Shown: in pieces, positions 1-64,000 of the stretch
How positions within the stretch are numbered: position 1 is the stretch's first letter
How the letters are laid out: each line of letters begins with the position of its first letter
Source: Vreelandella halophila
GTDB taxonomy: Bacteria > Pseudomonadota > Gammaproteobacteria > Pseudomonadales > Oleiphilaceae
Assembly: GCF_019903425.1 (NCBI RefSeq)
Contig: NZ_JACHUZ010000013.1
Location: 1,210,285-1,274,284, forward strand
Direction: 5' to 3'
Length of the DNA: 64,000 nt
Notes under the pieces: model-generated
What the model was told of the DNA's origin: nothing
The model's input: only the letters and a program-made list of their open reading frames with translations
Databases searched by the model: none
Translations under genes and position numbers: made by a program

Positions 1-1222
1 CCTCGGCGGCTTTCATTCCGGCAGGGCCGCCGCCGATGACTACCCAGTGCTGGGCGCGCCCGGCCATCTGGACCGTCTCCGGGCCGAAGACCGCCTCGCG
101 GCCGGTGGCCGGGTTGACCTGGCAGGTCATGGAGGTGCCGTGGAACAGGCGCGCCACGCAGCCCTGGTTGCAGCGGATGCAGTGGTAGATCTCATCCTCG
201 CGGCCGGCCTCGGTCTTGCTCGCGAACGCCGGATCGGCGATCTGCGCCCGGGTCATGGCCACCATGTCGGCACCGCCATCCGCCAGGATCCGCTCGGCTT
301 CGGTGGCATTGCTGATGCCGGAGACGGCGAACACTGGCAGTGACAGGGCCTTTTTCAGGCGGGCAATGGGCGGCACCAGCCAGGCGTCCGGCACGTCGTA
401 CGGCGGCATGATGTAGGGCGCGGACTGGTAGGCCCCGGCGGTGGTCATCACGTAGTCGATCAGGCCTTCCGCCTCGATGATCCGGGCGATCTCGATCCAG
501 TCCTCGGGCTGGAGGCCGCCGGGTACCAGTTCATCCACCGGCAGGCGGATGCCCACAACGATGTCGTTGCCCACGCGCTTGCGCACGGCCCGGATCACCT
601 CCAACGGGAAGCGCATGCGGTTGGCCAGCTCCCCGCCGTATTCGTCGGTGCGCTTGTTGAACACCGGCGACAGGAACTGGTGGAGCAGGTAGCTGTGCGC
701 CAGGTGCACCTCGACGCCGTCGAAACCGGCTTCTTTAGTGTATTCGGCGGACCTGCACCAGCCCTCGACCACCTCGTCCATGTCGCTGCGCTCCATGGCC
801 TTGGCCATCTCGCCGAACACCGGCGACTTGATGTTGGAGGAGGACCACAGCACGCGGTAGTCGTCCATGGCGTGGGTCTCGCCCATCACACCGAAGTGGT
901 TGAGCTGGGCGAAGATATGCGAGCCATGACGGTGGACCGCGTCGGTCAGTTCCCGGTCGCGCTCCACCATCTCCTGGCGATAGCCGTAGGGATAGCCGCG
1001 CGTAAAGGTGTTGGAGGTGGGGTGGATCAGCCGGTTGCCGGTGATCATCAGGCCAATGCCGCCTTTCGCTCTGGCCACGTGGTAATGGATGTCGCGGTCC
1101 GTGGTGATGCCGTCGCGGGTGTTGAAGGCCATGGCATGGGCGGACTGCATGATCCGGTTGCGCAGGGTCACGTTACGGATCGTCAGGGGTTTGAACAGAT
1201 GGGGGTATTGGGCATGGGTCAT
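1..1222 (-). CDS. NADH:flavin oxidoreductase, FMN/4Fe-4S/FAD type (C-terminal part outside window)
   Basis: Partial gene running off the left edge; 407 residues are visible. It begins with an Old-Yellow-Enzyme-type FMN barrel (HLFKPLTIRNVTLRNR, then HLAHSYLLHQFLSP), followed by a CxxCxxxCx11C cluster (CIRCNQGC...C) that should bind a 4Fe-4S cluster, and reaches the start of a dinucleotide fold (GGGPAG) at the edge. This is the 2,4-dienoyl-CoA reductase / trimethylamine dehydrogenase / N-methylproline demethylase family, normally about 650-700 aa. It is a paralogue of the 700-aa enzyme two genes upstream. The ATG is preceded by AAGGAG and overlaps the stop of the exporter gene (ATGA), so the genes are co-transcribed. 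The substrate is unknown. Confidence 0.88.
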   Translation of the reverse strand, partial: MTHAQYPHLFKPLTIRNVTLRNRIMQSAHAMAFNTRDGITTDRDIHYHVARAKGGIGLMITGNRLIHPTSNTFTRGYPYGYRQEMVERDRELTDAVHRHGSHIFAQLNHFGVMGETHAMDDYRVLWSSSNIKSPVFGEMAKAMERSDMDEVVEGWCRSAEYTKEAGFDGVEVHLAHSYLLHQFLSPVFNKRTDEYGGELANRMRFPLEVIRAVRKRVGNDIVVGIRLPVDELVPGGLQPEDWIEIARIIEAEGLIDYVMTTAGAYQSAPYIMPPYDVPDAWLVPPIARLKKALSLPVFAVSGISNATEAERILADGGADMVAMTRAQIADPAFASKTEAGREDEIYHCIRCNQGCVARLFHGTSMTCQVNPATGREAVFGPETVQMAGRAQHWVVIGGGPAGMKAAE

Positions 1223-2118
1223 TCCGATGGCTCCTTGTGGAGATTGTTGTTGTGGCGCTCGGCGCCGGTCTGGTAATGGCTGATCAGGATGCCCGCGAAC
1301 ACCGCGACGGCACCCGCGATCTGCGCCGTGGTCAGTGCCTGGTCGAGCACCAGGTAACCAAGCAGCATGGCGGAGAGGGGGCTGAAGAACAGGAAGGCGG
1401 TAATCAGTACCGGCTCGAGGTGGCGCAGGGCCCGATACCACAGGAAATAGGGCAGCAGCGTGCCGATCACGGCCAGGTAGAGGTAGCCGCCGAGGTGGCC
1501 GGTTTCCAGACGCTGGAAGGGCAGCTCGAAGGCCAGGGCGAAGGGCAGCAGGATGAGCCCGCCCAGCAGCAGCTGCCAGCCGGTGAAAGCCAGCGTGGGG
1601 ATGGCCAGCTGCCAGCGCTTGACCAGCAGGATGCCCAGCGCCATCGAGAAGGCCGCCAGGAGGGCGGCGGCGATGCCGACCGTGTCCCAGGCAAGGCGGC
1701 TGGGGGCGATCAGGATCATGGCCACGCCACTCAGGCCAACGAATACGCCAATGGCGACATGCCGTGGTGTGCGGGTACCGAACAGCAGCCAGCCCATGAT
1801 CATGATCAGCAGCGGCTGCGAGGCCACCAGCAGCGCCGCCAGCCCGCCCGGCAGGCGGTAGGCGGCGACGAACAGCGGCCAGTGCAGCAGCGACATGCAC
1901 AGCAGGCTGACCACCGCCAGCTTGCCCCACTGGCTCCGGTCCGGCCGGTAGCGGGTCATCAGCGTGATGACCAGCCCCACCGGCAGGATCCGCAGCACCG
2001 CCGCCATAAGCGGTTTATCCGGCGGCAGCAGCTCGGTGGTCACCAGATAGGTGCTGCCCCAGATTGCCGGGGGCAGCGCCGCCATGACCAGGATCACGGC
2101 CCGGTGCGCGGGGCTCAC
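1219..2118 (-). CDS. EamA/DMT-family membrane transporter
   Basis: 299 aa, almost entirely hydrophobic, with about ten membrane segments arranged as two EamA repeats (first repeat begins AALPPAIWGSTYLVTTELLP). Members of this drug/metabolite transporter superfamily usually export amino acids, metabolites or drugs across the inner membrane. The start is GTG and overlaps the stop of the upstream oxidoreductase (GTGA); its own stop overlaps the next ATG. It is therefore the middle gene of a tightly coupled three-gene unit and may move the substrate or product of the two flanking enzymes (inference). Confidence 0.85.
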   Translation of the reverse strand: MSPAHRAVILVMAALPPAIWGSTYLVTTELLPPDKPLMAAVLRILPVGLVITLMTRYRPDRSQWGKLAVVSLLCMSLLHWPLFVAAYRLPGGLAALLVASQPLLIMIMGWLLFGTRTPRHVAIGVFVGLSGVAMILIAPSRLAWDTVGIAAALLAAFSMALGILLVKRWQLAIPTLAFTGWQLLLGGLILLPFALAFELPFQRLETGHLGGYLYLAVIGTLLPYFLWYRALRHLEPVLITAFLFFSPLSAMLLGYLVLDQALTTAQIAGAVAVFAGILISHYQTGAERHNNNLHKEPSE

Positions 2119-4217
2119 AGCAGTTCCTTGCGCCAGCTTTCATCAAACCCTTCCAGCGCACCGTGCTCAATGAACCGGTCAGGGCTGTCCAGGATTTCCC
2201 GGCCAGCCAGCATGCCCTCGTAGATTACATCCTGTAGCGGGCGCGGAAGCTGGGCATCGCCGATGCAGTGCAGGTTGCTGACCCGGCCCTGGAGCTGGCC
2301 GTAGAGGGCATTGTCCGAACGGTGGCCACAGGCCATGACGAAGGTGTCCGCTTCCAGAACCTGTGTGTCCTGGTCCGTGAACAGGTTGAGAAGCTGGGTC
2401 CGGTTGCCGTCGATCCAGCGCACCCAGGAGTTGATGGTGTAGTCCAGCCCCTTGCGGAAGACGTGCTGGTAGTTCACCGGCAGGTCCAGTGTCAGGGCCA
2501 GGTTGGGGGCCAGGGCATTGAAGCGGCTGATCAGGTGCACGCCGTGGCCCCGATCCAGCAGGAATTCCGCTGCGCCCAGGGCGTAGCGGCCGCCGTCCTC
2601 GTCGAACAGGACCACGTTCCTGCCAACGGCGCCGGGATTGTCCAGGACGTCCACAACGCTGAGCACGTTGGCCTGGGTGGTGCCCGGTACCTCGTCCACG
2701 GCGGGGCGGGTAGACGTGAAGCCGGTCTTCAGCGGAACCGAGCCAGTGGCGATGATGACGCCGTCCGCTTTGAAGGCCTCGATCTCGTCCGCGTTCCAGT
2801 CGGTACTGAGTCGGATCTCGACACCGGCCTTGCGCAGCTGGCGCTCCAGGTCACGCGGTATGAATCCGAACTTCTCCCGGCGCGGCAGCTGGGCGGCGTA
2901 GTTCACCTGGCCGCCGAGTCTGTCCGAGCGCTCGATCAGTGTGACCCGGTGACCGCGCTGCTGCAGGACCAGGGCGGCTTTCATGCCGGCGGGGCCGCCG
3001 CCGACCACCAGCCAGTGGGCGGGTTTGCTGGCCGGCTGGAAGGTGTGCGTGCCGAAGGCCTGCTCACGACCGGCGGCCGGGTTGACCACGCAGGAGATGG
3101 CATTACCCACCATCAGCCGTGCGATGCAGCCCTGGTTGCAGCGGATGCAGTGGTTGATCTCATCCTCCCGGCCTTCCTGGAGTTTGTTGGCGAAGGCGGG
3201 GTCGGCGATCTGGGTGCGGGTCATGGCCACCATGTCGGTGGCACCGCTGGCCACCAGTTCCTCGGCGCTGTCTGCATCCACGATGTGGCCGACGATGAAC
3301 ATGGGCACGTTCGGGTTGACCTCGTGGATGGCCTTGCGCATGCGGGCGCCGTCCTTGACCAGCCAGTTCTCGGCGTAATCCCCGGGTGGGATCTGGTCGG
3401 CGTGGGCGGCGTAGGTGCCGGCGGTGGCGCTGACGTAGTCGACCTTGCCGGTGGCGACCAGCAGCTTGGTCATCTCGATGGCCTCGTCGGCCTGCATGCC
3501 GCCCACGGTGCATTCGTCCATGGAGACGCGGATGCCGATCATAAAGTCCGGCCCCACCGCTTCCCGGACCCGCTCGATGGTCTCGATCGGGAAGCGCACG
3601 ATGTTCTCGCGGCTGCCGCCGTACTCGTCGGTGCGCTTGTTGTAGACATAGGACAGGAACTGCTGGTGGAGGTAGCCGTGGGAATAGTGCAGCTCGACCC
3701 CGTCAAACCCGGATTCCTTGGATTGTACGGCCGTGTGGGCAAAAGCTTCGGAGACCTCGTCCATCTCGGCCTTGGTCATCTCCCGGGCCCACTCGTTGTA
3801 GGCGGGGGATTTCATGGTGGAGGGGCCCCAGACAACCCGGTAGTCGTCCTGGGAGCCACTGCGCCCCTGGGGGCCGAAGTGGATCAGCTGGGCCACGATC
3901 CGGCCGCCGAACTCGTGCACCGCCTGGGTCATCTGGGCGTCGCGCTCGACGATGGCCCTGAGGTTGCCCCGGGCCATGGTCCGATGCGGGCCGGTTGAGT
4001 TGGGATGGACATGGCGGGCGCCGGTGACGATCAGGCCGATACCGCCCTTGGCGCGTTCGGCCTGGTAGTAGATATCACGGTTGTTGGTCAGTCCGTCGCC
4101 GGCATGGAAGCCCTTGGCGTGGGCGGTCTGCATCAGGCGGTTGCGGATGGTGATGTTGCCGATGGTCAGTGGTGTGAACAGGTTCGGGTAGCTGTGGGAA
4201 TTGTTGTTGGTGCTCAT
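2115..4217 (-). CDS. NADH:flavin oxidoreductase, FMN/4Fe-4S/FAD type (complete)
   Basis: 700 aa, full length for the dienoyl-CoA reductase / TMADH / N-methylproline demethylase family. Residues 10-345 form the FMN TIM barrel, with HYSHGYLHQQF at 177-187. Cys357, Cys360, Cys364 and Cys376 form the CxxCxxxCx11C iron-sulphur site. GGGPAG at 407-412 starts the FAD/NAD(P) domain. Such enzymes pass electrons between NAD(P)H, FAD, Fe-S and FMN to reduce enoyl groups or to demethylate N-methyl amines. The ATG follows AAAGGGG. A candidate sigma-54 promoter lies about 33-50 bp upstream. Which reaction it performs cannot be told; the neighbouring racemase-like and NTF2-like genes suggest catabolism of a small carbon/nitrogen compound. 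Confidence 0.9.
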   Translation of the reverse strand: MSTNNNSHSYPNLFTPLTIGNITIRNRLMQTAHAKGFHAGDGLTNNRDIYYQAERAKGGIGLIVTGARHVHPNSTGPHRTMARGNLRAIVERDAQMTQAVHEFGGRIVAQLIHFGPQGRSGSQDDYRVVWGPSTMKSPAYNEWAREMTKAEMDEVSEAFAHTAVQSKESGFDGVELHYSHGYLHQQFLSYVYNKRTDEYGGSRENIVRFPIETIERVREAVGPDFMIGIRVSMDECTVGGMQADEAIEMTKLLVATGKVDYVSATAGTYAAHADQIPPGDYAENWLVKDGARMRKAIHEVNPNVPMFIVGHIVDADSAEELVASGATDMVAMTRTQIADPAFANKLQEGREDEINHCIRCNQGCIARLMVGNAISCVVNPAAGREQAFGTHTFQPASKPAHWLVVGGGPAGMKAALVLQQRGHRVTLIERSDRLGGQVNYAAQLPRREKFGFIPRDLERQLRKAGVEIRLSTDWNADEIEAFKADGVIIATGSVPLKTGFTSTRPAVDEVPGTTQANVLSVVDVLDNPGAVGRNVVLFDEDGGRYALGAAEFLLDRGHGVHLISRFNALAPNLALTLDLPVNYQHVFRKGLDYTINSWVRWIDGNRTQLLNLFTDQDTQVLEADTFVMACGHRSDNALYGQLQGRVSNLHCIGDAQLPRPLQDVIYEGMLAGREILDSPDRFIEHGALEGFDESWRKELL

Positions 4218-4249
4218 GGTGGACCCCTTTGTCTGGTTCAGGGGAGGAG

Positions 4250-4267
4250 TTGCAATACCTAGGCCAA
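4250..4267 (-). promoter_or_regulatory. candidate sigma-54 promoter of the oxidoreductase-exporter unit
   Basis: On the minus strand the sequence reads TTGGCCTAGGTATTGCAA. It has the GG (-24) and GC (-12) doublets exactly ten bases apart and differs from TGGCACRNNNNYTGCW at two of 16 positions. It would start transcription about 20-25 nt before the ATG at 4217. It is a pattern match only; no enhancer-binding protein gene is in the window. Confidence 0.5.
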
Positions 4268-4363
4268 CCTATAAAAACGTTTAAAAACAGGTTTCTGGGT
4301 TGACTCCGGGTAGGGGTGCCAGAGCATTCAGACCATTGTGAAAGGCGGTGCATTTCAGACCTG

Positions 4364-4393
4364 AAAAAAAGGCGCCGACCCGGAGGTCGGCGC
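4364..4393 (-). terminator. intrinsic terminator after the NTF2-like gene
   Basis: A perfect 9-bp stem (GCGCCGACC / GGTCGGCGC) with a 4-nt loop is followed on the minus strand by seven T residues. It lies about 60 nt past the stop of the NTF2-like gene and separates that transcript from the oxidoreductase unit, which fits the separate promoter seen just downstream. Confidence 0.9.
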
Positions 4394-4451
4394 AAGGACA
4401 GCGCTCGCATCGCTGTATCGGAGGCAGGGTGGTGCGCGAGAGGATGCTGGC

Positions 4452-4844
4452 TTACTTGAGAACGTTGGGGCCGCTCATGAACACGAAGACCCGTGAGAAC
4501 TTACCGTCCTCGACGTACCAGAAGTTGCAGTTGGTCAGCTTGATCTCGGAGCCGTCCTCCGTCTTCAGGTAGACGTTGAAACGGGCGGCGATGCTCTGGG
4601 TGGCCTCATCCGCGGTGCATTCAAAATCGCCGTGCCAGATGTCGACGTAGGAGTCGAATAGGGTCTGGAACATCTGGCGGATGCCCTGTTCCCGGCCCTC
4701 ATGGACGATGGGGTCGGTCGGGACGGTCAGTGTGGCGTTGTCATGGAAGTTGGCGAGCACGCCATCCATGTTCTTTTTGTCGACGTTGGCGAAGTAGTCC
4801 ATGGTCGCCTTTTCGATCAGCTGGTCACGTGTGAGTCGGGTCAT
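4452..4844 (-). CDS. NTF2-like / SnoaL-like small protein
   Basis: 130 aa. The pattern is an N-terminal helix (LIEKATMDYFANVDKKNMDGVLANFHDNATLTVP) followed by the alternating strands of the NTF2-like cone fold, ending FSRVFVFMSGPNVLK. This superfamily includes SnoaL polyketide cyclases, ketosteroid isomerase and many uncharacterised small-molecule binding proteins. No signal peptide is seen, so it is probably cytoplasmic. It lies 50 nt after the racemase-like gene and before a strong terminator, so the two form a bicistronic unit. The reaction, if any, is unknown. Confidence 0.75.
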   Translation of the reverse strand: MTRLTRDQLIEKATMDYFANVDKKNMDGVLANFHDNATLTVPTDPIVHEGREQGIRQMFQTLFDSYVDIWHGDFECTADEATQSIAARFNVYLKTEDGSEIKLTNCNFWYVEDGKFSRVFVFMSGPNVLK

Positions 4845-4895
4845 GGGACGGTTCCCTCTTGGTGTTGTGGTTGACTGGGTCGGCGCGGAGCAGCC

Positions 4896-5648
4896 TCAGC
4901 TGCCCTTCACGATCTGGTGGTAGACCTCGAAGTTGGGCTTCTCCGGGGCCGGGTAGGCCTTCTTGCTGTGGGTCAGCCCCAGCTCCAGCATCATCTGGCA
5001 GGTTTTGAACGCGACCTGGCCCGGATTCACCACAGGCACCGGGAGCCGTTCCGCCAGGAAGGCGTGGGACTGGTGCATGGTGGTCGAGCCCAGGATGATG
5101 GTGTCGGCGCCGTCCTCGGTGATCGCCTTCTGGGATTCCTCCAGAAGCTTATTGAACACCACTTCCTCCTTGCCGGCGAGCAGTTCCGACAGGTCCGGGC
5201 GTGTCTTGATCGAGCGCATGCAGGCCAGGCGGTCCCACATGCGGTATTCGGTGAGCGTCTTGTCGTAGAGCGGGAACCATTCGTCCCACATGGTGACGAT
5301 GCCGAATTTCTTGCCCAGGTTCGCGGCCATGTAGAAGCTGGACCCGCCCGGTGCCACCACGGGAATGTTGAGGCACGAGCGCAGGGCGTTGAGCCCGGAG
5401 TCGCTCATGGTGTCGATGCAGACGGCGCTGTAGCCTTCCTTCTCGGCGGTCAGGGCGGCCTCGGTGACGCTTACGTCCATCAGCAGGGCGTCGTGGTAGC
5501 TGTCGCCCAGCGCGGCGCCGGCCTTGACCGCTTCAAATACGACGCTGTAGCCCTCGGGCAGCATGCCTTGCGGCAACTGGGCCTGACGCGCGGCCACGCC
5601 GGCGGCATCCACCGGTATGGGGATGATCACTTTGATTCGGTGGCTCAT
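4896..5648 (-). CDS. Asp/Glu/hydantoin racemase-family protein with altered active site
   Basis: 250 aa with the repeated Rossmann-like halves of the Asp/Glu/hydantoin racemase superfamily (GYSAVCIDTMSDSGLNALRS at 72-91; DTIILGSTTM at 182-191). In racemases a cysteine sits in each half (xxCFGDPGL and VLGCTGM). Here the aligned positions are Thr80 and Ser188. Cys77 is nearby but not in register. The protein may be a lyase, isomerase or hydrolase relative rather than a two-cysteine racemase. The ATG follows AAGGA. A near-perfect sigma-54 promoter lies upstream. Confidence 0.8.
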   Translation of the reverse strand: MSHRIKVIIPIPVDAAGVAARQAQLPQGMLPEGYSVVFEAVKAGAALGDSYHDALLMDVSVTEAALTAEKEGYSAVCIDTMSDSGLNALRSCLNIPVVAPGGSSFYMAANLGKKFGIVTMWDEWFPLYDKTLTEYRMWDRLACMRSIKTRPDLSELLAGKEEVVFNKLLEESQKAITEDGADTIILGSTTMHQSHAFLAERLPVPVVNPGQVAFKTCQMMLELGLTHSKKAYPAPEKPNFEVYHQIVKGS

Positions 5649-5689
5649 GATGCAGTGTCCTTGTTTTGGCGTTGTTCTGGACAGGCTGC

Positions 5690-5705
5690 AGCATGCTTTG
5701 TGCCA
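5690..5705 (-). promoter_or_regulatory. candidate sigma-54 promoter of the racemase-like gene
   Basis: The minus strand reads TGGCACAAAGCATGCT, matching 15 of 16 positions of TGGCACRNNNNYTGCW with correct GG-N10-GC spacing. The predicted start of transcription is about 30 nt before the ATG at 5648. It is the better of the two sigma-54-like sites in this cluster. Confidence 0.65.
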
Positions 5706-5839
5706 TGTTGCGCTGGCGCGCGTTATGGCCTTTTAAAACAGGCGGTTGGTGTTGTGGCTATGATGCCTTCGTGGGTGCTTTCTGTTGCGTTCTGAAAGGG
5801 TGATTTTACGGAATGAAAAGGGGCTGGGACTGGTCTGGG

Positions 5840-6100
5840 TCAGCCTTCCAGTTCGGTGAGGATCATCAGTGCCTGCTCACGGCTGTCGCCGCACACGCTG
5901 TGTTCCGCCTGGAAGGCCGCGCAGACGGCGGGCCGGCTGGGATCGCCGAAGAGTTTGCAGTGGTAGTTCTCGTCCAGCTGGACGCAGGGCGTGCCGGCGG
6001 GCTTGCCGTTGGGCATGCCGGGGATGGGCGATGAGATGGACGGTGCAATACAGCAGGCGCCGCAGCCTGGGCGGCATTCGAAGGAGTCGGTTGTTGCCAT
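5840..6100 (-). CDS. YkgJ-family zinc/iron-chelating cysteine-cluster protein
   Basis: 86 aa from the ATG at 6100; the frame stays open upstream but the extra residues look untranslated. Cys9, Cys13, Cys16 and Cys17 form the CxxxCxxCC signature of the YkgJ family, followed by Cys39, Cys48, Cys60 and Cys70. Members are thought to bind a metal ion or iron-sulphur cluster; their role is largely unknown. No strong ribosome-binding site precedes the ATG. The region upstream carries a REP-like repeat. Confidence 0.75.
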
Positions 6101-6169
6101 GGGGATGAATACGCCAGCGTTGGGTTTGCTGGCGTATTCTGAGGGTGCGCCGGGGCCTTCACAAGGGTT

Positions 6170-6225
6170 CAGGAGCGAGCCTTGCTCGCGATTACTCCGG
6201 GTATCGCTTGCAGGGCAAGCTCCTG
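6170..6225. repeat. REP-like palindromic repeat, copy 1 (paired)
   Basis: AGGAGCGAGCCTTGCTCGCG followed after a short spacer by its near reverse complement (ATCGCTTGCAGGGCAAGCTCCT). It is one of seven loci in the window with the same GAGCGAGCC core, always between genes. Confidence 0.8.
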
Positions 6226-6244
6226 CATTCAACGCCTTCCAGCG

Positions 6245-7579
6245 TCAGAAGGACATGCCCAGCTCCACGGCCCCGCCGACCTCTTCGCCGCCGAACAGGG
6301 CACCGGCTTCAATGCGCATGGCCCACGGCGAGAGGGCAAAACCGGCTGTGTACTGGGTTTCCTCCTCGATGCCGTCCGCGCCCGTGTCGCTGGCCAGGTT
6401 CTGGCGGGCGCCGGCGCGCAGGTTGATCCAGTCGTAGACGTTGAACTCACCACCCACGGCCAGCCACTGCTGGTCAGCCGCCGGCCCGATGCCTTCGTTC
6501 TTGGTCAGGTCCAGATCGGCGGTGAGGGTGTGCCAGCCGCTGGTGTGGGCCACACCCACGGTGACCAGCGGTTCCAGCTTCATTTCTTCCTGCTCGTACT
6601 GTCCGGGCCGTCCATTGTCCTCAACCGTTTTAAGGGTCTGCGGGACCAGGTTGCGGACCGACGCACCTACCCGCCACTGATCGGATGCGCCCAGCTGCGC
6701 GCTGGCGCCGATATCAACGTTGATATGGGAGTCATCGGTCTCGTAATCGGAGGCGTCGAAGTCGTCCTCGTCAAACTCATCCACGCCCTGGGCGTAGTCG
6801 AAGGTGCGCATCTGGACGAGCTTGGGGGTGACGCCGAAGTTGACGCTCTGACTCTGGATCTCGAAGGAGCGTGCCAGGGTGAGGCCTATTTCGCCGACGG
6901 CTGAGGCGAGAACACGCCCGTCGGATTTGGGGGTTATTTCGCCGGAATCATAAAGTGAGTCGAGAGCGTTCTCAATGTCGGTAGCACCTTGAGGGCTGTT
7001 GAGATTGGCCACTTCGTCAAGCGCCTCAAGGTCTTTTGGGTCAATTCGGCTCTCTACGGTGGCGCGGAGCTGGGCGTTGGCGTGGAGGCTTACGCCCAGC
7101 GTGGGTGAGGGCAAAGCGAATAGAGTGCCAAGGCCCGCATCTCCCCGGACGAATTCGTTATCGATACCGCGCAGTTGGCTGGCCAGTTCGCCGGCCTGAT
7201 TCTGGGCTGCATCGATATCCGATTGGGTCGCGGTGTTCGTGTTAAGACTATTAAGGGTGGCTTCCAGATCTTCAATCGTATCCTGGATCCGGTCGACTTC
7301 ATCCACCACATCCTTATTCTCCGCATACCGAGCATTCACGGAAGGCAGCGTGACTGCGAACCCGTCGTTCCAGCCACTGTGATCGGCCGCCAGCAGGGAC
7401 GGGTTGAACAGGGCGGCACCGCTGGGTCGGGCCGCGGCCACGCCGGTACCGCCCATGCCGAAGGCGCGCACGTCGTTGAACTGGGGCGGCGCAGCCTGGG
7501 TGCTGGCGGCTGCGGTTGCGAATGCGACAGCCGTGGCAAGGCGGAAGGTGGTGGTTCGGGTGCGCTTGAGTGCGTTCAT
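6245..7579 (-). CDS. TraF-like outer-membrane beta-barrel protein
   Basis: 444 aa from the ATG at 7579 (a GTG six codons earlier is possible). A signal peptide (MNALKRTRTTTFRLATAVAFATAAASTQAA) is followed by NDVRAFGMGGTGVAAARPSGAALFNPSLLA, the opening typical of the family named TraF_2 / conjugal-transfer TraF-like. A coiled-coil insert lies around 85-135, then alternating strands ending in Phe (AVELGMSF), as outer-membrane barrels do. Despite the family name there is no conjugation gene nearby, and the fold resembles FadL/OmpP1-type barrels. The role is probably outer-membrane transport or structure. Confidence 0.72.
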   Translation of the reverse strand: MNALKRTRTTTFRLATAVAFATAAASTQAAPPQFNDVRAFGMGGTGVAAARPSGAALFNPSLLAADHSGWNDGFAVTLPSVNARYAENKDVVDEVDRIQDTIEDLEATLNSLNTNTATQSDIDAAQNQAGELASQLRGIDNEFVRGDAGLGTLFALPSPTLGVSLHANAQLRATVESRIDPKDLEALDEVANLNSPQGATDIENALDSLYDSGEITPKSDGRVLASAVGEIGLTLARSFEIQSQSVNFGVTPKLVQMRTFDYAQGVDEFDEDDFDASDYETDDSHINVDIGASAQLGASDQWRVGASVRNLVPQTLKTVEDNGRPGQYEQEEMKLEPLVTVGVAHTSGWHTLTADLDLTKNEGIGPAADQQWLAVGGEFNVYDWINLRAGARQNLASDTGADGIEEETQYTAGFALSPWAMRIEAGALFGGEEVGGAVELGMSF

Positions 7580-7766
7580 GGTTGTCTCTGCTCTCACGAT
7601 TACTGGAGGTTAATGTCGATGGTAAAGAGGATAGCGGAACCGGCCTGAATCACCACTCTAAACAACATGCATGAACGACTTTTTACAGCGTGTTTCAGAG
7701 TGGTCGGAAACTGATCACCCGAGCCTTCGTTTTTCTGGTCCGGTATTTGCTTCCATACGGGTATCG

Positions 7767-8348
7767 ATGGACCAACACGGGAGCGCGGATTCCGCCGTGA
7801 CAAGCGTTCGAACTGCCACACTGGTACTGGTCTGCCTGCTCGCCAGCGGCTGCAGCAGCCTGGCCTGGGACTCCCATGGAGCCTTCGGGGCGCCGGATGA
7901 GGCTTGGCTGTTGCTGGCCCGTGGTGAATCCGGGGAGTCTGAGGCGGGGTTCGGTGAGGTTGAGGATCACTGGCGCCAGCGCCTCTGTGAGACGGAGCGG
8001 GAGGCGGAAGGCAGACTTGCGCACCAGGTTCGCGAGGAAGTTGAGACGGCATGGGCGAAGGCCCGCCTGGATCAGGGTGGCAAGGAATTGCCGGCCCTGA
8101 CTGACAGTACACGTGACCGCATGGTGGCGGGCATCATGGCGGAAGCCAGGCTGGTGGGTCGGGTGCGGCCGGAATCCGGGCGGTTTGAGTCCTTCTACGG
8201 GGTTCGCGTGAGCGGCCGGCTTGCCGCCTGCCTGCGTGAAACCCGCAGTGGCGGGGAGTGTGCACGGCCGCCGGTGATGGAGCCGGTTTCCGCCTGCGGG
8301 GATCTGACACCCGCACCGGAGCCACTGTATTTTCTGGAGGGGACATGA
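7767..8348 (+). CDS. lipoprotein of unknown function, coupled to the FlgT-like gene
   Basis: 193 aa from the ATG at 7767; a GTG at 7797 would give a more typical signal peptide. A lipobox (LLASGC) marks an exported lipoprotein. The rest is soluble, rich in charged residues, with a helical central part (EDHWRQRLCETEREAEGRLAHQVREEVE) and several cysteines. No family was recognised. Its stop overlaps the start of the FlgT-like gene (ATGA), so the two are translated together. In vibrios FlgT travels with the lipoproteins FlgO and FlgP, so a similar partnership is possible, but no FlgP/LPP20 signature was seen. Confidence 0.65.
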   Translation: MDQHGSADSAVTSVRTATLVLVCLLASGCSSLAWDSHGAFGAPDEAWLLLARGESGESEAGFGEVEDHWRQRLCETEREAEGRLAHQVREEVETAWAKARLDQGGKELPALTDSTRDRMVAGIMAEARLVGRVRPESGRFESFYGVRVSGRLAACLRETRSGGECARPPVMEPVSACGDLTPAPEPLYFLEGT

Positions 8349-9511
8349 AACGGGGCGTTCTGGGTTGTTTGATGGGGGTGATGGTGGCGTGGCCGCTGGC
8401 GGGAACGGGTGCTGAGAAGCCGGCAGGGCTTGAGGAGAAGCCGGTTCAGGTGCACTTCCCGGAGCGGCTCCGGCCACAACCGGCTGTATCCTGGCTCGGA
8501 GGGCCGGGGAAAGGAGGTGGGGGTGGAGCTGAAACGTCTTCCGGTGCGCGCCAGGTTGCGCTGGTGCCGCGGGAAACCGGGAACCCTGCGCGCTCCCGGG
8601 ATAATCTCCGCCGCCTGCAGACAGCCCCGTCACTGCAGGAAGGCTCTTCCTGCCCGGGGCGGGACACCAGCCGTTTCCGCAAAAGTGTGGCTATCACCCG
8701 TTTCCCCCTGATGGATTCCGACGGTGCCGTGCTCGGGCGTCTGGATAACGTGGTGGAGGCGCTGCCGCGGATGCTGAGCGCGGAGCTGAGCCCACGCGAG
8801 ACCATTCTCATGCATTCGGCGTTTGACCGGCGGCTTTACGATCGCCCGCTGAACGCCCCCACGGTTCAGGCCGTGGACCGGAATCTGACCCGTGCCTCGG
8901 AGCTGACCCGCGCCATGGGCGTGCAGTTCGTGATTTCCGGGGTGGTCCGTGATATCGGTGTTGAGGATCCGGAAGCCTGGGGCACCTCCACGGCCTCCTG
9001 GCTTGGCCGGGGGCTTGGCGTGTCCAACCAGCAGCGTCGGCTGGCGGTGGATCTCTTTGTGTATGACGGACTCAGCGGTGTGATGGTGATGAGCGACCGG
9101 CTGGAAGTGCGTGGTGAGTGGGATCACGCGCGCGAGGCCGAAGTTGGATTCGGTACGCCGGCGTTCGCGGAGACCGACTTCGGGCAACGGATTGGTCAAC
9201 GGGTGTCCAACCTGGCGGACGAGGTGGCGGTGAACCTGGGATGCCAGCCGTTCATTGCCTCGGTAGAGCGGGTGGACAATGAGCGCATCCGGATCAGTGC
9301 TGGTGCGGATTCCGGATTGCGGCCCGGCCAGACCATGGAGCTGCTGCGCGCCGAGCGCTACCTGGACCAGCCACAGGACTATCCGGCTCTGAGACCCACC
9401 GGCCAGACCATGGAAGTCCAGCAGGTCCAACCGCGCTTCAGTAGTGGTCAGCTTCCGGTGGAAGGTGGTCGGATCAATGTGCAGCGCGGGGATCGCGTGG
9501 TGATCTGGTAG
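8345..9511 (+). CDS. flgT: FlgT-like flagellar assembly protein
   Basis: 388 aa from an ATG preceded by GGAGGGG. A signal peptide (VLGCLMGVMVAWPLAGTGA) precedes a linker, a central domain beginning KSVAITRFPLMDSDGAVLGRL and containing QFVISGVVRDI, and a C-terminal barrel (FIASVERVDNERIRISAGAD, SGLRPGQTMELL). These match the FlgT middle and C-terminal domains. FlgT in vibrios builds the periplasmic H ring that stabilises a fast sodium-driven flagellar motor. No other flagellar gene is in the window apart from the adjacent lipoprotein. The N-terminal FlgT domain looks short or divergent. Confidence 0.75.
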   Translation: MKRGVLGCLMGVMVAWPLAGTGAEKPAGLEEKPVQVHFPERLRPQPAVSWLGGPGKGGGGGAETSSGARQVALVPRETGNPARSRDNLRRLQTAPSLQEGSSCPGRDTSRFRKSVAITRFPLMDSDGAVLGRLDNVVEALPRMLSAELSPRETILMHSAFDRRLYDRPLNAPTVQAVDRNLTRASELTRAMGVQFVISGVVRDIGVEDPEAWGTSTASWLGRGLGVSNQQRRLAVDLFVYDGLSGVMVMSDRLEVRGEWDHAREAEVGFGTPAFAETDFGQRIGQRVSNLADEVAVNLGCQPFIASVERVDNERIRISAGADSGLRPGQTMELLRAERYLDQPQDYPALRPTGQTMEVQQVQPRFSSGQLPVEGGRINVQRGDRVVIW

Positions 9512-9523
9512 GAATTGGTACTG

Positions 9524-9555
9524 CAGTGCTATCATTGATGTCAATGATAGCACTG
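9524..9555. promoter_or_regulatory. palindromic operator of the fitAB module
   Basis: A perfect 15-bp inverted repeat (CAGTGCTATCATTGA / TCAATGATAGCACTG) separated by TG fills most of the 56-bp gap before fitA. It contains TGCTATCA and TGATAGCA half-sites, which I recall as the FitAB operator half-sites of gonococcus. It ends 12 nt before the fitA ATG, so the FitAB complex bound here should repress its own operon. Confidence 0.75.
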
Positions 9556-9567
9556 TGAGAATCACAC

Positions 9568-9810
9568 ATGGCCACGATCAATATCCGCAATCTTGACGAG
9601 AGCATCAAGGCCCAGCTACGGGTTCAGGCTGCCAGGCACGGGCACTCAATGGAGGAGGAAGTGCGCCTCATCCTGCGCCGCTCACTCAATCCAGGGGAGG
9701 GTGAGAAAGGGCTTGGCAGCCGGATTCGTGCGCGCTTTTCGGGGTCCGGGAACGGTGAGGATCTGGCACTTCCGAGCCGAGAGGAGGCGCCCAGGGCGCC
9801 GGATCTTTAG
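9568..9810 (+). CDS. fitA: FitA-like ribbon-helix-helix antitoxin
   Basis: 80 aa. Residues 1-40 form a ribbon-helix-helix DNA-binding domain (ATINIRNLDESIKAQLRVQA, then EEEVRLILRRSL). The C-terminal half is flexible and should wrap the toxin. It lies 2 nt before the PIN-domain toxin gene and directly after the perfect palindrome, the usual order of a type II antitoxin-toxin operon. Confidence 0.88.
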   Translation: MATINIRNLDESIKAQLRVQAARHGHSMEEEVRLILRRSLNPGEGEKGLGSRIRARFSGSGNGEDLALPSREEAPRAPDL

Positions 9811-9812
9811 GC

Positions 9813-10235
9813 ATGATTGTTCTGGATACCAATGTCATATCGGAGCTGATGCGCCCTGCGCCGGAAGAAGCAGTGGTCCAATGGCTGGATCAGCAGCCCG
9901 CCGAGGAGGTGGCGGTGACATCGATCACTGTTGCGGAAATCCTTTTCGGCATTGAGCGCCTGCCTGAAGGAAAGCGACGGACCCGATTTGCTGAGGCGGC
10001 CGCCGAGCTTTTTGGGACGGATTTTACAGGTCGCATCCTGCCGTTTGACGCCCAGTCCGCCAGATATTACGCCATGGAGGTAGCTGCAGCTGAACGTCAG
10101 GGGAAAGCGGTTTCCATGGCAGACGCCCAGATTGCAGGAATATGCATGAGCAATGATGCCGCACTCGCTACGCGCAACATTCGGGACTTTGAGGCCTTCC
10201 CGTTGGCACTGGTCAATCCATGGACCGGCTGCTGA
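9813..10235 (+). CDS. fitB: FitB/VapC-like PIN-domain toxin ribonuclease
   Basis: 140 aa, full length. It has the PIN-domain opening MIVLDTNVISELMRP and the expected acidic metal-binding residues: Asp5, Glu42 (VAEILFGIERLPEGKR), Asp104 (SMADAQIAGI) and Asp125 (TRNIRDFE). PIN toxins cut RNA when freed from their antitoxin. It starts 2 nt after fitA. The nuclease residues all appear intact, so the toxin is probably functional. Confidence 0.88.
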   Translation: MIVLDTNVISELMRPAPEEAVVQWLDQQPAEEVAVTSITVAEILFGIERLPEGKRRTRFAEAAAELFGTDFTGRILPFDAQSARYYAMEVAAAERQGKAVSMADAQIAGICMSNDAALATRNIRDFEAFPLALVNPWTGC

Positions 10236-10239
10236 CTGC

Positions 10240-10263
10240 AGGAATGAGCCTTGCTCGCGATTG
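10240..10263. repeat. REP-like repeat, copy 2 (half element)
   Basis: A single GGAATGAGCCTTGCTCGCGA half follows the fitB stop. A degenerate partner may lie in the next 40 nt (TTGCCCGCAG). It shares the core with the paired copies elsewhere. Confidence 0.6.
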
Positions 10264-10298
10264 TGATGCCTAGAGGTTGCCCGCAGCCCGCAGGGAAA

Positions 10299-10757
10299 TC
10301 AGGTGTACTGCTGGGCAGTCTGGCGGATCGTCTCGACCATGGCGCGCAGGCCGTTGCCCCGGGTGGGCGAGATGTGGCGCATCAGGTCCAGTTCCTCGAA
10401 CAGGCCTTCAATGTCCACGGCCAGCAGGTCATCCGGCGTACGGCCGTTGAGGGCGATCATGATGATGGCCGCCAGGCCACGCACGATCATGGCGTCGCTG
10501 TCGATCAGCAGGTAGAGCCGGCCGCTTTCCGGGTCCTTCCAATGGATAAGCCAGACTTGGCTCTGGCAGCCGTGGACGTAGTTTGCCTCACGCCTTTCCT
10601 CGTCCGGGAAGGGCGGAAGCTTGTTGCCCAGGTCCATGATGTAGCCGTAGCGCTCTTCCCAGTCGTCGAGAAGCTCAAAACCGTCCCGGACATCCTCGGT
10701 GGTGATGTCGGTGCCCAGTTCGGTGCTGGTGAAGTCGGCGGTGGTTTCAGCAGTCAT
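10299..10757 (-). CDS. sufE: SufE sulfur-acceptor protein
   Basis: 152 aa from the ATG at 10757, which overlaps the sufT stop by one base (TGATG). The family motif is intact: YVHGCQSQVW with Cys64 as the sulfur acceptor, and GLAAIIMIALNGRTPDD. SufE takes persulfide sulfur from the SufS desulfurase and passes it to the SufBCD scaffold in the cytoplasm. It is the last gene of the suf operon. Confidence 0.93.
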   Translation of the reverse strand: MTAETTADFTSTELGTDITTEDVRDGFELLDDWEERYGYIMDLGNKLPPFPDEERREANYVHGCQSQVWLIHWKDPESGRLYLLIDSDAMIVRGLAAIIMIALNGRTPDDLLAVDIEGLFEELDLMRHISPTRGNGLRAMVETIRQTAQQYT

Positions 10758-11296
10758 CACAAAAGCCCGAGTTCGAGTTTCGCTTCATCGGTGAGCATCT
10801 CGCTGCTCCAGGGCGGGTCGAAGGTGAGTTCCACCTCGACGTCCTCCACGTTGGGAACGGACTCTACCTTACGCTTCACGTCATCGGCAATCACGGGGCC
10901 CATGCCGCAGCCGGGGGCGGTGAGCGTCATCAGGATGTAGGCGTGGTTGCCTTCGCTGTCGTTCCAGACCTTACAATCGTAGATGAGGCCCAGATCGACG
11001 ACGTTTACGGGGATTTCCGGGTCGTAGCAGGTCATCAGCGCTTCCCAGACCTGGTCCTCGTTGATGCTGCCGTCGCTGGGTGTCTCGAATTCGCTTTCCG
11101 CCACCTGCTTGCCGATGGCGTCCGCGTCCTTGCCGTCCAGGCGTGCCAGGTTGCCGTTGACGGCCACGGAGAAGCTGCCGCCCAGTGCCTGTGTGAGCGT
11201 AACGAAGGTCCCTTCGGGGATAGTGATGGCGGTGCCGGAGGGCACCAGCCGGGCTTCTACATCCCGTTGGGTTACGACAACTTCCCGATCCTGCAT
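10757..11296 (-). CDS. sufT: SufT, DUF59-containing Fe-S maturation factor
   Basis: 179 aa from the ATG at 11296 (GGAA upstream). The N-terminal 80 residues are the SufT-specific part; the C-terminal MIP18/DUF59 domain carries YDPEIPVNVVDLGLIYDC at 91-108 and TAPGCGMGP around Cys130. SufT helps mature Fe-S proteins, especially under high demand. It sits between sufA and sufE with minimal spacing and belongs to the operon. Confidence 0.9.
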   Translation of the reverse strand: MQDREVVVTQRDVEARLVPSGTAITIPEGTFVTLTQALGGSFSVAVNGNLARLDGKDADAIGKQVAESEFETPSDGSINEDQVWEALMTCYDPEIPVNVVDLGLIYDCKVWNDSEGNHAYILMTLTAPGCGMGPVIADDVKRKVESVPNVEDVEVELTFDPPWSSEMLTDEAKLELGLL

Positions 11297-11313
11297 AGTC
11301 TGTTCCGGTTGCC

Positions 11314-11670
11314 TCAGTTCACCGCAAAGCTCTCGCCACAGCCGCATTCGGCGGTGGCGTTGGGGTTGCGGAATTCGAACATGCTGTTGATGCCCTGGGT
11401 GACGAAGTCGATCTCGGTGCCGCCGACCATGGTGAGGTCGGTGCTGCTGACGTAGACGGTAACGTCCTCTGACATCTGAAACGCGGTGTCCTCATCGCCG
11501 GGGTCGCGCACGAAATCCGTGATGTACTTGAACCCGGAGCATCCGGATTTTTTCGTGCCCAGGCGGATGCCGGCCATTTCCGGGCGCTTTTTCAGCTGTT
11601 CACGACAGTGTTCGATGGCGGCATCGGTCATGGTGACGCCGGTCTGGGGCGTTACGGTTTGCACTGTCAT
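11314..11670 (-). CDS. sufA: SufA/IscA-type A-type Fe-S carrier
   Basis: 118 aa from the ATG at 11670, preceded by GGAGGG. The three ligand cysteines of A-type carriers are present: Cys44 (SGCSGFKY), Cys109 and Cys111 (ECGCGESF). It accepts clusters from the SufBCD scaffold and delivers them to target enzymes. It lies 32 nt after sufS. The start chosen is 12 codons inside the longest frame because of the clear ribosome-binding site. Confidence 0.92.
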   Translation of the reverse strand: MTVQTVTPQTGVTMTDAAIEHCREQLKKRPEMAGIRLGTKKSGCSGFKYITDFVRDPGDEDTAFQMSEDVTVYVSSTDLTMVGGTEIDFVTQGINSMFEFRNPNATAECGCGESFAVN

Positions 11671-11702
11671 GTTGCCCTCCTGATTCCGATGGGCGGTGTC
11701 TT

Positions 11703-12920
11703 TCATTTACCGGTGAATAGGCGCTGGATCTTCTGCAGGCCCTGGAAAAAGGTGTCCACCTCTTCCACCGTATTGTAAAACGCGAATGAGGCTCTGGCAG
11801 TACCCGCAATGCCAAAGTGCTCCATTAGCGGCATGCAGCAGTGATGGCCGGTGCGGATGGCGATGCCCTGCTGGTCGAGCAGGGTGCCGAGGTCGCTGGG
11901 ATGCAGGCCTTCGAGCCAGAACGAAAGGACCGGCACCTTGTTGTCTGCCTGACCGTAGCGCGTCAGGCCGGGGAAATCGGCGACCCATTCGTCCACGCGC
12001 CGGCCAAGGGCGGCTTCGGCCTCGCGCAGGTTGTCGTGGCCCAGGTCGTCCAGATAGCGCATGGCGGTGGCCAGGCCGATGGCTTCGGCAATGGCCGGTG
12101 TGCCGGCCTCGAAGCGGTAAGGGGTCTTCTGGAAGCTGGTGCCCTCGAAGCTCACCCGGTGGATCATCTCACCGCCGGTCTGGTAGACGGGCCATTCGTT
12201 GAGCAGATCCTCCCGGCCGTACAGCACGCCAATGCCGGTGGGGCCGAACAGCTTGTGGCCGGAGAAGACGTAGAAGTCACAATCCAGATCCTGAACGTCC
12301 GCGCCCAGATGCGGTATGGCCTGGGCGCCGTCGACCAGGGTAGTGGCCCCGGCTTCCTTCGCTGCGGCAACCATTTCCCGCGCGGGGTTGATGGTGCCGA
12401 GCACATTGGAGACGGCGGTGATGGCGAACACCTTCGTGCGTTCACTCAGCTGGTCGCGGAAGCTCTGCTGGTCCAGCTCGCCCTCAGCGGTGACCTCGAT
12501 CACCTTGAGGGTGGCGCCGGTGGCCTCGGCCAGCATCTGCCAGGGGACGATGTTCGCGTGATGCTCCATGCGGGAGACCAGGATCTCGTCGCCCTGCCCA
12601 AGGGAGCGATAGAACCCATTGGCCACCAGGTTGATGCCCTCGGTGGTGCCGCGTGTCCAGACGATTTCATTGGCGCTGGCGGCGTTGATCTGGCCACGCA
12701 CGGTCTCCCGGGCGCCTTCGAACAGGGCCGTGGCCCGGTCACCCAGGGTATGGGCGCCGCGATGCACGTTGGAGTGCGTCTCGCGGAAGTACTGGGTCAT
12801 GGCGTCCATGACCGCCTGCGGTTTCTGGGCCGAGGCAGCGTTATCCAGGTAGACCAGCGGCTTGCCGTTGACTTCCTGTTCGAGGATCGGGAAATCCGCG
12901 CGCACCTGCTCCGGGTTCAT
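11703..12920 (-). CDS. sufS: SufS group II cysteine desulfurase
   Basis: 405 aa, full length. A pyridoxal-phosphate enzyme that takes sulfur from cysteine for Fe-S assembly. The PLP lysine is Lys223 in FSGHKLFGPTG and the persulfide cysteine is Cys361 in RTGHHCCMPLMEHFG. An extra cysteine, Cys362, follows directly where many homologues have Ala. Its ATG overlaps the sufD stop (ATGA). Confidence 0.95.
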   Translation of the reverse strand: MNPEQVRADFPILEQEVNGKPLVYLDNAASAQKPQAVMDAMTQYFRETHSNVHRGAHTLGDRATALFEGARETVRGQINAASANEIVWTRGTTEGINLVANGFYRSLGQGDEILVSRMEHHANIVPWQMLAEATGATLKVIEVTAEGELDQQSFRDQLSERTKVFAITAVSNVLGTINPAREMVAAAKEAGATTLVDGAQAIPHLGADVQDLDCDFYVFSGHKLFGPTGIGVLYGREDLLNEWPVYQTGGEMIHRVSFEGTSFQKTPYRFEAGTPAIAEAIGLATAMRYLDDLGHDNLREAEAALGRRVDEWVADFPGLTRYGQADNKVPVLSFWLEGLHPSDLGTLLDQQGIAIRTGHHCCMPLMEHFGIAGTARASFAFYNTVEEVDTFFQGLQKIQRLFTGK

Positions 12921-14224
12921 TCAGAAGCCCTCCGGAAACTGGCCTCGATGAAGTCCGTCAGGCGAGTGTTGACCGCCTCGCGGATGTCTTCCAGCGGCAC
13001 CTGGCCCACCAGCTCGTGGACGAAGGCCATGCTGAGCATGGTGGCCGCCGTGTCGCGGTCGATGCCACGCGAGGTCAAGTAGAACAGGGATTCCTCATCC
13101 AGCTGGCCGACGGTGGCGCCGTGGGCGCAGGTGACGTCGTCCGCGTAGATCTCAAGCTCCGGCTTGGTGTCGATCTCGGCGTTGGTCGACAGCAGCAGGT
13201 TCTTGTTGTTCATGTCCGCGTGGGACTGCTGGGCATCCGGGTGGATATGGATGCGGCCGTTGAAGATCGCGTGGGAGCGGTCCGCCGCGAGGCAGCGGTA
13301 GTTTTCGTCGCTGTCGCAGTTCGGGACCACGTGGTCGATGGCCGTATGGTTGTCGTAGTGCTGGCGGTCCTGGGTCAGGGCGATGCCGTTCAGTCGGGTG
13401 TAGCCCCCCTGGCCCTCGAGCCGAACCTGCAGGTCGTGCCGGCGCAGGTCGCCGCCGAAGCCGATGCAGTGGCTGTCGAGCTTGGCGTTGGCGCCGATCC
13501 TGACGCCGGTGGCACCGATGTGGCGGACGTTGACCGGGTCCATGCACAGGCGGATGTAGGTGATGTTGGCGCTGTCGTCGAGCAGCAGCTCGGAGACGCT
13601 GTCCACCAGCACCGGCTGATCACCATTGCTGATGAACTCTTCCACGAGAGTCATCTTACTGCCCTGGCCGGCTTCGATCATAAGGCGCGGGTAGTTGGAG
13701 CCGCTGGTGCCAGCATCGGTGACGTACTGGATGTAGACTGGCTTATCCACGCTGGTATCCGCTGACAGGCGGATCAGGATCCCGTCCTCCAGTCGTGCGG
13801 TGTTGAGCGCCGCCATCTGGGTGGTGCCGTGGTCCAGGGTGGTATCCAGCTTCTTTGCAACGCCCTGGGCGGTGACGTCGTCCAGGTCCGCGAAACGGCG
13901 GATGTCGATGCCATCACCGGTGGGCAGGCTGCTGCTTTCCAGGTCCACGACGCCGTTACGGATCACCAGCCGATAGGTGCCTTCCACGCTGCGGTAGTCG
14001 GCATTGCCGGTGGCCTGGGTCAGCGGTGCCAGCTCCGGATCCAGCTTGAGGTAGCGGCTGGAGTATTTCCAGTTTTCGGTCCGGCGGTTGGGCAGCGCCA
14101 TGCCAGTAATCGCTTTGCTGCGGATGTCGCGAAGGCTCTTAAGCGGCGCGGGCAGCTGCTTGCCGCCTTCGGGTGTGAAGGCGTTGTCCAGCGGTGTTAT
14201 GGGCGTCTTATGCGCAAGTGTCAT
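12917..14224 (-). CDS. sufD: SufD scaffold subunit
   Basis: 435 aa from the ATG at 14224, which follows an ideal AAGGAGG; the open frame further upstream only reads through sufC. The C-terminal half is the right-handed beta-helix shared with SufB (ADDVTCAHGATVGQLDEESLFYL). SufD pairs with SufB and two SufC subunits in the SufBC2D scaffold and is needed for iron entry. Its start is 10 nt after the sufC stop. Confidence 0.94.
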   Translation of the reverse strand: MTLAHKTPITPLDNAFTPEGGKQLPAPLKSLRDIRSKAITGMALPNRRTENWKYSSRYLKLDPELAPLTQATGNADYRSVEGTYRLVIRNGVVDLESSSLPTGDGIDIRRFADLDDVTAQGVAKKLDTTLDHGTTQMAALNTARLEDGILIRLSADTSVDKPVYIQYVTDAGTSGSNYPRLMIEAGQGSKMTLVEEFISNGDQPVLVDSVSELLLDDSANITYIRLCMDPVNVRHIGATGVRIGANAKLDSHCIGFGGDLRRHDLQVRLEGQGGYTRLNGIALTQDRQHYDNHTAIDHVVPNCDSDENYRCLAADRSHAIFNGRIHIHPDAQQSHADMNNKNLLLSTNAEIDTKPELEIYADDVTCAHGATVGQLDEESLFYLTSRGIDRDTAATMLSMAFVHELVGQVPLEDIREAVNTRLTDFIEASFRRASE

Positions 14225-14234
14225 GGAACCTCCT

Positions 14235-14996
14235 TCAGCCAGCAGCTTCCGCTTCGTTGATGCCGAGCCAGCCGTAGCCGTGTTCTTCGAGTTCCATCGC
14301 CAGCTGCTTGTCGCCGCTCTTGATGATCTGGCCTCCGGCGAGCACGTGCACGACGTCCGGCACAATGTGGTTGAGCAGGCGCTGGTAGTGGGTGACGACC
14401 AGGAAGGAGCGGTTCTCGGCACGCAGGGTGTTTACACCGTTGGCGATGGTCTTGAGCGCGTCGATGTCGAGGCCGGAGTCGGTCTCATCGAGGATGCCCA
14501 GGCGCGGCTCCATCATGAGCATCTGCATGATCTCGTTGCGCTTTTTCTCGCCACCGGAGAAGCCTTCGTTGACGCCACGCTTGAGGAAGTCGGGACCGAG
14601 GTCAACCTGTTTGGCTTTTTCCTTGGCCATCTTCATGAAGCTGGGAGAGTCGAGTTCATTTTCGCCTCGGTGCTTGCGCAGGGTGTTGACGGCGGTGCGC
14701 AGGAACTGGAGGTTGCTGACGCCGGGGATTTCCACGGGGTACTGGAAGGCGAGGAAGAGGCCGGCAAGGGCACGTTCTTCAACTTCCAGGTCGAGCAGGT
14801 TCTGGCCGTCGAAGAGGATTTCGCCTTCGGTGACTTCGAACGCTTCATGGCCGACGAGGACCTGGGCGAGGGTGGATTTGCCAGAACCGTTGGGGCCCAT
14901 GACGGCGTGGACTTCGCCGGGTTTGATTTCGAGGTTGATGCCCTTGAGGATGGGGGTGCCCTCGACGCTGGCGTGGAGATTTTTGATGGTCAGCAT
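14235..14996 (-). CDS. sufC: SufC ATPase
   Basis: 253 aa ABC-type ATPase. Walker A is GPNGSGKST at 34-42, the signature is FSGGEKKRNEI and Walker B is LGILDETDSGLD; the DET-DSGLD form is typical of SufC. It drives the conformational changes of the SufBC2D scaffold. Unlike the rest of the operon it is separated from the gene before it (sufB) by about 200 nt that contains a large palindromic repeat. Confidence 0.95.
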   Translation of the reverse strand: MLTIKNLHASVEGTPILKGINLEIKPGEVHAVMGPNGSGKSTLAQVLVGHEAFEVTEGEILFDGQNLLDLEVEERALAGLFLAFQYPVEIPGVSNLQFLRTAVNTLRKHRGENELDSPSFMKMAKEKAKQVDLGPDFLKRGVNEGFSGGEKKRNEIMQMLMMEPRLGILDETDSGLDIDALKTIANGVNTLRAENRSFLVVTHYQRLLNHIVPDVVHVLAGGQIIKSGDKQLAMELEEHGYGWLGINEAEAAG

Positions 14997-15052
14997 GTGG
15001 GTGCTCTCTGTACCTGTTTTCTATGTTTCAAGGTTGATGACTGGTTGCCTGC

Positions 15053-15160
15053 GGTGGGTGGGGTACTGCTCCCCGGGAATCGCTGTGAATACGTCCCTGT
15101 ACGCTGCTCTTCCGCCATCCTTGGCTCCAGAGCTTCCCGGTGAGCAGTACCCCACCCACC
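15053..15160. repeat. three-way-junction repeat, copy A (inside the suf operon)
   Basis: Perfect 19-bp outer arms (15053-15071 with 15142-15160), then CCGGGAA/TTCCCGG, enclosing two inner hairpins. The first has a TACG/TGTA stem with TCCC loop. The second has GCTCT/AGAGC and GCCA/TGGC stems with a TCCT loop. The core GCTGTGAATACGTCCCTGTA is shared with copies B, C and D, but the arms are unique to this site. It lies between sufB and sufC, so it would be transcribed in the suf mRNA. Confidence 0.85.
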
Positions 15161-15197
15161 TTGATTCGACCGCCTTGGATTCGCTCTGTCGGAGGGC

Positions 15198-16712
<1,515 letters not shown>

Positions 16713-16768
16713 GGCTGCTACTCCACTGGTTCTGGGCCTGGCGCGCGCGGCACCGGCCTTTCATGAAC

Positions 16769-16825
16769 GGATAAATTCGGGGAAGACTGTGCTTGGGGGC
16801 AGCAGTGTCTTGCCGGAATTCATCC
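16769..16825. promoter_or_regulatory. inverted repeat in the sufB leader
   Basis: Two 23-nt arms that match at 18 positions are separated by an 11-nt loop, between the sufB promoter and its ATG. It would form a long hairpin in the roughly 190-nt leader. There is no run of T after it, so it is not an ordinary terminator. Its function is unknown. Confidence 0.5.
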
Positions 16826-16908
16826 AACCCCTTTGAAAAGCGTCTACTGAAGCGAATTTCTGTGTCCGCGCTTGCTGGATTCTACGTCCAGCCTTCTTCT
16901 GGAGATTG

Positions 16909-16941
16909 ATTGTACAATACCTGAGTAGATATGTCAGGTAT
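16909..16941 (-). promoter_or_regulatory. sufB sigma-70 promoter with IscR type-1-like operator
   Basis: On the minus strand CTGACA and TACAAT are 17 bp apart, each one base from consensus. Overlapping the -35 and spacer, positions 16917-16941 form a 25-bp dyad with perfect 8-bp arms ATACCTGA / TCAGGTAT. Against the IscR type 1 consensus (ATASYYGACT...AGTCRRSTAT) it matches at 21 of 25 positions. Binding of [2Fe-2S]-IscR here would block the promoter when clusters are plentiful. The iscR gene must lie elsewhere. Confidence 0.78.
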
Positions 16942-17057
16942 TCCGCCTGAGTGATGACCATTATACCGGAACCGGCATGGGCGGAGTTAATCGTGCTGAT
17001 AGGGGCAGGCTCCCGGTATAATCCGCAGATCGTGGATTAACTCTGGAGAGAGCTGTA

Positions 17058-17396
17058 ATGGAGACCATTGAGTGGGGAGATTTTGAGCGGGTGCAGGTCC
17101 GGGCCGGCACCATTGTTGAGGTCGAGGATTTCCCCGAGGCCCGGCGCCCGGCCTACAAACTGAGGGTGGATTTTGGTGAGGAGCTGGGGATTCTGAAATC
17201 CAGCGCCCAGATCACGGACCTCTACCAGCGTGAGGAGCTGGAAGGACGGCAGGTGCTGGCGGTGGTGAACTTTCCGGCGAAGCAGATTGGCCCCATCCGC
17301 TCGGAGTGCCTGGTCACCGGGCTTCACCGGGAGGATGGTGCGGTGGTGCTGGCGGTCCCGGATAAGCCGGTGCCGAACGGAGCGCGCCTGGCCTGA
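17058..17396 (+). CDS. CsaA-like tRNA-binding-domain protein
   Basis: 112 aa, a single OB-fold tRNA-binding domain as in CsaA and the C-terminal part of Met[22 protein letters not shown], then [21 protein letters not shown] and [19 protein letters not shown]. Such small proteins bind tRNA or act as export-related chaperones in some bacteria. Its stop is 10 bp from the stop of the convergent MFS gene. Confidence 0.88.
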
Positions 17397-17406
17397 GACG
17401 GATTGG

Positions 17407-18570
17407 TCAGTTGGGCAGTTTCAGGCGCAGTGCCAGTGGCACCGTTACCGCTGCGCACAGAGTGATGAAGCCAACGGTGGCCAGAGCGTTGCCGGTGGTG
17501 TCGGCCAGGGCACCGCCGATCAGCGGCACCAGGAACGCTACGGTATAGCCGATGGTGAAATTGCCGGCGGACAGCCGGCCCGCCTCCGAGCTGGAGACCA
17601 GGTGCGGGGGCAGCGATACGACGAGAATCAGCAGGATTCCGGCGAAGAAGCTCATCCCCACGGCAAAGGCAACCCCCACCCAGCCCTCAACCAGGATGAA
17701 GCCGAGCATGGCGGCTACGCTGAGACCGGCACTACAAAGAATGGGGCCGCGCCGGCCAACCCAGTGTCGGGCCATCCACAGCATCAGGGTCGAGGCGGCT
17801 ACCTGTGCGAAGTTGAAACAGAACAGGGTGGTGTCCAGGTTTTCAAGCTCGCCCCTTTGTTCCAGAACACTGGCCATGTAGGCGTTGGTGCCGAAGAACA
17901 GGGAAGCTGTGCCGGCCAGCAGCAGGCCAAGTTTCCACATCAGGGGGTCGCGCAGGCGGGGCAGCCACTGAGCGCTGTCGTCGCCACCACCGCCGGCGGT
18001 TTTCGGCAGAATCAGCATGAGCGCAATCAGCACGGCCGGCAGTGACCACACCAGCAGCGTCAGTCGCCAGCTGTGGCCGGTCAGCGGCATGATGACCGGC
18101 AGGGTGAGGCCGGCGCCGATGAACTCGCCCATAAGCATGCCGTTCATGTAGCAGGCCGAGCCCAGGGCGATCCGTGTGGGGGTGAGCCAGCGGGGCAGCA
18201 GTGCCGGCAGCGAGGGTTGCATGACGGCGATCGCCAGGCCCATCAGGGCGCTGGCGCCCAGCAGCAGGACTGGCCCCTGGGCCAGCCCCCGGGTTGCGGA
18301 CATGACGCCGACCACCGCCAGGGCAGTTGCCAGTGCGTTGCGTGGGCCAAGGCGCATGATCAGAAGCGACCCGGCGAGTGCCCCCAGGGCGAGCATCAGA
18401 ACGGGCAGGGTGGTCAGTGCCCCGATGTGGGTCTGGCTCAGGCCCAGTTCGTCGCCGATGGCTGGTGCCAGCGCGGGGGCTACCAGTATGGGCAGCCGCA
18501 TGTAGAGGCCAGCCAGCCACAGCAGCGCGAACAGGCCGGCACTGTGGAGGCTGTCACGGTCCACAACCAT
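17407..18570 (-). CDS. MFS transporter, CynX/NimT-like
   Basis: 387 aa with about twelve hydrophobic segments in two halves and a cytoplasmic stretch around 190-205 (PKTAGGGGDDSAQWLPRLRD). LPILVAPALAPAIGDELGLS and LTTLPVLMLALGALAG resemble the CynX/NimT (cyanate or nitroimidazole) branch of the major facilitator superfamily. The substrate is unknown. The ATG follows GGAGAG. It appears to be transcribed alone. Confidence 0.8.
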   Translation of the reverse strand: MVVDRDSLHSAGLFALLWLAGLYMRLPILVAPALAPAIGDELGLSQTHIGALTTLPVLMLALGALAGSLLIMRLGPRNALATALAVVGVMSATRGLAQGPVLLLGASALMGLAIAVMQPSLPALLPRWLTPTRIALGSACYMNGMLMGEFIGAGLTLPVIMPLTGHSWRLTLLVWSLPAVLIALMLILPKTAGGGGDDSAQWLPRLRDPLMWKLGLLLAGTASLFFGTNAYMASVLEQRGELENLDTTLFCFNFAQVAASTLMLWMARHWVGRRGPILCSAGLSVAAMLGFILVEGWVGVAFAVGMSFFAGILLILVVSLPPHLVSSSEAGRLSAGNFTIGYTVAFLVPLIGGALADTTGNALATVGFITLCAAVTVPLALRLKLPN

Positions 18571-18591
18571 AGAATCTCTCCGGATATGCTG

Positions 18592-18646
18592 CAGGAGCGA
18601 GCCTTGCTCACGATGGTCGATGTATCGCCTGCGGGCAGGCTGCTAC
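18592..18646. repeat. REP-like palindromic repeat, copy 3 (paired)
   Basis: AGGAGCGAGCCTTGCTCACG and its degenerate reverse complement (ATCGCCTGCGGGCAGGCTGC) about 10 nt apart, just upstream of the MFS gene. Confidence 0.75.
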
Positions 18647-18706
18647 AGCAGGGAGGCTAGGCCCGGACGTCAGCCCGGGCCATGGGGAGAAACCGAGATG
18701 CGGTGT

Positions 18707-19270
18707 TCAGAAGTGGTACTGCACGGAGCCGCTGATCAGGCTCAGGTCGTCCTCGTCCAACGCGCCATTACTATAGTCGACGTTTGGGACGTAGTCGTAA
18801 TCCGCTCGGATATAGAGGTGTTCGGTTATACCCAGCTGGGCCCCGACACCGGTTCGCAGGCTAATGCCGTTTTCCTCTGCTGAAGAGGGTCCTTCAAATT
18901 CTGAATCCCAGAAGAAACCGCCCGCCTTGAGGAAGACGTCTGCGCGGCCCCCTATTGGCAGGTGAACGAGGCCGGTCACATCGAGGCCGCGAAGGCTGAG
19001 ATCCGTGCCCGAGGTGTCATCCAGCTCAAACTCTTGGCTTTGGGTATAGCCCACTTCCACACCAAAGTTCGACAGCAGCCTCGCGCCACTGTAGATGCGG
19101 AAAGCAGTCGCTTCATCGTCGCAGCTGGAGCCCAGGTTATCGCAGGCATCGGCCAGTGATGCCATGCCACCACCAATGCCGGAGTAGGGGTACTCATAGT
19201 CCCCGCTGGCATGCGCCTGTAAAGAGACGGCGGTGGCGAGCAGGGCGACGGCGGGTAGAAGTCGATTCAT
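18707..19270 (-). CDS. outer-membrane beta-barrel protein (OmpA/OmpW-size)
   Basis: 187 aa. A signal peptide (MNRLLPAVALLATAVSLQAHA) is followed by alternating hydrophobic strands (FGVEVGYTQSQEF, ADVFLKAGGFFWDSEF, YIRADYDYVPNVDY) and a C-terminal Phe after GSVQYHF. This is the layout of an eight-stranded outer-membrane barrel of the OMP_b-brl group. Two cysteines (in DACDNLGSSCDDE) could form a disulfide in a loop. The ATG follows AAGAGG. The role is unknown. Confidence 0.75.
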   Translation of the reverse strand: MNRLLPAVALLATAVSLQAHASGDYEYPYSGIGGGMASLADACDNLGSSCDDEATAFRIYSGARLLSNFGVEVGYTQSQEFELDDTSGTDLSLRGLDVTGLVHLPIGGRADVFLKAGGFFWDSEFEGPSSAEENGISLRTGVGAQLGITEHLYIRADYDYVPNVDYSNGALDEDDLSLISGSVQYHF

Positions 19271-19433
19271 TGGGTGCCTCTTTTGCTGGAATACGCTGCA
19301 AGGGTTTGATTCATCTGAGAAGAGATATAGCCGCTGCGGTGCACCCTGTCAACGTAGGGGCCCTCCGGCCACGGTCGCAAAAGCAAATGCAACATACGGT
19401 TTTATGTGGTTTGCTGGTTTCCTCCGTGTGGAG

Positions 19434-19455
19434 GAGCGAGCCCTGCAGGGCAGAC
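19434..19455. repeat. REP-like repeat, copy 4 (degenerate half)
   Basis: AGGAGCGAGCCCTGCAGGGC upstream of the next gene keeps only the first half of the REP-like core. No convincing partner was seen. Confidence 0.45.
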
Positions 19456-19486
19456 AGCTTTCCCGGGTTATTGGAGAGGATGGATT

Positions 19487-20521
19487 ATGGCAGAGGATGA
19501 TTCACAGCAGGTTCTGGCGCGGCTGCTGGAGGCGCACGTCCAGCACGAAATGGCGCGGATGGACAGCGACGCGCTGCGCGAGGACCTGGAGAGGGAATTG
19601 GGCCATGCCTTTGAGGCGGCCAACAGTATCCGCCTGAATGAGGTGATCAGCGCAGAGACGGTGAATGGCATCATCCACCGTCACACGGTGGAACGGGATA
19701 TGCCAGCCATCATCCCGGAAATGGCGGCGACCTTTACCCAGGATGTGGTTGGCTCGCAGTTCCACCGTGACGCCACGCCGGGTGAGCTGATGGATCGCCA
19801 GCGGCTGGAGGCCTTTGTGGACCAGCTGCTGCTTCTGAAGGAACAGCGCCAGAAGCTGATTGACCGGATGCTGGAGCAGCCGGTGTACAAGGAGCTGGTG
19901 GCCAACCTGATGTACGAGGCCATCGTGCGCTACGTGTACGAGGAGAACCTGCTGAGCCGCCGGGTGCCGGGGGTCAGTTCGGCGCTCAAGTTCAGCTCCA
20001 GAGTGCTCAACAGGGCCGTTTCCGGGCTGGATGATGTCTGGGAGAAAAGCATCAAGGGCTACATCTCGCGCAACGTGGAGAAACTCGCCCGCCACAGCGC
20101 GGACTTCCTGGCGGAGCAGCTGACCGATGAAGAGATCAAGGCCAGCGTTATGGACGCCTGGGATACCTTCAGCGACCGCCCGCTTTCCGAGCTGGAACAG
20201 GGTCTCGGTGAGGTGGAGTGGAGTGAGTTTGTGGTGATGGGCTACGACTACTGGCTGGCCTTCCGCAAGAGCGATTATTACCGCAATGCCTACGAAACGG
20301 TGGTGAACCAGCTCTTTGAACGCTATGGCGACCGTACCCTGGGCGACCTGCTGAACGAGTTCAACATTGATCAGTCCACAGTCATGACGGAAGTGGACGC
20401 AATCCTGCCCCAGCTTCTGGAAGTGCTGAAGGCGAATGGCCTTCTGGAAGGTGTTGTCCGGCGCCGGCTGGAAGGGTTCTATAACAGTGATGCGGCGTGT
20501 GCGGCACTGGTGGGAGGGTAA
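19487..20521 (+). CDS. conserved-looking helical protein of unknown function
   Basis: 344 aa from the ATG at 19487, preceded by GGAGAGG; the frame stays open upstream but crosses a REP-like fragment. The protein is almost wholly alpha-helical and acidic, with no signal peptide, clear membrane segment or recognisable motif. Repeated patterns such as MLEQPVYKELVANLMYEAIV and LLNEFNIDQSTVMTEVDAIL suggest helical bundles. I do not recognise a family. It lies among three outer-membrane barrel genes on either strand, which may be coincidental. Confidence 0.7.
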   Translation: MAEDDSQQVLARLLEAHVQHEMARMDSDALREDLERELGHAFEAANSIRLNEVISAETVNGIIHRHTVERDMPAIIPEMAATFTQDVVGSQFHRDATPGELMDRQRLEAFVDQLLLLKEQRQKLIDRMLEQPVYKELVANLMYEAIVRYVYEENLLSRRVPGVSSALKFSSRVLNRAVSGLDDVWEKSIKGYISRNVEKLARHSADFLAEQLTDEEIKASVMDAWDTFSDRPLSELEQGLGEVEWSEFVVMGYDYWLAFRKSDYYRNAYETVVNQLFERYGDRTLGDLLNEFNIDQSTVMTEVDAILPQLLEVLKANGLLEGVVRRRLEGFYNSDAACAALVGG

Positions 20522-20576
20522 CGGGCGGCCGGAGCCGCCCGTGGTGTGAGGCGTGTTGGCCCCCGGGGAGAGGGGC

Positions 20577-21353
20577 TCAGAAGGCGACGTTCAGCCGCAC
20601 ATAGCCGGGGATGCTGACCTCGGTGGAGGCGTCCGCCAGACCGTTTTCCGGGGTCGCCTGGATCATCGAGACATCCAGGGTCACATTCTCGTTGTACAGC
20701 CAGCGGGTGCCCAGCATCAGCGAGGGATCCACGCTGTCTCCGAAGCGATCTTCCCGGGTCGTTACATTGACCTCAAGGCCGGGCTCAAAGCGCCCGAAAT
20801 CGGTCTCGGGCAGTGCGTAGTGGGCACCCATGCCCAGGTTCAGGTAGGCATCGCTGGCCTCATCCCGGGCGCCGTCATCAAAGACCAGTTCCGGGTTGAA
20901 GTTGAGGATGAACCGGTCGACGTCAGCGGTGAAGGCGGCACCGGCGCCCAGGTTGGTGGTGCTCTCCTCGGTATAGCCCTGCTGTTGGGCGTCGTCCGAA
21001 TCGTAGTGGGCAACGGCACCGTAGGCCGCCCAGTCAATCACCAGATTATTGCCTGCCTGCAGGGGGCGCAGCCCCACCTTGAACAGGGCTTCATTCTGGC
21101 TCGTGCGCGGGTTGATCCGGCTGTGATTGAGAACCAGCTCGGAGCCGGGCAGCCCCAGTCGCGCCCCGGCACTGAAGTCCTGGTCGCCTCCGGTTCGAAG
21201 ATCAACGCTGGCCTTTTTGTTGGGGGCCGTGGTACCGCGCTCGAGCATGAAGCCGCGTGTGGGGTCGTTGTAGTTCTGGTTCTGGGCAAGTGCCCCGGTG
21301 GAAACAGCGGCGGTTGTGAGCGCCAGAGTCGTCACACGGAAAATCCTGTTCAT
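20577..21353 (-). CDS. outer-membrane beta-barrel protein
   Basis: 258 aa from the ATG at 21353, preceded by AAGGAG. A signal peptide (RVTTLALTTAAVSTGALA) is followed by a run of amphipathic strands (ASVDLRTGGDQDFSAGARLG, FILNFNPELVFDDG, RFEPGLEVNVTTRED), ending GYVRLNVAF with C-terminal Phe. This is the signature of an outer-membrane barrel of about ten or twelve strands. No specific family or substrate was recognised. Confidence 0.72.
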   Translation of the reverse strand: MNRIFRVTTLALTTAAVSTGALAQNQNYNDPTRGFMLERGTTAPNKKASVDLRTGGDQDFSAGARLGLPGSELVLNHSRINPRTSQNEALFKVGLRPLQAGNNLVIDWAAYGAVAHYDSDDAQQQGYTEESTTNLGAGAAFTADVDRFILNFNPELVFDDGARDEASDAYLNLGMGAHYALPETDFGRFEPGLEVNVTTREDRFGDSVDPSLMLGTRWLYNENVTLDVSMIQATPENGLADASTEVSIPGYVRLNVAF

Positions 21354-21545
21354 GGTGCTCTCCTTGGTATCGGGCGGTATGATTTGCAGTGCTGAATTGC
21401 AAAAGCAATGTAAACGCGGGGCTGTGGCTGGTTCAATTAAACCTGTGACAGGAAACACATTTCCGGGGTAGCGACCTGTTACCGCCATGACAGCACGTTA
21501 TCCTCGAGGCTGCGCATTCCGTGGCAGTAAGGGAGAGTGAAGACT

Positions 21546-22142
21546 ATGTCATCCAGGTTTGTTGTGGCGTTGCTGGCTTTTATGGCGATGCCTGTCTGGG
21601 CCCAGGGGCCATCCTTTTCCTACGCGGAAGCCGGTCTGGCACTGTACCCGAATTTCGAGAGCGAGCCTTTGGTGGGCGCTCAGGCAAGGGGCAGCCAGAC
21701 GCTGACCACGGAATGGTTCATGTTCGGTGGACTCAAGGTGCTGACCGGGGATATTGATGTCAGCGCCCTGCACGGGGGTGGCGGCTATCGCTATTCTGTG
21801 GATCACCGGACGGACCTCTGGGGTGGTCTGACGTTCGAGTATCAGGAGATTGAGGCGGATCAGTGCCAGAGTGTCATGCGCCCTGGTGGCAACTTTGTGC
21901 GTACGTGCTCCAGCGTGTCCAGTGATGATACCGCACCGGGGCTGCGGGGCGGCATCCGGCGCCAGCTGCATCGCGATCTGGAGATCGGCGCCTCGGCACG
22001 TTACATCACCGGGGATCTGGACTACCTCGGATTCACCGGCACGGCCCGCTACCGCTGGCAGCGCAATGTGAGTGTGCTGGCGGAAGCGGACTATTACGAT
22101 GGCAACCTCGGTGTGATCGGCGGGCTGTCAATGCATTTCTAG
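21546..22142 (+). CDS. small outer-membrane beta-barrel protein
   Basis: 198 aa. The ATG at 21546 is preferred over a GTG three codons earlier because AAGGGAGA then has normal spacing. A signal peptide (VVALLAFMAMPVWA) is followed by repeated strands (TEWFMFGGLKVLTGDIDV, GASARYITGDLDY) and ends LSMHF. A Cys pair (QCQSVMRPGGNFVRTC) may bridge a loop. It is comparable to eight-stranded OmpA-like barrels. Its stop overlaps the end of spoVR on the other strand by 4 nt. Confidence 0.72.
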   Translation: MSSRFVVALLAFMAMPVWAQGPSFSYAEAGLALYPNFESEPLVGAQARGSQTLTTEWFMFGGLKVLTGDIDVSALHGGGGYRYSVDHRTDLWGGLTFEYQEIEADQCQSVMRPGGNFVRTCSSVSSDDTAPGLRGGIRRQLHRDLEIGASARYITGDLDYLGFTGTARYRWQRNVSVLAEADYYDGNLGVIGGLSMHF

Positions 22143-23659
22143 GCCGCGCTGTTATGGCTGCCGCCCTCCGGCGGCATGCGATAGCGCTCCATCACCTCGC
22201 CGTTATCCACGCTTTCCAGTACCACATCGAAGCCCCAAAGCCGGTGCACGTGCTTGAGCACCTCCTGGGTATCATCGTCCGCCATGGGGATGCCGTCCAC
22301 CCGGGTGTGGCGCAGCAGCAGTGAGCGGTCCCCGCGGGTGTTCACGTTCCAGACCTGGATGTTCGGGTCCCTGTAGCTCAGGTTGTACTGGCGCGCAAGC
22401 TTCTCGCGCACGCGCCGGTAGCCACGGTCGTCGTGAATGGCCTTGATCTCGTAGGCATCATCGCCTTCCTCGTCAGCAATGGCGAAGAGTTTGAGATCGC
22501 GCATCACCTTGGGTGAGAGGTACTGGAGAATGAAGCTTTCGTCCTTGAAGTTGCGCATGGCGAAGTCCAGCGTCTGCTGCCAGTCACTGCCGGCGATGTC
22601 CGGGAACCACGCCCGGTCTTCTTCCGTCGGGTTCTCGCACATGCGCTTGAGGTCCATGTAGATGCTGAACCCGAGGGTGTAGGGGTTGAGCCCGGAGTAG
22701 TAGGGGCTGTCGAACGGCGGCTGGTAGATCACGGCGGTGTGGTTCTGAAGGAATTCCAGCATGAAGCCGTCGTCCACCAGTCCCTCCTCGTACATCCGGT
22801 GCACGATGGTGTAGTGCCAGAAGCTGGCCCAGCCCTCGTTCATCACCTGGGTCTGGCGCTGCGGGTAGAAGTACTGGGCGATCTTGCGCACGATGCGCAC
22901 CAGCTCGCGCTGCCAGGTCTCTAGAAGGGGCGCGTTCTTCTCGATAAAGTACAGCAGGTTCTCCTGGGGTTCGGCCGGGAAGCGCCGCTGGCGGGCCTCG
23001 TCGCCATCGTTACCGCCCATCTCGGGGATGGTGCGCCAGAGGTCGTTGACCTGCTGCTGTCGGTATTCCTCGCGCTCCTTTTGGCGCCGGCGCTCCTCCT
23101 CGGCGGAAATGGGAGCCGGGCGCTTATAGCGGTCCACGCCCTGGTTCATGAGTGCGTGACAGGAGTCGAGGATGGCTTCCACTTCCTCCACGCCGTAGCG
23201 TTCCTCGCATTCGGCCACGTAGTTCCGGGCGAACATCAGGTAGTCGATGATGGAGCTGGCGTCCGTCCAGCTGCGGAACAGGTAGTTGTTCTTGAAGAAG
23301 GAGTTGTGGCCGTAGCTCGCGTGGGCGATCACCAGGGCCTGCATCATCATGGTGTTTTCTTCCATGAGGTAGGCGATGCAGGGGTTGGAGTTGATCACGA
23401 TCTCGTAGGCAAGCCCCATCTGGCCGCGCCGGTAGCCTTTCTGCGTGGCCATGAACTGCTTGCCGAAGGACCAGTGGTGGTAGCCCACGGGCATGCCCAC
23501 GGAGCTGTAGGCGTCCATCATCTGTTCGGCGCTGATCACCTCAATCTGGTTGGGGTAGGTGTCCAGCCCGAAGTCGGCGGCAATACGGGCGATCTGGCGG
23601 TCGTATTCCTCGATCAGCTCGAAGGACCAGTCGGAGCCGCTGGATATTGGTTGTGTCAT
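22139..23659 (-). CDS. spoVR: SpoVR/YcgB family protein
   Basis: 506 aa from the ATG at 23659. It opens SDWSFELIEEYDRQIARIAADFGLDTYPNQIEVI and contains the family block YHHWSFGKQF...YEIVINSNPCIAYLMEEN. SpoVR-like proteins are widespread in non-sporulating proteobacteria, where they are co-expressed with PrkA and YeaH under stress or starvation. The molecular function is unknown. It is the third gene of the prkA-yeaH-spoVR operon. Confidence 0.93.
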   Translation of the reverse strand: MTQPISSGSDWSFELIEEYDRQIARIAADFGLDTYPNQIEVISAEQMMDAYSSVGMPVGYHHWSFGKQFMATQKGYRRGQMGLAYEIVINSNPCIAYLMEENTMMMQALVIAHASYGHNSFFKNNYLFRSWTDASSIIDYLMFARNYVAECEERYGVEEVEAILDSCHALMNQGVDRYKRPAPISAEEERRRQKEREEYRQQQVNDLWRTIPEMGGNDGDEARQRRFPAEPQENLLYFIEKNAPLLETWQRELVRIVRKIAQYFYPQRQTQVMNEGWASFWHYTIVHRMYEEGLVDDGFMLEFLQNHTAVIYQPPFDSPYYSGLNPYTLGFSIYMDLKRMCENPTEEDRAWFPDIAGSDWQQTLDFAMRNFKDESFILQYLSPKVMRDLKLFAIADEEGDDAYEIKAIHDDRGYRRVREKLARQYNLSYRDPNIQVWNVNTRGDRSLLLRHTRVDGIPMADDDTQEVLKHVHRLWGFDVVLESVDNGEVMERYRMPPEGGSHNSAA

Positions 23660-23684
23660 GGCCACCTCTCTGAGTCTCTCATCC

Positions 23685-23744
23685 GTAGGAGCGAGCCTCG
23701 CCCGCGATTGTTGGTTGTCTATCGCGCGCAGGGCGCGCTCCTAC
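23685..23744. repeat. REP-like palindromic repeat, copy 5 (paired, well conserved)
   Basis: GTAGGAGCGAGCCTCGCCCG is followed 16 nt later by ATCGCGCGCAGGGCGCGCTC and CTAC, forming a long dyad between yeaH and spoVR, inside the operon. Confidence 0.85.
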
Positions 23745-23746
23745 AG

Positions 23747-25042
23747 TCAGGCGGTTTTCGGTTCGAACAGCTTGCGGAACACTGGATAGATCTCGCTGGC
23801 ATCCGAGAGCTGTTGCATGGCGAAGCGGTCCGGGAAGCTCGCCTGCACCGCCTCGTACTCCTCCCACAGGGCCTGGTGTTCGTGGGGGGTGATCTCCACG
23901 TACGAGTAGTACTGCACCAGTGGCAGGATCTTTTCCTGCAACAGTCGGCGGCAGATGGGCGAGTCGTCGTTCCAGTTGTCGCCGTCTGAGGCCTGGGCCG
24001 CGTAGATGTTCCAGTCGTCCGGCGGGTAGCGTTCCTCGATGATCCGGTGCATCAGCTTGAGCGCGCTCGAGACGATGGTGCCACCGGTCTCGCGGGAGTA
24101 GAAGAATTCTTCCTCGTCCACCTCCTTGGCGGCGGTGTGGTGGCGGATGAACACCACCTCGATGCGCTTGTAGTTCTTCTGCAGGAACAGGTACAGAAGG
24201 ATGAAAAAGCGCTTGGCGATGTCCTTGTGCACCTGGGTCATGGAGCCGGAAACGTCCATCAGGCAGAACATGACGGCACTGGTGGAGGGCTTGGGCTCCC
24301 TGCGGTGCTGGCGGTAGCGCAGGTCGATCTCGTCGATCCAGGGGATGCGCTTGACCTGGCGCTTGAGCTCGTCCCGCTCCTCCCGCAGCGCCTCGATCTG
24401 TCGCCCCTTGGAGAAGGCGGGATCGTCCGAGTCCGGCTGGGCTTCCAGGGCAGCGATCTGCTGTTCCAGTTCCCTGATCCGCCGCCTGCGCTTACCCGCG
24501 AGGCTGATGCGCCGGGCATAGGCCTTGCGCAATGAGCGGACCACATTGAGCTTGGCCGGGGTGCCATCAGTGGTGAAGCCGGCGTGGACGTACTGGTATG
24601 AGTCCGCGCTCTTGAGCTTCTTGCGCACCAGAAAGGGCAGTTCCAGGTCATCAAACAGGAAGTTAAGGAACTCTTCCTGGGTGATCTGGAAGACGAACTC
24701 GTCCATGCCCTCGCCCTGGTCACTGGCCTGGCCCTCGCCACTGCCACCGCCCTCGCCGCCGGGTGGTTTGGGCAGGCGATCGCCGGCGACGAACTCCTTG
24801 TTGCCGGGGTGCACCATCTCGCGGTTGCCACCTGCGCCGTGGTGGAAGACCGGCTCCTGGATGTCCTCGTTCGGGATACTGACCTGCTCGCCCTGCTCCA
24901 TGTCGGTGATGGAGCGGTTGTGAACGGCCTCCGATACCGCTTTCTTGATGTGCTTGCGGTAGCGGCGCAGGAACCGGTTACGGTTCACGGCGCTCTTGTT
25001 CTTGCCGTTCAGGCGGCGGTCAACAACGTGACTCATTCCCAT
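23747..25042 (-). CDS. yeaH: YeaH/YhbH-family protein (DUF444, VWA-like)
   Basis: 431 aa. The N-terminus [20 protein letters not shown] and the C-terminal von Willebrand-like part ([43 protein letters not shown]) identify the YeaH family. The DVSGSM metal-ion-dependent adhesion motif is intact. ATGs at 25042 and 25036 are both possible; AGGTG spacing favours the first, homology the second. In Escherichia coli yeaG-yeaH respond to nitrogen starvation. It lies 15 nt after prkA. Confidence 0.93.
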
Positions 25043-25057
25043 GCAGACACCTGCTGA

Positions 25058-26980
25058 TTACTGGGATTTCCGGACGCGCAGGTACCATTCCGCCAGCAGC
25101 TTGACCTGCTTCTCGGTGTAGCCGCGCTCGATCATCCGGTCCACGAACTGCTGGTGCTTGCGCTGATCCTCCTCGGACGCCTTGGGGTTGAACGAGATCA
25201 CCGGCAGCAGCTCCTCGGTGTTCGAGAACATCTTCTGCTCGATCACGCTGCGCAGTTTCTCGTAGCTGAGCCAGGACGGGTTCTGGCCGTTGTTGCTGGC
25301 CCGTGCGCGCAGCACGAAGTTGACCACCTCGTTGCGGAAGTCCTTGGGGTTGCTGATGCCCGCGGGCTTCTCGATCTTCTCCAGCTCCTCGTTGATGGCG
25401 GCGCGATCGAACATTTCCCCGGTCTCCGGGTCCCGGTAGTCCTGGTCCTGGATCCAGAAGTCGGCGTAGGTGACGTAACGGTCGAACAGGTTCTGACCGT
25501 ACTCGGAGTAGGACTCGAGGTAGGCGGTCTGGATCTCCTTGCCGATGAACTCCACGTATTCCGGCGCCAGGAACTCCTTGATGAAGCGCAGGTAGCGTTC
25601 ATGGGTCTCCGGCGGGAACTGCTCCTGTTCGATCTGCTTTTCGAGCACATAGAGCAGGTGCACCGGGTTGGCCGCCACCTCGGTGGTGTCGAAGTTGAAC
25701 ACCTTGGACAGGATCTTGAACGCGAAACGGGTGGACAGTCCGTCCATGCCCTCGTTCACTCCGGCGGCATCCCGGTACTCCTGGATGGACTTGGCCTTGG
25801 GGTCGGTGTCCTTGATGTTCTGGCCGTCGTAGACCTTCATCTTGGAGTAGATGCTGGAGTTCTCCGGCTCCACCAGCCGTGACAGCACCGTGAACTGGGC
25901 CAGCATGCTCAGGGTGTCCGGCGCGCACGGGGCACCGGCCAGGGAACTTTCACGCAGCAGCTTCTCGTAGATGTGCTGCTCCTCGGTGACTCGCAGGCAG
26001 TAAGGCACCTTGACGATGTTCACGCGGTCGAGGAAGGCCTCGTTGTTCTTGTTGTTGCGGAAGGTTTGCCACTCGGACTCGTTGGAGTGCGCCAGGATGA
26101 TGCCGTCGAACGGGATCGAGGACATGCCCTCGGTGGTGTTGTAGTTGCCTTCCTGGGTCGCGGTCAGCAGTGGGTGCAGGACCTTGATGGGCGCCTTGAA
26201 CATCTCCACGAATTCCATGATGCCCTGGTTGGCGCGGTTGAGGCCGCCGCTGAAGCTGTAGGCGTCCGGGTCGTCCTGGCTGTAGTCCTCCAGCATCCGG
26301 ATGTTGACCTTGCCCACCAGCGCGGAGATGTCCTGGTTGTTGTCGTCGCCGGGTTCGGTCTTGGCCACGGCCACCTGGTCCAGGATGGAGGGGTATTTCT
26401 TGACCACCCGGAACTGGCTGATGTCGCCGCCGTATTCATGCAGGCGCTTGACCGCCCAGGGCGACATGATGGTCTTGAGGTAGCGCGGCGGGATGCCGTA
26501 CTCCTCCTGCAGGATCGGGCCGTCTTCCTCGGGATCGAAAAGCCCCAGGGGCGACTCGTTCACCGGCGAGCCCTTGATGGCGTAGAAGGGCACCTTCTGC
26601 ATCAGGTGCTTGAGCTTTTCGGCCAGCGAGGACTTGCCGCCGCCGACGGGGCCGAGCAGGTACAGGATCTGTTTCTTCTCTTCCAGGCCCTGGGCGGCGT
26701 GGCGGAAGTAGGAGACGATGTTCTCCACGGCTTCTTCCATGCCGTAGAACTCGGAGAACTCCGGGTAGCGCTTGATGACCTTGTTCTGGAAGATCCGGGA
26801 GAGGCGCGGGTCGCGGGAGGTGTCGACAAGTTCCGGCTCGCCGATGGCGAGCAGCATGCGCTCGGCGGCGGTGGCGTAGGCTGAGGAATCCTCTTTGCAG
26901 ATGCTGAGGTATTCCTCGAGGCTCATTTCCTCTTCCTTGGTTGCCTCGTAACGATCCTGATAGCGCTGCAGTATGCTCAT
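25058..26980 (-). CDS. prkA: PrkA/YeaG serine protein kinase
   Basis: 640 aa from the ATG at 26980, preceded by AAGGGGG. An AAA-type N-terminal domain has Walker A GPVGGGKSS at 110-118; the C-terminal PrkA domain resembles distant eukaryotic kinases. The length matches E. coli YeaG (about 644 aa). It is the first gene of the conserved prkA-yeaH-spoVR stress operon. A roughly 560-bp region rich in repeats separates it from ilvD. Confidence 0.94.
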   Translation of the reverse strand: MSILQRYQDRYEATKEEEMSLEEYLSICKEDSSAYATAAERMLLAIGEPELVDTSRDPRLSRIFQNKVIKRYPEFSEFYGMEEAVENIVSYFRHAAQGLEEKKQILYLLGPVGGGKSSLAEKLKHLMQKVPFYAIKGSPVNESPLGLFDPEEDGPILQEEYGIPPRYLKTIMSPWAVKRLHEYGGDISQFRVVKKYPSILDQVAVAKTEPGDDNNQDISALVGKVNIRMLEDYSQDDPDAYSFSGGLNRANQGIMEFVEMFKAPIKVLHPLLTATQEGNYNTTEGMSSIPFDGIILAHSNESEWQTFRNNKNNEAFLDRVNIVKVPYCLRVTEEQHIYEKLLRESSLAGAPCAPDTLSMLAQFTVLSRLVEPENSSIYSKMKVYDGQNIKDTDPKAKSIQEYRDAAGVNEGMDGLSTRFAFKILSKVFNFDTTEVAANPVHLLYVLEKQIEQEQFPPETHERYLRFIKEFLAPEYVEFIGKEIQTAYLESYSEYGQNLFDRYVTYADFWIQDQDYRDPETGEMFDRAAINEELEKIEKPAGISNPKDFRNEVVNFVLRARASNNGQNPSWLSYEKLRSVIEQKMFSNTEELLPVISFNPKASEEDQRKHQQFVDRMIERGYTEKQVKLLAEWYLRVRKSQ

Positions 26981-27274
26981 GCTTGGCCCCCTTGCTGTGA
27001 CCTGGGATGGGCCCGGGCGGAACGCTGGCCGCACTGGGCCCCGATGGTGTCAGTTCATCATGCCTCTGTTCCGGTGGATTCTGTCTTCAATTATGGGTAA
27101 GCCGGCGCGGGTTGCGAGCCTGATTCAGGTTTCTGTGACCCGTTCGCGGCCGGGGTGCTTTCTACTGAGATTAGTAGACGGCGGTGGGATTGAACAGGGG
27201 GCGTGTGGATTAAGGTTTCTGATCGGCAGAGGAGGATGGTCCGCGATCTGTTGCTGAGCGCAGACTTTGTGGGG
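26981..27274. other. intergenic stretch upstream of prkA
   Basis: About 290 nt without a supportable gene, followed by repeat copy B and a REP-like pair up to ilvD. It should hold the prkA promoter. I see no clear -10/-35 pair or operator that I could defend. Confidence 0.5.
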
Positions 27275-27384
27275 CGCCGAAGCGGGGTGGTTCTCTCCGG
27301 GACCGCTGTAGATACATCCCTGTACGCTGGCGCGATGGCATCCCTGCCATCGAGCCTCCCGGAAAGAACCACCCCACTCCGGCG
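27275..27384. repeat. three-way-junction repeat, copy B
   Basis: Outer arms of about 28 bp with three mismatches (core GGGGTGGTTCT / AGAACCACCCC, then CCGGGA/TCCCGG) enclose CCGCTGTAGATACATCCCTG with a TACA-TCCC-TGTA hairpin and a GATGGCA-TCCC-TGCCATC hairpin. The same core as copies A, C and D, with locus-specific arms. It sits between ilvD and prkA. Confidence 0.88.
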
Positions 27385-27445
27385 CATCACTGTCTTTCCG
27401 GGGGATCCGCGGTGCTGTAGGGGCTTGCTGGATAAATCAGAGAGT

Positions 27446-27513
27446 ATCGCGTGCGGGGCACGCTCCTACGGAATCATGGTTCATCCACTGTAGGAGCGCG
27501 CCTCGCGCGCGAT
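27446..27513. repeat. REP-like repeat, copy 6 (inverted arrangement)
   Basis: The right half (ATCGCGTGCGGGGCACGCTC, CTAC) precedes the left half (TAGGAGCGCGCCTCGCGCGC) with about 20 nt between, opposite to the usual order. It lies just downstream of ilvD. Confidence 0.75.
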
Positions 27514-27537
27514 GGTTTTGCGGATGCGCTGCGATAG

Positions 27538-29217
27538 TCAGTCCGGCATATCCGTTACCGCGCCCTCGGAGGCGGAGTTCACGGTCTTGGCGTACTTGGC
27601 CAGGGTGCCGCGGCGGTATTTGGGGGCCGGTTTCTGCCATTGGGCGCGGCGCTGTTCCAGTTCAGATTCGCTGAGATCGACGTCGATCCGGTTGGTTTCG
27701 GCGTCGATCGTGATGGTATCGCCGTCCTGGAGCAGGGCGATGGGGCCGCCGTCGACCGCCTCTGGAGTCACGTGGCCGACCACGAAGCCGTGGCTGCCGC
27801 CGGAGAAGCGCCCGTCGGTGATCAGCGCTACCTTATCGCCCAGGCCTCGGCCCATGATGGCGGAGGTGGGGGTGAGCATCTCGCGCATGCCCGGGCCGCC
27901 CTTGGGGCCTTCATAGCGGATGACGACCACATCGCCGGCCTGGACAGTGCCGTCGTTGATGCCTTCCTGGGCGTCCTCCTCGGATTGGTAGCAGCGCGCG
28001 GTACCGGTGAAGTGGGTGCCTTCCTTGCCGGTGATCTTGGCCACCGCGCCGGTGGGCGAGAGGTTGCCGTAGAGGATCCGCAGGTGGCTGTCCGGCTTAA
28101 TGGGGTTGTCGAAGCTGTGGATGATGTCCTGGCTTTCCGGATAGGGCTCCACGCCTTCAAGGTTCTCGGCGAGTGTCTTACCGGTCACCGTCAGGCAGCC
28201 GCCGTGCAGCAGGCCCCGGTCCAGCAGCATCTTCATCAGTGGCTGGATGCCGCCGATGGCCACCAGCTCGGACATCATGTACTGCCCGCTCGGGCGCAGG
28301 TCCGCCAGTACCGGGACGCGCTTGCCGATCTCGGTGAAGTCGTCCAGCGACAGTTCCACGCCGATGGTGTTGGCCATGGCCAGCAGGTGCAGCACCGCGT
28401 TGGTGGAGCCGCCCAGGGCGATGACCACGGTGATGGCGTTCTCGAAGGCCTCGCGGGTCATGATGTCGGAGGGCTTGATGTCCTTCGCGATCAGGTCCAG
28501 CACCGCCGCGCCCGCTGCCCGGCAGTCCTCTTCCTTGGTCTTGGAGACCGCGTTCTGCGCGGAACTGTCCGGCAGGCTCAGCCCCAGTGCCTCGATGGCC
28601 GAGGCCATGGTATTGGCCGTGTACATGCCGCCACAGGAACCCGGGCCGGGGATCGCGGTCTCCTCGATCTGCTTCACGTCGATCAGCGACTTATCACCCT
28701 TGGTGTAGGCGCCTACCGCCTCGAACACCGACACCAGATCCGTATGGTTCTCACCCGGCTGGATGGTGCCGCCGTAAACAAAGACCGAGGGCCGGTCCAG
28801 CCGCGCCATGCCCATGACCAGGCCGGGCATGTTCTTGTCGCAGCCGCCGATGGTGACGATCCCGTCAAAACCCTCGCAACCGGTCACCGCCTCCACCGAA
28901 TCCGCGATGATCTCGCGCGAGACCAGCGAATACTTCATGCCCTCGGTGCCGTTGGCGATGCCGTCCGAGATGGTGATGGTGTTGAAGATCACACTCTTGC
29001 CACCGGCCTCGTCCGCCCCGTTACCGGCGTGCTCCGCCAGCTTGTTGATGTGCATGTTGCACGGCGTGACCATGCTCCAGGTGGAGGCGATGCCGATCTG
29101 GTTCTTCTGGAAATCCTCATCCTGGAACCCCACCGCCCGGAGCATGGCCCGGCTGGCGGATTTGCCGACTCCGTCGACGACTTGGCTGGAATAGCGGCGG
29201 TTGTTGTCTTCGGCCAT
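27538..29217 (-). CDS. ilvD: dihydroxy-acid dehydratase
   Basis: 559 aa. It converts 2,3-dihydroxy-acids to 2-keto acids in valine and isoleucine synthesis. Cys53 (TPCNMH), Cys126 (GGCDKNMPG) and Cys195 ([14 protein letters not shown]) fit the three ligands of the [2Fe-2S] type enzyme, and the roughly 560-aa length also fits that subfamily rather than the longer E. coli [4Fe-4S] form. It appears to be transcribed alone. The upstream region shared with yjbQ contains repeat copy C. Confidence 0.95.
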
Positions 29218-29289
29218 GGCGTGACTCTCTATCCTGCTTTTTCGGTTTGTATCGGTTGGCGTTTTGCGTGGCGCCTGGGGTAATAGGGT

Positions 29290-29381
29290 GGGGAGTCCTT
29301 TTCAGGAAGCTCGATCGCCAGGGATGGCGATCGCGCAGCGTCCATGGATGGATTCATAGCGATTCCTGAAAAGGACTCCCC
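29290..29381. repeat. three-way-junction repeat, copy C
   Basis: Perfect 19-bp arms (GGGGAGTCCTTTTCAGGAA / TTCCTGAAAAGGACTCCCC). Read on the minus strand the core is ATCGCTATGAATCCATCCAT, with hairpins TCCA-TCCA-TGGA and GATCGCCA-TCCC-TGGCGATC. It is in opposite orientation to A, B and D and lies in the divergent promoter region of ilvD and yjbQ. Confidence 0.88.
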
Positions 29382-29475
29382 AGCCTCTTACCCTGCAACC
29401 ACCCAACGCTGGTAAGGTAGTCCGTAAACGGTCTATGTTACCGCGACACAGAACTCAGGGTAAGAGAATCCATCA

Positions 29476-29895
29476 ATGTGGCAGCAACGCACCCTCCAAC
29501 TGGCCCCGAAAACCAAAGGCTTCCACCTCATCACCCGGGAAGTCCTCGACCAGCTCCCCGAGATCGCTGACATCCAGACCGGCCTGCTGCACCTGTTCAT
29601 CCAGCACACCTCCGCCTCCCTGAGCCTGAACGAAAACGCCGACCCCAGCGTACGAGGCGACATGGAGCGCCACTTCCGCCACGCCGTGCCCGAAAATGCG
29701 CCATACTACGAACACACCATGGAAGGCCCGGACGACATGCCCGCCCACATTCGTTCCGTAATGCTCGGGGAATCCCTCAGCCTGCCGATCGGGCAGGGGC
29801 AGCTGCTGCTGGGCACCTGGCAGGGCATCTACCTGGGCGAACACCGCAATAACGGCGGCGCACGCAGGGTCGTGGCCACCCTCAACGGCGACTGA
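29476..29895 (+). CDS. yjbQ: YjbQ-family protein (UPF0047)
   Basis: 139 aa, a complete YjbQ domain: [20 protein letters not shown], then [20 protein letters not shown] and the end [20 protein letters not shown]. Members show weak thiamine-phosphate synthase activity, but the real role is unsettled. The conserved His and Glu residues of the putative active site are present. The yihY gene follows 13 nt later. Confidence 0.9.
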
Positions 29896-29908
29896 ACGGG
29901 AGCAGCAC

Positions 29909-31204
29909 GTGATACCCGAGCACCTGACCGCACGCCTCAAGGAATGGGAAAGCTGGCTTCTGGAAAAGCCCGACCACGAGCATGGTCAGGCAGGGGCCTT
30001 CGCGCGTCGCCAGCTCAGGGTCGGTTATGCTGTGGGGCGGGACCTGATGGCGGGCCAGCTCAACCTGCACGCCATGAGCCTGGTCTACACCACGCTGCTC
30101 TCCATGGTCCCGCTGCTGGCGCTGAGCTTCTCCGTGCTCAAGGCCATGGGGGTGCACAACCAACTGACGCCGGTGCTCTACCAGTTTTTTGAGCCCCTGG
30201 GTCGGCAGGGTACGCAGATCGCCGAGCAGGTCATCACCTTCGTGGACAACATCAAGGTCGGGGTGCTGGGTTCCGTGGGCTTGCTGTTGCTGGTCTACAC
30301 CGTGATCGCGCTGGTGCAGAAGATCGAGCGCTCCTTCAACATGGTCTGGCGCGCGCCCATGGGTCGCTCGCTGGGGCAGCGCTTTTCCAACTACCTGAGC
30401 GTCATCACCATCGGCCCGCTGCTGATGGTCGCCGGTATTGGTCTTTCAGCCACCGTCTTCGGCTCTGACGTCGTCCAGCAGCTCAGCGCCATCGAGCCCT
30501 TCGGAACCGTGGTCGCCGTGATCAGCCGCTCCACGCCCTTCCTGATCACGGTGATTGCCTTCACCTTTGTCTATGCCTTTGTGCCGAATACCCGGGTCCG
30601 CTTTCAGAGTGCGCTGGTGGGCGGGGTTGTCGCAGGGGTGGCCTGGCAGGCCGCGAGCCTTGCCTTCGCCTCCTTTGCGGTGAATGCCAGCCGCTACGAG
30701 GCCATCTATTCCAGTTTCGCCATCGGCATCCTGCTGCTGATCTGGCTCTACATCAACTGGATCATCCTGCTTTCCGGTGCCAGCATCAGCTATTACCACC
30801 AGCACGAGCAGGCCATCTCGTCCCGCCGGGAAGTGCGGTCCTCTCCGCAGGTGGAGGAGCGCCTGGCGCTGGCGCTGATGGAGCGGGTCGCGAAAGCTTT
30901 TGACCAGGGGGATGAGCCGCCCCGCCAGGAACTGCTGGCGCTGGATTTCGGCATTCCCGGAGACATAACCCAGAGCGTCAGCGACAAGCTGATCCGCGCC
31001 GGCATCCTTCACCCCGGCGGGGATGATGGGGAGGAGCTGATTCCTGCGCGGTCGCTGGATCGGATCCGCCTGGTGGATATTCTCAGTGCTGTCCGGGCGG
31101 ACGAGGATGGACTGCTCCGGCGTCTTCCAGATGTGGATGCTCCGCAGATGGAAGAGCTTGCGGATACCCGGCTTACCCGTACCCTGGCGGACTGGGTGCG
31201 GTGA
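29909..31204 (+). CDS. yihY: YihY/BrkB-family inner-membrane protein
   Basis: 431 aa from a GTG preceded by GGGAG. The N-terminal 290 residues contain six membrane segments with the family block SLVYTTLLSMVPLLALSFSV and NASRYEAIYSSFAIGILLLI. The C-terminal 130 residues are cytoplasmic and charged, as in the longer members. Once annotated as ribonuclease BN, the family has no proven transport substrate. Probably co-transcribed with yjbQ. Confidence 0.9.
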   Translation: MIPEHLTARLKEWESWLLEKPDHEHGQAGAFARRQLRVGYAVGRDLMAGQLNLHAMSLVYTTLLSMVPLLALSFSVLKAMGVHNQLTPVLYQFFEPLGRQGTQIAEQVITFVDNIKVGVLGSVGLLLLVYTVIALVQKIERSFNMVWRAPMGRSLGQRFSNYLSVITIGPLLMVAGIGLSATVFGSDVVQQLSAIEPFGTVVAVISRSTPFLITVIAFTFVYAFVPNTRVRFQSALVGGVVAGVAWQAASLAFASFAVNASRYEAIYSSFAIGILLLIWLYINWIILLSGASISYYHQHEQAISSRREVRSSPQVEERLALALMERVAKAFDQGDEPPRQELLALDFGIPGDITQSVSDKLIRAGILHPGGDDGEELIPARSLDRIRLVDILSAVRADEDGLLRRLPDVDAPQMEELADTRLTRTLADWVR

Positions 31205-31283
31205 ACACGGATCGTACAACTGCTGATGACTGATCCTTCGCTCATGCCGTTCTGAAGGGGCAGAGAAGGACCGCACCCATCGC

Positions 31284-31703
31284 ATGCGTGAGCTGGTGGA
31301 GCGGGTCGCCGGGGATGGGGACCTGAGTGTGCGTCTGGATGCCGGAGAGAAGGATGCCAGCGCCGCCGCCTTTGACAGGCTGGTGGAGCAGTTTGAAGGG
31401 CTGGTGCGGGATGCGTCCGGACTCTCCCAAAGGCTCCAGTCCGTTTCCGGTCATGTGGATGAACTCAGCCAGGGTACCCTGGCGGCGGCCGATAACCTCC
31501 AGGAACAGACCACACAGGCGGCTTCGGCCATGGAGGAGATGAGCTCATCGGTTAGGGGGGTTGCGGATAATGCCGCCCAGGGATCTGAAGCCGCTACCCG
31601 TGCGGCAACCCGTGTGGGCGCCAGCCGGCAGGACGCCGACCTGCGTTCCCTCGCTTCGGAAATGGATCAGCTGCTGAGTGGATTCAGTATCCGGCGCAAC
31701 TGA
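31284..31703 (+). pseudogene. methyl-accepting chemotaxis protein remnant
   Basis: 139 codons. The start resembles the end of a HAMP domain (RELVERVAGDGDLSVRLD), continues into the early signalling coiled coil (TQAASAMEEMSSSVRGVADNA) and then jumps to what looks like a chemoreceptor C-terminus (LRSLASEMDQLLSGF). The periplasmic sensor, membrane helices and the whole signalling tip are missing, so this is a leftover with N-terminal loss and an internal deletion. In-frame stops lie just upstream. A functional chemoreceptor is excluded; a small expressed coiled coil is not. Confidence 0.7.
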
Positions 31704-31711
31704 GCCCGCAC

Positions 31712-32488
31712 CTAGGGAGCCATCATGTCGTAGTAGTCTGCTGATGGCAGCCGGTCGTCCTGCTTGAGCTCCCGCAGGTGCCAGTCCCAGTCATCGGCCA
31801 GGACCTGGGCGTTTTCCTGCGCCTTTGAGACAAAGAAATGGACATCGACCTTCCCGATGACATCCCGTGCCAGTCCGGAAAGCCCCTGCTGTGCAATGGT
31901 GGTGTCCGCCGGGGTCTGATAGTTGAGCAGGTAGTCGGCCCGCCCGAACTGGATCATCTGCAGTGCGGATTTGTGCGTGCGGGCCTCAGTGATGCGCATG
32001 GCGTCGCTTTCAGCCTCAAAGAAACGCCCCAGCTGGCCGTAGGAGTAGTCTTTCATCAGTACCACGTGGCGGCCCTTCAGCTGCTCAGCATCGCTGACGG
32101 GTTGTGTGTCCTTGCGGCGGTAGAGTGTCAGCGTGAGTGTAATGGCGGGTTCGTCAGCCTCGACCGCGGTGGCCTGCAGCCGGTGCAGGTTGGCTGCGGC
32201 CAGTGTGAAGGCGGTCTCTCCGGAATCCATCTGGCGATAGAGCCGCGCTGCTGGGTGCTGCACGAAGCTCACGGGCTGGTCCATGGCCGTGAAAACCCGG
32301 CGGGCCAGTTCCACAAGGTATCCCCCGGGTTGCCCCTCACCATCTGTGTATCCAAACGGCGGCAGGTGGATGTAGCCGAATTCCAGTGGTTCGGGATCCG
32401 TTGCCGCCACAGCTTTCGCGGACAGCAGCAGTATGCTGAGCAGCAGGGAGGTAAACAGGGAAGTTCGGGAACTGCTCCAGCGCGACAT
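31712..32488 (-). CDS. periplasmic solute-binding protein (SBP_bac_3-like)
   Basis: 258 aa. A signal peptide (LFTSLLLSILLLSAKAVA) is followed by LEFGYIHLPPFGYTDGEGQP and GGYLVELARRVFTAM, the usual opening of amino-acid-type (family 3) binding proteins. It is orphan: no ABC permease or ATPase lies nearby. Proteins of this shape in marine Gammaproteobacteria often act as stand-alone sensors or are of unknown role. It is convergent with the chemoreceptor remnant. Confidence 0.75.
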   Translation of the reverse strand: MSRWSSSRTSLFTSLLLSILLLSAKAVAATDPEPLEFGYIHLPPFGYTDGEGQPGGYLVELARRVFTAMDQPVSFVQHPAARLYRQMDSGETAFTLAAANLHRLQATAVEADEPAITLTLTLYRRKDTQPVSDAEQLKGRHVVLMKDYSYGQLGRFFEAESDAMRITEARTHKSALQMIQFGRADYLLNYQTPADTTIAQQGLSGLARDVIGKVDVHFFVSKAQENAQVLADDWDWHLRELKQDDRLPSADYYDMMAP

Positions 32489-32741
32489 TGTTCACCTGTC
32501 AGTAAGGGGTGACCGGGGCCGCTGATTCTATAGACCGCACTCACTTCCTACCCTGATGAAATTGTAAACAAGTTCAAAACCTTGTCAGGAAGCCGGCCGG
32601 GTCGACCGGGATGCTGTGTTAACGCCTTCTCAGAATGGCGTTCTGTTTGGGGATGGCGTTGATCCGGAGGAAGCACCATCGTTAGTCTGAACTGGCCTGC
32701 GGGTGGATTCTGTATGTGAAATCAAGGAAAAGGAGTTCCCG

Positions 32742-33245
32742 ATGTATCTATGGAAAGTGGATCGTCTTGCCGATGAACTGGGTAAGAATCAGGTTTCCCA
32801 GAAGGAAGAGTTCAAGTATACCCTCGCTGTTACGCTTCTCGGCATGCTGCTGCTTGGATTGGCGGCCTTCGGGTCCGGTGCTGTGCCGCCCTGGCTGATG
32901 GCAGCGGATCTCGCCATTATGCTGGCCATCACCGGTGCCGGCATCGTGTACTGCTATAACCGCAATCAGGGCTCGGATAACCGCGACTTCATTGTCCGCT
33001 TCATATGCCTGGGGCTGCCGGTGACGGTGCGCATCACGGTCCTCGGGATGGTGATCGGGTTCATCGTGGGAGTTGTTGCCGGTATCACGCTCGAACCGGC
33101 GTCTTTTCAGCAGTCGGAAGCTGGACCCGGAACCATGGTGCTCATCAACCTTGGCCTCGGATATCTGATCCATGCCCTCTATTTCATCTATCTGGCGCGC
33201 TGGCTGGCTGCGGTGGGTGACGTTGCCAGGAATCCTGCGGGCTGA
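32742..33245 (+). CDS. four-helix membrane protein of unknown function
   Basis: 167 aa from an ATG preceded by AAGGAG. A short conserved-looking N-terminus (MYLWKVDRLADELGKNQVSQ) is followed by four hydrophobic segments (about 35-53, 58-76, 101-125, 140-160). I do not recognise a named family. The stretch before it (32489-32741) contains no other gene. It is the last GC-rich gene before the AT-rich island. Confidence 0.68.
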   Translation: MYLWKVDRLADELGKNQVSQKEEFKYTLAVTLLGMLLLGLAAFGSGAVPPWLMAADLAIMLAITGAGIVYCYNRNQGSDNRDFIVRFICLGLPVTVRITVLGMVIGFIVGVVAGITLEPASFQQSEAGPGTMVLINLGLGYLIHALYFIYLARWLAAVGDVARNPAG

Positions 33246-33313
33246 CCTGCAGAGAGCCTTGTGATCGGTCTCCCTGCGGTTCTTGGGGATCGCTCATCCT
33301 ACCTCCAGGTTGC

Positions 33314-33580
33314 TTAAACATCGTCTTTGAACTGGCTGGTGCTGGTAGCAGTATCTGCGGATGCCTTTCTATAAACCTCGTCTGATGTCATAAATATAAA
33401 GGCTGCTGTGACGCCTGACAGTATATGGACAGTCGTACCTTGAGAAACATCGAAGATGTTTTCGGATATCGACCTTGCTATCGATAGGGAAAATATGGCC
33501 AGGAGTTAGTTCTTCGCCGGTATTAGGAATGCATTCTTTTTCAGGGAAGCGGGGATGTTTTTTATAATATGGCGTTTCAT
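33314..33580 (-). pseudogene. immunity-like small membrane protein interrupted by an in-frame stop
   Basis: Reading from the ATG at 33580 gives MKRHIIKNIPASLKKN..., then TAA at codon 25 (33506-33508), then in the same frame LLAIFSLSIARSISENIFDV and SGVTAAFIFMTSDEVY to a second stop at 33314. The intact paralogue at 38294-38521 has Ser at codon 25 and aligns on both sides (for example IPAKNSFLAIFVLSLTKSIS). This is therefore a disrupted copy of the same gene. AGGA precedes the ATG. Confidence 0.75.
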
Positions 33581-33621
33581 GCTGGTCATCCTGTCTTCTG
33601 AAAGTAACTGGTGTTCCGCCT

Positions 33622-33852
33622 CTACTGAATTAGTTTCCCATAGGAAGAAACCGCTATTCCGGAAATAATAAAAATCTGGGTTGTCTTGTTTGGGGTTTGG
33701 CCGGGTTTTCGGGAGTAAGTGTGGGTTATGAGTCCAATTAGTAGTATACAAATCCCTCCGGGAAAGACCCAGCTTCTGGGGTCCTCAAAAGCTATCGTAT
33801 GCCCGGATATAAAAATAATAGCGGCGATCAGTATTATTTTTATGGAGAGCAT
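33622..33852 (-). CDS. small membrane protein in the microcin island, possible immunity protein
   Basis: 76 aa from the ATG at 33852 (GAGG upstream). Two or three hydrophobic stretches (IKIILIAAIIFISGHTIAF, GGICILLIGLITHTY, IFIISGIAVSSYG). No family was recognised. The gene is AT-rich and lies downstream of precursor A with two other small membrane genes in the same direction, the usual place for microcin immunity genes. Confidence 0.55.
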   Translation of the reverse strand: MLSIKIILIAAIIFISGHTIAFEDPRSWVFPGGICILLIGLITHTYSRKPGQTPNKTTQIFIISGIAVSSYGKLIQ

Positions 33853-33918
33853 GCGGAACCTCACTCCGTAAGTTGTATTCGGCCGGCAATAAATCAACGC
33901 CTTCAAGGTTAAGGCACA

Positions 33919-34191
33919 TTAGAGTATGGAAGAGAATAGGATAAAAGATATAAGATGTATAGGTAATAGGTTTTTCAAAATTGTTATCTTATATCTGCAA
34001 TTGGAGTTCAGAGTCCGAGACCGCATATCTTGTATGGTTTCATTTGGAGGGCCAAGAATCAATAAAATAATAGACATTAATAAGCATGTAAGTGCTATTG
34101 CTTTATCCGGAGATATATCTTCTCCAACGAATAGGAGGGTAAATCCCAATATTAAAAGTCCACCCTGAAACCATGCCAATCTGATGTTCAT
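33919..34191 (-). CDS. small membrane protein in the microcin island, possible immunity protein
   Basis: 90 aa. Two or three membrane segments (WFQGGLLILGFTLLFVGED, IALTCLLMSIILLILG, LIHLISFILF-like end). The ATG is preceded by AAAGAGAAA, much like the gene at 37352-37576 that follows precursor B. It is the first gene downstream of precursor A. Function is inferred from position and size only. Confidence 0.55.
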   Translation of the reverse strand: MNIRLAWFQGGLLILGFTLLFVGEDISPDKAIALTCLLMSIILLILGPPNETIQDMRSRTLNSNCRYKITILKNLLPIHLISFILFSSIL

Positions 34192-34316
34192 TAGTGTTTC
34201 TCTTTAAGTTTTATGGTTTACGACTAATGATGTTGAATTCGTAATAAACGGAGTATGTTATATATCCTATAAAGTGTGATTTTGATTATTTTTTAACGGT
34301 GTCTGATTACTGAGAT

Positions 34317-34351
34317 GCCACACTACGGCTTATCAGAATCCGTAGTGTGGC
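34317..34351. terminator. hairpin after precursor A
   Basis: A perfect 12-bp inverted repeat (GCCACACTACGG / CCGTAGTGTGGC) with an 11-nt loop, about 30 nt after the stop of precursor A. There is no T-run, so it may stabilise the mRNA end or allow partial read-through rather than terminate fully. Confidence 0.6.
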
Positions 34352-34380
34352 CCACATTAAAGTCAAGCTCTCAAGTGGCG

Positions 34381-34647
34381 TTAGTCAAACGCACCTTGAA
34401 TTGCCCCCCCTGCGGCGGCCACCCTTGGTGCAAGATACCGCCCAGCTGCACTGGTAATTGGACCGCCAACGAAGCCCATTGCGGCACCACTACCAGTACT
34501 GGCAGCTAAACCACTCCAAGAGAAATCTCCAGATGTCGCTGCGCTCCCCAAATACGTAAGGCCTCCGTAAACACCACCGGCTACTGATCCTGCCGGCCCA
34601 ACAGCACCATTGACTTGCTCGATTTCATGCATGCTCAGTTCACGCAT
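34381..34647 (-). CDS. microcin-like precursor A with Gly-Ala leader
   Basis: 88 aa from an ATG preceded by AAAAGGAG. The leader MRELSMHEIEQVNGA has the pattern of class II microcin leaders; compare microcin E492 (ending GA) and colicin V (ending GG), from memory. The 73-residue remainder is rich in Gly, Ala and Ser with small-xxx-small patterns (GSVAGGVYGGLTYLGSAA, GAAMGFVGGPITSAAG) and has no cysteine, as in pore-forming class II microcins. It is expected to be cleaved after Gly-Ala by a peptidase-ABC exporter, which is not in the window. Confidence 0.75.
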   Translation of the reverse strand: MRELSMHEIEQVNGAVGPAGSVAGGVYGGLTYLGSAATSGDFSWSGLAASTGSGAAMGFVGGPITSAAGRYLAPRVAAAGGAIQGAFD

Positions 34648-34680
34648 TTATCTTCTCCTTTTAGTCATAGGTTGATAGTA

Positions 34681-34850
34681 CCAACTACTTCCGTGTTGTC
34701 CCTGACCGGTCATGGAGCAACAGCCTTAACCTATGGTGGGCCATTACTTGCCTTCAATACTTGCCTTTTTCTGTGCGTGAAATAATTCACAAAAATGGTG
34801 TAGTGATTATTGCGGGGTTGCCGCCGGATTTTCGTCTGGTGCATGGTTCT
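34681..34850 (-). promoter_or_regulatory. precursor A control region (copy 1)
   Basis: 170 nt nearly identical to 38091-38258. Elements on the minus strand, in order: a CRP-type dyad TGTGAATTATTTCACG (34776-34791); a weak promoter TTGAAG-N18-TAGGTT with CAAGTA repeats on both sides of the -35 (34741-34765); and a leader dyad TTG.TCC...TGACCGGTCA...GGACAA (34696-34720). The dyad centre is about 62 bp before the predicted start of transcription, a class I activator position. Confidence 0.7.
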
Positions 34851-34946
34851 GTTCAAGGACGAAGCGGCGGAACGCTGAGGCGATAGCGCTCCGCTAAAAG
34901 GAACACCACAGGGACTGCCGGTGTGATGCGAAGGAGAGCACTTGCC

Positions 34947-35606
34947 ATGTCGCTATTTGCGGCTTGCCTGATACTGCCCGAAACGGGGGCACCTTCCGAG
35001 GTCAGATCTGACCTGACAGAACTGCACGCGCTTGCTCTCGAACATGATGCAGAGTTGGAAGCAGCGCGGCATCGCCGTGATGCCGGAAAGGAAGCTTTGG
35101 AGCAGGGGCGTGCCAGCTTATTGCCGAAGTTGTCTGTGTCCGCGGAGTATTCGCGGAACCGTGAATGGTCCGATCAACCGTCCCGAGCTGGCGGCGTTAC
35201 AGAACAGCGAAGGGAAATAGCCAATACTCGTTATCAGGCCTCCCTGACCCAACCGGTATTCCGGCTGGATGCCTGGTACGACTATAGAGCAGGACGCGCT
35301 GGAGCACGGGTTGCAGAGCTCGAATTCAAGCAGCGTCTGCAACGCTTTAACAGGGAATTGCTTCAAGCGTACCTGGAAGCATTACGTGCCCAGGTCAGGG
35401 CTCGGACCCTCGACGCTCGCGTGGAAGCTGCCGAGGCTCAACGGAGGCAGGCCAAATCACGCCTGGACGCAGGCCTGACCTCGCGGTTGGATGTGTCGGA
35501 TTGTCGCTCTTGGTGTTGGTTTCTGGGAGAGTTTTTCGGTTGTCAGGCGGAGTGTACATCAGGATGCCTCGCGCTCGTTAGGGAACCTCTGAATAACCAG
35601 TTTTGA
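34947..35606 (+). pseudogene. TolC-family outer-membrane efflux protein, truncated
   Basis: The ATG at 34947 (AAGGAG upstream) begins a signal peptide and a TolC-type sequence: LTELHALALEHDAELEAARH, LPKLSVSAEYSRN, RYQASLTQPVFRLDAWYDY, and a long helix to AGLTSRLDVSD near 35503. Homology stops there. The frame reads about 75 nt of unrelated sequence and ends in the IS5 element. Only about 185 of the roughly 430-450 residues remain, so it cannot form a channel. A TolC partner is expected in microcin export, so its position beside the precursors is meaningful. Confidence 0.75.
35504..35577. other. unassigned sequence between the TolC break and the IS5 element
   Basis: About 74 nt separate the last TolC-like codon from the IS target duplication. 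The TolC gene was therefore broken by an earlier event than the IS5 insertion. I could not assign this piece to a known element. Confidence 0.5.
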
Positions 35607-36748
35607 ACGCCAATTCCCGATTTCGATCCGGAGATGAACCGATTTCGGCGATAAATGCCCGGTCTATTTGTTCATCTTTTGTCCGGTTAACGCCTTTTTG
35701 GCGGCCACCGGACACACTTCCCCTACGCGGGGAGGTATCGTTCACCGACAAGCATGTTGCTGAACGCTGCCAACAGGTAAAGCCGATTGGCGTTCTTCGC
35801 CAGGCCGCGGTAGCGGACCTTAGCGTAACCAAACTGACGCTTGATGGTACGAAACGGATGCTCGACCTTCGCCCGAACACTGGCCTTGATCTTTTCCGCC
35901 CTGGCAAGGTTGCTGCCTTCCGCCAGCTGTCGGGTAACACCAGGGCGCCGGGCGATGAACCAGTCGACGTTCCGGTGCCGGTGCTCTTTGCGCTTCTCAA
36001 TGCCCCGGTAACCGGAATCGCCAAAAACCCGTGTTTCATCGCCGTGGAGCAACGCGCCAGCCGCATTGAGATCGTGCTCATTGGCAGCAGTCACTTCCAG
36101 CGAATGGATCATCCCAAAACCGTCATCCACACCAGTGTGCATCTTCATTCCGAAATACCACTGGTTGCCCTTGCGGGTCTGGTGCATTTCCGGATCCCTC
36201 TCGCCGCTTTTGTTCTTGGTCGAGCTGGGCGCGGAGATGATGCTGGCATCCACGATGCTGCCTTCGCGCAGCATCAGGCCCTGGCGCTCCAGGTGCTTGT
36301 TCACTTCCTTGAACATCGCCTTGCCCAGGTTGTGCTGCTCCAGAAAATGGCGGAAGTTGAGAATGGTGGTTTCGTCCGGAATCGAATCGGCCAGGGTCAG
36401 GCCGGCAAAGCGGCGCATGGACTCGATCTCGTAGAGTTCGTCTTCCATCGCTGGATCGGAAAGGTTGTAGAACAGCTGCATGCAGTGGATGCGAAGCATC
36501 ACCTGCAATGGATACGGCCGGCGGCCGTTCTCGCCCTTGGGATAGTAGCGGGCAACCTTGTTCTCCAGCTTCTTCCAGGGGATCAGCTGATCCATGCGCT
36601 CCAGGAACTTCTCGCGGCGGGTCTTGCGCTTTTTGTTCTGGTATTCGGCTTCGGCAAAGCTGATCTGGCTCATGGCGTGAAGACCTTCCCGATTGGTGGC
36701 TCTGGCGCTATTGTCGCAAATCCGGGGGCTTTTTCAGAGGTTCCTTAG
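35578..36748. mobile_element. complete IS5-family insertion sequence with TTAG target duplication
   Basis: The element spans 35582-36744 (1163 bp). Its ends share GGAACCTCTGAA as inverted repeats. TTAG is present directly on both sides (35578-35581 and 36745-36748), matching the YTAR target preference of IS5-type elements. One transposase gene is inside. Intact ends, intact transposase and exact duplication point to a recent insertion. Confidence 0.95.
35723..36673 (-). CDS. IS5-family transposase
   Basis: 316 aa DDE transposase. The N-terminus is SFAEAEYQNKKRKTRREKFL, with the DUF772-type block YPLQVMLRIHCMQLFYNLSD. Catalytic acids are in GSIVDASIIS, RVFGDSGYRG and KVEHPFRTIKRQFGY (the EHPFR..K block). 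The length is normal for the IS5 group. It is encoded within the element at 35582-36744 and appears functional. Confidence 0.95.
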   Translation of the reverse strand: MSQISFAEAEYQNKKRKTRREKFLERMDQLIPWKKLENKVARYYPKGENGRRPYPLQVMLRIHCMQLFYNLSDPAMEDELYEIESMRRFAGLTLADSIPDETTILNFRHFLEQHNLGKAMFKEVNKHLERQGLMLREGSIVDASIISAPSSTKNKSGERDPEMHQTRKGNQWYFGMKMHTGVDDGFGMIHSLEVTAANEHDLNAAGALLHGDETRVFGDSGYRGIEKRKEHRHRNVDWFIARRPGVTRQLAEGSNLARAEKIKASVRAKVEHPFRTIKRQFGYAKVRYRGLAKNANRLYLLAAFSNMLVGERYLPA

Positions 36749-36791
36749 GTAAGTGCGTAACGATCGGTATCCGTTATGTTGGGTGTTTCAG

Positions 36792-37031
36792 TCATTTTGA
36801 GCGGCCGCGACGGTTCCGTAGGTAAGTCTCCCCCAGAATCACGCCAAAACCCATCCCCGAACCAATACCGATTACCAGATCAATGCTGGTGAACCAGGTA
36901 GAAAAAGCACCAATGCTCAGGCCAATGAGCATCCCCAGATGTGATATCTGGGTGACTCGCCCTTGTTCAGACAAGGATGGTTGTGCTTCGGATTCAGTAG
37001 TCGAATGCTTTCTACGTTGCGTTATGCTCAA
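36792..37031 (-). CDS. small membrane protein, start uncertain
   Basis: 79 aa if a TTG at 37031 is used, which overlaps the previous gene by 20 nt; 46 aa from the ATG at 36935. Two hydrophobic segments (LGMLIGLSIGAFSTWFTSID, IGIGSGMGFGVILGETYL) end in a basic tail. It is the last of three small membrane genes downstream of precursor B. Function unknown; an immunity role is possible. Confidence 0.45.
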   Translation of the reverse strand: MSITQRRKHSTTESEAQPSLSEQGRVTQISHLGMLIGLSIGAFSTWFTSIDLVIGIGSGMGFGVILGETYLRNRRGRSK

Positions 37032-37221
37032 AATAGTCTTTCAACTTCGGTGTCAGAATCAGCGTTAGCACTGCACAGATCGGTGAAAGTATGACGCTTG
37101 CCAGCTGCGTTGCTTGTGGATAAAAGAAGTGGGTTATGGCAATAAGAGGAGCGCCATTAAGAAGAAAAGAAATCAGAAGTGCTAATGTGAATCCTAGAGC
37201 GAATAATTTGGCTTTTTCCAT
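37012..37221 (-). CDS. small membrane protein in the microcin island, possible immunity protein
   Basis: 69 aa from the ATG at 37221, preceded by AAGGA at good spacing; the longer frame starting at 37341 lacks such a site. Two hydrophobic segments (LFALGFTLALLISFLLNG, LASVILSPICAVLTLIL) and a charged end. AT-rich, same direction as precursor B. No family recognised. Confidence 0.55.
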   Translation of the reverse strand: MEKAKLFALGFTLALLISFLLNGAPLIAITHFFYPQATQLASVILSPICAVLTLILTPKLKDYFEHNAT

Positions 37222-37351
37222 AAGAATATCCTTCCATATGGATACGAAAAGGGAGCAGTCCTCCTGTTTTTTAGGGGTCGCATTCAGAAATAAAGCGTGG
37301 ATCATAGCGGAATACTCACAATCGTCCGATGCAGTAGGCACTTTCTTCTTT

Positions 37352-37576
37352 TTATTGTTGTTTGTCGTTGTCTCTGAACCATCTATTTATGTTCCCTGGG
37401 TTGCTTTTTATGTAGGCGGTAATGGGTATAGAGCATAGTATAAGAAATAATACCAAAATTAGTAATCCTGGATATTCTATATTGGCTAATCCGGTATGTA
37501 GTTGTATGATCAATAAGGAAACAATAATAAAAGACGTATAAATTGTTAAAAATGATATCTTTTGGTTTCTGCTCAT
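37352..37576 (-). CDS. small membrane protein in the microcin island, possible immunity protein
   Basis: 74 aa. Two membrane segments (FLTIYTSFIIVSLLIIQLH, YPGLLILVLFLILCSIPITA) followed by a short charged tail. AAAGAGAAA precedes the ATG, like the gene after precursor A. It is the first gene downstream of precursor B and its best immunity candidate by position. Confidence 0.55.
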   Translation of the reverse strand: MSRNQKISFLTIYTSFIIVSLLIIQLHTGLANIEYPGLLILVLFLILCSIPITAYIKSNPGNINRWFRDNDKQQ

Positions 37577-37675
37577 TGGTTTTCTCTTTTTATGGTAAGT
37601 TTTTGCGCTTTAGTTTAACCTCTTTTATTGCCTTTTAGGCTAACGGGTTTAATCATATTTTATAAACACTAAAAG

Positions 37676-37792
37676 GTAGCCGAACACTGGATTATTAAAG
37701 GCTAATAAATCTAAATAGATAAAAGCCTATAACAGCTACCCATTTGCGATTATTTTCGCGCTATGTTCCGCTCAAATCCAGTATTCGGCTAC
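37676..37792. terminator. large hairpin after precursor B
   Basis: 18-nt arms with one mismatch (GTAGCCGAACACTGGATT / AATCCAGTATTCGGCTAC) enclose about 80 nt with two smaller stems (AGGCT..AGCCT; GCGA..TTCGC). On the minus strand the structure is followed by CCTTTTAG. It begins 11 nt after the stop of precursor B. It may end or process the precursor mRNA. Confidence 0.55.
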
Positions 37793-37803
37793 TAGGCTTC
37801 TGC

Positions 37804-38055
37804 TTAGTAATATGAATCTACAAGCGGATCAACCGCATAATCGTTAATTACGGTGCCTGCAGCGTAACCTATGCCGAAAGCTGCACCTGCGGCAGCACCT
37901 ACCGCACCGCCAGTTGCGGCGCCGCGGGCGGTGTTGGTTACTACTGTTCCAGCGAGAGCCCCAACGCCACTTCCAGCTCCGGTTGTTGAGGCGATGTCTG
38001 TGACAATGTCACCGCCACTTACGCTTTCAACTTCCTGCATGTTCAGTTCACGCAT
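37804..38055 (-). CDS. microcin-like precursor B with double-glycine leader
   Basis: 83 aa from an ATG preceded by GAAAGGAGA. The leader MRELNMQEVESVSGG is very close to the colicin V leader pattern ending VSGG. The 68-residue mature part is Gly/Ala/Thr-rich with repeated GxxxG-like spacing (GAGSGVGALAGTVV, GGAVGAAAGAAFGIGYAAG) and no cysteine. It would be cleaved after Gly-Gly and exported by a peptidase-ABC/HlyD/TolC system. It shares its whole upstream control region with precursor A. Confidence 0.8.
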   Translation of the reverse strand: MRELNMQEVESVSGGDIVTDIASTTGAGSGVGALAGTVVTNTARGAATGGAVGAAAGAAFGIGYAAGTVINDYAVDPLVDSYY

Positions 38056-38090
38056 TTGTTCTCTCCTTTCTCAGTCTTTGATTAATTAAA

Positions 38091-38258
38091 CCAACTACTT
38101 CCGTGTTGTCCCTGACCGGTCATGGATCAACAGCCTTAACCTATGGTGGGCCATTACTTGCTTCAATACTTGCCTTTTTCTGTGCGTGAAATAATTCACA
38201 AAATGGTGTAGTGATTATTGCGGGGTTGCCGCCGGATTTTCGTCTGGTGCATGGTTCT
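38091..38258 (-). promoter_or_regulatory. precursor B control region (copy 2)
   Basis: 168 nt that differ from copy 1 by one substitution and two single-base indels. CRP-type dyad at 38185-38200, CAAGTA repeats at 38151-38174 (one base closer together), leader dyad with TGACCGGTCA at 38106-38130. The near identity ends sharply at GCATGGTTCT. Confidence 0.7.
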
Positions 38259-38293
38259 CATCCGGTACTTGACATGTAATTTAGATGCTTGGT

Positions 38294-38521
38294 TCAGGGG
38301 TTTCTATTTTTTTCAATGTCAGCTGATGCACGAAATATAAAGACGGCTGTCACCCCTGTCATTAAAGGAAAAATGGTGTCCAGAGAAAGGCCAAATATGT
38401 TTTGGGATATTGACTTGGTTAGGGATAGCACAAATATAGCTAGGAAGGAGTTCTTTGCTGGGATCATTATGCTGTCTTTTTTTATCTTTTTATATAATTC
38501 TGATAAATTGGGAATTTTCAT
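38294..38521 (-). CDS. immunity-like small membrane protein, intact paralogue
   Basis: 75 aa. A basic amphipathic start (MKIPNLSELYKKIKKDSIMI) is followed by two membrane segments (NSFLAIFVLSLTKSIS, IFPLMTGVTAVFIFRA). It lies 79 nt after precursor C in the same direction. It is the intact relative of the broken gene at 33314-33580, so this family was present at least twice. AGGA precedes the ATG. An immunity role is inferred from position and size. Confidence 0.62.
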   Translation of the reverse strand: MKIPNLSELYKKIKKDSIMIPAKNSFLAIFVLSLTKSISQNIFGLSLDTIFPLMTGVTAVFIFRASADIEKNRNP

Positions 38522-38555
38522 GTGTGAAATCCTAGGGGGTTTTTTTTAACCATAA

Positions 38556-38584
38556 CGTCAGGGCAGGGATTTCCTACCCTGACG
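38556..38584. terminator. hairpin after precursor C
   Basis: 12-bp arms (CGTCAGGGCAGG / CCTACCCTGACG; one G-U pair as minus-strand RNA) with a 5-nt loop, 16 nt after the stop of precursor C. It is followed by TTATGG rather than a T-run on the minus strand. Same position relative to the gene as the hairpins after A and B, but unrelated stem sequence. Confidence 0.6.
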
Positions 38585-38600
38585 CTCATTTTTCAGATTA

Positions 38601-38792
38601 CTACAGAGCGGTCCCCCTTAGAGGGGATTTTGTTTCGCGGTGAGGTTGGTTCCACTGTCGTTGGATATCCCTCATGACATAATTTATTGATTGGTCTAAA
38701 AATTTACCTAAAAGAACTCCGGCGAGAAGGTTTGCGGCAGTACGGTATCCTCCACTAACTTGGGCGATTTCACTTTCTTTCAATTCACGCAT
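38601..38792 (-). CDS. microcin-like precursor C with double-glycine leader
   Basis: 63 aa from the ATG at 38792, preceded by AAAAGGAG; the longer frame upstream would cross the leader dyad. The leader MRELKESEIAQVSGG is typical of class II microcins and other double-glycine peptides. The 48-residue remainder differs from A and B: a short hydrophobic part (LLAGVLLGKFLDQSINYVM) and a basic C-terminus (RDIQRQWNQPHRETKSPLRG). Either a different killing peptide or a signal/helper peptide. Confidence 0.72.
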   Translation of the reverse strand: MRELKESEIAQVSGGYRTAANLLAGVLLGKFLDQSINYVMRDIQRQWNQPHRETKSPLRGTAL

Positions 38793-38835
38793 TTGTCGTC
38801 TCCTTTTCGCCATAATCTGATAGTAAAAACTAATT

Positions 38836-38977
38836 CCTTGTTGTCCCTGACCGGTCATGGAGCAACGGTTTTAATCTATGAACCGTAATTACTTGCCCAC
38901 AATACTTGTCGCCTCAAAAGTGTGACGCAGATCACAAAACGCGTGTAGTGGCTATCACTGAGTTGTAGCATGGTTCG
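38836..38977 (-). promoter_or_regulatory. precursor C control region (diverged copy 3)
   Basis: The same architecture as copies 1 and 2 with diverged spacers. The CRP-type dyad TGTGATCTGCGTCACA is at 38921-38936, a full TGTGA-N6-TCACA match. CAAGTA repeats are at 38890-38908, the promoter is TTGTGG-N18-TAGATT, and the leader dyad with TGACCGGTCA is at 38841-38865. Retention of these pieces while the rest has drifted argues that they are functional. Confidence 0.72.
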
Positions 38978-39084
38978 GCTCTGGTCCAGGGTTTTTGGGT
39001 GGATGAATCAGTGGATGGCTGTCGATGGAGGTCAGGCCGTCCGCCATGCGCCGGCTCCACGCAGAGGTTAAGGAGAACGTTAGT

Positions 39085-39369
39085 ATGCAAGTATACAGCG
39101 CCAGGGCAGGAGCACTCATTGCGAGCCTGGTTTTGATCACCTCCCCGGTGATGGCAGAGGACACGGAAGAGGCTGGCGATAGGTCAGTGGATGAGACGGA
39201 ACACTCGAAGAACCCGCCCCATGAGCTCAGAAGGACGTCTGAAGAAAGGCCGAAAGGGCCCGCCGAGGAAGAAAGTCCCCGCCACCGTATTGATGAGCAT
39301 CTGCGGAACCAGGAACGTCTGGAGGTTCAGCCGGTGGAAATTCCCGAGAACCTTAAAGAAGACCAGTAA
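39085..39369 (+). CDS. small secreted charged protein of unknown function
   Basis: 94 aa from an ATG with AAGGAG upstream. A signal peptide (ARAGALIASLVLITSPVMA) is followed by a short, very hydrophilic chain rich in Glu, Arg and Pro (EHSKNPPHELRRTSEERPKG), probably disordered. No family recognised. It is followed 65 nt later by the M16 peptidase gene in the same direction, so the two may be co-transcribed. Confidence 0.6.
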   Translation: MQVYSARAGALIASLVLITSPVMAEDTEEAGDRSVDETEHSKNPPHELRRTSEERPKGPAEEESPRHRIDEHLRNQERLEVQPVEIPENLKEDQ

Positions 39370-39434
39370 CGGTTGAGAGCCTGGATCTCTGGATTGAAAC
39401 GTTGAATCAACCACCCGCGTAAAGGGAGTTTACG

Positions 39435-42188
39435 ATGACGATGAGACAGTTTTTTGCTGCCGCCTCGCTCGCATGCACGCTTGCATGGCCGGTCTATGGT
39501 GAGGTTATCACCCCGGATTCGGACGAGCGCGACCATGCCAGCTTTGAGCTGGAGAATGGGCTGACCGTGATGGTGGTGTCCGATCCCGGGGCAGAGACAG
39601 CCGCCGCCGCGATGTCGGTGGGCGTGGGCAGTGATGACGATCCGGACCAGGTCCCGGGTCTGGCCCATCTTTTGGAACACATGGTGTTTTCCGGGTCGGA
39701 GGCCTATCCCGAAAGGGGCGGGTTCAGTGACTTCATTAACCGTCAGGGAGGGCGTTACAACGGCTATACCGCTTCGGATCACAGTTCCTTTTTCTTTGAG
39801 GTTCAGCCGGATGCGCTGGATAAGGCGCTGAAGCGGTTTTCCGATTTCCTGTCCCAGCCCACCCTGGACCGGGAGGACGTTGACCGGGAAATCCAGATTG
39901 TCCAGCACGAATATGATGGCCAGAAGAACCAGCAGGGCTGGCAGGAGCTGTCGGTCTTCCGGAAGGTTGTGAATCCGGCCCACCCATTTTCACGGTTCAA
40001 CATGGGCAATCGCGCCAGCTTTGAGGGGGTGGCACGGGATACGCTCATGAAGGAACTCGAAGCGCTCTTTGAGGCGCATTACCGTGCCGGGGATATGAAG
40101 CTTGTGGTGCAGGGGGCTGAACCGGTTGCGGGACTACGCAAGCGGGTCAAGGCCCACTTCAGTGACCTCTCCGGGGGCAGTGCGCCGGACTCCGACCTTC
40201 CGCCATTACTTCCCTCGGATGAGCTCCCGCGTTGGGTGCGGGTTGGTGGTGACGGGTCGGAGCCGCGCATGGTGTTGTCCTTTCCGGTGGCGCCGCCTCA
40301 TGAGGCGCACCGGGTCTTACCCTATGGCTATATTGGTGAGCTGATCACCAGCAAGCAGGCGGGCCGTCTGCGGGAAGCGTTAAGGGACCGTGGCTGGATC
40401 AGTGACCTGGGGGCCTCCCATCGCGTGAACGCAGGGCAGTACGCAACCTTTGATATCACGCTTCTGCTGACGGATGAAGGAGTGGCCAACCGGAAGGCGG
40501 TTACCGGTATGGTCCATGATTACCTGGGTCGTATGCGGGAAGATGGGGTCAGTGAGCCGCTTTATCGGGAACAGCAGCGTTCGGTCCGGGAGGCGTTCCA
40601 CAATGCCGAACAGCCGCCCGCCATGCATTACGTATCGCGTTTGGCGGGCAACCTGCAGCGTTATGAGCCTAAAAGGGTTCTGTCCGGGCCATCGCTCATG
40701 CAGGAATACGATGAAGCTGTGATCCGGGAGGCCCTGGATCAGCTCCGGCCAGCCAATATGGTCGTGACTTCCTATATCCCTGACGCGTCCTGGGAGCAGG
40801 AGGATGCCTATTCCGGCGCTACCTTTGAGACCCGAACGCCAACCACCGAGAAGCTGGAGCAGTGGCTGGCGCTTGAGGCGGCGCCCGATTTCCGGCTCCA
40901 GACCACCGATAACCCCTATATCCAGGAGGAACACCCTCTTGTTGATCGCAACCTGGATCAGGAGCAACCCAGCGAACTGGCGATGACGGCAGACCGGGAA
41001 GGCTTTGACGTCTGGTTCCTTCAGGATCAGCAATTCGAAAGCCCCAAGGGGGCGCTCTACATGGCGCTGGATCACCCGGTTGCCTATGAGGCAGAGCATG
41101 GTCCGGTTACCGCTGGGGTCTATTCGATGGTGCTCAACGAGGCGTTGAAACCGTTGATCCAGAAGGGCGACAAGGCCGGACTGTCGGTTACGGCGATGCG
41201 GACCAATCACGGAGTTGGGTTCCGCATTTACGGGTTTACCGGCAAACAGAAGGCCTTTGTTTCGGATGTACTGGACAGGGTCCGCAATGTAACCGTGACC
41301 CAGGAGCTCCTGGATAAGGCAATGGCGGGATTCGAGCAGCAGGTGAACCAGTACCGGAACTTCCAGCCTTTCCAGAAGCTGGTGGTGTCGCTCAGGGTGG
41401 AGGCTCATCCCAGACAATCCCGGCCCGATCGCGAGCTCACCGCTGCTGAGTCAGTGACGGTTGATCAGCTTAAGGACTTTCATGAGCGGCTTTGGGATCG
41501 CCCGTCCGTCGAGGCCCTGATGCACGGCAACTATGATCGTGACTCGGCCCGGGCCATGGCGAGGGTTCTGTCGAAGGGGATTGGTGGCCCGTTTGAGACC
41601 ATGCCCAACAAGGCGGAACGGCTGGGAGACGCGGCTATTCCCCGGGAGAAAGCCGAAGCCATTCCCGGGGACAACACGGCGGCGGTCTATTACGCGCGCC
41701 AGCCGCTGGAGGTGGAGCATTCGGCCGAGCTGGCGATGCTTGCGCACATGCTGAATCAGCACCTGTTTTCAGCGGTCAGGGACAAGCAGCCCATGGGGTA
41801 TGTGGCGTTTGCAACCCCGACGGAAGATTACCGCAGCCATGGCCCAGTTTTTGGCATTCAGGCACCGGGCGCGTCGCCCAAGGCGGTTCGCAAGCGGCTG
41901 GATTCAGAAGTTGAACGGTTTGTCTCGAACCTGGAAGGGATGTCGGAGTCCGATTTCGATGTCTTTCGGGACGGCCTGCTCAGTAAGCTTCAGAAGCCAC
42001 AAGAACGGCTGCGCAGCTACAGCCATTATTGGTGGAAGGACATCCGGCGGTTTGGCAAGCCGGTGGATGAACTGGGCCAGGCAACGCAACAGCTGAAAGT
42101 GTTGAGTGCGGATGAACTCGCCAGCTTTGCCCGCAAGCTTCTGCTGGATGAGGAGGCGAGGGTGCTGGTGCGGACCACCGGCGCTTGA
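39435..42188 (+). CDS. M16-family zinc metallopeptidase (pitrilysin/insulinase-like), exported
   Basis: 917 aa. A signal peptide (FFAAASLACTLAWPVYG) places it in the periplasm or beyond. The inverted zinc motif HLLEH (His78, Glu81, His82) is intact, with a downstream Glu in REIQIVQHEYDGQ. Four repeated domains over about 900 residues match protease III. Family members degrade peptides inside a closed chamber. Its place beside a microcin island could hint at a role in peptide clearance, but this is speculation; the gene is GC-rich like the core genome. Confidence 0.9.
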   Translation: MTMRQFFAAASLACTLAWPVYGEVITPDSDERDHASFELENGLTVMVVSDPGAETAAAAMSVGVGSDDDPDQVPGLAHLLEHMVFSGSEAYPERGGFSDFINRQGGRYNGYTASDHSSFFFEVQPDALDKALKRFSDFLSQPTLDREDVDREIQIVQHEYDGQKNQQGWQELSVFRKVVNPAHPFSRFNMGNRASFEGVARDTLMKELEALFEAHYRAGDMKLVVQGAEPVAGLRKRVKAHFSDLSGGSAPDSDLPPLLPSDELPRWVRVGGDGSEPRMVLSFPVAPPHEAHRVLPYGYIGELITSKQAGRLREALRDRGWISDLGASHRVNAGQYATFDITLLLTDEGVANRKAVTGMVHDYLGRMREDGVSEPLYREQQRSVREAFHNAEQPPAMHYVSRLAGNLQRYEPKRVLSGPSLMQEYDEAVIREALDQLRPANMVVTSYIPDASWEQEDAYSGATFETRTPTTEKLEQWLALEAAPDFRLQTTDNPYIQEEHPLVDRNLDQEQPSELAMTADREGFDVWFLQDQQFESPKGALYMALDHPVAYEAEHGPVTAGVYSMVLNEALKPLIQKGDKAGLSVTAMRTNHGVGFRIYGFTGKQKAFVSDVLDRVRNVTVTQELLDKAMAGFEQQVNQYRNFQPFQKLVVSLRVEAHPRQSRPDRELTAAESVTVDQLKDFHERLWDRPSVEALMHGNYDRDSARAMARVLSKGIGGPFETMPNKAERLGDAAIPREKAEAIPGDNTAAVYYARQPLEVEHSAELAMLAHMLNQHLFSAVRDKQPMGYVAFATPTEDYRSHGPVFGIQAPGASPKAVRKRLDSEVERFVSNLEGMSESDFDVFRDGLLSKLQKPQERLRSYSHYWWKDIRRFGKPVDELGQATQQLKVLSADELASFARKLLLDEEARVLVRTTGA

Positions 42189-42205
42189 GCCGCAAAGCGG
42201 GGCGA

Positions 42206-43435
42206 CTAGAACATCGTCGCCCCGAAGATGAAGGTCAGCTGCGCCAGTCCAGCCAGGCAACCAAGGGCGGCGCCGGCGGCAATGAGCTTGATCTCATCCT
42301 CCTGGAAACAGGGCCGGAGGAGTTTCTGGAACTCTTCGGGAGAGAGTTCGACCATGCGCCGGCGCATGATGTCCTCAACGGCGCTGGCGCGGTCGTTTTC
42401 GAACATGGGGTCGTCAAAGGTCTCTTCGGCGATTTCGATGGAAAGGTCGCCCACGCGCTGCTTGAGATTGGCGAAAGAGGTGGGGCCGAAGGCCATCTGG
42501 GTGAAGGCCTTACCCATGCCGGCGGTTTCATCCACCAGCTTTTTCATGTGCTTGCGCACCAGGTTGCGTGCGCGGTCGGCTTTCGGACCGTTGAGAATGG
42601 CATCCACCAGGTTGCCCACGGTCAGGATCTCGTGGGTGACAATGTGGCAGAAGGACTCGGCCACCTCGGGCTGGCGGCGCAGGAACTGCCCCTGGAGGCG
42701 GAAGGGGCCGACCTTCACGGGGTAGAGTGGGCGGAAGATGAAGTTGAGTGCGATCCAGTTGGTGGCCCAGCCCACAAGAAGCCCGAAGAAGGGCAGGATC
42801 CACCCGGCCTGGAAATAGTACCAGACGATCATCTGGATGATGCCGAAGGCAAAGCCGAAGTAGAGCCCGGAATTGATGATGAAGCGGAACTCCTTCTCAC
42901 CGCACTCGAGGAATATGCGGTTGAGCAGGGAGCGGTCCTCGCCCAGCTGGGTGACCACCATGTTCTGGATGTCCAGCAGGTCCTCGGCGTTGTCGGAGAA
43001 GTCATCAACCAGGTTGTCCACCAGTTCGGGGGACCGGTCCCGGACCCGCTGGTAGATCATCTCCCGCGCTTTCTGCGGGAGGTTTTCCCAGAAGGTGGGG
43101 TGCTCGGCGAGCATGATCTCGTCCACGTATTCATCGGTGCGTGGCACGGTGTGGTCCACGATGTACTGGGTCAGAACCCGTGGATCGATGTACTCGAAGA
43201 TCTCCTGGACGGTGCCGATCTTGGCGATGGTGGAATCCACCGCGATGCGGGCCATTTTCTCGGCCTTGGAGGGGATAATGCCCTGCCAGCCGAGAAAGGG
43301 GCGGATGCCGACGAACTCTTTCGGGTAGAAGGTGAGCTTGATCGCCATCCAGTTGGTGATCCAGCCGATGAGCGCGGCGATCACAGGGATGCTCAGGTAT
43401 TTCCAGAATTCGGGGTTGGTGAGCAGATCCGTCAT
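42206..43435 (-). CDS. DUF445-family membrane protein
   Basis: 409 aa. N-terminal membrane segment with the family block IAALIGWITNWMAIKLTFYPKEF, repeated in the second half as LLVGWATNWIALNFIFRP; a helical soluble middle; a C-terminal hydrophobic anchor (AAGAALGCLAGLAQLTFIFG). DUF445 proteins have no known activity. Its start overlaps the rsmE stop (ATGA), and it closes the bioA-rsmE-DUF445 run. Confidence 0.88.
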   Translation of the reverse strand: MTDLLTNPEFWKYLSIPVIAALIGWITNWMAIKLTFYPKEFVGIRPFLGWQGIIPSKAEKMARIAVDSTIAKIGTVQEIFEYIDPRVLTQYIVDHTVPRTDEYVDEIMLAEHPTFWENLPQKAREMIYQRVRDRSPELVDNLVDDFSDNAEDLLDIQNMVVTQLGEDRSLLNRIFLECGEKEFRFIINSGLYFGFAFGIIQMIVWYYFQAGWILPFFGLLVGWATNWIALNFIFRPLYPVKVGPFRLQGQFLRRQPEVAESFCHIVTHEILTVGNLVDAILNGPKADRARNLVRKHMKKLVDETAGMGKAFTQMAFGPTSFANLKQRVGDLSIEIAEETFDDPMFENDRASAVEDIMRRRMVELSPEEFQKLLRPCFQEDEIKLIAAGAALGCLAGLAQLTFIFGATMF

Positions 43436-44181
43436 TCAGCAGTGTCCTTACCGGATGATTGGAAGTCGCCCCAGAGCCACTGGCACAGGCCAATGGCGGC
43501 CACCGGCGCGGTTTCGGTGCGAAGTACCCGCGGGCCCAGGGCCAGGGGCGCAAAGCCCGCCTCGGCCGCGGCATCGAGCTCAGCGTCATCCAGCCCGCCT
43601 TCCGGGCCAATGAGCAGGGCAACCGAGGCGGGCGTGGCGTGTTGACCGTGAACCGGCCGGCCGTCGTGGTGGAGGACGAGCCGGACATCGTCGTCACAGT
43701 GTGTGAGCCAGTCGGCCAGTTTCATGGGCGCGTGGATGGTGGGTATCCGGGCGCGGCCACACTGTTCGGCTGCGCTGATCGCCACCTGTTGCCAGTTCTT
43801 CAGTCGCTTGCGCTCGCGCTCGGGGTTGAGTCGAACCTCGCAGCGGGCACTGTCCAAAGGCTGGATGGCGGTCACGCCCATTTCCGTGGCCTTCTGGATG
43901 GCGTAATCCATGCGATCGCCCCGGGACATGACCTGGCCCAGGGTGATCCCCAGCGGGGATTCGGTGCCGGGGTCATGGGGCGGCTCAACGTGCACGCTGA
44001 GCCGCTTGCGGCCGGCTTCGAGGATTTCCGCCGGATAGTCCAGGCCGTCGCCGTTGAACAGTACCACCCTGTCGCCCGCGTTCATGCGCAGGACCGTACC
44101 TGCGTGATGGGCCGCATTGCCGGCAAGCGTATGCTCGCCCGGCGTCAGTGCTTCCGGGGTGTGGATCCGGGGTATCCGCAT
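43432..44181 (-). CDS. rsmE: 16S rRNA m3U1498 methyltransferase RsmE
   Basis: 249 aa SPOUT-class methyltransferase. N-terminal PUA-like part (MRIPRIHTPEALTPGEHTLAGNAAHHAGTVLRM...) and C-terminal knot with LLIGPEGGLDDAELDAA and LALGPRVLRTETAPVAAI, the SAM-binding loops of RsmE. It methylates U1498 of 16S rRNA. It starts 7 nt after bioA. Confidence 0.94.
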   Translation of the reverse strand: MRIPRIHTPEALTPGEHTLAGNAAHHAGTVLRMNAGDRVVLFNGDGLDYPAEILEAGRKRLSVHVEPPHDPGTESPLGITLGQVMSRGDRMDYAIQKATEMGVTAIQPLDSARCEVRLNPERERKRLKNWQQVAISAAEQCGRARIPTIHAPMKLADWLTHCDDDVRLVLHHDGRPVHGQHATPASVALLIGPEGGLDDAELDAAAEAGFAPLALGPRVLRTETAPVAAIGLCQWLWGDFQSSGKDTAE

Positions 44182-44188
44182 CGGTGCC

Positions 44189-45541
44189 TCAGTCCCTGGT
44201 GGCCTTATCGATACCTTCCGTGGCCACGGTCGCCAGGTGCCGGATCTGGTCCTCGCTGATCACGTAGGGCGGCATGAAGTAGGTGACGTTGCCCAGCGGC
44301 CGCAGCAGTGCCTCGCGGGTGATGGAGTGCTGGTAGACCCGCAGGCCGCGGCGTTCCTGCCAGGGGAAGGGCTCCATGGTGGCCTTGTCCTTCACCAGCT
44401 CCATGGCCAGGATCATGCCGTGCTGGCGGATGTCGCCCACGTGCGGGTGCTCGCGCAGGTGTTCCACGCTCTCGCCCATGATGCGGGCCTTTTCGCGGTT
44501 GGCCTCGATGACGTTGTCATCCCGGAAGATATCCAGCGTCGCCCGCGCCACGGCGCAGCCGATAGGGTTGCCGGTGTAGCTGTGCGAGTGCAGGAAGGCC
44601 TTCATGGTCTCGAAGTCGTCGTAGAAGGCGTTGAAGACGTCGTCCGTGGTCATGGTGATCGAAAGCGGCAGGTAGCCGGCGGTCAGGCCCTTGGACAGGC
44701 ACATGAAATCCGGCGAGATGTTGGCCTGTTCGCAGGCGAAGAGGGTGCCGGTGCGGCCGAAGCCCACGGCGATCTCGTCGGCGATCAGGTGGATGTTGTA
44801 GCGGTCACAGGCCTCGCGCAGCTTTTTCAGGTAGATCGGGTCATACATCCGCATGTGGCCGGCGCACTGGACCAGTGGCTCGACGATGACGGCGCAGACG
44901 TTGTCCGCGTTCTCGGCCATCAGCGTTTCCATGTGCTCGAACTGGCGAAGGGCGTAGTCTTCCCAGCTTTCACCTTTTTCCCGGTAGAAGGCGTCCGGGG
45001 CCGGGGCCGTGAGCATTTCCATCAGCAGCGGTTCATAGGTCTCGCGGTAAAGGCCCACGTCGCTCAGCGCGAGCGCGCCCAGGGTTTCGCCGTGGTAGCT
45101 GTTGGAGATGTTGATGAAGTTCTTCTTCGCCGGCTTTCCGGTGTTGCGGAAATAGTGGTAGCTCATCTTCAACGCCACCTCGATGGCAGAGGAGCCGTTA
45201 TCCGCATAAAAGCAGCGGTTGAGTCCTTGCGGGGTCACCTCGATCAGGCGTTCCGAGAGGTCGATCACCGGTTCATGGGTGAAGCCGGCAAGCATGGCGT
45301 GCTCAAGCTGCTGGGTCTGCTGGTTGATGGCCTCGTTGATGCGCGGGTTTGCGTGGCCGAACAGGTTCACCCACCAGGAGCTGACCGCGTCGATGTAGCG
45401 GTTGCCGTCAAAGTCGTAGAGCCAGACGCCTTCACCGCGCTTGAACGGGATCAGTGGGAGCGTCTCGTGGTCCTTCATCTGAGTGCAGGGGTGCCAGACG
45501 GCCTTCAGGTCTCGCTCGATCATCTCGCGATTGGATGTCAC
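44189..45541 (-). CDS. bioA: adenosylmethionine-8-amino-7-oxononanoate aminotransferase
   Basis: 450 aa class III PLP aminotransferase of biotin synthesis; it uses S-adenosylmethionine as amino donor to make 7,8-diaminononanoate. The block AVWHPCTQMKDHE near the N-terminus is specific to BioA, and CLSKGLTAGYLPLSITMTTD contains the PLP lysine. It starts with GTG after a good GGGAGG. First gene of bioA-rsmE-DUF445; no other bio genes are near. Confidence 0.94.
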   Translation of the reverse strand: MTSNREMIERDLKAVWHPCTQMKDHETLPLIPFKRGEGVWLYDFDGNRYIDAVSSWWVNLFGHANPRINEAINQQTQQLEHAMLAGFTHEPVIDLSERLIEVTPQGLNRCFYADNGSSAIEVALKMSYHYFRNTGKPAKKNFINISNSYHGETLGALALSDVGLYRETYEPLLMEMLTAPAPDAFYREKGESWEDYALRQFEHMETLMAENADNVCAVIVEPLVQCAGHMRMYDPIYLKKLREACDRYNIHLIADEIAVGFGRTGTLFACEQANISPDFMCLSKGLTAGYLPLSITMTTDDVFNAFYDDFETMKAFLHSHSYTGNPIGCAVARATLDIFRDDNVIEANREKARIMGESVEHLREHPHVGDIRQHGMILAMELVKDKATMEPFPWQERRGLRVYQHSITREALLRPLGNVTYFMPPYVISEDQIRHLATVATEGIDKATRD

Positions 45542-45663
45542 GACTGCCTCCCGGTGGATCGTTTACAGAATCATCAGTGGGAGAGTGATGATACGGGCCG
45601 GGCGCCGGGCATGGAAGGGCTGTGATGACGGGGCGTAAAGGGAGAGGAGCAAGAAGCGGGATA

Positions 45664-45719
45664 GCAGGAGCGAGCCCTGCTCGCGATGATCTGTGATCGC
45701 TTGCGGGGCAGGCTCCTGC
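45664..45719. repeat. REP-like palindromic repeat, copy 7 (paired)
   Basis: GCAGGAGCGAGCCCTGCTCG and the partner ATCGCTTGCGGGGCAGGCTC and CTGC about 10 nt apart, between metF and bioA. Confidence 0.85.
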
Positions 45720-45734
45720 CGGAGAACGCGGCGT

Positions 45735-46616
45735 TCAGAATGCGATCTTTTCCGCCCTTTCCTTGTCCAGGCCCAGGTTGTGCCAGATGTTCAGGCTGGC
45801 CTCGGACTGGTTCAGGGTGTAGAAGTGCAGGCCCGGCGCGCCGGCATCAAGGAGCTCCTCGCACATGCGGGTAACCACTTCCTCGCCGAACTTCTTGATC
45901 GAGTCCGAATCATCCCCGTAGGCTTCCATCTGCTTGCGGATCCAACGCGGGATGTCCGCACCACACATCTCGCTGAACTGCGAGATCTTCTGGAAGTTGA
46001 TGATGGGCATGATGCCCGGTACCACGGGAATGTCCACGCCCATCTTCTCCAGACGGTCGATGAAGTGGAAATACGCCTCGACGTTGAAGAAGTACTGCGT
46101 GATGGCACTGTTGGCGCCGGCGTCGACCTTGCGCTTGAAGTTCAGCAGGTCCGCCTCGGCATTGGGTGCCTGGGGGTGGAACTCCGGATAGGCGCCGACT
46201 TCCAGTGAGAAGTGATCGCCACTGTGTTCACGGATGAATTCCACCAGTTCGTTGGCATAGCGCATCTCGCCGTAACCGGTATTGCCCATGCCGGACGGGA
46301 TATCGCCGCGCAGCGCAACGATCCGATCGACACCATTGTCTTTATAGGTGTCGAGCAGTTCGGAAATGATCTCTTTGTTCGACCCCACGCACGACAGGTG
46401 TGGTGCCGTTGAGATGCCCTGACTGTTCAGGTCGATCACGGTGTTCTTGGTACCCTCGCGGGTTGAACCGCCGGCACCAAAGGTGACCGAGAAGAAATCC
46501 GGGTTCAGCTCAGCGAGCTTGTCCCGTGTTGTCTGCAGTTGTGTCACGCCCTTGTCGGTCTTCGGGGGGAAGAACTCGAAGCTGAAGCGTCTCTGGAACT
46601 GCTTTTGGCTTTGCAT
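45735..46616 (-). CDS. metF: 5,10-methylenetetrahydrofolate reductase
   Basis: 293 aa FAD-dependent TIM barrel. FSFEFFPPKTDKG at the N-terminus, FSVTFGAGGSTREGTKNTV and the NADH-type MetF length are clear. It makes 5-methyltetrahydrofolate for methionine synthesis. It is the last gene of the sahR-metK-ahcY-metF run, 105 nt after ahcY. Confidence 0.95.
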   Translation of the reverse strand: MQSQKQFQRRFSFEFFPPKTDKGVTQLQTTRDKLAELNPDFFSVTFGAGGSTREGTKNTVIDLNSQGISTAPHLSCVGSNKEIISELLDTYKDNGVDRIVALRGDIPSGMGNTGYGEMRYANELVEFIREHSGDHFSLEVGAYPEFHPQAPNAEADLLNFKRKVDAGANSAITQYFFNVEAYFHFIDRLEKMGVDIPVVPGIMPIINFQKISQFSEMCGADIPRWIRKQMEAYGDDSDSIKKFGEEVVTRMCEELLDAGAPGLHFYTLNQSEASLNIWHNLGLDKERAEKIAF

Positions 46617-46721
46617 GGTTCTGTTCCTTCCGGGCTCCTGGCCCGATGCTCACTGAATCAAAACCGGGCAGCCGGGGCGCCGTGGCGCCCGCGACTGCTG
46701 CCATTGATACCGATCCGGGGA

Positions 46722-48104
46722 TCAGTACTTGTAGGCTTCCGCCTTGAACGGCCCGTGAACCGGAACGCCGACGTACTCGGACTGTTCCTTGGTCATGCGG
46801 GTAATGGTGCCGCCAAAGCCTTCGACCATGTACTGGGCAACTTCCTCGTCGAGTTCCTTCGGGAGGACGCGAACGTAGAGGTTGTCCTTCTTCTGGTCTT
46901 CCGGAAGATCGGCGAACTTGCGCTCGAACAGGTACATCTGTGCTGCAACCTGGTTGGCGAAGGAGCCGTCCATGATCCGCGACGGATGGCCAGTGGCGTT
47001 ACCCAGGTTAACCAGGCGACCTTCGGCCAGCAGGAAGAGGTGATCGTCCTTGGACTTGTCACGGTAGATCTTGTGAACCTGCGGCTTGATCTCGTCCCAT
47101 TCCCAGTTCTCGCGCATGAACGCGGTATCGATCTCGTTGTCGAAGTGACCGATGTTGCAGACGATGGCGCCGGACTTGACCGCGGCCAGCATGTGCTTGT
47201 CACAGACATCGACGTTACCGGTAGTGGTTACCAGAACGTCAGTGTCCTGCAGCAGCTGCTTGTTGATGCTGTCGGCCTTGCCAGTGTTCTCGCCGTTGTT
47301 GTAGGGAGAAACCACTTCGTAGCCGTCCATGCACGCCTGCATCGCACAGATCGGGTCGATCTCGGAGATGCGCACGATCATGCCTTCCTGACGCAGGGAC
47401 TGGGCGGAGCCCTTGCCGACGTCGCCGTAACCGATGACCAGGGCTTTCTTGCCGGACATCAGGTGGTCGAGCGAACGCTTGAGGGCGTCGTTCAGGCTGT
47501 GACGGCAGCCGTACTTGTTGTCGTTCTTGGACTTGGTGACCGAGTCGTTCACGTTGATCGCCGGCACCTTGAGGCTGCCTTCTTCGATCATGTGCTCGAG
47601 ACGGTGAACGCCCGTGGTGGTTTCCTCGGAGATGCCGTGGCAGTTCTTGAGGATTTCCGGATACTTCTCGTGCAGCATCTCGGTCAGGTCACCGCCGTCG
47701 TCCAGGATCATGTTCGGTTCCCAGCCGTCAACGTCGGCGCCGATAGTGCGCTCGATGCACCACTCGTACTCTTCTTCGGTCTCACCTTTCCAGGCGAATA
47801 CCGGAACGCCGGTAGCGGCGATGGCGGCAGCGGCCTGATCCTGGGTAGAGAAGATGTTGCAAGAGGACCAGCGGACGTTGGCGCCCAGAGCGGTCAGGGT
47901 TTCGATCAGCACGGCCGTCTGTACGGTCATGTGAATGCAGCCCATCACGTTGGCGCCTTTCAGCGGCTGCTGGTTGCGATACTTTTCGCGCAGCTTAATC
48001 AGAGCGGGCATTTCGCTCTCGGCGATGGCGATTTCCTTGCGGCCCCAGCCGGCAAGGTCGATGTCGGCTACTTTGTAGTCAGTAAAATTACTGTCCAAAG
48101 GCAT
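46722..48104 (-). CDS. ahcY: S-adenosylhomocysteine hydrolase
   Basis: 460 aa. It splits S-adenosylhomocysteine to adenosine and homocysteine with bound [22 protein letters not shown], the dinucleotide fold [18 protein letters not shown] and the C-terminal [13 protein letters not shown] are diagnostic. No SAH riboswitch was seen in the 78 nt before it. It works with metK and metF in the methyl cycle. Confidence 0.96.
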
Positions 48105-48182
48105 TGTTAATACTCCTGATTCATATGGGTAATTCGGTTGTGCAACAGGGCCAGCCGGCGGCCGGCCCTGTGTGGCAGAGGT

Positions 48183-49370
48183 TTACTTGGCGGCAGCCTT
48201 CAGTTCTTCCGCCTTGTCGGTCTTTTCCCAGGGGAAGGTCGTGAAGGTCTGGCCATTGACGGTCTTCTGTTCCGGCTTGCGACCGAAGTGACCGTACGCG
48301 GCTGTGTCGCGGTACATCGGGTGCAGCAGATCCAGCTGCTTGGTCAGCGCATAGGGACGCAGGTCAAAGGTCTTGCGGACCAGCTGCTCGATCTTGCGGT
48401 CATCCATCTTACCGGTGCCGAAGGTGTTGATGGAGATCGATGTCGGCTCGGCAACGCCGATGGCGTAGGAGATCTGGATCTCGCACTTGTCGGCCAGGCC
48501 AGCGGCTACGACGTTCTTCGCTACGTAACGGCCAGCGTAGGCAGCGGAGCGGTCGACCTTGGACGGATCCTTACCGGAGAAGGCGCCGCCACCGTGGCGA
48601 GCCATGCCACCGTAGGTGTCAACGATGATCTTACGACCTGTCAGGCCAGCATCGCCTACCGGGCCACCGATTTCGAAGTTGCCGGTCGGGTTGATGTGGA
48701 ACTTGGTGTCGTTGTGGATCAGCTCGGACGGGATCACGTCCTTCACGATCTCTTCCATGACCGCTTCACGCAGCTGCTCCAGGGAAACATCCGGGCTGTG
48801 CTGTGTGGAAAGGACAACGGCGTCGATGCCGGTTACCTTGCCGTCTTCATAACGGCAGCTCACCTGACTCTTCGCGTCCGGACGCAGCCAGTCAAGCTTG
48901 TTGCTCTGCAGCAGCTCGGCCTGCTTTTCACACATACGGTGCGCGTAGCAGATCGGAGCCGGCATCAGCACGTCGGTCTCGTTGCAGGCGTAGCCGAACA
49001 TCAGGCCCTGGTCGCCAGCGCCCTGGTCTTCCGGCTTGGAGCGGTCAACGCCCTGGGCGATGTCGACGGACTGCTTGCCGACAACGTTGATGAAGGCACA
49101 GGTGTTGCCGTCAAAGCCAACGTCGGAGTGGTTGTAGCCAATGTCGGTGATGGCCTTACGAGCCACTTCTTCAAATTCGATGTTGGTGTTGGTGGTGATC
49201 TCGCCGGCGATCAGGCACATGCCGGTCTTGACCACGGTTTCGCAGGCGACACGCGCGTAGGGGTCGTCCTGCAGGATGCGGTCGAGAATGGCATCGGATA
49301 CGGCGTCGGACAGCTTGTCGGGATGACCGGCTGTTACCGACTCGGATGTAAAGAGACTGTAGTCACTCAT
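48183..49370 (-). CDS. metK: S-adenosylmethionine synthetase
   Basis: 395 aa, full length. [37 protein letters not shown] and [19 protein letters not shown] are the three MetK signatures. It makes S-adenosylmethionine from ATP and methionine. An AAAAGGAGG ribosome-binding site precedes the ATG. It lies 54 nt after the ArsR-type regulator gene. Confidence 0.96.
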
Positions 49371-49424
49371 GCTTGCTTTCCTCCTTTTGAAGGTTATTAA
49401 AGGTCATAGTGGGAAGCCGGTTCG

Positions 49425-50417
49425 CTAGCCCGTAAATTCCCTGACCTGGATCTGAAAACCGTTGCGCAGGCCAATGAACAGGGTTTCGCCCTGACTCAGG
49501 CCGGCGTCTGCTGCCCAGCCCGTAAGCTCTTCCGGCTCAAAGCCCTGCCAGATGTCGCCGCAGTTGTCCCTGACCCAGCTCTGCTCGTGCCGGCAGAGTT
49601 CACTGATGATCATTCGGCCGCCGGGTTTCAGCAGCTGGGCGCTGTCTCGGAAGATGTTCGCGGGGCTGGCCACGTGGTGCAGCACCATGTTGGCCACCAC
49701 CAGATTGAACGTTTCCTCGCGTTCAATCACATCAGGGCACTCCCCGTTCAGCAGGCGCACATTGGTGAGGCCCTGCTGTTCGCAGTACTGTCCGGCGCGG
49801 TCCAGCATGGCCTGAACGTTGTCCACAGCCACCACCTCGCCGAAGCAGTTCGCAAGAACCGGCAGGAAGGGGCCTTCACCTGGCCCGATCTCCAGCGCAT
49901 TGCCGCTGCCATCGCAGGGATAGCGCCGGTGGATGAGTTCCGCCACCGGTTGCGCGTAGCGCTGGTGATTGGCGATCAGCTCCTGCTGTTCCCGGAAATG
50001 GCGGGCGTAGCGCGCGAAAAAGACCTGGGACTGTTCCGAACGCTGACGCCGTATTGCACGGATCCGGTCCAGCAGTTCCTCGGTGAGCTGGATCTGGTCC
50101 ACGGCCTCAAAGATGGAGCGAACGGCGGTATAGCGTGGTTCGTCTCCGGCTCGAAGCAGCGGACGCCGGTAGAAGGTGGCGTTGCCTTCCCGCTGGGGTT
50201 CAAGCAGTCCGGCCTGGGTCAGCACCTTGAGGTGGTGACTCATGCCGGACTGGCGCATGTTAAAGAGCCGGCACAGTTCCATAACCCCGAAGGTGTCGCG
50301 TTGCAGGACCCGAAGGATATCGAGCCTCAGCGGGTCGCCGGCGGCCTTGTAGAGGCTCCCCAGCGTGTGCAGCGCTGTTTCGGTATCTGCGGATTTGACG
50401 TGTGCCGTTGAATTCAT
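49425..50417 (-). CDS. SahR-like regulator: ArsR HTH fused to a SAM-methyltransferase domain
   Basis: 330 aa. Residues 15-95 are an ArsR winged helix (AAGDPLRLDILRVLQRD, MRQSGMSHHLKVLTQAGLL). Residues about 140-330 are a class I methyltransferase-like fold (ALEIGPGEGPFLPVLANCF, VVANMVLHHVASP). This fusion, directly before metK, ahcY and metF, matches SahR, a regulator that senses S-adenosylhomocysteine. The second domain may be the sensor rather than an enzyme. A perfect palindrome upstream is its likely operator. Confidence 0.82.
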   Translation of the reverse strand: MNSTAHVKSADTETALHTLGSLYKAAGDPLRLDILRVLQRDTFGVMELCRLFNMRQSGMSHHLKVLTQAGLLEPQREGNATFYRRPLLRAGDEPRYTAVRSIFEAVDQIQLTEELLDRIRAIRRQRSEQSQVFFARYARHFREQQELIANHQRYAQPVAELIHRRYPCDGSGNALEIGPGEGPFLPVLANCFGEVVAVDNVQAMLDRAGQYCEQQGLTNVRLLNGECPDVIEREETFNLVVANMVLHHVASPANIFRDSAQLLKPGGRMIISELCRHEQSWVRDNCGDIWQGFEPEELTGWAADAGLSQGETLFIGLRNGFQIQVREFTG

Positions 50418-50456
50418 TGCCCCTACTTTACGGTCGGGTCTGAACCGGGGTCAACA

Positions 50457-50482
50457 GCTATATCAAAAAAAATTGATATAGC
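50457..50482. promoter_or_regulatory. palindrome between the sahR-like gene and tkt (candidate SahR operator)
   Basis: Perfect 10-bp arms GCTATATCAA / TTGATATAGC separated by six A residues, 40 nt from the regulator start and 116 nt from tkt. ArsR-type regulators bind such AT-rich dyads. It would control the methionine-cycle run and possibly the divergent transketolase. Confidence 0.72.
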
Positions 50483-50598
50483 GCTGAGTAAAAGGTCGGC
50501 TGACATTTGCCCAACCGGGTGGCGATCGGTGAAAATACGCGCCTCTTGAAGCGGCCCCGTTGCGGGTCGTACCAATCAGCCAGTGGGAGACAATTCCG

Positions 50599-52605
50599 AT
50601 GCCGTCGCGTAAAGACCTTGCCAACGCGGTACGCGCGCTCAGTATGGACGCCGTGCAGAAGGCGCAATCCGGTCATCCCGGCGCGCCCATGGGGCTGGCC
50701 GACGTTGCCGAGGTGCTGTGGAACGATTACCTGAAACACAACCCGGTTAACCCGTCCTGGCCGGATCGCGACCGCTTCGTGCTCTCCAACGGCCATGGTT
50801 CCATGCTCCAGTACAGCCTGCTGCACCTGACCGGCTACGATCTGGGCATCGAGGACCTCAAACAGTTCCGACAGCTTCACTCCCGGACTCCGGGGCATCC
50901 GGAATTCGGTTACACCCCGGGGGTTGAGACCACCACCGGTCCCCTGGGGCAGGGCTTCGCGAACTCGGTGGGCATGGCGCTGGCGGAGAAGAACCTGGCG
51001 GCGCAGTTCAACCGTGACGGCCATGAGGTGGTGGATCATCACACCTACTGCATCGTTGGCGATGGCTGCCTGATGGAAGGCATTTCCCACGAGGCGGCGT
51101 CTCTGGCTGGGACTCTCGGGCTTGGCAAGCTGGTGGTGTTCTATGACGACAACGGCATCTCCATCGACGGCGATGTGAGTGGCTGGTTCACCGACGATAC
51201 GGCCAAGCGGTTCGAGGCCTACAACTGGCAGGTGATTGCGGGCGTGGACGGACACGACCCGGAAGCCGTGAAACAGGCCATCGAACAGGCACGGGGCAAC
51301 ACCGAACAGCCAGCGCTGATCTGCTGCCGCACCGTGATCGGCTTCGGCTCCCCCGGTAAGGCGGGCTCCGAGAGCAGTCACGGCGCGCCGCTGGGTGATG
51401 ACGAGATCGCAGCAACCCGTGAGAACCTCGGCTGGACCCATGGTGCTTTCGAGGTTCCGGACGAGCTGTATAAAGGCTGGGATGCCCGCGAGACCGGGGC
51501 GGCCGCCGAAAAGGACTGGAATGAACGCTTCGCGGCCTATGAGAAGGCGTATCCGGAGCTGGCAGCTGAACTGAAGCGTCGCCTGGCCGGTGAGCTGCCG
51601 TCGGATTTCGCGCAGAAGGCACAGGACTACATCCGGCAGTGCCAGGAGGGTGGTGAGAATATGGCCACCCGCAAGGCCTCGCAGAAGACCCTCAACGCCT
51701 ATGGGCCGGTGCTTCCGGAGCTGGTTGGCGGTTCAGCGGACCTGGCCGGCTCCAACAATACCCTCTGGGACGATTGCCGGGCGATCACGGCCGCCGATGC
51801 CAGCGGCAATTACGTCTACTACGGCGTGCGTGAATTCGCCATGACCGCGATCGGCAGTGGCATGGCCCTGCATGGTGGCGTGATCCCCTATGTGGCCACC
51901 TTCCTGATCTTCATGGAATACGCCCGTAACGCTACGCGCATGGCGGCGCTCATGAAGCAGCGCAATATCCTGGTCTACACCCATGACTCCATTGGTCTGG
52001 GCGAGGACGGCCCCACGCACCAACCGGTGGAGCAGCTGGCTACCCTGCGCCAGACCCCGAACATGAGCCTGTGGCGTCCCTGTGACACGGTCGAGACGGC
52101 CGTGGCCTGGAAGGCCGCCATTGAGCGCACCGATGGTCCGACCGCGCTGGTGTTCACCCGCCAGGCGCTGGCCCACCAGGACCGGGACGAGCAGCAGGTC
52201 GCGGACATCGAGCGCGGTGCTTACATCCTGTCGGATTCCGACGGCTTCCCGGAGATCATCCTGATTGCCACCGGCTCCGAAGTGGCGCTGGCCCAGGAGG
52301 CGGCCACCCAGCTGCGCGGCCAGGGCCGCCAGGTACGGGTGGTGTCCATGCCCAGCACGGACCGCTTCGATGCCCAGCCGGCCGAGTACCGCCAGAAGGT
52401 GCTGCCGGCCGAGGTTACCTGCCGCGTGGCGGTGGAAGCCGGCATTGCCGATTACTGGAGCAAGTACGTGGGCCTGGAAGGGCGCGTGCTTGGCATGACC
52501 ACCTTTGGTGAGTCGGCGCCGGCAGGCCCGCTGTTCGAGGCCTTCGGCTTTACCGTGGACAACCTGCTCGCCATCAGCGAAACCCTGCTGGACGACATGG
52601 CGTGA
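50599..52605 (+). CDS. tkt: transketolase
   Basis: 668 aa from the ATG at 50599 (GGGAGA upstream). Thiamine-diphosphate enzyme of the pentose phosphate pathway. [39 protein letters not shown] and the [20 protein letters not shown] block with the catalytic Glu are intact. The epd gene starts 14 nt later, so erythrose-4-phosphate made here can be used by the next enzyme. Confidence 0.96.
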
Positions 52606-52619
52606 ACGGAGGACGACCG

Positions 52620-53633
52620 ATGGCGGCTCGGGTAGCGATCAATGGTTACGGGCGCATCGGTCAGTGCCTTCTGCGTGCGCTCTACGAGAATGGCTATCGC
52701 GACCGGCTTCAGGTCGTCGCCATCAATGAGCTTTCCGACCCGGAGACCATCGCGCACCTGACCCGTTTTGACACTACCCATGGCCGCTTTGCCGGTGAGG
52801 TTGAGGTCGATGGGGAGGGTCTGGTGGTCGATGGTGATGCCATACGCATCGTGCGGGAGCCGGAAGCACAGAACCTGCCCTGGGGCGAGATCGGCGTTGA
52901 TCTGGTGCTCGACTGCACGGGCCTCGGTGCCACACGGGAGCAGGGCCGGAAGCACCTGGATGCGGGGGCCGGCCGGGTGCTGTTCTCCCAGCCGGGGGAT
53001 CCGGATCTGGATGCGACCCTGGTCTACGGGGTGAACCACGAGACCCTGGCAGCCGATGACCGCATCGTTTCCAATGCGTCCTGCACCACCAACTGCATCG
53101 TGCCCATCATCCAGGCTCTGGATGCGGCCTACGGCATTGAGCAGGGTTCCACCACCACCATCCATTCGGCCATGAACGATCAGCCTGTGATCGATGCCTA
53201 CCATCATCAGGATCTTCGCCGCACCCGCAGCGCCTTTCACAATATGGTGCCCGTGGATACGGGGCTGGCCCGGGGGATTGAGCGGCTACTGCCGGCGATG
53301 GCGGGGCGGTTCAGTTCGGTGGCGGTGCGGGTGCCGACCATCAATGTTTCGGCGATTGATATGACGGTGGCTGTGCGTTCGGAGACGGATACGGATTCGG
53401 TGAACGCGGTATTGAAGGAGACGGCGGCTTCATCGCTGGATGGCATCATCGGGTATACGGAGGAGCTGCTGGCGAGTACGGATTTCAATCATGACGCGCG
53501 CTCGGGGATTGTGGATGCGGGGCAGACCCGGGTTAGTGGGGGGCGGATGGTTAAGGTGTTGTGCTGGTTTGATAATGAGTGGGGGTATGCGAATCGCATG
53601 CTGGATGTGGCTCGGTATTGGGCCTCTCTCTAG
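52620..53633 (+). CDS. epd: erythrose-4-phosphate dehydrogenase (GapB/Epd type)
   Basis: 337 aa from an ATG preceded by GGAGG. GAPDH fold with catalytic Cys155 in SNASCTTNC. The block FHNMVPVDTGLARGIERLLP followed by VAVRVPTINVSAIDMTVAV points to erythrose-4-phosphate dehydrogenase rather than glyceraldehyde-3-phosphate dehydrogenase. It supplies pyridoxal-phosphate synthesis. The order tkt-epd-pgk-fba is common in Gammaproteobacteria. Confidence 0.9.
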   Translation: MAARVAINGYGRIGQCLLRALYENGYRDRLQVVAINELSDPETIAHLTRFDTTHGRFAGEVEVDGEGLVVDGDAIRIVREPEAQNLPWGEIGVDLVLDCTGLGATREQGRKHLDAGAGRVLFSQPGDPDLDATLVYGVNHETLAADDRIVSNASCTTNCIVPIIQALDAAYGIEQGSTTTIHSAMNDQPVIDAYHHQDLRRTRSAFHNMVPVDTGLARGIERLLPAMAGRFSSVAVRVPTINVSAIDMTVAVRSETDTDSVNAVLKETAASSLDGIIGYTEELLASTDFNHDARSGIVDAGQTRVSGGRMVKVLCWFDNEWGYANRMLDVARYWASL

Positions 53634-53674
53634 TTTGCAGCGACCAGATTGGGATGTGATTGCAGGTGCCGAAC

Positions 53675-53767
53675 TGGGGGTGCCCTTTCCGGGACCGCTG
53701 TGAACCCATCCCTGGGCGCTGGCGCGGCGGCCTCCTGCCGCCGAGCCTCCCGGAAAGGGCACCCCCA
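53675..53767. repeat. three-way-junction repeat, copy D
   Basis: Perfect 20-bp arms (TGGGGGTGCCCTTTCCGGGA / TCCCGGAAAGGGCACCCCCA) enclose CCGCTGTGAACCCATCCCTG with hairpins CCCA-TCCC-TGGG and GGCGGC-CTCCT-GCCGCC. It lies between epd and pgk, inside an otherwise likely operon. Confidence 0.9.
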
Positions 53768-53871
53768 CTCCGTCACTCCGGCTTTGTTGGTACCGCTGCG
53801 CCGGGGAACGGCGGGTTCAGGGTAGAGTATTAAAAATTCAACATTAATCGCGCTTTTGAGGAATCGCACCA

Positions 53872-55032
53872 ATGAGCATTAAACGCATGACCGACATGGA
53901 TCTGAAGGGCAAGCGGGTTCTGATCCGGGAGGATCTGAACGTGCCCATCAAGGAGGGTGTGGTGACGGGGGATGCCCGTTTGCGGGCGTCTCTGGAGACG
54001 ATTCGCGCGGCCCGGGATGCCGGTGGGCGTGTAATGCTCATGTCGCACCTGGGGCGCCCGGAGGAGGGAGTGTATTCCGAGGAGGATTCCCTCAAGCCGG
54101 TGGCCAAGCGGCTGGGTGAGCTGTTGGGCCAGGAGGTGCGGGTTCTGGATGACTACCTGGATGGCGTTGAGGTCGCCGAGGGCGAGGTCGTCCTGTGTGA
54201 GAACGTGCGCTTCAACAAGGGCGAGAAGAAGGATGATGAAGCGCTGGCCCGGAAGTACGCGGCGCTGTGCGATGTGTTCGTGATGGATGCGTTCGGCACG
54301 GCGCACCGGGCCCAGGCCTCCACCCATGGTGTGGCGAAGTTTGCGCCGGAGGCCTGCGCCGGCCCGCTGCTGGCGGGGGAGCTGGATGCGCTGACCAAGG
54401 CGCTGGAGCATCCGCAGAAGCCGGTGGTGGCGATTGTGGGTGGCTCCAAGGTCTCTACCAAGCTGACAGTGCTGGAACAGTTGTCGAAGGTGGTGGACAA
54501 GCTGATCGTCGGCGGTGGCATCACTAATACCTTCCTGGCGGCCAGTGGCAAGTCGGTGGGTAAGTCGCTGTGCGAGCATGACATGCTGGATGAGGCCAGG
54601 GCGCTGATGGAGAAGGTCGAGATCGCCCAGCCGACGGATGTTGTTGTGGCCAGTGAGGTCTCGGAGAACGCGCAGGCGACCACTAAGAAGGTGGAGGATG
54701 TCTCAGGGGACGACATGATCCTGGACATTGGTCCGGAAACTTCCGCCGCGCTGGCCCAGGAACTCAAGGGTGCGAAGACCATCATCTGGAACGGCCCGGT
54801 GGGTGTGTTCGAGATCGAGGCGTTCTCCCATGGCACCCGTAAGCTGGGCGATGCCATCGCCAGCAGCGATGCGTTTTCTCTGGCAGGCGGGGGTGATACC
54901 GTATCCGCCATTGATGAATTCGATCTCAGCGACCGGATTTCCTACATCTCGACCGGCGGTGGCGCCTTCCTGGAGTTTGTGGAAGGCAAGACACTGCCTG
55001 CAGTCGCCGTACTCGAGGAACGCGGCGCCTGA
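53872..55032 (+). CDS. pgk: phosphoglycerate kinase
   Basis: 386 aa, full length. [19 protein letters not shown], the [12 protein letters not shown] block and the C-terminal [20 protein letters not shown] nucleotide site are clear. It makes ATP from 1,3-bisphosphoglycerate. It is separated from epd by repeat copy D, and fba follows 37 nt later. Confidence 0.97.
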
Positions 55033-55069
55033 GCGCCGTTACCCAACCCGACATTAAGGAGAGGCCGAC

Positions 55070-56134
55070 ATGGCACTGATTTCCATGCGACAGCTGCTCG
55101 ACCATGCCGCCGAACACGGTTATGGCGTTCCAGCGTTCAACGTGAACAACCTTGAGCAGATGCGTGCCATCATGATGGCCGCGAACAAGACGGAGAGCCC
55201 GGTGATCGTCCAGGCCTCCGCCGGCGCGCGCAAGTACGCGGGGGCTCCCTTCCTGCGCCGCCTGATGGAAGGCGCCGCGGAGGAGTGGCCGCACATCCCG
55301 ATTGCGGTGCACCAGGACCACGGCACCAGCCCGGCGGTGTGCCAGCGCTCCATCCAGCTTGGGTTCACTTCCGTGATGATGGACGGTTCTCTGGGCGAGG
55401 ACGGCAAGACGCCCATGGATTACGACTACAACATGGGCGTGACCCGCAAGACCGTCGAGATGGCCCATGCCTGCGGCGTGTCCGTGGAAGGCGAGCTGGG
55501 TTGCCTGGGGTCGCTGGAGTCCGGTGAAGCCGGTGAGGAAGACGGCGTGGGCGCCTCCGGCAAGCTCAGCCATGACCAGATGCTGACCGACCCGGAAGAG
55601 GCGGCGCAGTTCGTCAAGGACACCCACTGCGACGCCCTGGCAATCGCCATCGGCACCAGCCATGGCGCTTACAAGTTCACTCGTCCGCCCACGGGCGACA
55701 TCCTGGCCATCGACCGTATCAAGGAGATCCACGCGCGCATCCCGGATACGCACCTGGTGATGCACGGTTCCTCCTCCGTCCCCCAGGAATGGCTGGACAT
55801 CATCAACGAGTACGGTGGTGAGATCCCGGAGACCTATGGCGTACCGGTTGAGGAGATTGCCGAGGGTATCCGCCATGGCGTGCGCAAGGTGAACGTTGAT
55901 ACCGACCTGCGTCTGGCGGCCACCGGTTCCGTGCGCCGCTTCCTGGCCCAGAACCCGGCGGAGTTTGATCCGCGCAAGTTCATGAAGGAAGCGCTGGCCG
56001 GCATGTACGATGTCTGCGTCAAGCGCTATGAGGCTTTTGGCACAGCGGGGAACGCCAGCAAGATCACCCCGATCAAGCTTGAGGACATGGTCAGCCGCTA
56101 CGACAGCGGGGAGCTTGACCCGAAAGTCAACTGA
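55070..56134 (+). CDS. fba: class II fructose-1,6-bisphosphate aldolase
   Basis: 354 aa zinc aldolase of the CbbA-like group. [17 protein letters not shown], the zinc site in [13 protein letters not shown], and [21 protein letters not shown] are typical. The ATG follows GGAGAGG. It ends the tkt-epd-pgk-fba run. Confidence 0.95.
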
Positions 56135-56167
56135 TCGATGACGTTAATGCTACAAAGCCGGGTGTGA

Positions 56168-58021
56168 ATGGCGTCACTATCTGGTTTAGGCTTTATCCAT
56201 GCTTACAGTGCATGGAATCCGCCCAACCAGATTGTGGCGCTGCTCATCCTGGCGGCGTTCGTCCTCGTGGCGGTACCCGCCAGCGGGAGCCCGGACATCC
56301 GTGAGCATTATCGGCTGCCGCTCGAGGGTGAACTCCAGTTTCTGGAGGATCCGGGGGCCAGTCAGGGCCTGGAGGACGTGCGCGGGCGTGACGACTGGCG
56401 GCAGCTTGATGGCCGCACCTTCAACCGTGGCTACTCGGATTCCGCATGGTGGCTGCGGGTCAGCCTCACCAATGGTGGGAATACGGGGCTGGAGCGGTTC
56501 TTCTCTGTTGGCTATCCCGTTCTGGGCGATGTAAGGGTCTATGCGCTGGCCGACGGCGAGCTGCGCAACTCCTGGCAGTTGGGCCATGATCACCCCTACA
56601 GTCAGCGCCCCGTGGATCACCGCTTTTTTGTGGTGCCCCTTGAGTGGGCACCGCATGAAACACTGGATGTCTACGTGCGCGTCCGTACCGACAGTTCTGT
56701 CCAGGTTCCCGTGACCCTCTGGGACCGCGAAACCTTCCGCAGTCACGACATTACCGCCAATATCCTCCAGGGCATCTACTTCGGTGCCTTCCTGGTGATC
56801 GGCGTTTACAACCTGCTGCTGTTCTTTGCCCTGGGCGAGCGCAACTATCTGTATTACGTTGGTTTCGTTTTCAGTATTGCCCTGTTGATGGCCTCGCTCA
56901 CCGGTTACGGCTTCCAGTATCTGTGGCCAGGTGCCACTGAGTGGAACGATCAGGCGATTCTGATCTTCATCAGCGGTGTTCTTGGCTTCGCCGGTCTGTT
57001 CGCGCGGCGCTTTCTGGAACTGAATCGCCTGTCTCCCTGGCTGAATGGCTTTGCCGTGCTGGTTATCGCGGCAAGCGGTATCTGTGCGGTTCTGTCGTTC
57101 TTCCTGAGCTATTTTGTGCTGATCTCAGTGCTGATCCCCCTTGTGGTGCTCGGTTGCATGGTGGCTTTTGCAGGCGGTGTCTATGCCTGGTCCCAGGGCC
57201 AGACCACCGCCAAGTATTACGTCATGGCCTGGTCGTTCGTGCTGGCCGGAGGCGCTATCCTGGCGCTTTCCAAGGGGGGAGTGCTGCCATCGAATTTCTT
57301 CACCGATCACGCCGCCCAGCTGGGCTCCATCATCGAGGTGGTACTGCTTTCGTTCGCACTGGCCCAGCGGATCAACGTTGAGCGTCAGCTCCGCTATCAG
57401 GCCCAGTCCGAGACCCTGGAAACCGCGTGGCGGCTTAACCGGGAACTGGAAGACCGGGTCCGGGAGCGCACCCAGGAGCTGGAGGAACTCAACCAGAAGC
57501 TCAACGAGCTGAGTGTTACCGATGGGCTGACAGGGCTGCGCAACCGCCGCTTTCTGGATGAGCAGCTGCGCCAGGAAGTGGACCGGGCGCGGCGCAGTGG
57601 GCGGTCCATGGCCGTAGCCATGCTGGACATCGATCACTTCAAGCCGGTCAACGACACCTATGGCCATCAGACCGGAGATGAATGGCTGAAGATGGTGGGC
57701 GAGATCATCCACGCCAACCTGCGCTCACCCCAGGACACGGCGGCCCGTTATGGCGGCGAGGAATTCGCCATGATCCTGCCCGAGACGGATGAGGAGGGGG
57801 CTATGCGCGTTCTGGAGCGGATCCGTCAGGAGGTGGCCGCAGCGTCGGTGTCCTACGACGGGGTCACACTGCAAATGACGCTGAGCGGTGGCGTCACCAT
57901 CCAGCGCGATGCCGAGGCCGTCACGCCTGAACAGCTTCTGGCTGAGGCGGACGGGGCATTGTATCGCGCCAAGTCCGCAGGGCGGGATCAGCTCTGTGTC
58001 TACAGACCTTTTGCCCTCTGA
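56168..58021 (+). CDS. 7TMR-DISM membrane receptor with GGDEF diguanylate cyclase domain
   Basis: 617 aa. Signal peptide, periplasmic sensor of the 7TMR-DISMED2 kind (about 40-185, SAWWLRVSLTNGGN), seven membrane segments (about 200-400), a coiled coil (RVRERTQELEELNQKLNELS), and a GGDEF domain with RYGGEEFAMI, the active GGEEF form. The position five residues upstream that forms the inhibitory RxxD site reads SPQD, so product inhibition may be absent. It should make cyclic di-GMP in response to an external signal. Confidence 0.92.
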   Translation: MASLSGLGFIHAYSAWNPPNQIVALLILAAFVLVAVPASGSPDIREHYRLPLEGELQFLEDPGASQGLEDVRGRDDWRQLDGRTFNRGYSDSAWWLRVSLTNGGNTGLERFFSVGYPVLGDVRVYALADGELRNSWQLGHDHPYSQRPVDHRFFVVPLEWAPHETLDVYVRVRTDSSVQVPVTLWDRETFRSHDITANILQGIYFGAFLVIGVYNLLLFFALGERNYLYYVGFVFSIALLMASLTGYGFQYLWPGATEWNDQAILIFISGVLGFAGLFARRFLELNRLSPWLNGFAVLVIAASGICAVLSFFLSYFVLISVLIPLVVLGCMVAFAGGVYAWSQGQTTAKYYVMAWSFVLAGGAILALSKGGVLPSNFFTDHAAQLGSIIEVVLLSFALAQRINVERQLRYQAQSETLETAWRLNRELEDRVRERTQELEELNQKLNELSVTDGLTGLRNRRFLDEQLRQEVDRARRSGRSMAVAMLDIDHFKPVNDTYGHQTGDEWLKMVGEIIHANLRSPQDTAARYGGEEFAMILPETDEEGAMRVLERIRQEVAAASVSYDGVTLQMTLSGGVTIQRDAEAVTPEQLLAEADGALYRAKSAGRDQLCVYRPFAL

Positions 58022-59067
58022 TCTTCGGGATGCTTGAAGTCGCGGATGAAGATGCCCCAGAAGGCGGTGAACAGGGCCGCGATCAGGGGCCCGATCACAA
58101 AGCCGTTGATTCCGAAAAGGATCAGCCCGCCCAGGGTTGAGAGCAGCACCATGTAGTCCGGCAGCTTGGTGTCGCGCCCGACCAGAACCGGGCGCAGCAG
58201 GTTGTCGATCAGCCCGATGACCACGGTTCCGAACAGCACCAGCACAATGGACTGGATCCAGTTGCCGATGGCGAACAGGTAGATGGCCGCCGGTAACCAG
58301 ATGAGGCCGGCGCCCACCGCCGGAATCAGCGACAGAACGCCCATGACCACACCCCACAGCACCGCCGCCGGCAGCGACAGGGCCCAGAAGATGAAGCCGC
58401 CGAGAAGCCCCTGGATGGCGGCGATGACCACGTTGCCCTTGATGGTGGCGCGGGTGACCTCCGCGAACTTGCCGAGCAGCAGCTGTTCGCGCTCCCGGCT
58501 CAGCGGCACGGCCTGGCCGATAAGGTCGCGCAGGTAGTCGCCATCGCGCAGCAGGAAGAACGCCAGATAGAGCATTACCCCGAAGTGGATGAAGAAGCGC
58601 GCGGTGTTCTGCCCGATGTTCAGCGCCGACTGGGCAAAGAACTGCCCACCCTGCATGACCGCGTTGACCGCGCGCTCGCGCAGGGACTCGATATCCACCC
58701 CGAAGGATTCCAGGGCCGTGCCCACGAAGGGGACGGTCTCGCCAATACGGTCCATGAAGGCCCGTGGGTCGATTTCCCCGGCCTGGATCTGCTGGTACAG
58801 GTTGACGCCTTCATACACAAAGGAGGCAGCCACAAACAGTGTCGGCAGGATCACAATGGTCAGGCAGAACCCGAGCGTGGCCAGTGCCGTGAGATTCGGC
58901 CGTTCGCCCCACAGCCGTGTAAAATACCGCTGCGCCGGGAAGAAGATGATCGCGATGGCGCAGGCCCAGAAGATGGCGCCGAAAAACGGCTGCATCAGGT
59001 ACAGGAAAAGCGCGGTGACAATGAGTAGAAGGAACAGGAAACTGCGCTGTTCGAGGCGTGCCTGCAT
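58000..59067 (-). CDS. AI-2E/PerM-type family permease
   Basis: 355 aa from the ATG at 59067 (AAGGG upstream); the longer open frame overlaps yigZ on the other strand. Eight or so membrane segments, with the family pattern VLWGVVMGVLSLIPAVGAGL and LLRPVLVGRDTKLPDYMVLL near the end. Members include TqsA, PerM and Na+/H+ antiporter-like carriers; the substrate is unknown. Its 3' end overlaps the diguanylate cyclase gene by 22 nt. Confidence 0.87.
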   Translation of the reverse strand: MQARLEQRSFLFLLLIVTALFLYLMQPFFGAIFWACAIAIIFFPAQRYFTRLWGERPNLTALATLGFCLTIVILPTLFVAASFVYEGVNLYQQIQAGEIDPRAFMDRIGETVPFVGTALESFGVDIESLRERAVNAVMQGGQFFAQSALNIGQNTARFFIHFGVMLYLAFFLLRDGDYLRDLIGQAVPLSREREQLLLGKFAEVTRATIKGNVVIAAIQGLLGGFIFWALSLPAAVLWGVVMGVLSLIPAVGAGLIWLPAAIYLFAIGNWIQSIVLVLFGTVVIGLIDNLLRPVLVGRDTKLPDYMVLLSTLGGLILFGINGFVIGPLIAALFTAFWGIFIRDFKHPEDQRAKGL

Positions 59068-59115
59068 GGTGTGGACCCTTCCCGGATTGATCAGATGCAG
59101 AGGATACTGCGGCCC

Positions 59116-59739
59116 ATGACCGATGCACAAACCAGTGGCGTTATCTGGCCGGTTCCCGCCGGTGAAGCGGAGGTGGAAACACAGGTCCGCAAGAGCCGCT
59201 TCATCGCCAGGGCGGCCCCGGCTGCCAGCCGTGAGGAGGCGCTGGCAGTGGTCGAGCGGGCTCGGCAGGATCACCCCGAGGCCCGTCACCACTGCTGGGC
59301 CTATGTAATCGGGGCGCCCGGCAGGGCCACCAGTGCCGCCATGAATGACGATGGGGAACCTTCCGGCACGGCGGGCAGGCCCATTCTCAATGTGATTGAG
59401 CACAAGGGGATCGGGGATGTGGCCGTGGTCGTCATCCGCTACTTCGGCGGTGTGAAGCTGGGCGCGGGCGGGCTGGTGCGTGCGTATGCCGGAGCCGCCG
59501 AGGCTGTGCTCTCGTCGCTGGCGCTCGACCAGCGCGAGCCCCGTGTGAGCCTTCAGCTTGAGGCCGGATTTGCGGACGAACAGCCCCTGCGGCTGGAGCT
59601 GGAACGGCTGGGGGGTGAGCTGGAGTCCATTGAGTACGGGCAGGGTGTTTCGGTGCGGGTCTCGGTGCCGGCCGCTGCGTGGGATACCATCAGCTCATGG
59701 GCCGCCGCGCGAGGCCTGGAAGTCACGGCAGGAACCTAG
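59116..59739 (+). CDS. yigZ: YigZ/IMPACT-family protein
   Basis: 207 aa from the ATG at 59116. N-terminal UPF0029 domain with KSRFIARAAPAASREEALA, HCWAYVIGAPGR and the signature GEPSGTAGRPILNVIEHKGI plus VVVIRYFGGVKLGAGGLVRAY; C-terminal DUF1949 domain. Related to eukaryotic IMPACT, which acts on translation control; the bacterial role is unclear. Confidence 0.9.
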   Translation: MTDAQTSGVIWPVPAGEAEVETQVRKSRFIARAAPAASREEALAVVERARQDHPEARHHCWAYVIGAPGRATSAAMNDDGEPSGTAGRPILNVIEHKGIGDVAVVVIRYFGGVKLGAGGLVRAYAGAAEAVLSSLALDQREPRVSLQLEAGFADEQPLRLELERLGGELESIEYGQGVSVRVSVPAAAWDTISSWAAARGLEVTAGT

Positions 59740-60395
59740 AAACGAAGCTGGGCACCGATACCCTGTGCCGTGAGGTAGACATCTGTTTCCACCTCTACCG
59801 CCGCCTGCCCGATACCGATCACACTGGATTCGCCCATGGTCCGGGGGAAGGTCCAGAGCTTGATTTCATTGACCAGCATCCCGGTGAGAGCCACCTGCAG
59901 CGCGTCATCATGGCGGCCATCCTCCTCGGCAATGGCGTGATAGGCGCCGCCATTGACGATCAGCGACCCCAGACGTCCGCGCCACCCCGTGCGGCTCTGT
60001 TCCGCCCGGGCCAGCGCCCTGGCGTTGCGGCGGGCGTCCTCCAGCGCGCCGGGAGCCTCGCGATCAATGGCATGGTGTTCCCGGTAGGCCGCCAGGTGGG
60101 GCGGCGCCTTGATGATGGTATCCAACAGACCGAGTGTTGAGGTGATCGCGCGCACACGCCCGTCGTACTCATCCGCGTCCGTGTCGGCGCTGGCACTGGA
60201 CAGGGCACTGAACGCAGCGGAACCGGCAAAGAACAGGCTCCAGCGCTGGCGCCATGTCTGTGCGCTGTCCAGCCCTTCCGCCATGACCCGGTCCAGGGCC
60301 TGCCAGTCCGGTTGTTGCTGGGCACCAAGGGGTGGAGCTGTGGCTGCCGCCGCCAGTACAGTGGCTGTCATCAGCAGGCGTTGTGAAAGGCCCAT
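59736..60395 (-). CDS. exported protein of unknown function
   Basis: 219 aa. Signal peptide (LLMTATVLAAAATAPPLGA) followed by a mostly helical domain and a more hydrophobic segment around 35-50 (QRWSLFFAGSAAFSALSSAS), ending in a strand-like stretch with C-terminal Phe (YLTAQGIGAQLRF). No family recognised. Convergent with yigZ, overlapping by 4 nt. Confidence 0.65.
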   Translation of the reverse strand: MGLSQRLLMTATVLAAAATAPPLGAQQQPDWQALDRVMAEGLDSAQTWRQRWSLFFAGSAAFSALSSASADTDADEYDGRVRAITSTLGLLDTIIKAPPHLAAYREHHAIDREAPGALEDARRNARALARAEQSRTGWRGRLGSLIVNGGAYHAIAEEDGRHDDALQVALTGMLVNEIKLWTFPRTMGESSVIGIGQAAVEVETDVYLTAQGIGAQLRF

Positions 60396-60557
60396 GGAAC
60401 CTCCGGATCAGGTCGGACTGCAGGTGAATGCCGCATTGTGGAGAAGTACTTTCCACGATGATGTGACGGGCTGCACCGAACCGGCGTTTCTTGCTATCGA
60501 TCAATGCGCTCCGGTATCCTCCTTCGCAATGTCCAGCCCTTGGAGCACCCCCAACTG

Positions 60558-62858
60558 ATGCTGCCTGCCGTTCTCTCCGGATTCATACTGGCGCTGTTTG
60601 CCCCCCTGATCTGCAGGGTAGCCGGTGACCGGTGTGGCTGGGTGTTCGCGCTGTTGCCGGCGATGCTTTTCGTTTACTTTGCCGGCCTGCTTCCGGAAGT
60701 CATGGCAAACGGCGCCCAGGTGGTGCGCTATCCATGGTTCCCGGCCATGGAGATCAACCTGGACTTCCTGATTGATGGCCTGTCGCTGATGTTCGCCCTG
60801 CTGATCAGCGGTATCGGCACCTTCATCCTCATCTATGCCGGCGGGTACCTGAAGGGCCACCCCTATCTGGGGCGCTTTTACGTGGTCATGCTCAGTTTCA
60901 TGGCCTCCATGCTGGGGCTGGTGCTTTCGGACAACCTGGTGACGCTCTTCGTGTTCTGGGAGCTGACCAGCATCACCTCCTACCTGCTCATCGGTTTTGA
61001 CCACGAGGACGTCAAGGCCCGGGCCAGCGCCCTTCAGGGCCTGTTCGTGACGGTCGCTGGCGGGCTGGCACTGATGGCCGGGCTCATCATGCTGGGGACC
61101 GTGGCCGGGTCATACTCACTGAGCGGGGTGCTTGCCTCGGATGCGGATCTGATCGGGCACGAGTGGGCGGTGCCCATGCTGTTGTGCATCCTGGCCGGAG
61201 CGTTCACCAAGTCGGCCCAGGTGCCGTTCCATTTCTGGCTGCCCAACGCCATGGCCGCGCCCACGCCGGTTTCGGCGTTCCTGCATTCGGCCACCATGGT
61301 CAAGGCCGGGGTCTATCTGCTGGCGCGGCTGAACCCGGCGCTGGGCGAGGCTGAGCTGTGGACGCTGCTGCTCAGCCTCTTCGGCGGCCTGACCATGTTC
61401 ACTGGTGCCTTCATGGCCATCACCCACACCGGGGCAAAGAAGGTTCTGGCCTATTCCACCATCATGGCGCTGGGCACCCTGGTGATGCTGATTGGCATCG
61501 GCACCCACTACGCGCTGGTGGCGTTCGCGACCTTCCTGGTGGCGCATTCGCTGTACAAGGGCGCACTCTTCATGATTGCCGGCATTCTTGATCACGAGAC
61601 CGGCACCAAGGATGTGGCTGAGATGGGCGGCCTGGCACCACTGATGCCGGTAACGGCGGTGGCTGCGGCAGTGGCGGCGCTGTCGCTGGCGGGGCTGCCA
61701 CCACTGCTTGGGTTTGTGGGCAAGGAGCTGATGTTCGAGGCGGTACTTGATGCCCCCGCCTGGCAGATGCTGCTGCCATTGCTGGCGGTGGGTGCGGGAA
61801 TCGGTGTGATGGTCGCGGCGGGTATCATCGCAATCAAACCCTTCTACGGGCAGCGCCAGGAGACGCCGAAACACCCCCATGAGGCGCCGGTTTCCATGCT
61901 GGCGGGGCCGGTGGTGCTGGCGGGGCTGTCGCTGTTGTTCGGTGTGGCCCTGTTCATTCCGGAACAGACCCTGGTTGCGCCGGTGGTTGCCTCCCTGGGC
62001 GGGACCGCGGAGAAAGTGCATCTGGCGCTCTGGCACGGCATCAACATGCCACTGATCCTGTCCCTGGCCTGTCTGGTTGTGGCTGCAGTGATTCTTCGCT
62101 ATTGGGGCCGTCTCCAGCCGCAGCTGGATGTCCTGCGTGAGGGTCTTGGCCGCTTTGGCCCCGAGGCGGGCTACTTCCGGATCATGGAGTGGCTCACCCG
62201 CATTGCCACCTGGCAGACGCGGGTGCTGCAGAATGGCACCATGGGCAACTACATGATCACACTGGCACTGACCACAGTCGGGATCACCGGCTTCACACTG
62301 ATCACCCAGTACGGGGTGCCTTTGCGCCTGCCGGTGCCGGATTCTGGGTTCGCGGCCGGTATTGCCCTCCTGATGGTGGTGTCCGCCTTCTTCGCCACGG
62401 GGACCATATCGCGGCTTGGGTCCGTGGCCGCCATGAGTATCGTCGGGTTTTCCGTGGCACTCATATTCATTCTTTTCAGCGCGCCCGATCTGGGCATCAC
62501 CCAGATTCTGGTTGAGACCCTGACGGTGATCCTGCTGGTCCTGGTGCTGTTCCGGCTGCCCGGTTTCACGCGCATGTCCTCACCCCTGGAACGCTGGCGC
62601 GACATCATCGTGGCCGTTCTGGTGGGTGCTCTCATGACGGTACTGATCCTGGCGGCTACCGAGGTCCAGTTCTTTGAACCCATTTCGGCCGAGCACGTGG
62701 CCCGCAGTGTCACGGATGGCCACGGCCGCAACATTGTCAATGTGATCCTGGTGGACTTCCGGGCCCTGGATACCCTGGGCGAAATGTTCGTACTGGCCCT
62801 GGCTGCCGTTGGTGTCTACTCCATGATCCGGCTCAAGGCGGAGGATCAGACAGCATGA
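60558..62858 (+). CDS. mrpA: Na+/H+ antiporter subunit A (MrpA/MnhA)
   Basis: 766 aa from the ATG at 60558; an ATG at 60504 lacks a ribosome-binding site. NuoL-like core with [51 protein letters not shown] and the functional Lys/His residues; C-terminal MrpB/NuoJ-like domain ([20 protein letters not shown]). Mrp complexes exchange sodium for protons and support growth at high pH or salinity. mrpB overlaps its stop. Confidence 0.93.
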
Positions 62859-63292
62859 GGGAAGCCAATACACTGATTCTTCGAACGGCGGCGCTGGTCC
62901 TGGTGCCCATGCAGTTGCTGTTCTCGGTTTTTCTGCTTCTCCGTGGCCACGACGAGCCCGGTGGTGGATTCATCGCCGGGCTGGTGGCTTCGGGGGCCGT
63001 GGTGCTGTTCCTGTTCTCGTATGGGGTCAGCGCCACGCGCGAGCTTTTGCGAGTGGATCCGCGTGATTTTCTGGGGGTCGGGCTGCTCATCGGCCTGGCC
63101 TCGATCCTCCCCTCGCTGGTGCTGGGCCAGCCGGCCATGACTGCACAGTGGTGGGAGATTCCGCTGCCCGGTGGCGGCTACTACAAGTTCTCGACGCCGC
63201 TGATTTTCGATGTCGGCGTCTATCTGACCGTGATCGGTTCCATTCTCACCATGGTGGTGGGCCTGTCCGAATCGGAGGAATCCGATGCCTGA
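62855..63292 (+). CDS. mrpB: Na+/H+ antiporter subunit B (MrpB/MnhB)
   Basis: 145 aa, four membrane segments. [20 protein letters not shown] and the end [20 protein letters not shown] are the MrpB signatures. Its ATG overlaps the mrpA stop (ATGA), so the subunits are made in step. Confidence 0.94.
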
Positions 63293-63307
63293 GTGCGGAG
63301 GCTGCTG

Positions 63308-63655
63308 ATGGAAACACTGATGGCCTATATCGTGGGCGCGATGTTCGCTGCCGCGGTGTACATGATGCTGCGCCGTTCCATCGTCAAGCTGGTGATTGGC
63401 CTCATGCTGCTGAGCAATGCGGCCAACCTGCTGATATTCACGGTGGCAGGCATGCGCCAGGGGGCGCCGCCACTGGTCCCGGAAGGGGCGGAGGTGCCGG
63501 CTTCGGCGGTTGCCGACCCGCTGCCACAGGCGTTGATCCTGACCGCCATTGTTATCGCCTTCGGCGTGCTGGCGTTCTCTGTAGTGCTTATCCACCGCGC
63601 CTATGAGGTGGTCGGTACGGATGACCTGGACCGGATGAAGGATACCGATACCTGA
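63308..63655 (+). CDS. mrpC: Na+/H+ antiporter subunit C (MrpC/MnhC)
   Basis: 115 aa from the ATG at 63308 (GGAGG upstream), three membrane segments, NuoK-like. [20 protein letters not shown] and [20 protein letters not shown] are the MrpC/NuoK blocks. Its stop overlaps the mrpD start (TGATG). Confidence 0.94.
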
Positions 63656-64000
63656 TGTCCCTGGCTGTTGCTCCCATTCTGGTCCCGCTTCTTTTCGGGG
63701 CCCTGTCACTGGCGCTGTGGCGCTACCGTATCGCCCAGCGGGTGCTGGGGCTGGTGGGTACCCTGACGCTGCTGGCCGTTTCCATACGCCTGCTCCAGGT
63801 GGTGCACGCGGAGGGTATGGTGGTGCTGCACATGGGCGGCTGGGCAGCGCCGCTTGGCATCACCCTCGCTGTGGATATGCTTGGCGCGATCATGGTGGTG
63901 CTCACGGGCATTACCGGCCTTGCGATCGCGTTGTTCTCCATGGGCGACACCCCCGAGCGCCACGAGCATTTTGGCTATTACCCGTTGATGCACCTGCTGC
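63655..64000 (+). CDS. mrpD: Na+/H+ antiporter subunit D (MrpD/MnhD), truncated by window end
   Basis: The first 115 residues are visible. Hydrophobic N-terminus ([20 protein letters not shown]) and VDMLGAIMVVLTGITGLAIA, as in NuoM/NuoN-like MrpD. Overlaps the mrpC stop. The rest of the operon (E, F, G) is expected to the right of the window. Confidence 0.88.
   Translation, partial: MSLAVAPILVPLLFGALSLALWRYRIAQRVLGLVGTLTLLAVSIRLLQVVHAEGMVVLHMGGWAAPLGITLAVDMLGAIMVVLTGITGLAIALFSMGDTPERHEHFGYYPLMHLL

Follow-up and report, generated by a model that had tools for sequence, protein, structure and literature searches.

The suf operon of Vreelandella halophila is preceded by a palindrome that resembles a binding site for IscR, which raises the question of whether IscR reads this site and, if so, whether it switches suf on or off. 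The textbook circuit, in which type 1 sites stand for isc repression and type 2 sites for suf activation, stems from Escherichia coli, which owns both machines. There, isc is repressed from type 1 sites, to which IscR binds only in its [2Fe-2S] form; the type 2 site of the suf promoter needs apo-IscR (excerpts of PMC12594620 and PMC9973013). In alphaproteobacteria, IscR represses the suf genes and iscR heads the suf operon (excerpts of PMC4618611 and PMC11475020), and in Myxococcus xanthus the Rrf2 protein RisR represses suf in its holo form (excerpts of PMC9973013). The distribution of SUF and ISC in Pseudomonadales has been mapped (excerpts of PMC11559095); the control of suf in this order is not treated in those excerpts. 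Here we describe the locus within a window of 64,000 nucleotides, the whole stretch of DNA that was analysed, together with the rest of the genome and its relatives. Judging from these sequences, ISC, the usual machine for iron-sulfur assembly, is missing from this bacterium and from most of its relatives, where SUF, otherwise a back-up, would do all of the work, and the old ISC feedback sensor IscR was most likely kept to control suf.

The sufB promoter

The features of the region, in window coordinates, are listed below; the models named for sufB, sufC, sufD, sufS, the A-type carrier and sufT are exceeded at their cut-offs.

17058-17396, plus strand: divergent small gene outside the operon, from the list of open reading frames; its product is presumably a tRNA-binding-domain protein
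16932-16937, minus strand: -35 element CTGACA, within the operator
16917-16941, minus strand: predicted IscR type-1-like operator, 25 bp, perfect 8-bp arms, 21/25 to consensus
16909-16914, minus strand: -10 element TACAAT, spacer of 17 nt; the operator stops two bases short of it
16713-16902, minus strand: 5' leader of about 190 nt, from a transcription start inferred from sequence to sufB
15198-16712, minus strand: sufB, 504 aa (NF008773, TIGR01980)
14235-14996, minus strand: sufC (TIGR01978)
12917-14224, minus strand: sufD, start codon approximate (TIGR01981)
11703-12920, minus strand: sufS, cysteine desulfurase (TIGR01979)
11314-11706, minus strand: A-type carrier, sufA/iscA-like (TIGR00049)
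10757-11347, minus strand: sufT (TIGR03406)
10299-10760, minus strand: sufE-like gene (best model NF006792, below cut-off)

The dyad reads ATACCTGA-GTAGATATG-TCAGGTAT on the plus strand and ATACCTGACATATCTACTCAGGTAT on the strand of sufB. It overlies the -35 element and spacer of a CTGACA-N17-TACAAT promoter that spans 16937 to 16909 on the minus strand and is directed to sufB. A first-pass annotation of this DNA had described the perfect arms and the promoter at 16909-16941 and had scored the dyad at 21 of 25 positions against the type 1 IscR consensus; the sequence is as described, and a recount against that consensus gave the same score. In a promoter scan of 16700-17080, this was the sole promoter-like site (mean of 0.1 in shuffled sequences). 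As far as position goes, the operator overlaps the promoter elements as a repressing type 1 site does.

A search with the arm pattern returned one match with at most three mismatches in the window, against 0.07 expected. Across the whole genome (3.5 Mb), the sufB dyad is the sole match without mismatches, the next best having two; with at most three mismatches allowed, there are 11 forward matches, and a control pattern has six. The strict E. coli type 1 consensus has no genome-wide match at three or fewer mismatches, because the sufB site and the iscR site described below each miss four of its letters. The centre of the sufB site is atypical, with ATATCT against mostly TAWTTT in relatives.

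An RNA element in the sufB leader was considered and rejected, as no Rfam match with an E value of up to 1 was obtained within positions 10000-17500. Just downstream of the -10 element lies the motif CCAGAAG (16896-16902; profile positions 40-46), with per-letter conservation of 65-87% in the 63 box-bearing genomes of the family. This could be a leader element or an initially transcribed one, and it overlaps a terminator-like stem listed on the plus strand. Within sufB, positions 16269-16334 encode about 22 additional residues, rich in Ala, Glu and Gly, which interrupt the TIGR01980 match; this split is common to the four full-length-match genomes of the genus (G000, G002, G003 and G004). Elsewhere in the window, three minus-strand genes at 22139-27034 resemble a spoVR-yeaH-prkA cluster, judged by their translations.

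IscR and the remnant isc locus

The suf operon had been said to lack an iscR gene of its own, and indeed none occurs among the open reading frames read in window positions 1-27000, nor does any Rrf2 match of the genome fall inside the window. A PF02082 profile search of the genome returned three full-length Rrf2 proteins and one weak match. Only one IscR is encoded, about 849 kb from sufB; the unlinked, Rrf2-type iscR with CCCH ligands that the first-pass reading presupposed is thereby found. The protein has the C-x5-C-x5-C-x2-H ligand pattern and Glu43. In an alignment with a PDB chain, which we take to be a Cys-to-Ala mutant of IscR, C92, C98, C104 and H107 align to the E. coli positions, with the three cysteines opposite alanines and the histidine conserved, and residue 43 is Glu. 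In E. coli IscR, these Cys and His positions serve as cluster ligands, and Glu43 keeps apo-IscR off type 1 sites.

The protein scores just below two equivalog cut-offs (TIGR02010, 201.8 versus 207.55; NF008110, 209.1 versus 275), which are curators' naming thresholds and not traits; among 117 genomes surveyed, 99 pass and 17 besides this one miss. Its predicted identity was called on the ligands and on synteny, IscR being its best family by far. The two other full-length Rrf2 proteins (L002 and L003) score best with NsrR or RirA models, below the cut-offs. The NsrR-like gene (L002, 1492-1953) adjoins genes that appear to be bfd-, bfr- and cytochrome-c-like, and lies opposite a presumed moaA-like gene.

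The iscR locus has the order cysE-iscR-iscS-ndk-rlmN. In an ISC-bearing genome of the same taxonomic order (G105), the locus reads cysE-iscR-iscS-iscU-iscA-hscB-hscA-fdx-iscX-ndk-rlmN, its gene names being presumed from the first residues of the frames, so that V. halophila lacks the central part of the isc operon. Family searches of the genome, which is 99.25% complete, gave no match for IscU and none for HscB. Thus, with the isc operon reduced to iscR-iscS and the suf genes present, no assembly scaffold other than SUF was detected. The iscR promoter has a box of its own, ATACTTGACTGTTTTACTTGGTTAA, which scores 21/25 and accompanies TTGACT-N17-GATAAT in this genome and three congeners; the iscR and sufB promoters are two promoters of one genome with one shared architecture.

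Conservation of the box in relatives

Across the 117 genomes, sufB was found in 96, an IscU-type protein in 27 and an IscR-type protein in 116. Every one of the 21 genomes that lack sufB has IscU. The IscU family is also matched in six of the 96 sufB genomes: G006, which is listed with 3% contamination; G038 and G044, whose matches are long, NifU-like frames (310 and 341 aa); G076; G083, whose sufB match is weak; and G100, whose IscU-family match is weak and lies 5 kb from sufB.

The 600 bases that precede the sufB match were scored for the box in 95 of these 96 genomes, our own window included and G083 left out. Scores of at least 20/25 were obtained in 69 of the 95, comprising 63 of 73 family genomes (range 21-24) and six of 22 other genomes of the order. 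None of the 95 reversed sequences and none of 1900 dinucleotide shuffles reached 20/25, the reversed sequences never exceeding 19. Every one of the 63 family boxes carries CTGAC[TA]-N17-TA[TCA]A[AC]T, with -35 element, spacer and -10 element in register.

Ten of 80 named SufB relatives score 22-23/25, and the other 70 score at most 17. The ten include Marinobacter, Alteromonas, Aliidiomarina and Alcanivorax; Marinobacter records are also among the nearest named SufB relatives, at 77-81% identity. Three Alteromonas-type records have the order iscR-iscS-box-sufB, and three of the ten (L033, L050 and L085) have no good -10 element in the same register. In Alcanivorax DG881 (L033, 3248-4001), a divergent ndk lies beside the box and sufB; ndk normally follows isc, and the former isc site may have received suf there. 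One genome of the order outside the family (G089, L177) has two tandem type-1-like boxes upstream of sufB, each 21/25 and 25 bases apart.

A sequence-only model was built from 35 boxes and searched in six genomes, with 150 of 227 candidates scored. It listed mainly iscR and sufB sites, with the iscR site of this genome among them and its sufB site not listed. The training set included that iscR site, to which those of G002 and G004 are identical, as well as sites of G003, G012 and G015; most of the model's matches are thus matches by construction.

Predicted control of suf by IscR

The site class and its position point to repression of suf by holo-IscR, with release under cluster shortage, which would be the reverse of the E. 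coli rule for suf. We think it very probable that cluster-loaded IscR uses the dyad as its operator and that the isc feedback loop has been moved to suf. Against this stand the atypical centre of the sufB site, its omission from the sites listed by the sequence-only model, the IscR scores just below the equivalog cut-offs, and two genomes of the order (G100 and G109) that have a box together with a neighbouring SUF-type regulator. When Fe-S clusters suffice, [2Fe-2S]-IscR would occupy the dyad and thereby cover the -35 element and spacer of the one strong promoter-like site ahead of sufBCDS-A-T-E; suf would be off. Demand, iron shortage or oxidation would leave IscR without a reduced cluster, so that it would let go of the dyad and suf would rise. 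Through the second box, with the same arrangement, IscR would regulate its own gene. In this lineage iscU-iscA-hscBA-fdx has been lost, iscR and iscS have been retained, and a feedback loop of the E. coli isc type would in this way have come to act on suf. The clusters of IscR would be loaded by SUF, since IscU and HscB are absent. Binding of IscR, repression of suf and loading of IscR by SUF are the parts of this model that we infer. The first-pass proposal, that suf is the house-keeping system and is repressed by holo-IscR encoded elsewhere, gains support as a prediction from the unlinked IscR, the undetected IscU and HscB, and the conserved box geometry.

Alternatively, the site could work as at the E. 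coli suf promoter, where apo-IscR activates through a type 2 site (excerpts of PMC12594620 and PMC9973013), so that IscR, also without its cluster, would activate. We consider this very unlikely. The sequence fits type 1, and the operator lies over the -35 element and spacer, a position for repression, in 63 of 63 family cases. The type 2 pattern reaches at best 12-13 of its 16 specified letters, in differing places across six genomes, on an uncalibrated count; the best Fur match at the suf promoter, equally uncalibrated, has 12 of 19 letters. It is highly improbable that another Rrf2 protein, either an NsrR-like one (L002 or L003) or a SUF-type one, uses the dyad. Two further full-length Rrf2 proteins are indeed encoded, but they fit NsrR or RirA models best, and below the cut-offs; no SUF-type Rrf2 exceeds its cut-off here, such proteins occurring in the family exactly where the box is missing; and the same kind of box stands at iscR. 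A chance dyad over the promoter is next to impossible and was rejected, for although the promoter alone explains a few matched letters, the exact match is unique in 3.5 Mb and the box is kept in register in 63 of 73 family genomes, at scores that the controls (reversed sequences and shuffles) never reached.

Relation to known systems

Repression of suf by holo-IscR, as predicted here, would share with E. coli isc control the site class, the IscR ligand pattern with Glu43, the operator over the promoter and the box at iscR; it differs in that suf, on a separate operon, is the machine under control and that iscUA-hscBA-fdx is missing. With E. coli suf control, which employs an IscR type 2 site, Fur and OxyR, it has in common the regulator family and homologous suf genes, but the site here fits type 1 and lies in a repressing position, and the type 2 and Fur patterns are matched at best in 13 of 16 and 12 of 19 letters, on uncalibrated scores. 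As in the alphaproteobacterial isc-suf operon of Rhodobacter sphaeroides and Caulobacter crescentus, IscR would act on suf in an organism with a single assembly system (excerpts of PMC4618611 and PMC11475020), whereas the operator here matches the type 1 consensus of E. coli and belongs to a suf operon that is unlinked to iscR. Repression of suf by a holo Rrf2 protein also recalls M. xanthus RisR; that protein, however, belongs to a distant Rrf2 subgroup, is encoded at suf, has binding sites of its own and governs isc as well as suf (excerpts of PMC9973013).

Among the open-licence papers that the searches listed, none was recognised as describing a type 1 site for IscR at suf in this group; RegPrecise may contain a prediction of this kind. 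Repression of suf by IscR is already known from alphaproteobacteria, and what appears new, within that literature, is a predicted type 1 operator that stands alone, on a suf operon unlinked to iscR, across a gammaproteobacterial family. This family, in which nearly every member is without detectable ISC, has instead a predicted type 1 brake on suf, which would separate the sensor logic from the machine controlled. Such a single-loop system would offer a simple setting for testing IscR logic.

Box and SUF-type Rrf2 regulator

The SUF-type Rrf2 regulator (TIGR02944, suf_reg_Xantho) is an Rrf2 protein assigned by name to the control of suf and encoded near sufB. It exceeds its cut-off in 17 of the 117 genomes, this one not among them. 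Within the family, the ten genomes that have it are exactly the ten without the box; it lies beside sufB in nine of them and 3.5 kb away in G044, and one genome with this regulator, G010, has a 19/25 remnant of the box. The 22 other genomes of the order were tallied by hand. Eleven have iscR at most 2 kb upstream of sufB, with the box in one (G089); six have the SUF-type regulator beside sufB, with the box in two (G100 and G109); four have a distant IscR and no SUF-type regulator, with the box in three, the miss (G076) keeping ISC; and G110 has neither regulator and no box. Box and regulator are thus not strictly exclusive, as G100 and G109 have both. Where IscR is distant and no SUF-type regulator is encoded, the box is present in 66 of 67 genomes, and by this rule the suf regulator could be predicted from the promoter alone.

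In the SufB tree, the five sampled family rows with the SUF-type regulator fall in one clade (99/99), which points to few independent events behind the rule; it may rest on one or two, possibly a single ancestral one. A genus-level independence figure (12 versus 4 genera, p 0.0005) was set aside as untrustworthy, since the SufB tree groups these rows. The tree of IscR plus IscS scatters the same five rows, with four changes and many poorly supported forks, and the disagreement between the trees fits an exchange of whole suf cassettes. We hold it evenly balanced whether the family has two exchangeable suf cassettes, one with the type 1 operator and read by the resident orphan IscR, the other with its own SUF-type Rrf2 protein and no operator. 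The IscR loop would then have been kept and moved to suf after loss of the isc core, and the whole cassette later swapped in some genera, leaving IscR its other targets.
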